Assembly (NCBI GenBank): GCA_000993535.1
Contig: LBWG01000010.1
Location: 1-37,948 of the forward strand
DNA from: Candidatus Uhrbacteria bacterium GW2011_GWF2_39_13
GTDB taxonomy: Bacteria > Patescibacteriota > Patescibacteriia > UBA9934 > GWF2-40-263
Direction of reading: 5' to 3'
Length of the DNA: 37,948 nucleotides
Below are positions 1 to 37,948 of this stretch, piece after piece. The translations under genes and the position numbers were made by a program. Position 1 is the first letter of the stretch. The number at the start of each line of letters is the position of its first letter. Below the pieces are notes generated by a model, which was given only the letters and a program-made list of their open reading frames with translations, did no database searches and was not told the origin of the DNA.

Positions 1-113
1 GACATCTTAATGGAAAATGTTCACTACAGATGAGTATCAAAAAACAGGCTCACTGGCCTGAAATTCTTGGTGTCCACGCACCCAAAATTTAACGGTAACC
101 TACACCGCCACAT

Positions 114-138
114 AAAAGCGATCAACGTGATCGCTTTT
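114..138. terminator. Perfect 11-bp hairpin, possible terminator
   Basis: Arms 114-124 and 128-138 are perfectly complementary (aaaagcgatca / tgatcgctttt) around a 3-base loop. The right arm ends in four T before 'atgctag', so it could end a transcript entering from the left edge. It sits 21 bases before the methyltransferase start and could instead act in that gene's leader. Bases 1-113 hold no gene I can support; a weaker 5-bp hairpin (caggc/gcctg) lies near 46-61. Confidence 0.5.
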
Positions 139-159
139 ATGCTAGACTGAACAACACAT

Positions 160-759
160 ATGGATGCTAAAACGATTTACGCATACAACCAGATGGGTCA
201 AAAATACAATGAAGAAACATACGACTTTTGGCAAAGATTTCCCAGAACCTTTCTGGACGAATTTGCGAGACTTACGCAAGGAAAAATCCTTGACGTCGGC
301 AGTGGTCCCGGTAGGGACGGTCTGTTATTGCAACAATGCGGTCTGAAAGTCCTATGTTTTGACGCTTCGGAAACCATGGTGAACATTTGTAAGTCAAAAG
401 GACTTGAAGCAGTGGTGGGTGACTTCACCACGCTTCCATTCGAAAATGATTCTTTCGACGGGGTTTGGGCTTACACCTCATTGCTTCATGTCCCTAAGGC
501 CGAAATAATGTTCCCTCTCCAAGAAATGAAACGGGTTTTAAAAGCGAACGGATTTTTCGGTCTCGGTCTTATCGAGGGAGAGGGTGAGGAATATAAGGAA
601 ACCTCAAAAGTTACACTGCCTCGCTTATTTGGCTATTATCAAAAAGACGAGGTTGAAATGATACTGCACAACTTAGATTTCGATGTGGTGTATTTCGAAC
701 AGTTCAAACCAGGAAAACACAACTATCTCAATTTCATCGCTCAGAACCGAAAAAAATAG
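160..759 (+). CDS. Class I SAM-dependent methyltransferase
   Basis: This 199-aa protein has the Rossmann methyltransferase motif I (DVGSGPGRDG, about residues 45-54), an acidic residue after strand 2 (LCFDAS), a motif with GDFTTLPF, and the post-motif segment DGVWAYTSLLHVPK that is typical of small-molecule or protein methyltransferases of the Methyltransf_11/25 type. It should transfer a methyl group from S-adenosylmethionine; the acceptor cannot be read from the sequence. The length is normal for a stand-alone catalytic domain, with no extra domain. The ATG at 160 has no clear Shine-Dalgarno and follows a hairpin. The gene appears to be a single transcription unit. Family call is firm, substrate unknown. 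Confidence 0.85.
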   Translation: MDAKTIYAYNQMGQKYNEETYDFWQRFPRTFLDEFARLTQGKILDVGSGPGRDGLLLQQCGLKVLCFDASETMVNICKSKGLEAVVGDFTTLPFENDSFDGVWAYTSLLHVPKAEIMFPLQEMKRVLKANGFFGLGLIEGEGEEYKETSKVTLPRLFGYYQKDEVEMILHNLDFDVVYFEQFKPGKHNYLNFIAQNRKK

Positions 760-804
760 GACGACTCACCCGCCTCAAAATTACCAAAACGTTAATCTTC
801 TAAA

Positions 805-910
805 ATCCCTTTAAAGGCTTCGCTAATTTTGGCACTTAACCCCTGCGTCCCGCTAGTAGTTTTGAAAATTGATCGTTAAGATTCTCTTATTTAGTAAACC
901 TTAAAGGGAT
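805..910. promoter_or_regulatory. Inverted repeat that includes the kinase ribosome-binding site
   Basis: The sequence atccctttaaagg (805-817) is complementary, apart from one missing T, to ccttaaagggat (899-910). The second arm holds the AAGGGAT that would serve as ribosome-binding site for the gene starting at 918, so pairing would hide it. The 158-base gap 760-917 contains no convincing gene. That it regulates translation is inference. Confidence 0.3.
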
Positions 911-917
911 CCAAACT

Positions 918-1532
918 ATGGCAATCAAAAATATTATTCTCATAGGTGGTGCACCTACAACTGGAAAATCAACCATGGCTGCTTTGATCGCCAAACATCT
1001 GAATCTCCCATGGATTTCCACTGACCAAATACGAGAGACTATGCGGCTTGTTGCTCGTCGTGAGGATCATCCAAAACTATTTAATCCTGAAGGATATGAT
1101 GCACAAAAATTTCTAACCGAATTTTCCGCTTCACAAATAGCAGATATGAAATTGGAACAGGGTGAAGCGGTATGGCCTGGCATCAAAAAGTTTATTGAGG
1201 ATGATTACACTTGGAAAGAGGGATTTATAATTGAGGGTGTAAATATCTTGCCACACCTTGTAGCAAAGGATTTTGCTGATAACAAAAAAATTAGAGTTAT
1301 CTTTTTAGTGGATGAAGATACGGATAGAATAAAGGATGTCGTATACAATCGTGGTCTGTGGGATGAAGCACGCGAATATTCTGATGACCTTAAACCTAAA
1401 GAGATCGAGTGGGTATTGGATTTCAGTTATAAGTTAAAAGTTGAAGCTGAAAAGTACGGTTATCCTATAGTGAAAGTACAAAAGAAGTCTGATGATCTTC
1501 GTGCAGTACTTTCACATATACCCATCTTGTGA
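918..1532 (+). CDS. P-loop NTP-binding protein, kinase-like (AAA_33 / 2-phosphoglycerate-kinase-like)
   Basis: The 204-aa protein starts with a strand and a Walker A loop, GGAPTTGKST (residues 10-19), followed by a helix and the segment PWISTDQIRETMR. That order (P-loop, helix, strand, then DQIR) is seen in small kinases such as 2-phosphoglycerate kinase, the zeta-toxin/AAA_33 group and nucleoside kinase-like proteins. A Walker-B-like strand (VIFLVDEDTDRIKD) and a basic lid-like segment (YNRGLWDEAREYSDD) follow. It probably phosphorylates a small molecule, but the substrate is not visible. ATG 918 is preceded by AAGGGAT at 7-8 bases. It converges on the next gene with a shared terminator between them. 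No antitoxin-like neighbour is seen, so a toxin role is not supported. Confidence 0.7.
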   Translation: MAIKNIILIGGAPTTGKSTMAALIAKHLNLPWISTDQIRETMRLVARREDHPKLFNPEGYDAQKFLTEFSASQIADMKLEQGEAVWPGIKKFIEDDYTWKEGFIIEGVNILPHLVAKDFADNKKIRVIFLVDEDTDRIKDVVYNRGLWDEAREYSDDLKPKEIEWVLDFSYKLKVEAEKYGYPIVKVQKKSDDLRAVLSHIPIL

Positions 1533-1581
1533 GATCAAATCTCTCCAATCAATCTCTAAATTCTCAACACTCCTAAAATTA

Positions 1582-1613
1582 AAAAATACGACCTTGAAAA
1601 AGGTCGTATTTTT
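1582..1613. terminator. Bidirectional rho-independent terminator
   Basis: A perfect 14-bp stem (1582-1595 with 1600-1613) closes a GAAA loop; there is a run of T on the right and of A on the left, so it works for both converging genes (918-1532 plus and 1613-2026 minus). Confidence 0.9.
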
Positions 1614-2026
1614 TAATGTAGGAAAACATCCTCTTCTTTTTTTAACATATCGTCTCCTAATCTGAGACTCAATTCTTCAAAAATGACTCTTTGTCGTTGC
1701 GAATCCTTCTCCTTAAGAGCTCCCAGACACAGATCACGAAAACCTTCTCCACCTTCTTCAGATATTTTGTTCTCAACCCAAAAATCTCGAAATTTTGCAG
1801 AAAATCCACCCATAATCCATTTGGTTATTCCTTCTTCAGCCTCTTCCTTTGAAGGAAAAAAGGTATCTATATACTTGGTTTGGACAAGAAAAGAAAGTTT
1901 ATGGAGCTCTGCTTCTGTTAAAGGTCCCCCCTCGTTCAAAGACTCTAAAGCAAGTTGAAATTGGTCGAGAGGTCTTTCTTTTGGGGACGATGGAATCCTT
2001 GATGCTTCTTCCATTGAAGGTTGCAT
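1613..2026 (-). CDS. Hypothetical protein, small acidic, helical
   Basis: I do not recognise this 137-aa protein. It has no signal peptide, no membrane segment and no cysteine-rich motif apart from one Cys (DLCLGAL). It is rich in Glu and Lys and looks mostly helical and soluble, with segments such as LTEAELHKLSFLVQTKY and IFEELSLRLGDDMLKKEED. The start could be Met1 (2026) or Met5 (2014). The stop codon lies at the right arm of the shared terminator. It is divergent from the MgtE-like gene; the AT-rich stretch 2027-2138 may carry both promoters. It is called coding because the frame is open and the terminator fits its end. Confidence 0.55.
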   Translation of the reverse strand: MQPSMEEASRIPSSPKERPLDQFQLALESLNEGGPLTEAELHKLSFLVQTKYIDTFFPSKEEAEEGITKWIMGGFSAKFRDFWVENKISEEGGEGFRDLCLGALKEKDSQRQRVIFEELSLRLGDDMLKKEEDVFLH

Positions 2027-2138
2027 ATCTTAAAAAGAGTTAAAATAATTATAAAAATAATTGTATCAAAGACTCAGATCATTGGCGACAGGACATATCA
2101 AGACCTATCAAAAACCATTACAATGGAAATATCAATCT

Positions 2139-2702
2139 ATGTTTAATCATAAAAAAGAAACAATTTACGCCGATGATGACACGGAAACACTCAGTCTTTT
2201 GATGCGACTTCGACTTCCCCCTCTGATCATTGGACTTTTCTTTGGTATTGGAATCTCCTTTTTAACTTCTCGATTTGAAGAAGTTCTTACAAAAAACATT
2301 CATACAGCTTTTTTTATTCCCTTTGTCGTTTATCTTGCCGATGCGATCGGGACTCAAACGGAAACAATCTTTTCTCGAGATCTTAAAACCGGGAAAGCCT
2401 CCTTCCACGGATATCTCATCAAAGAAGCTTCGATTGGATTGCTTACAGGCATTCTTTTTGGAGGAGTCTCTTTTGGAATTGTTTTATGGTGGTTTTCTGA
2501 CGTGCGACTTGCATTAAGCGTTGGAATTTCTACGTTCTTGGCCATTTTTATCGCCCCTCTTATTGCATTATGTACCACACAAGTTTTGAGTGATTTAAAT
2601 ATAGATCCCGCAACAGGATCCGGCCCCATTGCCACCGTGATTCAGGATGCGACCAGTATCATCATTTACGGAATGGTCTCAAGTATTTTTTTCCTTTCGT
2701 GA
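2139..2702 (+). CDS. MgtE-type divalent cation channel, membrane domain only
   Basis: The 187-aa product matches the integral membrane domain of MgtE/SLC41 magnesium transporters: LRLPPLIIGLF start, an IPFVVYLADAIGTQTET segment (equivalent to the conserved GGNAGTQT signature near the ion path), and a final GSGPIATVIQDATSIIIYG segment (equivalent to the conserved SGPF.TT..D..G). I see about five hydrophobic segments. The cytosolic MgtE N domain and CBS pair found in full-length (about 450 aa) MgtE are absent, so gating by cytosolic Mg2+ must differ or be lost. A TTG codon at 2061 would add 26 residues; I prefer ATG 2139 because the longer form leaves only 34 bases to the divergent gene. Neither start has a clear Shine-Dalgarno. 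Confidence 0.8.
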   Translation: MFNHKKETIYADDDTETLSLLMRLRLPPLIIGLFFGIGISFLTSRFEEVLTKNIHTAFFIPFVVYLADAIGTQTETIFSRDLKTGKASFHGYLIKEASIGLLTGILFGGVSFGIVLWWFSDVRLALSVGISTFLAIFIAPLIALCTTQVLSDLNIDPATGSGPIATVIQDATSIIIYGMVSSIFFLS

Positions 2703-2731
2703 TGAATGAACGCCACAAGAGGTTGTCCCAA

Positions 2732-2834
2732 AACTCGATGAGATCAACTTGAACGGGCTGTCGAGCCGTACGAACCCTATTCAAAATAGGGAGAGTGCGG
2801 TCGACGGGCGCCCGTGAAGGGACGTTTTCTGATC
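2732..2834 (+). repeat. Hairpin element copy A (degenerate 3' side)
   Basis: This is one of three copies of a structured repeat in the window (the others are 21550-21681 and 34370-34499). It keeps the 5' string AACTCGATGAGAT, the string GAACGGGCTG, an apical hairpin CCCTATT...AATAGGG, and the 3' string GGGCGCCCGTGA. The outer right arm (GATCGCGAGTT in the other copies) is lost and the 7-bp variable helix no longer pairs fully, so this copy looks decayed. Orientation is given by the AACTCGATGAGA half coming first; it points toward galU. Confidence 0.75.
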
Positions 2835-2864
2835 TGTTCTTTTTACGATACAATAAAACAGATC
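2831..2864 (+). promoter_or_regulatory. Probable galU promoter inside an inverted repeat
   Basis: A -10-like TACAAT lies at 2849-2854, 20 bases before the galU ATG. It is flanked by gatctgtt (2831-2838) and aacagatc (2857-2864), an 8-bp inverted repeat that could be an operator or a weak hairpin. No good -35 is seen 17 bases upstream. Moderate to low certainty. Confidence 0.35.
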
Positions 2865-2874
2865 TCAATATTCT

Positions 2875-3753
2875 ATGAAAATTCGAAAAGCAATTATCCC
2901 TGTTGCAGGAATGGGAACTCGTTTTCTTCCCGCCTCTAAAGCTCAACCAAAAGAAATGCTTGCAGTGGTTGATAAACCCGTCATTCAATATATTGTCGAG
3001 GAAGCCGTTGCCAGTGGCATTGAAGAAATTATCTTTGTTACAGCCATTGGAAAACGTGCCATTGAAGATCACTTTGATCGAAACTTTGAACTCGAATATC
3101 GACTGGAGCAAAAACACAAAGAACATGAACTTGATATTGTTAAAAAAATTGGAAAGCTGGCTCATTTTGCCTTTGTGCGACAGACCAAACCCTTAGGAGA
3201 TGGCCATGCAGTTTTATCCGCTCTCCCATTTATTGACCAGCATGAGCCTGTCGCCGTCTTGTTTGGAGACGATATTATCGATACAGAAAAACGTCCTGCA
3301 TTGGCTCAACTCATTGATGTCTACCAAACCTACGGAGACCCTGTGATGGCCCTACAAAAAGTTTCTAAAAAAGAAATCTCACGTTTTGGTGTGATCGGAG
3401 GCAAACGATTGAATCCGAATGTTTGGGAAATCAATCAATTTGTTGAGAAACCGGAAATAGACAAAGCCCCATCAGATCTCATTGTGATTGGACGCTATAT
3501 CCTGACTCCGGAAATTTTCGATCTTCTTCCACAACAAGCCGCGGGCAAAGACGGAGAGATCCGCTTAGCCGATGCCTTTATTACCCGTCTCAAACAAGGC
3601 AAAGCTCTTTATGGCTGTAAATTTGAAGGAATACGTTATGACTGTGGAAGTAAGCTTGGATTCTTAAAAGCTCAAATAGAACTCGGGCTCAAACATCCTG
3701 AAATTGGTTCGGAACTTAAACGTTATTTAAAACAAACAAAGAAATCTCTTTAA
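2875..3753 (+). CDS. galU: UTP-glucose-1-phosphate uridylyltransferase
   Basis: The enzyme makes UDP-glucose from UTP and glucose-1-phosphate in the cytosol, feeding surface polysaccharide and glycosylation. The 292-aa length is normal. The N-terminal nucleotide-binding signature is clear: IPVAGMGTRFLPASKAQPKEML (given here in parts: GMGTRFLP then PKEML, residues about 12-29), then DKPVIQYIVEEA, the strand VAVLFGDDII, the sugar-binding VEKP segment (NQFVEKPE) and the late YDCGSKLGFLKA segment. All are features of the bacterial GalU family. It starts 122 bases after a repeat copy and is followed at 38 bases by the solute-binding lipoprotein gene, so it could lead an envelope operon that runs through the pilin-like genes. 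Confidence 0.95.
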   Translation: MKIRKAIIPVAGMGTRFLPASKAQPKEMLAVVDKPVIQYIVEEAVASGIEEIIFVTAIGKRAIEDHFDRNFELEYRLEQKHKEHELDIVKKIGKLAHFAFVRQTKPLGDGHAVLSALPFIDQHEPVAVLFGDDIIDTEKRPALAQLIDVYQTYGDPVMALQKVSKKEISRFGVIGGKRLNPNVWEINQFVEKPEIDKAPSDLIVIGRYILTPEIFDLLPQQAAGKDGEIRLADAFITRLKQGKALYGCKFEGIRYDCGSKLGFLKAQIELGLKHPEIGSELKRYLKQTKKSL

Positions 3754-3791
3754 AAAAAGTTTACTTTTTCAGAGTTCTCTTAAAAGTCTCT

Positions 3792-5165
3792 ATGAAGACG
3801 ATCTGGCGCAATCTCTCTCTTATTTGTCTCACCCTCCTGCTTGTTGGAACCGGCTGTGGCGGTGATACGCAAGCACAATTGCTTGCAACAAAACCTGTCA
3901 CCCTTACGATCTGGCGAGTTTTTGATGATGACAACACCTATTCAAACATCATGAATTCCTATCAGGCTCTTCATCCTAATATCTCTTTTAATTATCGAGA
4001 GCTTCGTTATGACGAGTATGAGGATGAACTCCTGCGAGCTTTTGCAGAGGGAGAGGGACCAGATATTTTTTCCATTCATAATACATGGATTGGAGAATAC
4101 AAAAGCCTCATTAATCCTCTGCCAGATTCGTTAACCATTCCCTATTCAGAAACCAGAGGAACAATAAAAAAAGAAACCATCTACACAATCCAAGAAGAAC
4201 CAACTCTTTCACAAAGAACTCTCAAGAATGATTATGTCGATGTTGTCGTCCAGGATGTTCTTCGTTCCTACCGAGCAAGCACAAAAGCAGATATAGAAGA
4301 ACGTATCTTTGGACTTCCGATGTCTGTAGATTCCCTTGCTCTTTATTACAACAAAGATCTTTTGAATGCAGCAGGAATTCCTGAACCCCCTTCTACCTGG
4401 ACAGAATTTCAAGATCAGGTAACCAAACTCACAAAAATTGGTGTTGAGGATAAAATCACTCAAGCGGGTGCCGCTATTGGAACAAGTCGAAATGTAGAAC
4501 GAGCCTTTGATATTCTCTCTATTCTTATGATGCAAAATGGAACTCAAATGACCGATAGCCGCAACCAAGCCACCTTTGGTCAAGAAACAGAAGTGGGTTA
4601 TCTAGCTTCAGAAGCAACCCGTTTCTATACAGATTTTGCCAATCCACTCAAAGCTGTCTATACATGGAATGCAGATCAGCCCGATTCTTTTGATGCTTTT
4701 GTTAAAGGCAATACTGCATTCTTCTTCGGCTACAGTTATCACGATGCCTTCATTCGCGCAGCCAACCAAAAGCTCAATTTCGCGATAACCGCTCTTCCAC
4801 AAATCGATGGAGGAAAAACAGTCAATTACGCAAACTACTGGGTTGAAACGGTTGCCAAGTCTTCAGATGCCGGCGATTGGGCCTGGGATTTTGTCCAGTT
4901 TGCCGTCGATGCCGATCATGTAGAATCCTATCTCAAAGCTGCTAAGAAACCTGCAGCCTTGCGCTCACTTATAAGCTCCCAATTAGAAGACGAGATGCTT
5001 TCCATCTTTGCAGGACAAACCCTTACGGCTGGATCCTGGTACATGGGCAACAATGCCAATGTGGCAGAAGAAGCCTTTTTAGATCTTATTGACGCTTATG
5101 TCAGTGGAACCGATCAAGAACGATCTCTCAAAGATACTCAAAATAAAGTGAACCAAACCCTATGA
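3792..5165 (+). CDS. Extracellular solute-binding lipoprotein (family 1, sugar-type)
   Basis: The 457-aa protein begins with a lipoprotein signal peptide (basic MKTIWRN, hydrophobic LICLTLLL, lipobox LVGTGC with Cys22 as the lipidation site). The mature part resembles family 1 ABC substrate-binding proteins: VTLTIWRVFDD, SYQALHPNISF, GEGPDIFSIHN, LPMSVDSLALYYNKDLL, and NYANYWVETVAKSS. Such proteins normally deliver oligosaccharides to an ABC permease, but no permease or ATPase gene is nearby. Instead its stop overlaps the start of the first pilin-like gene by 4 bases (ATGA), which implies translational coupling. I infer a role tied to that surface apparatus or to a distant permease. Domain call is good; substrate and partner unknown. 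Confidence 0.85.
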   Translation: MKTIWRNLSLICLTLLLVGTGCGGDTQAQLLATKPVTLTIWRVFDDDNTYSNIMNSYQALHPNISFNYRELRYDEYEDELLRAFAEGEGPDIFSIHNTWIGEYKSLINPLPDSLTIPYSETRGTIKKETIYTIQEEPTLSQRTLKNDYVDVVVQDVLRSYRASTKADIEERIFGLPMSVDSLALYYNKDLLNAAGIPEPPSTWTEFQDQVTKLTKIGVEDKITQAGAAIGTSRNVERAFDILSILMMQNGTQMTDSRNQATFGQETEVGYLASEATRFYTDFANPLKAVYTWNADQPDSFDAFVKGNTAFFFGYSYHDAFIRAANQKLNFAITALPQIDGGKTVNYANYWVETVAKSSDAGDWAWDFVQFAVDADHVESYLKAAKKPAALRSLISSQLEDEMLSIFAGQTLTAGSWYMGNNANVAEEAFLDLIDAYVSGTDQERSLKDTQNKVNQTL

Positions 5166-5893
5166 GAAGACTTTACTTTCTCATTGTTGTTTTTCTACTC
5201 ATCTTTCTTCCTCAAATGGGATTAGCCTATGATTCCAGAATCTGCCAACAAAGCAGCGTTTGTTTGGAAAAAGAAGTGGGAGTCTTTATGCAAGGCATTT
5301 CTAAAGGCTGTGGAAACTCTGGAAATTGTTCACTTGCGGACATCATGACCGTGTTTGTGAATGTAGGGAATTACGTCGTTGGAATTATTGGAGGGATTGT
5401 TCTATTGATGTATGTTATCGGAGGCTTTTTCATGCTCGTTTCAGGAGGCAATAACGAGCGCGTGAAAAAAGGAAAACAATACATGACCATTTCAACGATA
5501 GGACTCATTATTGTCATGTTTTCTTACTTAGGAATCTATGCCTTAAGAGGAGTTCTCCAATACGGATCTGTAGCACTCACGGATGCAAAAAATGAATATG
5601 TCGCCTGTTCAGGACCAACAGTAGAAGGAACATCTTGTGATCTGAATTCAACCTGTACCAATGGAGGTTACACATGTGAGTCTGTGTGTCGACAAAATCA
5701 TCCTGATTCAACAAAAACGACGAGTGGAAATTTAACCATTATCCGTGGGTACGATTGTGTTGACACAGATACGCAAGCAAGCTCTAGTAGTGAGGGAAAT
5801 CCATTCTATAATCCAAGTACCTGTCAAAAAAAACTCTGTCCAGGAGATGACAGCGTGCAATGTTGTCAGATAGAATACTCTTATGTTGAATAG
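5162..5893 (+). CDS. Cys-rich pilin-like protein (VirB2/TrbC-type two-helix core)
   Basis: The 243-aa protein has a signal peptide (MRRLYFLIVVFLLIFLPQMGLA), a short Cys-containing segment, and a core of two membrane helices (about residues 65-90 and 112-132) with the loop SGGNNERVKKGKQ between them. The same core recurs in the four next genes and fits the VirB2/TrbC-like (also called Mbov_0395-type) pilin family common in CPR bacteria. Unique here is a C-terminal extension of about 100 residues with ten cysteines, plus four more near the N terminus, suggesting an outside, disulfide-bonded domain. It is coupled to the upstream lipoprotein gene by a 4-base overlap and overlaps the next gene by 11 bases. 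Confidence 0.75.
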   Translation: MRRLYFLIVVFLLIFLPQMGLAYDSRICQQSSVCLEKEVGVFMQGISKGCGNSGNCSLADIMTVFVNVGNYVVGIIGGIVLLMYVIGGFFMLVSGGNNERVKKGKQYMTISTIGLIIVMFSYLGIYALRGVLQYGSVALTDAKNEYVACSGPTVEGTSCDLNSTCTNGGYTCESVCRQNHPDSTKTTSGNLTIIRGYDCVDTDTQASSSSEGNPFYNPSTCQKKLCPGDDSVQCCQIEYSYVE

Positions 5894-6263
5894 AATTTTC
5901 TCAAAAAACCTCCCGAAAAAAATGTCCTCTATGCGCAATCGATTAGCTCTCTTTCTCTTCTCACTCTTGTTGCTTCCCTCTACAAGCTTTGCCGCGGTGC
6001 TGACAAACCCGCTCTACACAACAGACATCCGTGAAGTGATCGCTCGTATCATTCAAGCTATTTTGGGTATAACAGGAGCCGTTGCTCTTCTCATGTTCGT
6101 CTATGGAGGATTTCTCTTGCTCATTTCCGGCGGAGAAAATGAAAAAATAAAAAAAGGAAAAGAGACAATGAAGTGGGCTGTTCTGGGTTTAGCTGTCATC
6201 ATTGGTGCTTATATGATTGTCAGCACCATCATCAATGCACTTGAAAAAGGAGTAGTGGCATAG
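5883..6263 (+). CDS. Small pilin-like membrane protein (VirB2/TrbC type)
   Basis: The 126-aa protein has a signal peptide, two membrane helices and the intervening basic loop ISGGENEKIKKGKE, closely matching the loop of the preceding protein (SGG-N/E-x-x-x-KKGK). Starts at 5883, 5922 or 5931 are possible; the later ones (MSSMRNRL..., MRNRLALF...) give a more standard signal peptide, while 5883 overlaps the upstream gene. It is likely inserted in the membrane and may polymerise or form part of a secretion or pilus-like structure; that is by family analogy. A 102-base gap follows before the next member. Confidence 0.75.
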   Translation: MLNRIFSKNLPKKMSSMRNRLALFLFSLLLLPSTSFAAVLTNPLYTTDIREVIARIIQAILGITGAVALLMFVYGGFLLLISGGENEKIKKGKETMKWAVLGLAVIIGAYMIVSTIINALEKGVVA

Positions 6264-6319
6264 TAAAATAAAATTGAATATTTTTTCTTAACTCAACTAA
6301 TCACAATACTTTTTTAGGC

Positions 6320-6357
6320 TTCCCTACAAACAAAGGGAAACAGACTAACAAAGGAGG
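6320..6357 (+). promoter_or_regulatory. Hairpin plus strong Shine-Dalgarno before pilin-like gene
   Basis: ttccct (6320-6325) pairs with agggaa (6334-6339), and a full consensus Shine-Dalgarno aaaggagg lies at 6350-6357, eight bases before ATG 6366. Neighbouring pilin-like genes have no such site, so this member is probably made in larger amounts. Confidence 0.6.
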
Positions 6358-6365
6358 TTACATTT

Positions 6366-6818
6366 ATGTCAAACATTTTATCTAAAAAGCATATTGGTTA
6401 TTTCCTAGGAGCTTTCATAGCTCTTTCTTTTGGAGCTATTGCCCTTATGGGTATCCATAACGTACAGGCACAAGCTCTCACACCCGATGAGCTCTTTGGA
6501 GGAACAACAACAGGAGATCAATTTGCCTCAACAGCCGGTCTTGGAGAAGCTGATCTTGTGGATACGATCGGGTCTATTATTCGTGTTGCTTTAGGATTTT
6601 TAGGAGTGATCGCTGTGGTCATTATTCTCTTAGGTGGATTTAAGTGGATGACAGCCGCTGGAAACGATGATAAAGTGAAGGACGCGAAGAAACTCATTTT
6701 TTCAGGAATTGTCGGTTTGGTGATTGTCCTTTCTGCCTACGCTATCGCAAGCTTTGTGATCAATTCCCTTGTTACAGCGACCGCTGGTTCTACAACAACC
6801 ACAACGTCTTCCAAATAG
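6366..6818 (+). CDS. Pilin-like membrane protein, probably the most highly translated member
   Basis: The 150-aa protein shows a long N-terminal signal segment ending near VQAQA, a linker with EADLVDTIGSIIRVALG, then two membrane helices (about 75-98 and 115-135) around the loop TAAGNDDKVKDAKK, and a Thr/Ser-rich tail (STTTTTSSK). It belongs to the same two-helix pilin-type family as its neighbours, in a subgroup with the TAAG-x-D-x-K loop. Its consensus ribosome-binding site and separate leader suggest that it may be the major subunit. The tail could be a glycosylation or linker region; that is a guess. Confidence 0.75.
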   Translation: MSNILSKKHIGYFLGAFIALSFGAIALMGIHNVQAQALTPDELFGGTTTGDQFASTAGLGEADLVDTIGSIIRVALGFLGVIAVVIILLGGFKWMTAAGNDDKVKDAKKLIFSGIVGLVIVLSAYAIASFVINSLVTATAGSTTTTTSSK

Positions 6819-6844
6819 TTTCAAAGAAACTTCGTTTACTTTCA

Positions 6845-6905
6845 AACCACTGTCGAATGCGACAGTGGTTCACACAAGAGCATGAATTTTGTGCCCTTGT
6901 GTGAA
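6845..6905 (+). ncRNA. Two consecutive intergenic hairpins between pilin-like genes
   Basis: An 11-bp perfect stem (6845-6855 with 6860-6870, loop aatg) is followed at once by a 10-bp stem (6869-6878 with 6896-6905). The stems share two bases at the junction. Neither is followed by a T run, so they are not simple terminators. They may protect the upstream mRNA from 3' decay or slow transcription, giving unequal levels of neighbouring pilins. Confidence 0.5.
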
Positions 6906-6916
6906 CCCCTCAACTT

Positions 6917-7342
6917 ATGACCTTAAAACGTTCGACCGGTTTAGGAATCGTTTTCATGTTCTTTCTTTGTTTACTTCTATTTATCTTTCTTCCTGACTCT
7001 GCTTTGGCGCAATCTGCAACCTCTACAATTTCACAGGGGTTACAAAATACGGCTGGTACCACCTATGACACCAACTTGACAGCTACGGTCTTTATAGGGA
7101 ACCTCATTCGAACGCTTATCGGAGCTACGGGAATTCTCTTTCTGGTGATTACCATCTATGCAGGAATTCTGTATATGACCGCCGCAGGAGATGATACGAA
7201 AATCAAAAAAGCAAAAGGAATGCTCACAAGTTCTGTCATCGGTATCATCATTGTTGTTGGAGCCTATGCTATGACAAGCTACATTGTCAGTGCCCTTTCT
7301 ACAGCGGCTGTCCCAACCACAACAACAGCACCTCCAGGATAA
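6917..7342 (+). CDS. Pilin-like membrane protein (VirB2/TrbC type)
   Basis: The 141-aa protein has a signal peptide cleaved probably after SALA, then two membrane helices flanking TAAGDDTKIKKAKG, and a Thr/Pro-rich end (AAVPTTTTAPPG). It is paralogous to the genes on either side. No Shine-Dalgarno is visible; it starts 11 bases after a double hairpin. The role in a surface filament or secretion channel is inferred from the family and from the tandem array. Confidence 0.72.
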   Translation: MTLKRSTGLGIVFMFFLCLLLFIFLPDSALAQSATSTISQGLQNTAGTTYDTNLTATVFIGNLIRTLIGATGILFLVITIYAGILYMTAAGDDTKIKKAKGMLTSSVIGIIIVVGAYAMTSYIVSALSTAAVPTTTTAPPG

Positions 7343-7389
7343 GCAGCTAACTCTCAATCAACTTTTGAATTCAATCTATTCATACGATT

Positions 7390-7776
7390 ATGAAAAACCT
7401 CTCTCTCAAAATAACCGCCTGGCTCTGTGTCCTTCCAACTCTTTTGCTCCCGGTTGCAGCTTTTGCTCAGCTCTCTGAAGCACAAACAGATCTTGAAGAA
7501 GTAGGAACAGCTATTGGAACAGACGCAACCAGCAACGATCTCCCAACACTCATCGGTAATATTATTTCTGCTCTTCTTTCTGTTCTGGGTATTGTTTTTG
7601 TGGTTCTTGTTGTTTATGCCGGTTTCCTTTACCTCACAGCTGCAGGTGAAGATGCAAAGGTAAAGAAAGCTAAAACCCTTCTCACTCAATCCGTCATCGG
7701 TCTGGTGATTATCGTCGCTGCCTACGCAATCAGTTCGTTCGTAATCGATGCATTGGTGGAAGTAGCTGGTTCCTAA
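7390..7776 (+). CDS. Pilin-like membrane protein, last of the array
   Basis: The 128-aa protein has a signal peptide ending near AAFAQ, the segment DLPTLIGNIISALLS, and two membrane helices around TAAGEDAKVKKAKT. It is the shortest TAAG-subgroup member and lacks the Thr-rich tail. A clear terminator follows at 7799. No ATPase, prepilin peptidase or VirB-type channel gene is next to the array, so any assembly machinery must be elsewhere. Confidence 0.74.
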   Translation: MKNLSLKITAWLCVLPTLLLPVAAFAQLSEAQTDLEEVGTAIGTDATSNDLPTLIGNIISALLSVLGIVFVVLVVYAGFLYLTAAGEDAKVKKAKTLLTQSVIGLVIIVAAYAISSFVIDALVEVAGS

Positions 7777-7798
7777 AAAATTCTTTCAAAAATTTTAG

Positions 7799-7832
7799 AA
7801 ACACCCGATCAGAAATGGTCGGGTGTTTTTTA
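7799..7832 (+). terminator. Rho-independent terminator of the pilin-like operon
   Basis: A 10-bp perfect stem, aaacacccga (7799-7808) with tcgggtgttt (7819-7828), is followed by further T. It closes the plus-strand operon. Confidence 0.9.
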
Positions 7833-7858
7833 GTGTGGAAAAATATCGCAAAATGAAA

Positions 7859-7914
7859 AACCCTGGCTTCGACTCATCCCCGCGCGTTTGGCGAGAGTGA
7901 GTGAAACCAGAGTT
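7859..7914 (-). terminator. Long terminator of accessory block I
   Basis: Arms 7859-7876 and 7898-7914 pair over about 16 positions with small imperfections. On the minus strand the hairpin is followed by ggtttttcatttt, so it ends the 9025-to-7919 transcript. Confidence 0.7.
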
Positions 7915-7918
7915 CGTC

Positions 7919-8479
7919 TCAATACGACCATCTCGGAGTCATCTGATAGGCTCCAATTTGAAGGTGTCCACCGGGTCTTGAAACGCGTCCCATATTGCAG
8001 GACAGCACATCTGAGTCCTGCTTGCTGGTGGGACGATAAACCACTCGATATACACCTCCGACTCTTATCTGTAACGAGGTGTGGAGATAAACGATCCCCG
8101 GTTCATCTCCAGCCCGCCAGGTCATCCACACATCCGTCTGAGTATTCAGATCAAGGGCAAAAACACTCCCATCGATCTGGCCATCGCCATCGCTGTCATA
8201 ATAGACTTCAACAAAACCTGAGGCTTTTCCGAGCGGAGCATAGACCCCAGTGACGGGAACCCCATGATCGGTAAAGATCACCAACGGAGACCCTTGTCCC
8301 CCACAGCGCATACGTGCATGATTTTGATCCATTGCAACAATGTGCAGGGTGTTGGGCTCCATATGTTCGATGTTATAAATCGAGACAACAGTAGGCCCAG
8401 AAATGACCTCTACTTGAGCAGAGGCTGACCCAGACAAAATCCACAAAACCATCAAAAAACCCCAGAACAACGGCTTCAT
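7919..8479 (-). CDS. Hypothetical exported protein with a DxDGDGxID loop
   Basis: I do not recognise this 186-aa protein as a whole. It has a typical signal peptide (MKPLFWGFLMVLWILSGSASA) and a beta-rich mature part. YYDSDGDGQIDGSVFALD contains the Asp pattern of thrombospondin type 3 or dockerin-like Ca2+ loops (DSDGDGQID). Two cysteines (MRCGG, LSCNM) may form a disulfide. ATG 8479 has a full Shine-Dalgarno (AAAGGAGG) at about 9 bases. It follows the lipoprotein gene 8525-9025 in the same transcript, between the promoter at 9166-9194 and the terminator at 7859. An exported, Ca-binding, surface-linked protein is plausible; function unknown. Confidence 0.7.
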   Translation of the reverse strand: MKPLFWGFLMVLWILSGSASAQVEVISGPTVVSIYNIEHMEPNTLHIVAMDQNHARMRCGGQGSPLVIFTDHGVPVTGVYAPLGKASGFVEVYYDSDGDGQIDGSVFALDLNTQTDVWMTWRAGDEPGIVYLHTSLQIRVGGVYRVVYRPTSKQDSDVLSCNMGRVSRPGGHLQIGAYQMTPRWSY

Positions 8480-8524
8480 TCTTTCTCCTCCTTTAATCTG
8501 TTTGATTTTTTCAGAAATCTACCG

Positions 8525-9025
8525 TCATTCCCGCTCTTGCACGAGTGTCTCCCCAATCAACATCGCACAGGCCGCTTGCTCAGCAACAGTACTTGGTGCA
8601 CGATCCTTCGGACACTCGACGATCGGATCTGCTGCAGAGGAACCGGCAGTAGGATGAATCACGGTTCGAGTTGGAGTCACAAGAGGTGGAAGCCCACTAG
8701 ACCGACCCGTCTGGATAAAACCACCATTCCCGTAAGTTACGGTAGGGGCAGCATAACCACCGACCAAGCTTCCATATTCTCCTGAAAACACTCCGGCAGT
8801 AAACCGAGTGTCTCCATGATGAAGCGTCATCGGCATTCCCTTATCTATGGCCTTCTCAGCCAGTGCATAAGGATGACTATCGGTTGCTCTCACCAGATCA
8901 GCGGCTCCATGGGCAGGACCGGTGTAGTTGATTTCCAATCCGGACTGAGAGTCCAGCTTGGTCAAGGTTGCGCATCCCATCATCGACAAGAAAAAAATGG
9001 GCACGAGCTTCAATCTCAATCTCAT
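8525..9025 (-). CDS. Hypothetical lipoprotein
   Basis: The 166-aa protein begins with a lipoprotein signal (MRLRLKLVPIFFLSMMGC, lipid Cys18). The mature part has no family I know; it is rich in Gly, Thr and Pro (YGSLVGGYAAPTVTYGNGGF, then PPLVTPTRTVIHPTAG) and has two late cysteines (VECPKD, QAACAM). The start is fixed by AAGGAGA five bases upstream. It heads a two-gene unit with 7919-8479, and its long leader contains a 12-bp hairpin. It looks like a surface component of an accessory module. Confidence 0.7.
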   Translation of the reverse strand: MRLRLKLVPIFFLSMMGCATLTKLDSQSGLEINYTGPAHGAADLVRATDSHPYALAEKAIDKGMPMTLHHGDTRFTAGVFSGEYGSLVGGYAAPTVTYGNGGFIQTGRSSGLPPLVTPTRTVIHPTAGSSAADPIVECPKDRAPSTVAEQAACAMLIGETLVQERE

Positions 9026-9067
9026 GGCTTCTCCTTATGATGACCACTATCTGACTTCAAGGAACAA

Positions 9068-9133
9068 ATAAGGCATTGAGGTAGAGGGGTTACAAACGTG
9101 CAAATGCATGAAAGTAGCACATCAATGCCTTAT
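9068..9133 (-). promoter_or_regulatory. Leader hairpin of the lipoprotein transcript
   Basis: ataaggcattga (9068-9079) and tcaatgccttat (9122-9133) form a perfect 12-bp stem, extended outward after a small internal loop by aaggaa/ttcctt. It lies between the promoter and the start codon at 9025, in a leader of about 135 bases. Possible cis-regulator or mRNA stabiliser. Confidence 0.5.
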
Positions 9134-9165
9134 GTATTCCTTCAAATCATACAAAAGAAGAAAGG

Positions 9166-9194
9166 ACTCTAACAATTTTTGACTCTTTTGTCAA
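9166..9194 (-). promoter_or_regulatory. Strong sigma70-type promoter for 8525-9025 / 7919-8479
   Basis: On the minus strand TTGACA (9189-9194), a 17-base spacer and TAGAGT (9166-9171). The same layout precedes the genes at 35668 and 36757. The IS inserted 15 bases upstream of the -35, leaving the promoter intact. Confidence 0.75.
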
Positions 9195-9209
9195 TAGATT
9201 AAGCCAAAA
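9195..9209. repeat. IS target site duplication, left copy
   Basis: tagattaagccaaaa here and at 10606-10620 flank the IS as direct repeats; a further shared A makes it 15 or 16 bp, depending on where the element's end is placed. Confidence 0.85.
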
Positions 9210-10605
9210 TGTCAACGGGAAATAGAAATGTCCTACCTACAGGGATTTAGAAATGTCCTAGTGAGTGAGTTGTGAGAGGGCACAGTCTTTGGCGATTTGT
9301 TTTCTCCAAGGATGGTCGATGGTTGGTTTGGTAACCTGTTTGTTCGTAAGAACCCAAGTAGTTGTTTTTGTCTTCATTGGTCGTTCAGGGAGAACTTTGT
9401 AAGCAAGATATTTCCCACGAAGACGAATATAGATAGATCCATCAAGTCTCTCTTCGACCGTAACCTCATCACGCTTAGCGACAACCACGAGTTGTTTTTC
9501 TAGAAATTGATACCAAACATTTTTGTAAGAGACAGTGAAGTCATTTTGAACCGTTCGTTTTTCTTGACGAGAAAATACAGAAGAAAGACTGTCGAGTTCT
9601 TTCTTGGTAAGTTGGCTATGTAAGTCGGAGTCGTTCATCGCTTCAACACCAAATTGTTCGTTGAATTTCGGAAGGTATGTTTCAAGAAAGATGTTTCCTT
9701 CTTCTAACGTGGAAACGTTTGCAAGTCGGAGTTCTTTAATGAGACGGTCTTGGAGTGTTTCAAATAGTCGTTCGACTCTTCCTTTCGCTTGAGGACTGTT
9801 TGCAAAAATGAGTTCAACATGAAGCTCTTCTGCCGCTCGTTGGAACTGTGTCTTCAAATCTGGATTGTCTTTCGCTTCTTTGCAATTCATCTTGTACGTG
9901 CTGAATTTATCAAGGTAAATGGAACGTGGTTTGCCGTGTTGTTCGAGATATTCCTTCCAAAAGGTAAAGACGGGGACAACTCCTTCGTGAAATCCAAACG
10001 TTGCTTTTGTAATGCATCCTGTTGCGTCATCGATGGAAGCAAGAAGACAACACTTCGGTCCTCTGTTTTCAAACCAATCTTCATAGGAACCGTCGAACTG
10101 TTCCATCTCTCCCTGGCAGGAACGTCTCTGTCTCCACGAACGATGTTTAGAGCCAGCTTTCTTTCTTCTTGGTTTCCACAAACCTTCTGTTATTTGAATC
10201 GCTCGAATGGTCTTGGGGTCATGAATAATTTCGTGACACTCTCTTAATTTCTCACACGCAAACGTTGGTTTGAAATCTGGATACTTCTCTTTCAGAAGAT
10301 TGATAATTTCGTTTCGTTTCTCTTCAGACAAACGACGATTGCCAGGCTTACCACGATTCCCGTGAACCAAACCTTTTGCCCCTTTTTCAAAAACAACAGA
10401 CTTCAGTCGACGTACCTGACGTGTTGAGATTTTAAGAAGCTTTGCTGCTTCTGTTCCATTAATTTTACCATCAATGATTCGCTTTATGATTCCGTGTCTG
10501 TCTACTTCTTTTTGAGACATAGAGATTGTTTCCATACCTCACTATTGTAGCGAGGTAGGACATTTCTATTTCCCTCAAGTAGGACATTATCATTTCCGTG
10601 TGACA
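9210..10605 (-). mobile_element. Complete insertion sequence, ISNCY/IS1202-like
   Basis: About 1.4 kb, bounded by imperfect inverted repeats that begin TGTCA (left 9210, right read inward from 10605). Each end carries copies of a subterminal AATGTCCTA motif; a perfect 22-bp inverted match lies at 9217-9238 and its partner near 10555-10576. One transposase gene fills the inside. A 15-16-bp direct repeat of host DNA flanks it. From memory, long target duplications and ends starting TGT fit the IS1202 group of ISNCY; this assignment needs an ISfinder comparison. The element is intact, so insertion is probably recent. It landed between the terminator of the 734-aa gene and the promoter of the lipoprotein gene, so it breaks no gene. 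Confidence 0.88.
9258..10535 (-). CDS. DDE transposase (ISNCY-type, rve integrase core)
   Basis: The 425-aa protein has an N-terminal helix-turn-helix (GTEAAKLLKISTRQVRRLK, about residues 29-47), a second winged region rich in Lys/Arg, and a retroviral-integrase-like core with the acidic residues in MEQFDGSYEDWF, SIYLDKFSTYK and the QAKGRVERLFETLQDRLIKE segment (D-D-E). It cuts and joins the ends of the surrounding IS. The start may be Met1 (10535) or Met6 (10520). A small hairpin (10538-10556) pairs the GAGG just before Met1, which would limit translation from readthrough transcripts, as in several IS families. The stop codon lies in the left subterminal repeat. No frameshift seen. Confidence 0.92.
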   Translation of the reverse strand: METISMSQKEVDRHGIIKRIIDGKINGTEAAKLLKISTRQVRRLKSVVFEKGAKGLVHGNRGKPGNRRLSEEKRNEIINLLKEKYPDFKPTFACEKLRECHEIIHDPKTIRAIQITEGLWKPRRKKAGSKHRSWRQRRSCQGEMEQFDGSYEDWFENRGPKCCLLASIDDATGCITKATFGFHEGVVPVFTFWKEYLEQHGKPRSIYLDKFSTYKMNCKEAKDNPDLKTQFQRAAEELHVELIFANSPQAKGRVERLFETLQDRLIKELRLANVSTLEEGNIFLETYLPKFNEQFGVEAMNDSDLHSQLTKKELDSLSSVFSRQEKRTVQNDFTVSYKNVWYQFLEKQLVVVAKRDEVTVEERLDGSIYIRLRGKYLAYKVLPERPMKTKTTTWVLTNKQVTKPTIDHPWRKQIAKDCALSQLTH

Positions 10606-10620
10606 TAGATTAAGCCAAAA
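10606..10620. repeat. IS target site duplication, right copy
   Basis: Identical to 9195-9209 (tagattaagccaaaa). Confidence 0.85.
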
Positions 10621-10657
10621 AATAGCTAAATATCGCTCTAAAAATCTTCAAAGAAAA

Positions 10658-10682
10658 AGCAGCTCGTGTTTAAACGGCTGCT
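10658..10682 (-). terminator. Terminator of the 734-aa membrane protein gene
   Basis: agcagc (10658-10663) pairs with gctgct (10677-10682); on the minus strand it is followed by TTTTTCTTT, just after the stop of the gene ending at 10692. Confidence 0.7.
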
Positions 10683-10691
10683 GTAAGCGTC

Positions 10692-12896
10692 TCATTTATA
10701 ACCCAAAGCCTGACAGGTACTGAAAGGAAGCTTCTCTTCATCGCACAACTGTTTATTTGATGTTTTGGGAACTGGAACAGGCCGTTGCTGTACTGGAGTG
10801 GAATTCACCTCGACTTGTCCTTTAATCTGGGTTTTAGTGAGTCCATCCTCGTATATTTGTTGCTTGACCCGAACGTCGCCGTTGGGTCCTTTATACGTTA
10901 AATCTGTGGACTGAACCTGCGAATTCCACGCAGGAGGGATATCTTTTTTAGGCGGTTCATTAAACCAGATGGCAATGAGCCCGACAATGGTTAGAATGCC
11001 TATGGCCCAACGAGAACCGGGGATACGTTCTTTGACAGCGTATCCATCAACCACCCGAGCTTTTTCCACCAGTCGAACAAGAGCTCCTAATCCAATCACT
11101 CCCAAAAGGAAAAGGAGAGACTGAACCATTTTGGATGACTGGATGTAGTTCCAGGCTGTTGTAAGACCACCACCAATCGCCGTGCCAGCTTCTGGGTTCC
11201 CCTGATACGTGCCGTAGACGTAGGCGATCCCCAAGGGAAGAATTCCAAAAAGGAACAATAAGGGCTTGTAAGAATTCTTTACGGCGAGTTCTGCCTGAGC
11301 CCTATATCCTGCCTCAACCAACGCCATGGAAAGAGCAACTCCTACTCCACAAGAGGCGAGAATCACCATACGCATCAATGGACTCAGGTTCAGTGCAACA
11401 GCGTAAAACTCCATTCCGCTGCAAACAAGAAGCCCGAAAGCAACGATTCTTCTTCCAATGGATGTGAGCCAATCATCTCTCATCGACGGAAAGAGGGTAC
11501 GGATCCATGACGAAGCCATCTGGAAAATAGGAAATGAAATGGTGACCACGAAGGCCAACCATCCAGAGGCGAAAGTCATCCACAAGGCGAATGCCTTGGC
11601 ACTTACATCCATCCCAAGATAAGGAACCGTGCCTGTTAGGGGTGTAAATACGCCCTGTACAAACATCATCGCAGACAAAATCAACAGACTCACCACAGCC
11701 AAAATTGGCATCCAGATCACACTTGTAAGACCTGCAATCGCCAATACAGCTTTGATCGGATTCATCTGTTGTTTGGCAACAACGCGCTTGATCTCACACA
11801 CAGCGCGTATGATCTTGGTGAGTTTGTCTTGCTCTCCACCCAAGAAGATATCTAACGTATCTTCAAACTCGACCAGAGCTTCCTCGCAGAAACAACCCGG
11901 AGGGGCACCGTCTTGACCAATCCTTTCAAAGAACGCCGCACCGATGAGCTGATTCACCCTCAAGGCAGGAGGCTGAACTTGCAGCATCTTTTCGACCAGT
12001 TTCTCGAAATCCTGACGATCCATCCAAGTGCGTCGACCCGCGCACTGCAAAGCCCGACGAGTTCGAATGGCAGCGCGAAAAGTTGCCCAGGTCTCTTCAG
12101 AAATTTGATGATCCCAACTTTTGGGCACCATGAATTGCTTTCTCAAAGCCGCAATAACTTCTGTTCCAATTTCGTCAGCACTGTCTACGAGAGTCAGCCA
12201 TTCCTGAAAAGAATAGACCTGCCAAGGAGCTGTGGGAGCAATTTCTTGCGTGGTCTGACCCTGACCATTGCGTCCTCCTCCAGTGGAGATCTTGGTTTTG
12301 GGGTGTTCTCGAATCCACCGCACAGAAAAGTTGGTAAACTCTCGATCAAGAACCACAGGCGTCCCTTGTTCAGTCAAGACAATCTTTCCCTCAGCGTCTG
12401 TTCTGACAGGAAAAAACGGACGCATACCGTAGTAGTCTGGAACCACGACGATTAAATCCAACGCCGCTTTACGATCAGTAGGTGCTGTGTCGGAAGCAGA
12501 TATAACCTTTCCAATAGCTTCGTCAACTCGACGCTCTAAAACATCGGCTGTTGCGTCTCCAATCCCCAACAGAGCTGGTGCGGTATTCTTGAGCACCATG
12601 CGCAGAGCTCTGATTGAGGGACGATTATCTCCAGGCCACAGATTCAAGGCATGCTTGTTGAGCATTTCTGAAACGGCCCCAAGAATCAAATGTGGAGCGT
12701 ACCGCAATCCCGGAATAGCCTGAACGGCCACAACCAGAGCAGAGTTAGGACCAAAGGTTGCTTTGAGAACACGCCTGGCAAGAGTATTCTCATTATCACC
12801 AGCAGCGATCCCAGCAGTGATGGTTTTCTCGGCAACTTCCTCAAAATGACGTTTAATCACCGTCTCTGTCAGATAAGCTGCAAGCGGGGAAGCCAT
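10692..12896 (-). CDS. Large polytopic membrane protein of unknown function
   Basis: I do not recognise this 734-aa protein. Residues 1 to about 380 are mostly soluble, with no signal peptide and a possible catalytic or scaffold domain (segments LDLIVVVPDYYGMRPFFP and RALQCAGRRTWMDRQDFEKL). Residues about 385-640 contain roughly eight hydrophobic segments. A final soluble tail (about 650-734) carries LTYKGPNGDVRVKQQIYEDG and two cysteines. Start at ATG 12896 is chosen because GGAGG sits six bases upstream; a TTG at 12914 would put the Shine-Dalgarno inside the gene. It has its own promoter (12971-12999) and terminator (10658). The layout (cytosolic domain, helix bundle, outer tail) would suit a secretion or envelope component, but that is speculation. 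Confidence 0.75.
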   Translation of the reverse strand: MASPLAAYLTETVIKRHFEEVAEKTITAGIAAGDNENTLARRVLKATFGPNSALVVAVQAIPGLRYAPHLILGAVSEMLNKHALNLWPGDNRPSIRALRMVLKNTAPALLGIGDATADVLERRVDEAIGKVISASDTAPTDRKAALDLIVVVPDYYGMRPFFPVRTDAEGKIVLTEQGTPVVLDREFTNFSVRWIREHPKTKISTGGGRNGQGQTTQEIAPTAPWQVYSFQEWLTLVDSADEIGTEVIAALRKQFMVPKSWDHQISEETWATFRAAIRTRRALQCAGRRTWMDRQDFEKLVEKMLQVQPPALRVNQLIGAAFFERIGQDGAPPGCFCEEALVEFEDTLDIFLGGEQDKLTKIIRAVCEIKRVVAKQQMNPIKAVLAIAGLTSVIWMPILAVVSLLILSAMMFVQGVFTPLTGTVPYLGMDVSAKAFALWMTFASGWLAFVVTISFPIFQMASSWIRTLFPSMRDDWLTSIGRRIVAFGLLVCSGMEFYAVALNLSPLMRMVILASCGVGVALSMALVEAGYRAQAELAVKNSYKPLLFLFGILPLGIAYVYGTYQGNPEAGTAIGGGLTTAWNYIQSSKMVQSLLFLLGVIGLGALVRLVEKARVVDGYAVKERIPGSRWAIGILTIVGLIAIWFNEPPKKDIPPAWNSQVQSTDLTYKGPNGDVRVKQQIYEDGLTKTQIKGQVEVNSTPVQQRPVPVPKTSNKQLCDEEKLPFSTCQALGYK

Positions 12897-12927
12897 GTAT
12901 TCCTCCAAAGTCAAAGGTTAACAAAAC

Positions 12928-12972
12928 AAAAGACCTTCTTCTGAAGAAAATACCATCAAAAGAAGGTCTTTT
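12928..12972. terminator. Bidirectional terminator after the iron-sulfur operon
   Basis: A perfect 13-bp stem (12928-12940 with 12960-12972) with a 19-base loop and T runs on either side (ttttttt right, ttttgtttt on the minus strand). It ends the minus-strand operon whose last stop is at 13023, and also lies in the leader of the 734-aa gene. Confidence 0.8.
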
Positions 12973-12999
12973 TTTAACTGATTTATTTAAAACTGTCAA
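12971..12999 (-). promoter_or_regulatory. Promoter for the 734-aa membrane protein gene
   Basis: Minus-strand TTGACA (12994-12999), 17-base spacer and TAAAAA (12971-12976). The start of transcription would fall inside the right arm of the 12928-12972 hairpin, so the new RNA may begin with that stem. Confidence 0.5.
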
Positions 13000-13022
13000 C
13001 GCAGGCAAGCCGTTCCAAAGGC

Positions 13023-14210
13023 TCAGAAAAGAAGTTCTTCTTGTAACTGAACCCAGGAGTGTTTATGTCCAATTGCTTGAGTGACAGGTGCTCGATCTTT
13101 ATTACGACCGATCATCACCCCCCCCACCACCTGTCCATTTCGTTCAAACACTTGGGTAATTCCCCCTTGCTCAAACGAACCAACAAAATGAATTTGATCA
13201 GCAGAAGCTTTATCAACATCTGCAACAAAAATAATCTCCAGTCCTAAAATATTCGTTGCGTAGGAAGAAACAAGGTTAAACGGAGTCTTTATTCCTATCA
13301 TATTTTTTGCAACTACTCTTGCTTGACTCATGGCATTCATCCAATTTCCAACACTGAGTTGTCTTCCTACTATGGGGTCGAAAAACTCTGCGACATCTCC
13401 TGCAGTAAAAATATCTGGAACAGATGTTTCAAGATATTCATTGGCTCTGATTCCCAAGTTTACCTCTACTCCTGCCTGTTTCAACCAAAAAAACTGCGGT
13501 TCAATCCCAATACCAATTCCTAAAATATGGGCTGAATATTCCTGCTTGTTCGTGGTAAAACCTTCTAACTCTTTCTCCCCAAGAATCGTTCTGAACTCTT
13601 CATTAGGATGAAGTTCTACTCCCTGCTGACTAATGTAGCGCGTGATAAGCTCCCCGCAAACCGGTTCCAAAATACGATTCCAAAAAGAGTTTCCTCGATA
13701 TACAAGAGTCGTTGGAATATTGAAATGATGAAACAAATTTATATATTCACAGGCAATAAACCCGCTGCCATAGACCGCTCCCCGCTGTATGCCTTGGTGT
13801 TGCATCACTAATTGTAAAAAATGATCAGCATCATCCAATGTTCGAAAATAAGAAACTCCTTTTGCATCATCCTCAATCGAACGCACCTGTGCACCTGTAG
13901 CAATCAAAAGTTTATCGTAAGGATATTCACGACCGTTTGAAAGACCTACAAATTTATTTCTCGGATCTAAATGTTGGGCAATCACCCCTGGCAACCATTC
14001 AATACGTTGCTGTGCGTACCACTGTTCTTTCTTCAAAAACACCCGTTCGCGAGGAATTTTTCCTTTTATATAATGAGATAAAAGAACACGGGAATACAAC
14101 GGGTGATACTCTTCACTGACAAGGGTGATATCCGCTTGTGGGTCGTGTTTGCGCAATTCTTCCGCTGCAGTTGTTCCAGCGATCCCCCCACCAATAATCA
14201 AATAATTCAT
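13023..14210 (-). CDS. FAD/NAD(P)-dependent ferredoxin (rubredoxin/nitrite-reductase-type) oxidoreductase
   Basis: The 395-aa protein starts with the FAD dinucleotide-binding fold MNYLIIGGGIAGTTAAEEL (GxGxxG at residues 7-12), followed by ITLVSEE at the end of strand 2, the LLIATGA motif, a second Rossmann segment with GAVYGSGFIACEYINL for NAD(P)H, and the late FTAGDVAEF motif that binds FAD. This is the pyridine nucleotide-disulfide oxidoreductase family without the active-site disulfide, as in ferredoxin/rubredoxin reductases. It directly follows a ferredoxin gene (10-base gap), so electron transfer between NAD(P)H and that ferredoxin is likely. ATG 14210 is chosen; longer in-frame starts to 14297 would run into the ferredoxin gene and precede the FAD motif by 29 residues. 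Confidence 0.88.
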   Translation of the reverse strand: MNYLIIGGGIAGTTAAEELRKHDPQADITLVSEEYHPLYSRVLLSHYIKGKIPRERVFLKKEQWYAQQRIEWLPGVIAQHLDPRNKFVGLSNGREYPYDKLLIATGAQVRSIEDDAKGVSYFRTLDDADHFLQLVMQHQGIQRGAVYGSGFIACEYINLFHHFNIPTTLVYRGNSFWNRILEPVCGELITRYISQQGVELHPNEEFRTILGEKELEGFTTNKQEYSAHILGIGIGIEPQFFWLKQAGVEVNLGIRANEYLETSVPDIFTAGDVAEFFDPIVGRQLSVGNWMNAMSQARVVAKNMIGIKTPFNLVSSYATNILGLEIIFVADVDKASADQIHFVGSFEQGGITQVFERNGQVVGGVMIGRNKDRAPVTQAIGHKHSWVQLQEELLF

Positions 14211-14220
14211 AAACGAAGGA

Positions 14221-14490
14221 CTATAATTCCGGAAAGAGCTGGGTTCCCTCTTCATCAAAAATAAAAATCGCAAGCGTTGGGCAAGATTGGGCTCCAAGCA
14301 TAATATTTTCCTTTTCTTCTTCTGTCACCTCAAGCCATCGCTCATAGGTATGCCCGTTTGGCTCAGTTCCATGATCAAAAACCCACGCTTTATTTTCTTC
14401 ATTGAGCTGAAACGTTTCAGGAGCAATCGTAACGCAAGAAGCAGCACCAATACACAGGTCAGGATCGACGACGACACGAATTTTTGGCAT
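14221..14490 (-). CDS. Three-cysteine ferredoxin ([3Fe-4S] or modified [4Fe-4S])
   Basis: The 89-aa acidic protein has cysteines at 13, 19 and 70 in the pattern CIGAASC ... CP. The second cysteine of the usual CxxCxxC is Ala16. This is the pattern of single-cluster ferredoxins that serve P450s and other redox partners and often hold a [3Fe-4S] cluster, or a [4Fe-4S] cluster with a non-Cys ligand. PETF after the first cluster motif is also typical. It lies between nifU-like and reductase genes, so it probably supplies electrons for cluster assembly or another redox step. Cluster type is inferred from cysteine count. Confidence 0.85.
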   Translation of the reverse strand: MPKIRVVVDPDLCIGAASCVTIAPETFQLNEENKAWVFDHGTEPNGHTYERWLEVTEEEKENIMLGAQSCPTLAIFIFDEEGTQLFPEL

Positions 14491-14523
14491 ACATGAGTCT
14501 TCAATAAATATTTAATGAAATCT

Positions 14524-15195
14524 TTAACCGAAGTATTTCTCTTTATAAAAACGAATCAACTCTTCCACGGCAGGAAGACAATTCGGATTTCCGATTCCTA
14601 CTTTTGTTTTTTGCTGAACCAGTTCAAGAGTATGGGCTCCTTCCAAAACCGACCTCTCAATATCATGATCTGTCACCTTAGAGACTGGGTCAATAATTCG
14701 TGAAGTCTCCACGATAATATGATTAAACTGTTCTGTACGACGATAATAATCGTTAATCGCGTCACGCAATGCTTTGTCACACAAAACAGAACAATGAAAT
14801 TTCCTCTGTGGAAGTCCGCCTAGACGATCCATAATATCCTGAGGTTTAAGTTTGCGAGCTTCTTCAAGAGTCATTCCTCCATTTTCTGTGACCATAACGC
14901 TCGCCATCGACGTTGAGGCAATTGCACTTCCACATCCAAAAGTCTTCCAACGAAAATCCAAAATACGCTCCGTTTGTGGATCTACCCTCATCCAGACACG
15001 CAGTTCATCTCCACACGCAGGCGACCCCACTTTTCCAATGGCATTATAGTCACTCTCGTTGGCATCCTCATGCATGAAATGACGAGGGTGAAAAAAATGA
15101 TCCTTTACCACGTCGGTATAAAACCAAGATTTTGCATTGTCATGCGTAGTGACATCACCTTTGGTTCCGTCAACGGGTTCTTGTTTGTGTGTCAT
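14524..15195 (-). CDS. NifU/IscU-type Fe-S scaffold with a degenerate Bfd-like C-terminal domain
   Basis: The N-terminal part (about residues 25-150) is an IscU/NifU_N scaffold. The three ligand cysteines are present: Cys61 in GSPACGDEL, Cys88 in KTFGCGSAIASTS, Cys135 in KFHCSVL. The C-terminal part (about 166-223: VTDHDIERSVLEGAHTLEL, then VGIGNPNCLPAVEELI) has the sequence pattern of a Bfd-like [2Fe-2S] domain, as in the middle of NifU, but three of the four cluster cysteines are missing; only Cys206 remains. The protein is 223 aa, longer than IscU (about 130) and shorter than NifU (about 300). It lies in the operon iscS - this gene - ferredoxin - reductase and assembles clusters from sulfur delivered by IscS. 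Confidence 0.88.
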   Translation of the reverse strand: MTHKQEPVDGTKGDVTTHDNAKSWFYTDVVKDHFFHPRHFMHEDANESDYNAIGKVGSPACGDELRVWMRVDPQTERILDFRWKTFGCGSAIASTSMASVMVTENGGMTLEEARKLKPQDIMDRLGGLPQRKFHCSVLCDKALRDAINDYYRRTEQFNHIIVETSRIIDPVSKVTDHDIERSVLEGAHTLELVQQKTKVGIGNPNCLPAVEELIRFYKEKYFG

Positions 15196-15218
15196 AAGAC
15201 TTTTTTAAAATAAAATGT

Positions 15219-16421
15219 CTATAAAAAATATTTTTCATCAACCCTCACAGGAGAAAGTGAGCGTAACTTTTCTACCAAAGGAGGAAGAGTATCGATCACA
15301 TATTCAATATCCTCTTTGGTGGTTGAATGTCCTAAGGTAAAACGTAATGACCCATGTGCCACCTCATAAGGAAGTCCAAGAGCTAAAATAACATGACTAG
15401 GATCCAAGGAAGCGCTTGTACAGGCTGAACCAGTAGAAGCATAAATTCCGTGAGCATCCAGATAAAGAATGAGAGCCTCTCCCTCAATATCCATAAGGGA
15501 AATGTTCACATTATTAGGAAGACGTTGTTGAGGATGACCGTTTAGACGGGTTTTCTTTATAGATCCTTGAATCCCTGCAATCAAACGATCGCGTAAAGGG
15601 ATAAGACGTTTGGATTCATTTTCCCGATCTTTCTGAACCAGCTCCAGTGCCTTCGCCATCCCGATTATTCCAGATACATGTTCTGTTCCTGGACGAATAG
15701 CTCGTTCTTGAGATCCCCCAAATTGAAGAGGTTGAAGTTTGATTGTGCGTTTTAAGTAGAGAAGACCTATTCCCTTTGGTCCATACATTTTCGAACCATT
15801 GAGTGTAAGCATGTCCACATGTAATGATTCCACATCCAGATCAAGATACCCAGAAGCCTGGCAGGCGTCAGTGTGAAATTTGAGAGCTGGACGCTTGTGT
15901 GCATCACTCCATTTTTTAATCATGTTTCCAATAGCCGCAATGGGTTCAATGGTGCCGATTTCATTGTTGGCATACATGATGGAAACCAAAAGAGTATCCT
16001 CACGCAAGGCTGCCTCTACCTGCTCAGGAAAAACCAGACCGTCACGATCGGTCTCTAAATAAGTCACTTCAAATCCTTCCTTTTTTTCAAGATGCAACAT
16101 GGCTTCTAAAACGGCATGATGTTCAATGCGTGTGGTGATGAGATGTTTTCCTTGATCCTGATTTTTTCTGGCATAGCCCAAAATGGCCAAATTATCTGAT
16201 TCCGTTCCGCCTGAGGTAAATAATATCTCGTCGCTTCGTGCATTAAGAAGGGCGGCAATCTGTTCGCGCGCCTTGTCGATGGCATCTTTCACCGTTTTTC
16301 CAATAGAATGAAAACTGGAAGGATTTCCAAAACTCTCCGTAAGATACGGCAACATGGCTTCATACACCTGTGGGTGAAGCGGGGTGGTAGCTGCGTGATC
16401 TAAATAAACGCTCGATTTCAT
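15219..16421 (-). CDS. iscS: Cysteine desulfurase
   Basis: The 400-aa PLP enzyme takes sulfur from cysteine and passes it to the scaffold protein next door. Visible family features: VYLDHAATTPLHP at the start, FGNPSS, ILFTSGGTESDNLA, the ANNEIGT motif, the PLP aspartate segment FHTDACQASG, the Schiff-base Lys211 in NGSKMYGPKG, and the sulfur-carrying Cys334 in STGSACTSAS. The mobile loop around Cys334 resembles group I IscS/NifS. ATG 16421 is chosen because the family starts just before YLDHAATTP; an in-frame codon at 16442 lies inside the upstream terminator. It is the first gene of the iron-sulfur operon. Confidence 0.95.
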   Translation of the reverse strand: MKSSVYLDHAATTPLHPQVYEAMLPYLTESFGNPSSFHSIGKTVKDAIDKAREQIAALLNARSDEILFTSGGTESDNLAILGYARKNQDQGKHLITTRIEHHAVLEAMLHLEKKEGFEVTYLETDRDGLVFPEQVEAALREDTLLVSIMYANNEIGTIEPIAAIGNMIKKWSDAHKRPALKFHTDACQASGYLDLDVESLHVDMLTLNGSKMYGPKGIGLLYLKRTIKLQPLQFGGSQERAIRPGTEHVSGIIGMAKALELVQKDRENESKRLIPLRDRLIAGIQGSIKKTRLNGHPQQRLPNNVNISLMDIEGEALILYLDAHGIYASTGSACTSASLDPSHVILALGLPYEVAHGSLRFTLGHSTTKEDIEYVIDTLPPLVEKLRSLSPVRVDEKYFL

Positions 16422-16442
16422 AAGCGCCAAAAAGCGTAACAA

Positions 16443-16469
16443 AAAAAGGCTCTTTTTTCAAGCCTTTTT
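16443..16469 (-). terminator. Terminator between the 879-aa gene and iscS
   Basis: aaaaaggct (16443-16451) pairs with agccttttt (16461-16469). On the minus strand a T run follows. It separates the kinase/879-aa cluster from the iron-sulfur operon; iscS then needs its own promoter, perhaps the TTGAAA-17-TACGCT arrangement at 16433-16461. Confidence 0.75.
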
Positions 16470-16477
16470 AAAGTCCT

Positions 16478-19117
16478 TTAGGATTTCTTAGGAAGACGGA
16501 AGACGAACTGATGGCGCTCATCCCACCGGAGCATCGGCTTCGCCAAATAACTGTCGAGCCGCATCCCATTATCATTGCGTAACATACCGAAGACTCTCTG
16601 GTCGCCGTCCGCGTGGATCTGCTTCATACCGACGAAAGTATATTCATCCATAGATTGGTCGGTATATTGCAAACTGAATTGCGGACCTACCTCGGGAGGA
16701 CAAAGTTCAAGACCTAACTCTTGCGCTTTGGCGAAAATTTGGTCTGTCGTAGCACCGCTCGGGAATCCAAGGTCTTCTACGCTAAGACGGATAAGCTTTG
16801 CCTCCTCCGGAGATTTGAGTTTCCATTTTTTCCAATCTGGTTGCCTTGGGTCTTCCTCACGAAGCGAACGCTTAAAGTCATCGTGCGCCATCATTAATTT
16901 AGTCTCCATATAGATATGATGTCCGCTTCGTTCGAGAAGCTCCTCAAGCTCGCGTTCGTCTTTTCCGCCAATCTCAATGCTTTGGCGACGAATGTGACCT
17001 TCTGGAAATTTGGTATAGACGTGCTCAACACCTTCCGACAGACGATCAAAAATTCCGGGTTCGAGCTTGCCGACGTAGGCTTTGGTCGATTCGTTGATCT
17101 CGTCGATCGAATGGGCGACTTGATGCTTTTCACAATCGAAGACGGCGAGCATATCTTGCTCGGAGCGGAGATCTTTCTCGTTTGGATCGTAGTGAATTAT
17201 TTCACGCCATACAGCGTGTTGGACTGTCCATGCTAAAAGACGCTCGACAGAAGATCTATGAGCTGATTCTACATAATATTTTCCAAATTCCGTCTTCAAC
17301 ACACGTTGTGCTCGGTCAGTAAATTTTGGAAGAGCTTCCATCCACGAAACAACTTCACCGTAAGACTCTGCTACGGTTCTTCGAGCCTTATTTGAAGTAC
17401 TTAAAAGTCGGATCTGTTCATCTCCTTGTTTGCCGCTAAAATCAGGATCCAATGCTGCAAAAACTTCGAAAGGACTTGAACCTGAATATCCACCATCAAT
17501 GCCAAACATCGAACGAGTGACTCCTTCTTTCTCCAACCAATCTTTCATCATCATGCGCATCTGATGTGTACGTCGCATATTATTAACCAAAGGACGGGAC
17601 ACATTCACAAACACGGTTAAAGCACGTCTTTCTGGACTTGTCATTTTTCCCCAACGAAATACCTTCGCTGCCGGATAAAGAGTCGTAAACGTATCACGAC
17701 CCACATAAAATTCGCCTGGATACGGTTTCCCCGCTTCTGCGGATCGCTTACTCTCCTGATTAATCCAGGAAATATATTCCTTAAAAGCAGGAAGGCCTTT
17801 TTCAACCACTTCGGCATACAAAGAACGAGCTTTCTCTTCAACAAGAAGAATACTTTGAATTATAGACCCTTTGTCATAACGATCCTTTTTGGTTGCGTCT
17901 ACCAAAAAAGTCACAGCGACTTCCAATATCCGCTTATGTAAAATTTGGGAAAAGGATTCAATCGTACGTCGTTTATTGAAATTTCTATGGTGTGCTTCAA
18001 AGACTTCAGCTGAAACTGGAAGAGGTATTTTCTCTGCTATTTGATTTAAATCCTTTTCAAACGATGAAGGAGATTCCTGTTTTCCCCATCCATACATCTG
18101 GGCAATCGTCCGAAGCCCATCGATGATAAACTCTTTTTTCTTTTGAGGAATGGAACCACGGGAAATGAGGGCTTCTAACGTATTGGAAATTTTTTCATCA
18201 TCATTTTCTTTTAATGCGAAATAAAGATGTTGAAGATCGACGATTTTTAACGGTTTGTCAAAAACGGATTTAAATTCTTTCGAGAGATAATAATCTGTAT
18301 CATCCTCATCGTCCTCTAATGTTGGATTTGATTCCATCTCATACCACCAAGGATCATGATCAGGCATTGGGACTTCCAAACGCACAGCGATAGTCTGTGC
18401 TCTTGTGGAAGGTTCGTTTAAAGATGTATTTGGGAAAGATTTCTTCAACAATACCTTCCAGTTGGGAATAAATAATGTATCTGCAGGGAGAGAAATTTGA
18501 GACGGTTCAATTGATTGATCAAGATGATGTAATCTAACGACATCATCTTCTGTGTATCGTGTCTCTGATTCTGAAAGTGTCCAAATCAGTAAGTCGCTCA
18601 TTGTTATTACATCTGTCAAAAATTGTTGAAGGATTAACATACGTCTGTTGGGATTATCATACTCCCACACAGTCTGTTTATTTTTAAAAAATGCTCTAGC
18701 AACATCTATATTCGAAACAGCCCTACGAACAAACAACCGAGCAAGATGTCCGCCACAGGAACCATGATCTATAAGGCTTTCAAAAATATTATTTAGTAAA
18801 AAATCCTCACAAATAGACTCGTATCCTTCTGCCAAGGTTTCCCAACGATCAACACTATTTACATCAAAAAATTCAGCTGATTTTTTAGAAGAATATTTTT
18901 CGATTGCACGATATGTTTTTTCAATCTTTTCCCATCCTTCTTTCGATGGAAGTATAGAGAAAAAGTATCCCTCATATAAAGAGAAAAGCTGGTCAGAAGC
19001 CTTCCTCCCTTCCTTATTTCTCCATTCTTCAGGTGATTTTATCCCAAAGTTTGGTTTTTTCTTTTCAAGAGATGAAAGGGGAATTTCTCTTTTTTGGTTA
19101 TGGTTGTCTGTAAACAT
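16478..19117 (-). CDS. Large multidomain protein of unknown function (879 aa) with a CPR-type C-terminal domain
   Basis: The protein is soluble, with no signal peptide or membrane helix. Residues 1 to about 380 are helical and unfamiliar, with an acidic patch (PTLEDDEDDTDYY). The middle (about 470-600) has GEFYVGRDTFTTLYPAAK, a helical Met/Arg-rich stretch, then GIDGGYSGSSPFEVF near 537-551 and a RLLSTSNKARRTV segment; this reminds me of an uncharacterised family with a [FD]DTG[YF].GSIP motif, but I cannot name it. The last 110 residues (LIRLSVEDLGF, ATTDQIFAKAQELGLELCP, EVGPQFSLQYTDQ, ending FVFRLPKK) match a C-terminal domain that I have seen in many Patescibacteria proteins. It follows the HipA/PI3K-like kinase gene in the same direction and could be its substrate or partner. 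It ends at a terminator. Confidence 0.75.
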   Translation of the reverse strand: MFTDNHNQKREIPLSSLEKKKPNFGIKSPEEWRNKEGRKASDQLFSLYEGYFFSILPSKEGWEKIEKTYRAIEKYSSKKSAEFFDVNSVDRWETLAEGYESICEDFLLNNIFESLIDHGSCGGHLARLFVRRAVSNIDVARAFFKNKQTVWEYDNPNRRMLILQQFLTDVITMSDLLIWTLSESETRYTEDDVVRLHHLDQSIEPSQISLPADTLFIPNWKVLLKKSFPNTSLNEPSTRAQTIAVRLEVPMPDHDPWWYEMESNPTLEDDEDDTDYYLSKEFKSVFDKPLKIVDLQHLYFALKENDDEKISNTLEALISRGSIPQKKKEFIIDGLRTIAQMYGWGKQESPSSFEKDLNQIAEKIPLPVSAEVFEAHHRNFNKRRTIESFSQILHKRILEVAVTFLVDATKKDRYDKGSIIQSILLVEEKARSLYAEVVEKGLPAFKEYISWINQESKRSAEAGKPYPGEFYVGRDTFTTLYPAAKVFRWGKMTSPERRALTVFVNVSRPLVNNMRRTHQMRMMMKDWLEKEGVTRSMFGIDGGYSGSSPFEVFAALDPDFSGKQGDEQIRLLSTSNKARRTVAESYGEVVSWMEALPKFTDRAQRVLKTEFGKYYVESAHRSSVERLLAWTVQHAVWREIIHYDPNEKDLRSEQDMLAVFDCEKHQVAHSIDEINESTKAYVGKLEPGIFDRLSEGVEHVYTKFPEGHIRRQSIEIGGKDERELEELLERSGHHIYMETKLMMAHDDFKRSLREEDPRQPDWKKWKLKSPEEAKLIRLSVEDLGFPSGATTDQIFAKAQELGLELCPPEVGPQFSLQYTDQSMDEYTFVGMKQIHADGDQRVFGMLRNDNGMRLDSYLAKPMLRWDERHQFVFRLPKKS

Positions 19118-19138
19118 ATCTTTTCTTTCAAATCTGAA

Positions 19139-19246
19139 TCAGGATTTAGAATTTATTTTTTCTAATTCGTTATAAAATGCTTCAAAAGATTTTTTTATTT
19201 TTTCTTTACGTTCTAAAGCTAATTTAAGGAATATCTCCAAATTCAA
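19139..19246 (-). CDS. Possible 35-aa small protein between kinase and 879-aa gene
   Basis: A short frame begins at a TTG and encodes a charged, coiled-coil-like peptide (MNLEIFLKLALERKEKIKK...). An AGAGGA touches the start codon, which is too close for a normal Shine-Dalgarno, and a GGGAGG lies about 13 bases farther up. It fills most of the 174-base gap 19118-19291, in which I see nothing else. Weak evidence; it could be chance. Confidence 0.22.
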   Translation of the reverse strand: MNLEIFLKLALERKEKIKKSFEAFYNELEKINSKS

Positions 19247-19291
19247 TCCTCTTTTTTCATCCTCCCGGCTTCGAATGATTTCAAAACGGAA

Positions 19292-20161
19292 TTAGGCATA
19301 TGGCAATAGAGCTTTTTTATAATCCTTCTCACTCATTCTCTCAATTCTTTCAAGAACTTTATTCACAGATCGTCGAATTTCAGCAAAGGAGAGACCACTA
19401 TTTCCTTTAGCGATTTCTGGGAGGATGATATTATAAATCGGCATATAAAACATACTATCCTCACCGTTTATAGATCCGTTTGGATTGTAGTCCGATGAAA
19501 GATGTTCATCAGGATCCCCAATATATTTGAATGCTTGTGCCTTATCAATACAAAGAAAACCTCCTATTTTTTTTCTTAAAAAATGTCCTGCGTGCGGGTC
19601 ATGATTTGAAATAAGCCAATCTAATACCTGTTCAATAACGATCTGTCGCAATTCCTGATCTGTTAATGCTTTAACAAATTTGGAAGGATTTTCTCGTGCT
19701 TTATGCAAGTCATCCCAAAGAGAATCGGTGGTTTCTTCCCAGCGGACAAAGACTTTAAATATGCCATTCATCCTACCCAGCTTAACGTTCATAGTTGTAT
19801 CCAAATTCAAAAATTGAGACAGACCGGATACAAATTCATCGACAAAAGCTCTATGTAATCTTTCCTTGGGATAATCCTTTGCCATCCAAATACTACCATC
19901 TTCCTTAGAGCGGAATTTCGTATGGCTGGTTCCATCCATACTTCCACCCTGAATACCTTTGCGATCCTTTAACTCTTCCATTTTAGAAGTAACATCCTCC
20001 GCTATTTCCAAAATTTCTTCTAAAGATTTAGATGCAATAGTTTCTGAAGAAGCTAACAAGGTATGTAATTGATCAGTAGGAACGATCGAAATAGGATTAG
20101 TATCTTTTTCAACTTCAATGGGAAAAAGTTCCATTTCTCTATTTGTTTTAAATGTTTTCAT
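19292..20161 (-). CDS. HipA/PI3K-like protein or lipid kinase
   Basis: The 289-aa protein carries features of the PI3/4-kinase and HipA-like superfamily: a Gly-rich segment (GIQGGSMDGTSH, about 69-80), a probable ATP-binding Lys (WMAKDY, Lys95), a helix Glu (FVDEF, 108), a catalytic loop SNHDPHAGHFL (Asp188; His193 where Asn is usual), and a metal-binding CIDKAQAF (Asp206) in place of DFG. It should transfer phosphate from ATP; the target is unknown. Start at ATG 20161, because an upstream frame to 20200 overlaps the preceding gene. It lies four bases after the TRASH gene and upstream of the 879-aa gene, so the three are likely co-transcribed. No HipB-like DNA-binding partner is present, so a HipBA toxin-antitoxin pair is not supported. 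Confidence 0.75.
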   Translation of the reverse strand: MKTFKTNREMELFPIEVEKDTNPISIVPTDQLHTLLASSETIASKSLEEILEIAEDVTSKMEELKDRKGIQGGSMDGTSHTKFRSKEDGSIWMAKDYPKERLHRAFVDEFVSGLSQFLNLDTTMNVKLGRMNGIFKVFVRWEETTDSLWDDLHKARENPSKFVKALTDQELRQIVIEQVLDWLISNHDPHAGHFLRKKIGGFLCIDKAQAFKYIGDPDEHLSSDYNPNGSINGEDSMFYMPIYNIILPEIAKGNSGLSFAEIRRSVNKVLERIERMSEKDYKKALLPYA

Positions 20162-20165
20162 ATTT

Positions 20166-20366
20166 TTATTCCATCTCTTGGTCATCTTCAAACTCCGCAT
20201 AACGCGCTGGATCTTCTAAATAAAGATTATAGCAAGGTTGGGAACAAAAACTCAGAAGTTTGCCTCCATACTCTTTTGTCATCGCTTCTTCTAATTTTTT
20301 GATAGGGAGTCCGCACACATCGCATTCGTTTATGAATTCTCCTACCTCATGTTCTATGCTATTCAT
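20166..20366 (-). CDS. Small TRASH/YHS-type zinc-ribbon protein
   Basis: The 66-aa protein has the pattern CDVCGLPI ... LLSFCSQPCYNLYLEDPARY, that is CxxC then FCSxxC followed by YLxDPxRY. This is the TRASH/YHS treble-clef metal-binding motif found in metal sensors, metal transport proteins and short stand-alone proteins. It would bind Zn, Fe or Cu. It is located 9 bases after the VIT1/CCC1-like transporter and 4 bases before the kinase, so it may sense or carry the metal moved by the transporter, or link metal state to the kinase. Those links are inference. Confidence 0.8.
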   Translation of the reverse strand: MNSIEHEVGEFINECDVCGLPIKKLEEAMTKEYGGKLLSFCSQPCYNLYLEDPARYAEFEDDQEME

Positions 20367-20375
20367 AAATATTTG

Positions 20376-20933
20376 TTAATTTGTAAGTGTTATTCCAAAA
20401 GAAGCGTTGACCGCATAACCAATCACATATCCAATAAATGCCGCAGCCAAAGACACCGCCAACATCTCGATTCCACTTTTTATTTTTGAGGTGCGGGTAA
20501 ATGAAGCGGCCCAAACTCCTACAAAAAAGAGAGAGATAGCGGTCAAGACAATCGCAGGAACCATGGCTTGTTCCACAGGAAGCAGAAAATAACATGATAA
20601 CGGAACAGCGCCACCTAACACATAAAACACCCCCATCACAACAGCCGCCCGCATTGGATGCGTGGGCTCCGGATGAGCTTCAAGCCCGTGACGCTCATGG
20701 AACATAGCTTCTGCCTCAGTAGCATGCTTGGTTGAAAGATAACTTCCTGCTGCCATAGATGTGGCTTCCGAAGCAATCAAAACTAACCCCGAGAGAATAA
20801 CGATATATTGGCTTTGAGTTCCTACAGCGATTCCCGTGATCGTGCCCAAAGTCGAGACAAGGGAATCTTCCAAACCAAAAACGATTTCGCGCATTGAATC
20901 AACAATTTCATGTTGTAATGTTTTTCCATCCAT
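20376..20933 (-). CDS. VIT1/CCC1-family Fe2+/Mn2+ transporter
   Basis: The 185-aa membrane protein matches the VIT/CCC1 family: an N-terminal REIVFGLEDSLVSTLGTITG segment (helix 1 with the conserved Asp and Gly residues), the Glu/Met segment ASEATSMAAGSYLSTKHATEAEAMFHERHG that leads into the cytosolic metal-binding loop, and three further helices ending AAFIGYVIGY. It moves ferrous iron or manganese out of the cytosol or across the membrane. The loop is shorter than in eukaryotic VIT1. ATG 20933 is chosen; an extension to 20999 would cover a palindrome and the divergent start. A 20-bp perfect palindrome just upstream may be the operator. The clustering with iron-sulfur genes supports an iron role. 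Confidence 0.85.
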   Translation of the reverse strand: MDGKTLQHEIVDSMREIVFGLEDSLVSTLGTITGIAVGTQSQYIVILSGLVLIASEATSMAAGSYLSTKHATEAEAMFHERHGLEAHPEPTHPMRAAVVMGVFYVLGGAVPLSCYFLLPVEQAMVPAIVLTAISLFFVGVWAASFTRTSKIKSGIEMLAVSLAAAFIGYVIGYAVNASFGITLTN

Positions 20934-20949
20934 AAAGTTTAGGAGTAAG

Positions 20950-20969
20950 ATAAAGGAAGCTTCCTTTAT
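20950..20969. promoter_or_regulatory. Perfect 20-bp palindrome, candidate operator
   Basis: ataaaggaag (20950-20959) is followed directly by its exact reverse complement cttcctttat. It lies in the 60-base divergent space between the VIT1-like gene (start 20933) and the gene at 20994, so a dimeric repressor could control both. With no loop it is a poor terminator. Confidence 0.5.
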
Positions 20970-20993
20970 TTTATCATCAAATAGGTTCACCTT

Positions 20994-21434
20994 ATGCACA
21001 TTCCAGAGCCTTTGCTTGCGTACAAAAAATTAACCTTGTTAGTGGTTGCCGACGGTGAAAAAGCACTGTTCTTCTCTTTGCATGGAAGAAACGCTGAGCC
21101 CGTCGGAGAAATCGACATAGATTATCCGCCCAAAGACAATCTTGAACGCACTTCCACCATGACGCCAAGCGGCATGCATTCAGCAGAGCAAAGTGAAAAT
21201 CTTGGCATGGAAAAAGAGCGCCGCTTCTCTCATATTCTTGCTAAAGAGCTTCTCCAACGTCTGCAACAAGACACCTACGAAGAGTTAATCCTCACAGCTC
21301 CGCATGAGCATCTCAACGAGTTTACGAAAGCTCTCCATAATGATGTTCGAAAACGACTCGTGGACACAATCCCAAAACTCCTCACTAAAGAACCTTTGCC
21401 AGAAATATTGGAACGGATTCAGAAAATAAATTAA
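20994..21434 (+). CDS. Host-attachment-protein-like / baeRF-family protein
   Basis: The 146-aa protein has the outline of the 'host attachment protein' family, which is related to bacterial eRF1-like (baeRF) proteins: LLVVADGEKALFFSLHGRNAEPVGEI at the start, a polar loop, then MEKERRFSHILAKELLQRLQQDTYEELILTAPHEHLNEF and a basic C-terminal helix. The Agrobacterium name 'attachment' is historical; the fold suggests ribosome or translation-related binding. It starts 60 bases from the divergent VIT1-like gene and ends at a strong terminator shared with tRNA-Cys. No Shine-Dalgarno is visible. Confidence 0.7.
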   Translation: MHIPEPLLAYKKLTLLVVADGEKALFFSLHGRNAEPVGEIDIDYPPKDNLERTSTMTPSGMHSAEQSENLGMEKERRFSHILAKELLQRLQQDTYEELILTAPHEHLNEFTKALHNDVRKRLVDTIPKLLTKEPLPEILERIQKIN

Positions 21435-21435
21435 A

Positions 21436-21473
21436 CAACAAAAAACAATAGAAATTTCTATTGTTTTTTGTTG
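21436..21473. terminator. 38-bp perfect palindrome, bidirectional terminator
   Basis: Bases 21436-21454 are exactly complementary to 21455-21473, with A and T runs inside (caaaaaac / gttttttg). It ends the gene at 21434 and also the minus-strand tRNA-Cys, whose CCA overlaps its right edge. Confidence 0.85.
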
Positions 21474-21546
21474 GAGGCCACGGCCGGGATTGAACCGGCT
21501 CGTCGAGGTTTTGCAGACCCCTGCGTTCCCATTTCGCCACGTGGCC
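21472..21546 (-). tRNA. tRNA-Cys (anticodon GCA), CCA encoded
   Basis: Read on the minus strand, the acceptor stem GGCCACG pairs with CGTGGCC; the D stem is GCG/CGC; the anticodon loop is CTGCAAA with anticodon GCA; the T arm is GCCGG TTCAATC CCGGC. The discriminator base is U, an identity element for cysteinyl-tRNA synthetase, and CCA follows in the gene. Total 75 bases. Its 5' end abuts repeat copy B by three bases. Confidence 0.95.
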
Positions 21547-21549
21547 ATA

Positions 21550-21681
21550 GCTATGAATGACGAAACTCGCGATCTTTGCGTTCACGGGCGCCCAGGCACA
21601 CCATCAGATGTACGTTTGGGTACGTCTGATGGGGCTGCCAGCCCGTTCACGCAAATCTCATCGAGTTTCATCATTCATAGC
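21550..21681 (-). repeat. Hairpin element copy B, complete
   Basis: A 132-base element, read on the minus strand. The outer arms pair over 20 positions with a single U.G wobble. Then come AACTCGATGAGA, a 7-base helix (TTTGCGT with ACGCAAA) bracketed on both sides by GA/GA tandem mismatches, CGGGC/GCCCG, and a large apical hairpin (CCATCAGA/TCTGATGG). It shares the fixed strings with copies A and C but not the paired arms. It precedes tRNA-Cys in the same direction. Confidence 0.85.
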
Positions 21682-21759
21682 ATAAAACTTCTCTCATTCG
21701 AATCTGTATTCATTGTTGGCATGGAGCGTATCAAAATACGTAAGAGAGATCAATAATCG

Positions 21760-21790
21760 AAACACCCTCACCGGATAGGCGAGAGTGTTT
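21760..21790. terminator. Terminator-like hairpin
   Basis: aaacaccctc (21760-21769) pairs with gagagtgttt (21781-21790) apart from one mismatch. The T run is better on the plus strand (gtgtttttaattctttt); on the minus strand it follows the stop of the 3D gene at 21804 and may end it. Confidence 0.6.
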
Positions 21791-21803
21791 TTAATTCTTT
21801 TGT

Positions 21804-22427
21804 TTAAAAAACTTCGACGGTTGCGTATTTTACGCCGAAGGTTTTGGCATTCTGAAGATCTTTCATCCAGATATCCATTTTATAATGATAACGGACATTC
21901 ATTCGATCTTCCACATAGAAGACTCGATCCCCATACAGTTCAGGAATACGCACACGTGTTCCGATGGGAAGAAAATTGGCTGCTACCACGTTTTCTTCAT
22001 TTCGTGCACATACATCCAGTCCTGAGGCGGTAATACACGGAGTATCGTCCGTCTGAGCAGGGTCAGAAGTATAAGCGGTCAGGGGGATCTTGAAATAATC
22101 ACGAGCTGGAGCATCCTCAGATCTAGGAAGACGACCGTAATCTGTGGTTTCATTTTGCATGGAAGAAACAATCATGGAGATGGTTTCATCATCTAAAACG
22201 ACCTGTTCTAATTCCATATCCGCATTCGTGAGTTTTGGAAAAAGCAGATAAGCCGTTGCTACCAGAATAAACACTAAGGTCGAAATATTTATTGATTGAC
22301 GACGAATGGGTTTAAAAAGAATCTCTAAACGTACCAAAAACTGATAGATTCCTGTTAAGGCTGTCCGACTATAATAAACATCTTCGTCCCAAATACGATT
22401 AAATTGTGTGATTGTCTTATTCAACAT
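21804..22427 (-). CDS. Membrane-anchored 3D-domain protein (cell wall, RlpA/MltA-like fold)
   Basis: The 207-aa protein has one membrane helix near residues 46-64 (NISTLVFILVATAYLLF) and a C-terminal 3D domain with the Asp-containing segments: FKIPLTAYTS, CITASGLDVC, NFLPIGTRVRIPELYGDR, YVEDRMN and KMDIWMKD. The 3D (Asp-Asp-Asp) domain is the double-psi beta-barrel catalytic part of lytic transglycosylases and resuscitation-type proteins, so it probably cleaves or binds peptidoglycan outside the membrane. Start ATG 22427 is favoured because AGGAGG lies between it and the next upstream Met (22463). It neighbours the PBP1A gene, in divergent orientation, which fits a wall-growth role. Confidence 0.82.
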   Translation of the reverse strand: MLNKTITQFNRIWDEDVYYSRTALTGIYQFLVRLEILFKPIRRQSINISTLVFILVATAYLLFPKLTNADMELEQVVLDDETISMIVSSMQNETTDYGRLPRSEDAPARDYFKIPLTAYTSDPAQTDDTPCITASGLDVCARNEENVVAANFLPIGTRVRIPELYGDRVFYVEDRMNVRYHYKMDIWMKDLQNAKTFGVKYATVEVF

Positions 22428-22600
22428 ACCCGCCGTCTTCCTCCTACAGTCGACGTTGGGCATGTAAAATAGGAACAGAACATTGAAAATAAAAAACTTC
22501 CCTGTTAGGAAGTGTGAGAAGAATACCATAAAAAACCATTTTTGTCAATCATTACGGCTGTTCGACAATGCATTTTTCGTGTAATCTTAGATATAAACGT

Positions 22601-25564
22601 ATGTCAACACATTCATACAATCGCCAAGGCTGGAAACAAAAAAAATCATTCAAAGAAAGATCCCCCCTAAAAAAAATAGGGCTTAAAAGAATTCCTTTTA
22701 AAAATATCGTCTTGATTGTAACTGCTGGTGTGTTTGCAGGATTATTAGCCCTTTTGGGATTCGTAGCTTTTATTTCTCGAGATCTCCCCAACCCAAATTC
22801 CCTCACACAACGAAGCATAAGCCAAACGACAAAAATATATGACCGAACAGGCACTCATGTCCTGTATGAAATTTTTGGCGATGAAAATAGAACCCTCAAA
22901 CAGCTTCAAACAGGTTTTTGTGGAGATAGTTCTGAACTTGAATTGGATGCAAGCGGAATTCCTTTGTTTGTTGTCCAAGCGACCATTGCCGCGGAAGATC
23001 ACTCATTTTGCCAACATGGGGGTTTTGACTTTAAAGGTCTTGGTCGCGCCGTTATTCAAAACCTCATGGGAAATCGTGTGGGCGGATCAACACTGACTCA
23101 GCAATTAGTAAAAAATGCCATTCTCTCAGGAGAAAAAACACTGACACGAAAGACAAAAGAACTGATTCTTTCTGTGGAACTTGAACGTCGTTATACAAAA
23201 GATGAAATGCTTCAAATTTATTTGAATGAAATTCCTTATGGATCTACCTATTACGGAATAGAAGCTGCCAGTCAAAATTATTATAAAAAATCTGTCAATG
23301 AATTAACACTCGCTCAAGCGGCCACTCTCGCCGCTTTGCCAAAAGCCACAACATTTTATCTCAATAATGCAGACCGTCTTCAAGCTAGACGGGATTATAT
23401 TTTAGGTGAAATGCTTGATCTTGATTTTATCACTCAAGATGAACATGACGCAGCTCTCTTGGAAAACACACCTGTAAAAGTTTCTTTAACCAACATCTAT
23501 GCTCCTCATTTTGTTCATTATGTAAAAGAACAATTAGAAGAAACCTATGGTCCTCGAGCTGTCGAAGAAGGAGGTTTAAAAGTCATAACCACTCTGGATT
23601 ATGACAAACAAAAAATAGCTGAGGAAGAAGTATTAAAGGGTGTAGATACTCTTTCTGAACGATACGGTTTTTCTAACGGTGCCTTGGTGGCACTGGATCC
23701 AAAAACGGGACAAATTCTTGCAATGGTTGGATCCAAAGATTATTTTGATGACTCAATCGATGGACAGGTCAACGTTGCCACACGTCTGCGCCAACCAGGA
23801 AGCAGCTTCAAACCGATTGTTTATACAAAAGCGTTTGAAATGGGTTACACGCCTAACACGATTCTTTGGGATGTAGAAACAACCTTCCCAACCGTTACAG
23901 GCAATTACACCCCTCATAACTATGATGGTGGAGAACGTGGACCTTTAAGCATGCGAAAGGCTCTACAGGGTTCACTTAACATTCCTGCCGTCAAAACTGT
24001 CTATCTAGTTGGAGTAGAAAATACCTTAAATTTTGCCACCTCTCTTGGATATTCTTCCTTTTCAAATCATAGTGCTTTTGGACTTTCTGTGGTGTTGGGA
24101 GGAGGCGAGGTAAAACTATTAGAACATGTAAATGCGTATGCAACCTTTGCAAATGAAGGGATAAAAAATGAAACAGTGAGTCTTCTGCGTATAGAAGACT
24201 CAGATGGAACTATTCTCGAAGAATGGAAACCGAGAGAAGGGAAAAAAATTCTTAATAAAAATGTCACAAGAATGATCACAGATGTTCTCAAAGATAACAA
24301 CGCTCGATCGTATGTCTTTGGACCTAACTCTTATCTACAACTTGGTGAACGTCCTGTGGCTACCAAAACAGGAACGACAAACGATTATCGAGATGCTTGG
24401 ACTGTTGGATATACCCCTTCTTTGGTTGTAGGAGTATGGACAGGAAACAATGATAATTCTCAAATGACTGCAGGGGCGGATGGATCGGTGATTGCCGCCC
24501 CTATTTGGAATGGATTTATGCGTAGAGCTTTGGAAGGAACCCCCATCGAAACATTCAACGTACCAGAAATCAAAGCTACAGGAAAAGCCGTTTTAGATGG
24601 ACAAATAAGCTCAAAGACATTGGTTATAGATAAAGCCTCTGGAAAACTTGCTACAGAATATACTCCAGATAGTTACAAAGAAGAACGCATCTATGCTGAA
24701 TATCACTCCATTTTGCATTATGTAAATCCGAAAGATCCAACAGGTGAGATTCCTCAACATCTTGAGGAAGATCCAAACTATACGGCTTGGGAAACAGCTG
24801 TCCAAAACTGGATCCAAAAGAAACAACAGGAAACAGGAATCGAAATCCTCAGTGAACCCACCCCTACACAAGAGGATGATTTACACGTTCCCTCAAACTT
24901 CCCTTCTGTTAAAATAACTTCCCCGGAAAAAAATGAAGAAATTGACTCTCGTTCCATCACTATCGCTGTTTCCGCAAGCGCTCCAAGAGGAGTTGTTCGG
25001 ACTGAATTTTTCATTAATGGTCAATATCTAGGATCGGATGATTCATCTCCTTTTAGTCTTTCAAGTTCTATTCCCAGTTCTATTTCACGAGGTGTTCATA
25101 CACTCAAAGTGATCGCTTATGACGATATCGAAAACGTAGGAACAGACACTGTCAGTATTCAAATAAATTCAGAGGGAGATCAAGAATCTTTAGAATTGAT
25201 TGATCCAAAAAATGGTCAAACGATTGAACGTACAAAAAATACGTATACGATCGTTGTTTCACTAGAAAACCCTGAATTGTATCAGTCTGTGAGTGTCTAC
25301 AGTGAAACACTAGGAAATGGTGTTCAGGAGTTGATAGGTCAGATACAAAATCCAGGCTCTCCTTTTTTGACATTTGAATGGATTCTCCCAGAATCTGGAA
25401 ACTGGGCGCTTTCAGCCCGTGCTGTTTCAAAAACAGGTTCAGATAGTCTTTCAACAGCTGGTTCAATGGTAAAAATTATTCCATCCGCTGAACAAAAAGC
25501 CCAGACAACACAAGAAAATTCAAATCAAAAAGAGATAAAAAATGATGAAATTAAATTATTCTAA
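22601..25564 (+). CDS. Class A penicillin-binding protein (PBP1A-type) with C-terminal Ig-like domain
   Basis: The 987-aa bifunctional enzyme polymerises and cross-links peptidoglycan. It has a basic cytosolic tail, one membrane helix (about residues 34-60), and a GT51 transglycosylase domain: AAEDHSFCQHGG (catalytic Glu132), GGSTLTQQLVKN, RKTKELILSVELER, EIPYGSTYYGIEAAS. The transpeptidase domain has GSSFKP (Ser401, Lys404), GSLN, and KTGTTNDYRDAW (KTG at 589-591). Residues about 775-865 form a bacterial Ig-like domain (VKITSPEKNEEIDSR ... HTLKVIAYDDIENVGTDTVSIQ), and a second beta domain follows, so it is longer than usual PBP1A. Start at ATG 22601 is used; the frame opens 11 codons earlier without a ribosome-binding site. 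The next gene starts 21 bases after its stop. Confidence 0.93.
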   Translation: MSTHSYNRQGWKQKKSFKERSPLKKIGLKRIPFKNIVLIVTAGVFAGLLALLGFVAFISRDLPNPNSLTQRSISQTTKIYDRTGTHVLYEIFGDENRTLKQLQTGFCGDSSELELDASGIPLFVVQATIAAEDHSFCQHGGFDFKGLGRAVIQNLMGNRVGGSTLTQQLVKNAILSGEKTLTRKTKELILSVELERRYTKDEMLQIYLNEIPYGSTYYGIEAASQNYYKKSVNELTLAQAATLAALPKATTFYLNNADRLQARRDYILGEMLDLDFITQDEHDAALLENTPVKVSLTNIYAPHFVHYVKEQLEETYGPRAVEEGGLKVITTLDYDKQKIAEEEVLKGVDTLSERYGFSNGALVALDPKTGQILAMVGSKDYFDDSIDGQVNVATRLRQPGSSFKPIVYTKAFEMGYTPNTILWDVETTFPTVTGNYTPHNYDGGERGPLSMRKALQGSLNIPAVKTVYLVGVENTLNFATSLGYSSFSNHSAFGLSVVLGGGEVKLLEHVNAYATFANEGIKNETVSLLRIEDSDGTILEEWKPREGKKILNKNVTRMITDVLKDNNARSYVFGPNSYLQLGERPVATKTGTTNDYRDAWTVGYTPSLVVGVWTGNNDNSQMTAGADGSVIAAPIWNGFMRRALEGTPIETFNVPEIKATGKAVLDGQISSKTLVIDKASGKLATEYTPDSYKEERIYAEYHSILHYVNPKDPTGEIPQHLEEDPNYTAWETAVQNWIQKKQQETGIEILSEPTPTQEDDLHVPSNFPSVKITSPEKNEEIDSRSITIAVSASAPRGVVRTEFFINGQYLGSDDSSPFSLSSSIPSSISRGVHTLKVIAYDDIENVGTDTVSIQINSEGDQESLELIDPKNGQTIERTKNTYTIVVSLENPELYQSVSVYSETLGNGVQELIGQIQNPGSPFLTFEWILPESGNWALSARAVSKTGSDSLSTAGSMVKIIPSAEQKAQTTQENSNQKEIKNDEIKLF

Positions 25565-25585
25565 TATTTTCTCTCTTTCTTCTTT

Positions 25586-27052
25586 ATGGTCAGTTTAAAA
25601 CAGTTTACTGTCTCTTTAAAACAGACCTCTCTCCAAAAATTTTTCCAAACGTTAAAGACTCTTTTTTTGCGTTTCCCGCTCGTTATTATTGATTCAGTTC
25701 TGATTGCTGTCTCTTCCGTTATGCTTCTTTCAGTCACTGCATATCCGTGGTCTGATGCAGTGGCAAACGAGAAGATCGTTGATATCCTCGTGCATTTGGT
25801 CGCTGTTACTGCGCTGGCAATGCCGTTGCTTGCAGCGGCACAATTATATACTCAACAACGCGTCTGGAAACATCTGTGGTATCAGATCATTCCATCAGTT
25901 CCCGTACTTTTTGGAATGATCATCTATTTCTTTACACTTCCGAAATTTTCGGATGATTTGCCGCTGGTTATTGGAATTCAATATATAATTTGGACAGGTT
26001 GCGCCTATCTCCTATTTCTTGTGGCTCCGTTCCTGTCGCGGAAGGGATTGAATGATTCGGACCAATGGTGGTATTGGGGAAGACTCGTGTTAAAACGATT
26101 CCTCTTAGCAGTACTGTTTGCTGGTGTGTTGTTTTTCGGAATCATTTTTTCTCTGCAAGCCGTTCGTTTTCTGTTGCAAATAAAAATCCATGAAATTCTG
26201 ATTCCTCAGATATGGGTTGTTCTGGCTTCGTTGGTTGCTCCGTGGATATTTCTTTCTGGACTTCCAACTGTGATTGAGCACACAACGCACAAGAAGACAA
26301 TCGATGCTCCGATACTAGGATCGTTTGTCTACTTCATTCTTCTGCCGCTTTTGTGTGTTTTTATCTTCATTTTATATCTGTATCTTGGAAAAATTGTTTT
26401 AACCTGGAATTGGCCCGATGGAGGAGTAACACATTGGATCCTCGCAATATTTCTGATTGGGTTGGCCACATTTTTTCTGCATCATCCTATAAGAAACGAG
26501 CACAGACATTTACGGAATATATTTCGTGTATTTTTTGCTCTCCTTATTCCGATGATGGTCATATTTTTCATGGCATTTTCAATTCGTCTGGAAGCCTATG
26601 GACTGACAGCCAACCGTCTGCTTATGTTGGGCTTGGGAATTTGGATGATGTTTGTGAGTTTGTCTATCGCCCTGCGTCGATCACCGATTTTACCCCACCT
26701 AATCTTATCGGCGATTATTCCATTTTTTCTGTTCACGATCGGTCCCTATAGCGCGTTTAACATCGCACAACGTGCGCAGAACGCGGATCTTGAAGCACTG
26801 CTTACAAAATACGATCTTCCAACTTCGGATGCTTCCTATGTTTCCACACAGGACTGTCAGTATATGATGTCCGCCTTCTCGTATCTTGTTACATTCTATG
26901 GAGTAGAAACAGTCGAACCTTATATCGGTTCTTGGCAAGAAAAAACCATACATGAAGATACTGAACCCAAAACCGTATTCCAACGGAAATATGGACTTAA
27001 TTGCCAACTAAATACAGCGCCATACGATCCAGACGCTTTCCTTATGTCTTGA
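25586..27052 (+). CDS. DUF4153 multi-pass membrane protein, ended by an in-frame TGA
   Basis: The 488-aa product has about ten to twelve hydrophobic helices and the DUF4153 signature near the end of the membrane region (FSIRLEAYGLTANRLLMLG, then IGPYSAFNIAQRAQNADLEALL). Its function is unknown; the family is widespread in bacterial membranes. The frame stays open after the TGA at 27050-27052 for 130 more codons, and that downstream peptide looks like the natural continuation. So this is either a recent nonsense mutation, a sequencing error, or readthrough. It follows PBP1A by 21 bases and is probably in the same transcript. Confidence 0.75.
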   Translation: MVSLKQFTVSLKQTSLQKFFQTLKTLFLRFPLVIIDSVLIAVSSVMLLSVTAYPWSDAVANEKIVDILVHLVAVTALAMPLLAAAQLYTQQRVWKHLWYQIIPSVPVLFGMIIYFFTLPKFSDDLPLVIGIQYIIWTGCAYLLFLVAPFLSRKGLNDSDQWWYWGRLVLKRFLLAVLFAGVLFFGIIFSLQAVRFLLQIKIHEILIPQIWVVLASLVAPWIFLSGLPTVIEHTTHKKTIDAPILGSFVYFILLPLLCVFIFILYLYLGKIVLTWNWPDGGVTHWILAIFLIGLATFFLHHPIRNEHRHLRNIFRVFFALLIPMMVIFFMAFSIRLEAYGLTANRLLMLGLGIWMMFVSLSIALRRSPILPHLILSAIIPFFLFTIGPYSAFNIAQRAQNADLEALLTKYDLPTSDASYVSTQDCQYMMSAFSYLVTFYGVETVEPYIGSWQEKTIHEDTEPKTVFQRKYGLNCQLNTAPYDPDAFLMS

Positions 27053-27442
27053 TATTATTATTCGAACGAAGATCGCGCGCTGGAGATTGGTGATCATACC
27101 TATCTTCTCCCTTTTATTAGTATGATGATTACGTCTCAAGGACGTACGTATCAGGCAAATTCCGAAGAATTATTTCGGGTATTTATGCAAAATGAGACCG
27201 TTGTTGTCGAAAAAGGATCGGGCGTTTCGCTTGTATTTGAGACAGATGCTTTATTTACCAAACTGTCTGAGGAACAGGTTGGTATTGGAGTGGATCCAAA
27301 TATCCTGCGTATCAAAGCAAAAACTCCTGCGATCACCGGTGAGTTATTTATCGAGTCCGTTGAGCTTACAACAAAGGTAGGTGACCATTTGTCTCCAACT
27401 TCAATGAACGGATGGATCATCATAACTTTGTTGAAAGAGTAA
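27053..27442 (+). pseudogene. Downstream in-frame part of the DUF4153 gene
   Basis: Directly after the TGA at 27050-27052, and in the same frame, 129 sense codons encode YYYSNEDRALEIGDHTYLLPF and a further beta-rich region (VEKGSGVSLVFETDALFTK, SPTSMNGWIIITLL), ended by TAA at 27440-27442. DUF4153 proteins usually continue past the membrane part into such a soluble domain. A separate start at ATG 27122 has no Shine-Dalgarno and would leave the first 23 residues behind. I read it as the severed C-terminal domain of one gene spanning 25586-27442 (618 sense codons plus one TGA). Confidence 0.6.
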
Positions 27443-27461
27443 CTTTTTGTAAACTGAATTT

Positions 27462-28007
27462 TTATTGAAGGGCAAAAAATGGGAAATGGTCAGGTTGATG
27501 AAAATCTGGTTTCTCACCTGGAACTGGAGCATACGCTAAAAATTGACCACTTAAAATCGCAAAAGCATTTATAGCCCGGATGTTTTCAGGAATCATATGG
27601 TACGGAATCAGTATTTCATTGCTCCAATAATGTTCAGATGATTGTTTAAAATATATTTGAGGATAAAACATTTCAAATGTATGAGAACAATGACGGATAG
27701 AATCAAAACCAAGTACAAGAAAGTGACCTCCGGCTCCTAATTCAATCTCAAGATATTGATGCCCTGGTCCAACCAAAAACACCTCAACCACATCATAATT
27801 CCAAAGTCCTTCTACACGTGTTCCTGTAGGAGCTTGAGGAATATTCTGATTACCTAGGATGAGGGATCGAGTTTTAATCAAAAGTCCTTGTTTGTTTTGA
27901 ACCAACGAAACATCTGCCCAAAGTCGTTCATCTACACATAAAGAACCATCCCAAAGATGTTCTATCTTCAAACAAACTTCTTTTGATGAATGAGATACGG
28001 AAAACAT
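27462..28007 (-). CDS. UPF0462-like (C4orf33-type) conserved hypothetical protein
   Basis: The 181-aa protein resembles the UPF0462 family, known from animal C4orf33 and some bacteria. The diagnostic segment is GLWNYDVVEVFLVGPGHQYLEIELGAGGHFLVL, corresponding to the family's LW.YEVVE.F and YLE.EL.P.G..LVL. Other parts (AWANVSL-like ADVSLVQN, LIPYHMIPENI, HQPDHFPFF) are consistent with a CBM9/DOMON-like beta sandwich. No signal peptide; cytosolic. The function is unknown. It is transcribed after dnaN but separated from it by a strong terminator, so it has its own promoter in 28008-28046. The tail-to-tail neighbour is the DUF4153 remnant. Confidence 0.65.
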   Translation of the reverse strand: MFSVSHSSKEVCLKIEHLWDGSLCVDERLWADVSLVQNKQGLLIKTRSLILGNQNIPQAPTGTRVEGLWNYDVVEVFLVGPGHQYLEIELGAGGHFLVLGFDSIRHCSHTFEMFYPQIYFKQSSEHYWSNEILIPYHMIPENIRAINAFAILSGQFLAYAPVPGEKPDFHQPDHFPFFALQ

Positions 28008-28046
28008 AAAAAGATAAAGTGTTTATTTACAATACTCTTGTTATAA

Positions 28047-28090
28047 GAATAAACAAAAACTGAGAGAAGTCTCTCAGTTTTTGTTTATTC
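28047..28090 (-). terminator. dnaN terminator, 20-bp perfect stem
   Basis: Bases 28047-28066 are fully complementary to 28071-28090 around a 4-base loop (aagt). The stem contains GAGAG and an A/T run, giving on the minus strand a stem followed by U-rich RNA. Confidence 0.9.
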
Positions 28091-28108
28091 TTTATAGAGA
28101 ATGATTTT

Positions 28109-29245
28109 CTATTGTTTGATTGGCATCACGATGTAACGATAACTTTGTGTTTTCCCTTCTGGAGTCAAAAGACAAGGATTAGACGGGTCAATCATCTCAA
28201 AAACAACTTGATCATTATTGATAGCTTGGAGTCCATCTAATAAATAGCGGTAATTTACTGTGACATGATTAGCTATTCCTGAAATTTCCGCTCCACACTG
28301 TGTGGTATTTTGACCACGTGTAGCATCAACAGCACTCACAGAAATTTGTTTTTGTTCAACATCAAACCCTAATGTGACATCAAAAATTCCTACACGAGAA
28401 AAAAGACTGGCTGTTTTCACGGCTTTTATAAAATCATCTCTATCAATCAAAGCTTTTGTCTGAAATTGAACAGGGATAATTTGTTTATAATCGGGATATT
28501 GTTCCTCAATAGTGCGAGAAATAAGTTCTACTGATCCATAGGTAAAAACTACTTGCGAATGAGAAAGAGTCAGTGTGACAGCTGAAGGTAATTCCACATC
28601 ATCTTTAAAAACAGACAAAATACGATTTACTTCTATAAGAGTTTTAGATGGAACCACTAAAGAGAAGTTCTCTATTACTTCAGAAATAAGAGGGATTGTT
28701 ACTTCTGCTAAACGATAGGAATCTGTAGAAGCAAGAGTAAGTCTTCCTTCACCTTCAAAATTAAAAAATTGAAAGGAGACCCCTGTAAGTTCTGGACGTG
28801 ACTCATTCGTCGCAACAGCAAACAACACTTGAGAGAGAGCCTTTTTGAAGCTCTCAACAGGTATCTGGAAAGAGGTTCCTCCTTCCACATGAGGAACAAG
28901 TGGAAACTCGGAAGAACTTAATCCGTTGATTTTTGTTTTATGTGTTCCACATTCAATATGAACCCTTTGATCATCTGCTTGAATACGTATGGTTTCATTT
29001 GGCAATAGAGAAACGTAATCAAAGAAAAGTTTTGATGGAATCGTATATTCTCCTGGTTCTTCTACTTTTCCTCTCACAAAGCAATTTACAGCCATCTCAA
29101 GATTTGTTGCTATAAATCGAATTGATCCTCCTTCTGCTTTTACAAGAACATTCTGGAGAATAGGAAGATTTACATTCTTTGTCATAAGATGACTTGTAAT
29201 GCTTAATCCTTGATGGAGGTTATCTCTTGTACAGGAGAGTTTCAT
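28109..29245 (-). CDS. dnaN: DNA polymerase III beta subunit (sliding clamp)
   Basis: The 378-aa protein is the ring that holds the replicative polymerase on DNA. It starts MKLSCTRDNLHQGLSITSH and ends in the family's standard MPIKQ tail. Visible clamp features include NLPILQNVLVKA, FIATNLEMAV, the PSKLFFDYVS of domain 1, and FSFVATNESRPELTGV-like AVATNESRPELTGVSFQ in domain 2, then the C-terminal YRYLLDGLQAI and FEMIDPSNPCLLTPEG. The three-domain length is normal. It lies downstream of dnaA after a 287-base region with weak DnaA-like boxes; the order dnaA-dnaN is the usual bacterial one. Confidence 0.95.
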   Translation of the reverse strand: MKLSCTRDNLHQGLSITSHLMTKNVNLPILQNVLVKAEGGSIRFIATNLEMAVNCFVRGKVEEPGEYTIPSKLFFDYVSLLPNETIRIQADDQRVHIECGTHKTKINGLSSSEFPLVPHVEGGTSFQIPVESFKKALSQVLFAVATNESRPELTGVSFQFFNFEGEGRLTLASTDSYRLAEVTIPLISEVIENFSLVVPSKTLIEVNRILSVFKDDVELPSAVTLTLSHSQVVFTYGSVELISRTIEEQYPDYKQIIPVQFQTKALIDRDDFIKAVKTASLFSRVGIFDVTLGFDVEQKQISVSAVDATRGQNTTQCGAEISGIANHVTVNYRYLLDGLQAINNDQVVFEMIDPSNPCLLTPEGKTQSYRYIVMPIKQ

Positions 29246-29532
29246 ATCAACCTGAGTTCTTTATTAATAAATTAATAGATAATAAATAAAGAAGTAATAG
29301 TAAGGGGTGTGGACAGCAGGGATAAGTTCTTTTTTTCTCTAGAATCAGTTTAAAAAAGGAGTGTGGATTTGTGTACTGATGGAGGGAGATCATGTGAAGA
29401 GAAACCGGATAAATTTTGGTTCTGATTTTTTTTTAGAATCCATCCAGATTTTTTCCCTGTTTATGAACACTCTTATACAGAGAGTTATCCTCTTAAACTT
29501 CATTAGGATAATCTGTGGAAGATACTGTGAAT
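29246..29532. other. Candidate replication origin (oriC) between dnaA and dnaN
   Basis: This non-coding stretch has an AT-rich tract at about 29258-29300 (ttattaataaattaatagat and more), which could be the unwinding element, and several DnaA-like 9-mers: ttatacaga (29473-29481), ttatcctct (29485-29493), tgtggattt (29362-29370) and tgtggacag (29308-29316). None is a perfect TTATNCACA. Its position between dnaA and dnaN is common for bacterial origins. A second candidate with a perfect box lies at 31007. Confidence 0.55.
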
Positions 29533-30939
29533 TTAAAGTGCATATAATTTTTGTTTGATCAGTTCAATGTCGTGTTGAAGTTTTTCATCCTCCAAAAGAC
29601 AGGTCATAATCTTGTCATAGGCATGCATCGCTGTTGTGTGGTCTCTTCCACCTAATTCCATTCCAATAGAAGGATAACTTGCTTTCATTTCTTCTCGCAT
29701 GATGTACATGACAATTTGACGTGGGAAAGCCAGTCTTTTTTGACGACTTTTTCCTAATAAATCATCCATGTGTATATCAAAGTAATTAGCCACAGTTATA
29801 ATAAGTTGTTTTGGCGTTATATTTTTTTTGGTTGATGTTGGTTGAAAACTAGAAAGAATAGGTTTAACCGATTCAAGGGTTGGACGAGTATTTTTAAATT
29901 GGTGGAAAGCAATCACTTTATTAAGAGCTCCTTCGAGTTCACGAACATTTGTTTGAACGACCGTGGCAATATGATGCAAGATGTCTCGTTCAAGAGAATA
30001 TTGTTTTTCAAGACATTTTGTATCCAAAATAGCACAACGAGTTTCAAAGTCTGGTGAACCAACATCTGCTAACATTCCACATTCAAAGCGTGAAACAAGA
30101 CGATCTTCAAGGGCTGGAATGGTTTTTGGTGGACGGTCAGAAGAAATAACGATTTGTTTATTATTTTGATAAAGTTGATTGAATGTGTGAAAAAATTCTT
30201 CCTGGGTTCCTTCTTTTCCTGTAATAAATTGAATATCATCAACGAGTAAAACATCAACGGTTCGGTATCTATTTTTAAATTCTACAATTCTATTTGAACG
30301 CAATGCTCCAATAAAGTCGTTGGTAAACCGTTCGCAGGTTACGTAAAGAATTTTCGTATTTGCATTTTTTCTGATCAATTCATTTCCAATTGCTTGAAGG
30401 ATATGCGTTTTTCCAAGTCCAACCCCACCGTAGATAAATAAAGGATTATAAATACCTCCTGGTTGAGCACACACCGCTTGCGCGGCTGCATGAGCAAGTT
30501 CATTTTGTTTTCCTACAATGAATGTTTCAAAACAATATTTTCCATTTAAAGAAAATTCACCTGTACGAATTTCTTTAACCTCGTGTGTCTGTTGAGGTTG
30601 GTAATAAGAGGCTTGTTGATTAGAAGGAGAAGGTGAGGGTTCTGGATTAGTTCCTTTTTCAAATAAAGGCATTCCTTGAGGATTTGTTGGGCGTGATTGA
30701 ACCCGATAGGACAGTTGTTTAATGGAATTTTTCGTTAATTCTTGAAGAGAGCGAAGAATTTCTTTAGTATATTTTTTTTCTAACCAAGCTTTCGTAAACA
30801 TGTTTGGAACCCCAATAGTAATCGCATGTTCTTCTAAATCAGAAATAAAAGTGTTTTTGAACCATGTTGTAAAGTTTGCCTTACTTAAAGAGAGTTCGAG
30901 TTCTCCAAGAACCGCTTGCCAAAGTTCATTAGTATTCAT
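29533..30939 (-). CDS. dnaA: Chromosomal replication initiator
   Basis: The 468-aa protein opens the origin for replication. Domain I (residues 1-75, LWQAVLGELELSLSKANFTTWF), a Pro/Gln-rich linker (about 83-122), then the AAA+ domain: Walker A GGVGLGKT (171-178), Walker B VLLVDDIQF, sensor 1 IVISSDRPP, and the arginine-finger region RLVSRFECG. Domain IV at the C terminus has the DNA-binding signature (ITPKQLIITVANYF, SYPSIGMELGGRDHTTAMHAYDKI). Length and domain order are normal. It is divergent from rpmH, with DnaA boxes in between that may serve autoregulation. Confidence 0.97.
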   Translation of the reverse strand: MNTNELWQAVLGELELSLSKANFTTWFKNTFISDLEEHAITIGVPNMFTKAWLEKKYTKEILRSLQELTKNSIKQLSYRVQSRPTNPQGMPLFEKGTNPEPSPSPSNQQASYYQPQQTHEVKEIRTGEFSLNGKYCFETFIVGKQNELAHAAAQAVCAQPGGIYNPLFIYGGVGLGKTHILQAIGNELIRKNANTKILYVTCERFTNDFIGALRSNRIVEFKNRYRTVDVLLVDDIQFITGKEGTQEEFFHTFNQLYQNNKQIVISSDRPPKTIPALEDRLVSRFECGMLADVGSPDFETRCAILDTKCLEKQYSLERDILHHIATVVQTNVRELEGALNKVIAFHQFKNTRPTLESVKPILSSFQPTSTKKNITPKQLIITVANYFDIHMDDLLGKSRQKRLAFPRQIVMYIMREEMKASYPSIGMELGGRDHTTAMHAYDKIMTCLLEDEKLQHDIELIKQKLYAL

Positions 30940-31006
30940 AGCATCGAGTATGAAAATGAGATAGTTTCCTTCTCAAAAGTTACACGTGGTCTGTAGTTTA
31001 GACTAA

Positions 31007-31066
31007 TTATCCACATGTGGGCAATAGGCCTCAAATCTCTATGAGTTATTGATCAATTGTGGATAG
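31007..31066. promoter_or_regulatory. DnaA boxes in the dnaA-rpmH intergenic region
   Basis: A perfect consensus box TTATCCACA lies at 31007-31015 and a one-mismatch box (tgtggatag, inverse of ctatccaca) at 31058-31066. The 195-base region 30940-31134 holds the promoters of dnaA and rpmH and could be an oriC part or an autoregulatory site. Confidence 0.75.
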
Positions 31067-31134
31067 TATGTTAGCATTTTTTTGCTTTAAGAAATGTGAT
31101 CGTTCTAATGGTTCAGATAGTAATATTCTGTTTT

Positions 31135-31278
31135 ATGTCAAAACGTACGTTTCAACCAAAAAAGAAACAACGAATTAAGGTTCATGGATTTAGAGCTCGT
31201 ATGAAGAGTTCTACTGGTCAAGACGTACTCAAACGTCGTCGTGCAAAGGGTCGAAAACGTTTGACTGTTTCTTCTTAA
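31135..31278 (+). CDS. rpmH: 50S ribosomal protein L34
   Basis: The 47-aa basic protein ([19 protein letters not shown], then [20 protein letters not shown]) has the L34 pattern KRT.QP....K...HGFR.RM.T..G..VL..RR.KGR..L. ATG 31135 is chosen over an upstream in-frame start at 31096, which would add a hydrophobic leader absent from L34. It heads rpmH-rnpA-yidD, as in most bacteria. Confidence 0.97.
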
Positions 31279-31282
31279 ATTT

Positions 31283-31627
31283 ATGCTTTCTCCTGAGTAT
31301 CGACTCAGACACGAAAAAGATATCAAAGCGCTCTTTGCCCGTGGCAAGAGCGTCTTTGGTATATGGTTAGGGATGAAATTTCAGCCAAATAAACTACCTG
31401 TCTCGCGTTTTGCTGTGGTGGTTGGGACAAAAGTGTCAAAAAAGGCTGTGGTGCGTAACCGTTTAAAACGACAAATTCGCGCGGTGATTCAAGTAAATCT
31501 CCTCCAAATAAATCCAGGTTATGATATTCTCTTTTTTTTAAAAAAAGAGGCTGTTGGAAAGGATTTTGAAGAAATTTCAAAACAAGTCGTACAGAGTTTA
31601 AAAAAAGCCCGGCTTCTTTCTGTATGA
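31283..31627 (+). CDS. rnpA: Ribonuclease P protein component
   Basis: The 114-aa basic protein assists the RNase P RNA in cutting tRNA 5' leaders. It begins MLSPEYRLRHEKDIKALF, contains FAVVVGTKVSKKAVVRNRLKR with the RNR motif that contacts RNA, and ends in a basic helix. It starts five bases after rpmH and overlaps yidD by four bases. Confidence 0.95.
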   Translation: MLSPEYRLRHEKDIKALFARGKSVFGIWLGMKFQPNKLPVSRFAVVVGTKVSKKAVVRNRLKRQIRAVIQVNLLQINPGYDILFFLKKEAVGKDFEEISKQVVQSLKKARLLSV

Positions 31628-31884
31628 GAAGTTTTTTTTTATTCATGATTCGTTTTTATCAAAGAACTTTTTCTTTTGATCATGGACCTTTAAAAATTTT
31701 TTTCCCTGATGGCTACTGTCGTTTTTATCCATCCTGTTCTGAATATGGATATCTTTGCGTTAAGCGTTATGGAGTTGTTAAAGGAAGTTTTCTCACATTA
31801 CGAAGGATTTTCAGATGCAATCCTTTTTCTTTTGGTGGAATAGATGAACCTCCGATCAAGAAAATACCGACTAAATCTCTTTAG
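31624..31884 (+). CDS. yidD: Membrane protein insertion efficiency factor YidD
   Basis: The 86-aa protein has an amphipathic start (FMIRFYQRTFSF), then the conserved CRFYPSCSEYGYLCVKRYG and a C-terminal ...RRIFRCNPFSFGGIDEPP. It helps insertion of membrane proteins. The start overlaps rnpA (ATGA). The last 8 codons lie in a terminator stem, and the gene overlaps the convergent DUF167 gene by 14 bases. The usual next gene yidC is missing here. Confidence 0.93.
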   Translation: MRSFFLFMIRFYQRTFSFDHGPLKIFFPDGYCRFYPSCSEYGYLCVKRYGVVKGSFLTLRRIFRCNPFSFGGIDEPPIKKIPTKSL

Positions 31885-31894
31885 TCGGTATTTT
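31861..31894. terminator. Bidirectional terminator inside the ends of yidD and the DUF167 gene
   Basis: A perfect 15-bp stem (31861-31875 with 31880-31894) around TCTC. Because it is palindromic and both genes read it in the same register, both proteins end with KIPTK plus two or so residues. Confidence 0.85.
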
Positions 31895-32101
31895 AAATTG
31901 TTTTATTCTCGTTGTACCTCCGTGAATGAGTTCAATTGTTGATTTAGCGATGTGCAATTCCTGTGCAAGACATTCTATCACCGCTTTATTTGCTTTTCCT
32001 TTTTCTGGGGGCACAGTGACAGATATTTTTAAAGTGTCTTCATCAATCCACTCTAAAAGTTCTTTATGAGCGTTGGGTTTTACATAAACCGTTAAAATCA
32101 T
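31871..32101 (-). CDS. DUF167 / UPF0235 (YggU) family protein
   Basis: The 76-aa protein matches the YggU fold: LTVYVKPNAHKELLEW, LKISVTVPPEKGKANKAVIECLAQ and IELIHGGTTRIKQFKI, where the family has P..GKAN..l...la and sG..sR.K...i. Function is not established. It overlaps nfo by four bases upstream (ATGA), so the two are translated together. Confidence 0.88.
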   Translation of the reverse strand: MILTVYVKPNAHKELLEWIDEDTLKISVTVPPEKGKANKAVIECLAQELHIAKSTIELIHGGTTRIKQFKIPTKEI

Positions 32102-32949
32102 ACGTTTTTTTGAGTTTCCAGACGAAATGTTTTCAGCAGCTCTATTTCTTTTTTACGTTGTCCATCTATAGGGGTTTCCAAAATAAGATCTAAATGCTGA
32201 ATTTTTGGATGGTGGATAAACTGTTTAAAAGTTTCTAGTCCCATAAAGCCTTCTCCTAAATGTTCATGTCGGTCTTTATGGGTTCCAAGATCTACTTTTG
32301 AATCATTACAATGGCTTGCGATGAGGTGTTGGAGTCCTATTTGTTGATCAAATTGTATTAAGACGTTATCTAATCCTTTTTGGGTTCGAATATCGTAACC
32401 ACTGGCAAAGGCGTGTTGGGTATCAAAACAGATTCCGATTTGTTTTCCTTGTTTGGCTTCATGGAGAAATCGAGCAAGTTCTTCAAACGTGTCTCCCATC
32501 ACCATACCCGCCCCTGCGGAGATTTCGATCAAGAGTTGGCATGACCCTTCGTATCCATCCAAAAGAGTGTTGAGTCCCGCAATCACCAGCAGTTCCCCTT
32601 CTTCTTGCCCAACGTCTTTGGCAGAACCTGGATGAAACATCATTCCTTTACATCCAAGCAGTGACCCTCTTTCCAGTTCTTCACGCAAAATAGCTATAGA
32701 CCCATGACGAATACGTTCATTACTTGAAGCGAGATTGATAAAATAAGGAGCATGGATATAAGCGTGTTTGATAGAGTATTTTTCCATTTCCTCTTTAAAT
32801 TGATGAGTAACCTCCTCTGTAATAGGTTTTGGTTTTCCACCTTGTGGAGGACGTGAAAACATTTGTAACACTTCGCACCCAATTTCCGCGGCATTTTTTG
32901 GAGCATTCCAAAGACCGCCTGCAGAGCTTACATGAGCGCCAAAGAGCAT
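32098..32949 (-). CDS. nfo: Endonuclease IV (apurinic/apyrimidinic endonuclease)
   Basis: The 283-aa TIM-barrel enzyme cuts DNA at abasic sites during base excision repair. Family signatures are clear: GAHVSSAGGLWNA, CEVLQMFSRPPQ, YIHAPYFINLASSN, MMFHPGSA, LLIEISAGAG, GICFDTQHAFASGYD, and the metal site ASHCNDSKVDLGTHKDRHEHLGEG. The His, Glu and Asp residues of the trinuclear Zn site are present. Length is normal. It overlaps the DUF167 gene. The transcript probably begins in 32950-33027. Confidence 0.95.
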   Translation of the reverse strand: MLFGAHVSSAGGLWNAPKNAAEIGCEVLQMFSRPPQGGKPKPITEEVTHQFKEEMEKYSIKHAYIHAPYFINLASSNERIRHGSIAILREELERGSLLGCKGMMFHPGSAKDVGQEEGELLVIAGLNTLLDGYEGSCQLLIEISAGAGMVMGDTFEELARFLHEAKQGKQIGICFDTQHAFASGYDIRTQKGLDNVLIQFDQQIGLQHLIASHCNDSKVDLGTHKDRHEHLGEGFMGLETFKQFIHHPKIQHLDLILETPIDGQRKKEIELLKTFRLETQKNV

Positions 32950-33027
32950 AAGAAAAACGTTTAATCGAAATGGATAATGAGTTTACTTTAACCTTCGTTT
33001 TTGTTTTTGACTAGAATTGATATTTAC

Positions 33028-33057
33028 ATAAAACAGGCTTTTTGAAGCCTGTTTTAT
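33028..33057. terminator. Terminator of tig
   Basis: ataaaacaggctt (33028-33040) pairs with aagcctgttttat (33045-33057) around tttg. It lies directly after the tig stop at 33059 on the minus strand; the U tail is short. Confidence 0.8.
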
Positions 33058-33058
33058 T

Positions 33059-34348
33059 TTACTTGATTATGATTCCTCTTAAATATTCAATGACTTTTCG
33101 ATTACGAAGGATTTGTTCCATGTAATCTCGATATTGTGGGGAGTAGACTTGTTCTTTGGTTTTGGCTTCTTCGTATTGGTCAGCAATACGGTCTAATTCC
33201 TCGTCGAGTTCTTTTTCATCAACTTCAATTTTTTCTTGTTTGGCAATTTCACGCATGACAATGGCTACTTTTACGCGCATGAGTGCCTGAGGGGTGAAAT
33301 CAAGTTTCATTTGTGCCAGTGTTTTTCCTAGATTTTTGATATAGGTATCAAATTCCAGACCTTGAGCCTCCACACCACGCTGGAGTTCGAGGATCATTTT
33401 ATTGATCTCTTCATTTATAAGAAGATCGGGAATATCTTCAAATTGAGATTTATTCGCGACCAGTTCAAGCATTTCTTTTTCTTCTTTTGATTTGGATTCC
33501 TGTTCTTTCTCTGTTAAAAGATTTTTTCCAATAATCTCACGCAGAGTTGTCATGTCTTTTGTGCCCATCATTGCCGCAAAAGCATCATCCAACTCAGGAG
33601 GTTGAAGGTGATAAAGCTCTTTAAGTGTGATATCAAACATAACGTCTTTTCCTGCAAGAAATTCTTGTGCATGTTCTTTTGGAAAAGTGATTGTAAAGGA
33701 TTTCTCTTCTCCTTCTTTCATTCCTTCTAATTTTTCTTTAAATCCCGGAATATAATATTCCTCATTTAAATAAACACTATGATTGGGTGATTGACCGCCT
33801 TCTAAAGGGACGTTATCCAGCTTCATGTTCATGGCAATGACAACTTTGTCTTTTAGACTTGTTGTTTTTTCCGCTGTTGCGCGTACCTCGGTGGTTCTCA
33901 TACGCTGGAGATCTCTCAGGGCCAAATCAATTTCTTTTTCTTCTACCTTGGTTGTTTGAGCTTTGACACTCAGTTTTTTTACATCAGCAAGACTTTTTGT
34001 TTTTGGCATGAGAGTCACTTCAGCGGTGAAGACTACATCATTACCTGGAGCAAGTTTGAGAACATCCACCTTAGGAGAGCCGACCGTGTCGATGTTTTCA
34101 GCAAGAATGGTTTCTACAAACGATTTTCGGACCAGGCTCTCAAGAGCCTCTTCCATGATTTTCATTTCCCCAACGCGCTGTTTTACCACGGTATAATCTG
34201 CGTGTCCTGGACGAAATCCCGGAATAGAGGTTTGTTGGGAGATTCGTTCTGCTGCTTTCTCAAAATAAGGTTGAGCTTCTTCTTGAGTGATCGTAAACGT
34301 AAGCTTAATGACATTTTTTTCTAACAATTCTTTTTCAACGTTTGGCAT
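33059..34348 (-). CDS. tig: Trigger factor (ribosome-bound chaperone)
   Basis: The 429-aa chaperone binds nascent chains at the ribosome. The N-terminal domain (VEKELLEKNVIKLTF ... SIPGFRPGHAD) carries the ribosome-binding loop region (FRPG where FRxGKxP is usual). A FKBP-like PPIase domain follows (about 145-235: LKDKVVIAMNM ... YYIPGFKEKLEGMKEGEE), then the long helical chaperone domain. ATG 34348 is chosen because conservation begins there; an in-frame extension to 34420 is made of repeat copy C. No Shine-Dalgarno is seen; its leader of about 175 bases includes that repeat. Confidence 0.93.
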   Translation of the reverse strand: MPNVEKELLEKNVIKLTFTITQEEAQPYFEKAAERISQQTSIPGFRPGHADYTVVKQRVGEMKIMEEALESLVRKSFVETILAENIDTVGSPKVDVLKLAPGNDVVFTAEVTLMPKTKSLADVKKLSVKAQTTKVEEKEIDLALRDLQRMRTTEVRATAEKTTSLKDKVVIAMNMKLDNVPLEGGQSPNHSVYLNEEYYIPGFKEKLEGMKEGEEKSFTITFPKEHAQEFLAGKDVMFDITLKELYHLQPPELDDAFAAMMGTKDMTTLREIIGKNLLTEKEQESKSKEEKEMLELVANKSQFEDIPDLLINEEINKMILELQRGVEAQGLEFDTYIKNLGKTLAQMKLDFTPQALMRVKVAIVMREIAKQEKIEVDEKELDEELDRIADQYEEAKTKEQVYSPQYRDYMEQILRNRKVIEYLRGIIIK

Positions 34349-34369
34349 AACAGGTAATGATGTATTTTT

Positions 34370-34499
34370 GAGACCTTTATAAAACTCGCGATCTTGCCTT
34401 TCACGAGCGCCCGCTGACACCGTTCTCCCTACGGTGAGTAGGGTTCTCGGGGCGAAGCCACCCGTTCAAGGCAATCTCATCGAGTTTTATAAAGGTCTC
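34370..34499 (-). repeat. Hairpin element copy C, complete, in the tig leader
   Basis: A 130-base element. Read on the minus strand, the 19-bp outer arms pair perfectly (34370-34388 with 34481-34499). Inside are AACTCGATGAGA, helix TTGCCTT/AAGGCAA bracketed by GA/GA pairs, CGGG/CTCG, and the apical hairpin CCCTAC/GTAGGG followed by GAGA, which it shares with copy A. It lies between the promoter at 34532-34560 and the tig start at 34348, so it is transcribed. Confidence 0.85.
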
Positions 34500-34531
34500 T
34501 TTTGCAAAAATAGGTGAAAGATAACGGGGGG

Positions 34532-34560
34532 AGAATAACGATTTTAGATTAAAATGTCAA
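34532..34560 (-). promoter_or_regulatory. Probable tig promoter
   Basis: Minus strand TTGACA (34555-34560), 17-base spacer, TATTCT (34532-34537). It lies between the terminator of the DGQHR gene and repeat copy C. Confidence 0.7.
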
Positions 34561-34585
34561 CGAATCTTACAGAAAGAATAGAAAA

Positions 34586-34609
34586 ACCGCACACGTATTC
34601 GTATGCGGT
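34586..34609 (-). terminator. Terminator of the DGQHR gene
   Basis: accgca...tgcggt stem (34586-34591 with 34604-34609), extended by acg/cgt after one mismatch. On the minus strand it is followed by tttttct. Confidence 0.75.
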
Positions 34610-34618
34610 CGTATGAGT

Positions 34619-35668
34619 CTATTTTTTTTGCGAGTTAGCGATTGCCAGGCCAATATGTTCATCGAGCATCACAGCCAGACGGTTGTGGTTGATCGAGCCA
34701 TCTTTAACTCCTTGTTGTTCCCATTTGAACCCCTTAGCAAACTCCATGGCTCGCTTGAAGGACTCCAGAGACAGATCTCCGTTTAGGAGACTATGTAGGT
34801 TCCCGCTGTGAGCAATCAATGTGATGAGGGTTAGATACCCCACATGCTTGCCCAAAGTTTTCTCTTCGCGTCCCCACTGAGAGGCCCACTGTTGCGAGGC
34901 TGCGATGAAAATATTCAAAAGAGCCTGTTTTTGTTGGTTACTCGTATACGGGATCAATCGAGAGCTTCGACCCACTGCATATTTGAGCTGTCCCATCATG
35001 GAGGAGACACTGATCATCCCTTTAGGAACTTTCGGATTCTGCTCAAAGTAAATCCTTCCTTTAAGAGGAGATCCGCCTTCGCTATTAAGAGATTTAGCCG
35101 CACGGTAGGCCGTGCACGTGGCCTCGTTTGGAAAGGTGTTGGTTGCATCTTGCTGTTGCAAGATAAGACGCGGTGCGACCCTTTGTCTTTTCTCGCCCTG
35201 TATAAAGAGCTCGATTCGTTCCTCCAGACTCATGTCTTTTCCGGCAATAACCGTAAAGCTCCACCGCTGACGATTGTCGCCAGAGAGCATCTCCAGTGCC
35301 GCAAACCGATGTTGCCCATCATCGATTACCAAATAACAGGCATCCAGACGGTTGTCAGGATCTGTTTCAACTTCGCCAGAGAGAACCCCGCTCTTTGGAT
35401 CGAACCTCCATTCATGTCCGTCTCCTGCATAGAGACATCCTTGAATAGGATCGCGCATGAAGGTATTGGGTTTTCCTGCCTTCATATGTGCAAGGATTTC
35501 TTTTGCACGATTCACAATGAGTTGTCGATTGACCCCGAGGGGATGTTCTTCAAAACGAAGTGCGATGCCAATTTCCACCAGTACCTGAGCTGGTACGACG
35601 AAGACGAGAAGAACTTGTTCGCCTTGTTTCATCACTGAAACACCAGGAATTTCGATCGTCCTGATCAT
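34619..35668 (-). CDS. DGQHR-domain protein (DndB/ParB-like fold)
   Basis: The 349-aa protein contains CYLVIDDGQHRFAALEML (residues 111-128), the signature of the DGQHR domain, followed by SFTVIAGKDMSLEERIELFIQGEKRQRVAP. The domain occurs in DndB, the regulator of DNA phosphorothioation, and in many uncharacterised proteins on mobile DNA. No dndA/C/D/E or restriction genes are visible here, so it is not a standard Dnd locus. The N-terminal 110 residues look like a beta-rich module; the C-terminal 150 are helical. Start is fixed by AAGGAGG eight bases before ATG 35668. It has its own promoter (35715) and terminator (34586), in accessory block II. Confidence 0.72.
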   Translation of the reverse strand: MIRTIEIPGVSVMKQGEQVLLVFVVPAQVLVEIGIALRFEEHPLGVNRQLIVNRAKEILAHMKAGKPNTFMRDPIQGCLYAGDGHEWRFDPKSGVLSGEVETDPDNRLDACYLVIDDGQHRFAALEMLSGDNRQRWSFTVIAGKDMSLEERIELFIQGEKRQRVAPRLILQQQDATNTFPNEATCTAYRAAKSLNSEGGSPLKGRIYFEQNPKVPKGMISVSSMMGQLKYAVGRSSRLIPYTSNQQKQALLNIFIAASQQWASQWGREEKTLGKHVGYLTLITLIAHSGNLHSLLNGDLSLESFKRAMEFAKGFKWEQQGVKDGSINHNRLAVMLDEHIGLAIANSQKK

Positions 35669-35714
35669 TGTAAAAACCTCCTTGTCCTTTGAATCCTCAA
35701 CTTACGGACTTTAA

Positions 35715-35743
35715 AACCTAACAAACAGACTTGTTTATGTCAA
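35715..35743 (-). promoter_or_regulatory. Promoter of the DGQHR gene
   Basis: Minus strand TTGACA (35738-35743), 17-base spacer ending in TTGT, TAGGTT (35715-35720). Same architecture as 9166-9194 and 36794-36822. Confidence 0.75.
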
Positions 35744-35759
35744 CCGCCTTCTATTTAAA

Positions 35760-35780
35760 AACAGCCCGTTTGTGGCTGTT
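35760..35780 (-). terminator. Terminator of gene 35779-36141
   Basis: aacagcc (35760-35766) pairs with ggctgtt (35774-35780); on the minus strand TTTTTA follows. Its right arm overlaps the stop codon, and the next -35 begins only 17 bases farther. Confidence 0.7.
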
Positions 35781-36141
35781 AGCAAGATACTTTTTTGAGG
35801 TAGGCTTCCAGGGCATCGGCCGTGGCATATTCTCGTCTGAGATGTTCAAGGAAATGTTCGAAGGTTTCTTTAGTCTTCCTGTGCTGGTAGAGCAGAGTCA
35901 TTTGAGGCATATAGAGAGCTAGGATAGCATCGCACAGAGGCTGTTGAGGGGGCTTCTTTTCTAGCTCTTTGAGCAGTTTACGATCTAGTTTTGTCAGGAT
36001 GATCGGGAGTTCTTCTAACAGTTCCAGAATTCCTGGCTCTTGTTTTTCTAGAAACGTACAGAAGAGTCCTTTTCTTTCAGATGTATTCCAGCGCTTAAAC
36101 GATTCCTGGATTTTAGCAATGAGTGTCTGTTCAAGCGTCAT
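35779..36141 (-). CDS. Hypothetical helical protein
   Basis: I do not recognise this 120-aa protein. It is soluble and strongly helical, with leucine-rich and basic stretches (LDRKLLKELEKK, then FEHFLEHLRREYATADALEAYLKK). There are a few cysteines but no metal motif. The ATG at 36141 has a full AAGGAGGA five bases upstream. The gene follows the glycosylase-like gene by 16 bases and shares its promoter, so the two proteins may act together. Confidence 0.6.
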   Translation of the reverse strand: MTLEQTLIAKIQESFKRWNTSERKGLFCTFLEKQEPGILELLEELPIILTKLDRKLLKELEKKPPQQPLCDAILALYMPQMTLLYQHRKTKETFEHFLEHLRREYATADALEAYLKKVSC

Positions 36142-36157
36142 GGAGATCCTCCTTGAA

Positions 36158-36757
36158 TTAACTGATTCCCAGACGTTTTTTTAGTTCGTCTTCCGTAATC
36201 CATTCCCTCTTTATCCGTTCCAGAAACTCTTCGTAGGCTTCATCCAAACGTTCTGACATAAAGTGGATCGCAAGATGATCCGTGTATTTTGAGAGAACAC
36301 TGTCTGTCATGGGGATGAGTACAGTCTCCTGCACAGGAAGAATTTCCGGTGTCAGAACTCCCTCCATACTGAGTAACAAAGGCTTTCCTTCGCGTTCCAT
36401 CAGATGACCTGTCTGTTGGTGGGCGTTGAACCCTATCCATTTTCCTACACGCCCAGGTCCTTTGATGATTCCTGTTTGCGTCTGAATACTGGTTACCCGC
36501 ACACACGCCCCAGAATGGATTCCATCCAGTGCCACGATTAAAAACAAAAAAGCATTCATGACACGCGGGACATAGACTCTCCCAGCTTCCATATCGAGCA
36601 TAGGTTTGTAACTTCCCTTCTCGTTTTGTGTTCTGGTGTAGAAATCTGTCCGAAGGATTTTAAGGGCCCTTCCATCAGGGAGTTCTAGATCTTCTCCTTG
36701 GAGTGCTCGTGCAAGTTTGTCGACGTTTAGTTGAAAGAACGATTGAGGTAAAGACAT
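36158..36757 (-). CDS. Divergent alkyladenine DNA glycosylase (AAG/MPG)-like protein
   Basis: By eye the 199-aa protein follows the course of AAG-type 3-methyladenine glycosylases: LPQSFFQLNVDKLARALQG (family FF.rptl.lAr.LLG), ILRTDFYTRTQ (family IvETEAY; here Asp38 replaces the catalytic Glu and Arg the first Glu), RVYVPRVMNAF (family YVY..YGmh), GACVRVTSIQ (family VLIRA.EP), and IKGPGRVGKWIGFN (family GPGkLc.AlGI). If correct, it has the fold that flips damaged bases, but with altered active-site residues, so activity or target may differ. Start: GGGAGGAG three bases before ATG 36757. It shares an operator-controlled promoter with the downstream 120-aa gene. The similarity is weak; it needs structure-based confirmation. 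Confidence 0.5.
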   Translation of the reverse strand: MSLPQSFFQLNVDKLARALQGEDLELPDGRALKILRTDFYTRTQNEKGSYKPMLDMEAGRVYVPRVMNAFLFLIVALDGIHSGACVRVTSIQTQTGIIKGPGRVGKWIGFNAHQQTGHLMEREGKPLLLSMEGVLTPEILPVQETVLIPMTDSVLSKYTDHLAIHFMSERLDEAYEEFLERIKREWITEDELKKRLGIS

Positions 36758-36771
36758 AATCTCCTCCCATA

Positions 36772-36788
36772 CTTACAATCATTGTAAG
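36772..36788. promoter_or_regulatory. Perfect 8-bp inverted repeat at the transcription start, candidate operator
   Basis: cttacaat (36772-36779), one base, attgtaag (36781-36788). It lies just downstream of the -10 (36794-36799), on the predicted start of transcription, where a repressor dimer would block the promoter. It could also be a short RNA hairpin before the ribosome-binding site. Confidence 0.55.
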
Positions 36789-36793
36789 AAAAA

Positions 36794-36822
36794 ACCCTAA
36801 CAATTTTGAGGAATCTGGTCAA
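36794..36822 (-). promoter_or_regulatory. Promoter of the glycosylase-like gene pair
   Basis: Minus strand TTGACC (36817-36822), 17-base spacer ending AAAATTGT, TAGGGT (36794-36799). The last eight spacer bases match those of the promoter at 9166-9194. Confidence 0.72.
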
Positions 36823-36830
36823 TAAAAAAA

Positions 36831-36856
36831 CCGCCAAACGTCTTGCAACGTGGCGG
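36831..36856 (-). terminator. Terminator of gene 36869-37231
   Basis: ccgcc (36831-36835) pairs with ggcgg (36852-36856), with inner acgt/acgt. On the minus strand seven T follow, and the next -35 begins within ten bases. Confidence 0.75.
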
Positions 36857-36868
36857 GTCGTAGATGAC

Positions 36869-37231
36869 TTACTCATCGAGAGTGGCTGTACTGCCACCAA
36901 TGAACAAAACATGGAAGTAACTCTCGCGTAGATTCTCCAGAATCTCGGAGAGATTCTGTACATTTTCGTATCCGTGAGGAATAGGGATCACTCGCGTATC
37001 ATTCACTGGCTTACCTTGAAAGACATGATTCTCACGTATAAAGCCAATGTAGTAACCTCGCTCAAATGTACACTCTTCCAATCTGCAGGTATTTTGACCA
37101 CCTGTTGGAATAGCCGTTGCTATGACGGGAGGCTCGAAGCGATAGTGTTTTCCACGAATCAAATCTGCTTGTGTGGCAGTGTTGAGGGCGACCTGTTCTG
37201 TTGACATTGCATCTCGCATTGGAAACTGCAC
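36869..37231 (-). CDS. Hypothetical protein
   Basis: I do not recognise this 120-aa protein. It has a beta-rich first half (HYRFEPPVIATAIPTGGQ, CRLEECTFERGYYIGFIREN) and a helical second half (NVQNLSEILENLRESY). The start is taken as GTG 37231, because GAGGAG lies five bases upstream; ATG at 37219 or 37207 are alternatives without a site. It follows the 128-aa gene by 21 bases in the same transcript. A 9-bp inverted repeat inside it (36938-36958) encodes the helical repeat and is probably incidental. Confidence 0.6.
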   Translation of the reverse strand: MQFPMRDAMSTEQVALNTATQADLIRGKHYRFEPPVIATAIPTGGQNTCRLEECTFERGYYIGFIRENHVFQGKPVNDTRVIPIPHGYENVQNLSEILENLRESYFHVLFIGGSTATLDE

Positions 37232-37252
37232 GTTGACTCCTCTTTCTGAGTG

Positions 37253-37639
37253 TTATCTCGCGATGGTTCCTGGCTGAACTATCGCTTTTCGATTTCTTTC
37301 TTTAAATACATTCCACAACCCCGTTCCCCAGAGCACACCGAACATTTTATATTCTGGTATGAATGGTTCTCCGCCTCGGGCCCGGGAAACATGTGGAGAT
37401 GTCAGGCGAGGTTGTGTTGGGTGTCTTCGGTAATCATAGATGATGACGTTCCACCCGGTTTCGATGAGTCCTTCGATAAAACTGATCATACAGTGGCTTC
37501 GGGAAAGCCACTCTCCCGTGGCCTCCCAATACTCTTTTTGAGGGTCTATTTTTTCTACTTTTCTGCAGTGGTACATGGTGATCCAACGCTCTCCGGCGTA
37601 GGTTCCCCCACGGACGATAGTCATCTCTTTACTGTTCAT
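37253..37639 (-). CDS. Hypothetical protein, first gene of an accessory operon
   Basis: I do not recognise this 128-aa protein. It is basic, with an RWITMYHCRKVEKIDPQKEYWEATGEW segment and a GWNVIIYDYRRHP strand; it has no membrane segment. AGAGGA lies 5-6 bases before ATG 37639. It is preceded by a 190-base leader and a promoter with direct repeats. It is co-transcribed with 36869-37231 up to the terminator at 36831. Confidence 0.6.
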   Translation of the reverse strand: MNSKEMTIVRGGTYAGERWITMYHCRKVEKIDPQKEYWEATGEWLSRSHCMISFIEGLIETGWNVIIYDYRRHPTQPRLTSPHVSRARGGEPFIPEYKMFGVLWGTGLWNVFKERNRKAIVQPGTIAR

Positions 37640-37829
37640 TTTCTTCCTCTCTCGTCGTTAATATCGCAAACCCTGTGCAGGGTGTGTCGATCATTTGGAA
37701 CTATCTACAACTTCGACGAATCAAAACTTCTTTATTCGTTATTTAGAATAAGAGGAGTTTTTGATTAAGAGGAATAAGATTCTATTCCCTATCTATTTAT
37801 TCCTTCACTTAAGAATAAGTAGACCGAAG
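37640..37829 (-). promoter_or_regulatory. Long AT-rich leader with GAATAAG repeats
   Basis: Between promoter and gene lie about 190 bases without a reading frame. On the plus strand GAATAAG or GGAATAAG recurs at 37745-37810 (three copies), with inverse forms (ttattcc, ctattcc, ttattcg) in between, and a small hairpin accct/agggt lies near 37675-37688. These could fold or bind a protein. Confidence 0.45.
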
Positions 37830-37858
37830 AAAATATCAGAAAACAGCCTTTTTGTCAA
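37830..37858 (-). promoter_or_regulatory. Promoter of the 37253-37639 operon
   Basis: Minus strand TTGACA (37853-37858), 17-base spacer, TATTTT (37830-37835). Confidence 0.65.
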
Positions 37859-37874
37859 CGGTCTTGTCGTCAAC

Positions 37875-37917
37875 CAGCAAAGATGTCACATGAATCATGT
37901 CAGCAAACATGTCACAT
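37875..37917. repeat. Two 17-bp direct repeats upstream of the promoter
   Basis: cagcaaagatgtcacat (37875-37891) and cagcaaacatgtcacat (37901-37917) differ by one base and are spaced 26 bases start to start. They lie just upstream of the -35 of the minus-strand operon, where an activator or plasmid-type initiator would bind. An additional catgtcag lies between them. Confidence 0.65.
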
Positions 37918-37948
37918 TCAGGCGACAGCAATGATTAAGGTTTGTTAA

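Follow-up and report, generated by a model that had tools for sequence, protein, structure and literature searches.

Given that a hairpin of about 130 nt recurs within the window, that is, the whole 37,948-nucleotide stretch of the Candidatus Uhrbacteria bacterium GW2011_GWF2_39_13 assembly that was analysed, we asked whether it is a structured RNA, a repeat, or a combination of the two. The initial annotation had described three copies, here A, B and C, and the sequence bore out their places and strands, the strings AACTCGATGAGA, GAACGGG, CGTGA and GATCGCGAGTT, the perfect pairing of both 7-bp helices (TTTGCGT/ACGCAAA and TTGCCTT/AAGGCAA), the GA opposite GA on each flank of that helix, the single U.G in the arm of copy B when read on the minus strand, and the absence of the right arm from copy A. 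A covariance model of the core, R1, matched all three copies (2730-2828 on the plus strand; 21562-21669 and 34381-34488 on the minus strand). The outer arms, put at 19-20 bp, do pair, but their variable part spans 15 bp and the remainder is the CTCG/CGAG base of the core. In folding tests, DNA folded too, and both strands of the element folded well. The start codon of the trigger factor gene lies 21 nt past the 3′ end of copy C, and the arrangement of copy B with tRNA-Cys recurs in the relative G005 (locus L095; orthology), so that the tRNA-Cys copy is found in both G000 and G005.

Table 1 Copies of the element in the window and the genes downstream of them.
Feature	Position	Strand	Evidence
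Copy C, complete 130-nt element	34370..34499	-	ends GAGACCTTTATAAAA/TTTTATAAAGGTCTC; R1 93.6 bits; RNA folding z-score -10.6
Core of copy C, CTCG-A-UGA-GA-helix7-GA-ACGGG...CUCGU-GA-helix7'-GA-UCG-CGAG	34385..34484	-	sequence, pair counts, fold
tig (trigger factor), downstream of copy C	33059..34348	-	TIGR00115 307.9 bits, over cut-off
Copy B, complete, IS982-like ends CTATGAATGATGAAA/TTTCGTCATTCATAG	21550..21681	-	R1 105.6 bits; RNA folding z-score -11.2
tRNA-Cys(GCA), directly downstream of copy B, same strand	21475..21546	-	Rfam tRNA 55.2 bits; ARAGORN
Copy A, keeping left end GAGGTTGTCCCAAAA plus core; no right helix or arm	2719..2828	+	sequence; R1 59.6 bits
galU, downstream of copy A	2875..3753	+	TIGR01099 337.1 bits, over cut-off

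The family proved far larger than three copies. The pattern CTCGATGAGA-N4-12-GAACGGG occurred 10 times in the genome and its reversed control not at all, and R1, built from 28 core sequences, identified 25 copies in the source genome (E below 1e-5). Within the order of the source genome, 52 of 73 genomes had R1 matches, and the copy number per genome reached 51; outside the order R1 matched one genome in the phylum sample. The order-restricted distribution that R1 implied was dropped when a broader model, R2, built from more divergent tRNA-linked copies, matched 31 of 380 genomes sampled across the phylum and spread over it (the compared genomes measure 0.5-1.7 Mb, which suits the initial annotation's placing of the DNA in Patescibacteria). 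The layout is kept in the distant copies, for example as GAUGAAAU..GGCGUAC..GUACGNCGA..AACGAAGNAGUUCGCC. Pattern matches on viral and genome contigs were set aside: those listed lack the 3′ half and look like unrelated, largely coding sequence, and the number of matches is near chance. Comparison with the 4227 families of Rfam 15, which include ribozymes, T-box and other leaders and ncRNAs, returned no match over the element while recovering the tRNA and rRNA controls, on which basis a known ribozyme or leader was rejected, and literature searches did not retrieve a description of the family. The expectation of a real family with further copies, outside the named ones, thereby held for both the order and the phylum, and on these Rfam and literature searches the family is undescribed.

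Pairing across 90 copies delineated the boundary between arms and core, with at least 84% Watson-Crick pairs up to arm position 14, about 60% at position 15 and near-chance pairing beyond. Covariation exceeded both shuffled and slid controls, the behaviour expected of a conserved RNA: in alignment A2, whose structure was derived from the very sequences scored, it reached 0.370 against 0.116 for shuffled and at most 0.091 for slid alignments, with 20 of 34 pairs changing on both sides, and in 33 tRNA-linked sequences, in an alignment fitted to the model, it reached 0.642 against 0.140 and at most 0.097, with double changes in 31 of 34 pairs. Because the sequences are related, p-values are indicative only. 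Several irregular features accompany this variability. A bulged A, a U.G, a G-C and an A-U pair and GA facing GA are fixed at the base in about 87 of 90 copies. About 75 of 90 have a further GA/GA, often replaced by GC/AA in the remainder. Neutral mutation of double-stranded DNA predicts equal numbers of G.U and A.C; instead, G.U outnumbered A.C by 27:4 and 30:15 in two alignments with the fixed U.G excluded, and the inner helices across the 90 copies gave ratios of 20:7 and 11:2. Selection therefore acts on one particular strand to fold. The fixed bulged A, U.G and GA/GA, together with the G.U excess, identify a single strand as the folding strand, and covariation, folding and pair counts agree with the earlier claim of a covarying structure with tandem G.A motifs on the minus strand of copies B and C. 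Together, these results show that the GA-rich strand of the core forms one long hairpin, kept by compensatory change across the phylum.

In addition to the folded core, the copies carry the marks of transposition. With copies aligned on their arm ends, exact 7-bp flanking duplications were present in 10 of the 15 copies of the TTGAATTACGAAA type (about 1 expected from shuffles), and 4-bp duplications in 17 of 75 others (0.75 expected); some copies have 5-bp duplications. In a relative, G002, the end GAGACCTCTGCAAAACTC precedes an IS5 family transposase (NF033581, over the cut-off), one end of this IS5-type element being seen, and an IS982-like element has both 17-bp ends, AGCTGTGAATTACGAAA, and matches Pfam DDE_Tnp_1_3 over the cut-off and NCBIfam IS982 at 110.8 bits, under the cut-off of 130. 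Further end types are GAGGTTGTCCC, GTAAA..TTTAC and AGGANTTAC; the transposase matches cover the IS5- and IS982-type ends only. The duplications and IS ends thus mark the outer arms as terminal repeats, which belong to two or more unrelated kinds of transposon and enclose a single core, and arm differences between copies therefore reflect end type as well as any structural constraint. Accordingly, the arms that had been read as covarying do pair, but as the terminal inverted repeats of a mobile element. The initial annotation had also listed similarity to IS ends or MITEs already known as evidence against its reading; such similarity exists in part, for the arms, and does not explain the conservation and covariation of the core.

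The ends and the core combine in various ways. At L105 (G068 C29), a GAGACC-type element is nested inside one of the TTGAATTACG type with a 6-bp TAGGGA duplication. Two loci of G035 (L132 332-490 and L133 295-440) hold another short element that shares the ends GAGACCTCTGCAAAACTCGC around a different interior, indicating that IS5-type ends also carry other cargo. At L146 3103-3210 (G027), the core lies between arms GGGTCTGTTCCCGAATTCG/CGAATTCGGGAACAGACCC that resemble neither IS end type, with a RAYT-like gene about 1.3 kb away, and at L122 386-600 (G000 C9) the end-like GAGACCTCTGCAAAACTC, which is probably a remnant, stands directly before an ORF that by eye looks like an XerC/D-type tyrosine recombinase. 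The core loops of L009, L010, L049, L071, L083 and L087 hold inserted GC-rich hairpins, such as CCCGCCCGACCGTCGAACGTTCGTTCGGGCGGG, which look like a second small palindromic repeat family nested inside the element. At L004 1475-1625 (G000 C9), a copy interrupts an intrinsic terminator within its loop, and the L004 flanks alone read GAGACC(TGATTT)GGGTCTC between A and T runs; L052 and L056 look similar. No long autonomous element with the same core was found in G068 or among the end matches listed for seven genomes, including G005. A RAYT/Y1 protein was rejected as the common mobiliser, since PF01797 does not track copy number over 73 genomes: the gene occurs without the element in genomes of genus g32, and the element without the gene in G018, G023, G028 and G052 (9-16 copies), so that the co-occurrence with a Y1 RAYT transposase that characterizes REP/RAYT systems is absent.

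Short length with terminal inverted repeats (15-bp arms, 90 copies), target-site duplication and ends common to an autonomous transposon (both ends for the IS982-like element, one for the IS5 family) class the element as a variety of MITE. We consider it probable that this MITE-like element of about 130 bp is mobile but non-autonomous, that it relies on borrowed transposases, and that its conserved core folds in a strand-specific way. The best-surviving alternative, which we hold unlikely, is that these are plain MITEs whose folded strand has no function, their arms matching to fit one transposase and their inner helices maintained by template-switch correction. Template switching during replication is an established means by which quasi-palindromes are corrected, and the target duplications, the IS ends and the nearly perfect arms of recent copies all suit this account. 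Nevertheless, template switching should erase the GA/GA and the bulged A, yet 87 of 90 copies have them unchanged and distant genomes retain them; moreover, the excess of G.U over A.C speaks against a functionless strand, and plain MITEs do not predict a polarity toward tRNAs and stop codons.

That polarity was pronounced. In 38 tRNA-linked copies, covering 24 tRNA identities, the 3′ end lies 10-18 nt before the tRNA 5′ end, always on the same strand; part of this set was found by a pattern requiring this arrangement and 15 copies came from tRNA-blind searches. Both of the two tRNA-linked copies in fresh loci fit the same placement, and a pattern joining the core end to a tRNA D-arm gave 40 matches in the order against 1 for the control. 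In three cases, the element directly adjoins the 3′ end of a tRNA that lies on the opposite strand. Furthermore, in 30 of 126 copies a converging gene has its stop codon between -5 and +4 nt from where the 3′ arm ends, compared with 3 copies in which the stop codon of a same-strand gene lies so at the 5′ end, a pattern noticed in those same data and repeated in 60 freshly fetched loci (21 vs 6, p 0.006). G+C within 20 nt of the 5′ and 3′ sides was 0.376/0.480, 0.391/0.448 and 0.354/0.457 in three sets. A single rule fits the placement: the 3′ end faces a gene, whichever direction that gene reads, and the 5′ end faces an AT-rich spacer. A target-sequence motif was discarded, the flanks being only A+T-rich, and a -10 box at a constant position upstream of the tRNA-linked copies was not found. 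A 74-nt miniature (L123 342-415, G000 C9), which keeps the ends and the CTCGATGAGA/GATCGCGAG base and has lost the upper core, still lies 16 nt before tRNA-Arg.

The uniform strand and spacing of the tRNA-linked copies would also be expected of a host-useful leader RNA acting in tRNA processing or regulation and only secondarily a source of mobile copies. Comparison between genomes offers this idea further support. Leaders of tRNA-Arg(gcg) carry the element in four genera, two of which share upstream sequence, and the most divergent copies within the order are mostly tRNA-linked. Before tRNA-Arg(tct), G000 and G005 carry the element at the identical spot, ahead of CTTGT and the tRNA, and pairing is retained despite 7 differences between their left arms, 6 being compensated and 1 giving U.G; these represent a single insertion that has since evolved with its pairing constrained, or else two separate insertions into the same nucleotide position. 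As a further comparative site, the tRNA-Ile(gat) that precedes tRNA-Phe carries a copy in genomes belonging to two families. Against a host-useful leader stands its patchiness within a genus: the tRNA-Arg(tct) leader of G003 is an empty site, and no copy stands before tRNA-His in G003 or G004, while the tRNA-His leader of G005 holds one between CTTATG 6-bp duplicates, the second abutting the tRNA. In addition, of 28 copies from beyond the order, just 1 is linked to a tRNA. We therefore judge this alternative very unlikely, more so than plain MITEs.

How a mobile element with a folded core might acquire such placement can be outlined within the favoured reading. Transposases would act in trans on the exchangeable ends, and the core would be read as a single strand, most likely as RNA in read-through transcripts, by some factor. 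Copies outside tRNA leaders are mostly antisense to the neighbouring gene, and transcription of the GA strand is thus not evident there. In the sense direction, the hairpin may be cut or otherwise separated from neighbouring RNA, which would be harmless in a tRNA leader because the leader is removed anyway; right behind an ORF, a sense hairpin would be harmful, so that sense copies would be lost and antisense ones remain. We compare such harm to upstream RNA with ERIC, for which orientation-dependent mRNA destabilisation is known (PMC2229807). This orientation filter does not explain the closeness, within a few nucleotides, to stop codons and tRNA 5′ ends. A bolder reading, tentative and in our estimate probably wrong, though more plausible than either alternative above, is that of a phylum-wide selfish nucleic acid whose lasting unit is the hairpin rather than the ends, whose ends are swapped between unrelated transposases, and which a factor reading the single-strand tandem-GA core would steer with fixed polarity to tRNA 5′ and gene 3′ ends. 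A third alternative, in which a strand-specific recombinase or transposase recognises the hairpin as single-stranded DNA, as with attC or REP/RAYT, is very unlikely, because such recombination makes none of the 4-7 bp target duplications present here and RAYT-like genes do not track the element, even though DNA also folds and a strand-specific fold that lies antisense beside stop codons is reminiscent, in general outline, of attC sites in cassettes.

Collectively, the element represents a small mobile family running through a phylum of reduced genomes, and its fold persists longer than the transposon ends around it. Rfam would gain a new structured family, and such hairpins should not be taken for riboswitches of the gene that follows. 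Two matters thereby become open to testing: which factor recognises the tandem-GA hairpin, and how placement at tRNA 5′ ends in one orientation comes about for an element of bacteria.

Several known systems share parts of this behaviour. REP hairpins often lie just behind stop codons; they are shorter and lack target duplications, and in the genomes compared here copy number does not follow the RAYT genes. Yeast Ty3 and Dictyostelium TRE insert just upstream of tRNA genes, but these are eukaryotic retrotransposons guided by Pol III factors, whereas the present element is bacterial, non-coding and also found at gene 3′ ends. RUP borrows IS630 ends, as ends are borrowed here. ERIC, NEMIS/Correia, RUP, YPAL and RPE measure less than 200 bp and have terminal repeats, target duplications, intergenic locations and transcripts predicted to form long stem-loops (PMC2229807, PMC10969869), all of which the element shares with these bacterial MITEs and small repeats. 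Unlike them, it places one core under at least two unrelated transposon end types and combines fixed GA/GA and heavy covariation with phylum-wide spread and one-orientation tRNA placement; neither PMC2229807 nor PMC10969869 mentions a tRNA link of small repeats. BOX of Streptococcus pneumoniae is likewise a structured repeat at gene 3′ ends, 36 copies overlapping the extreme 3′ end of a gene and supplying its stop codon, but differs in its modular A-B-C build, and in the parts of its description consulted here a tRNA preference is not reported (PMC3049150). Judged by the descriptions of the known families, a conserved, phylum-wide, strand-specific core and polar placement at tRNA genes set this element apart.
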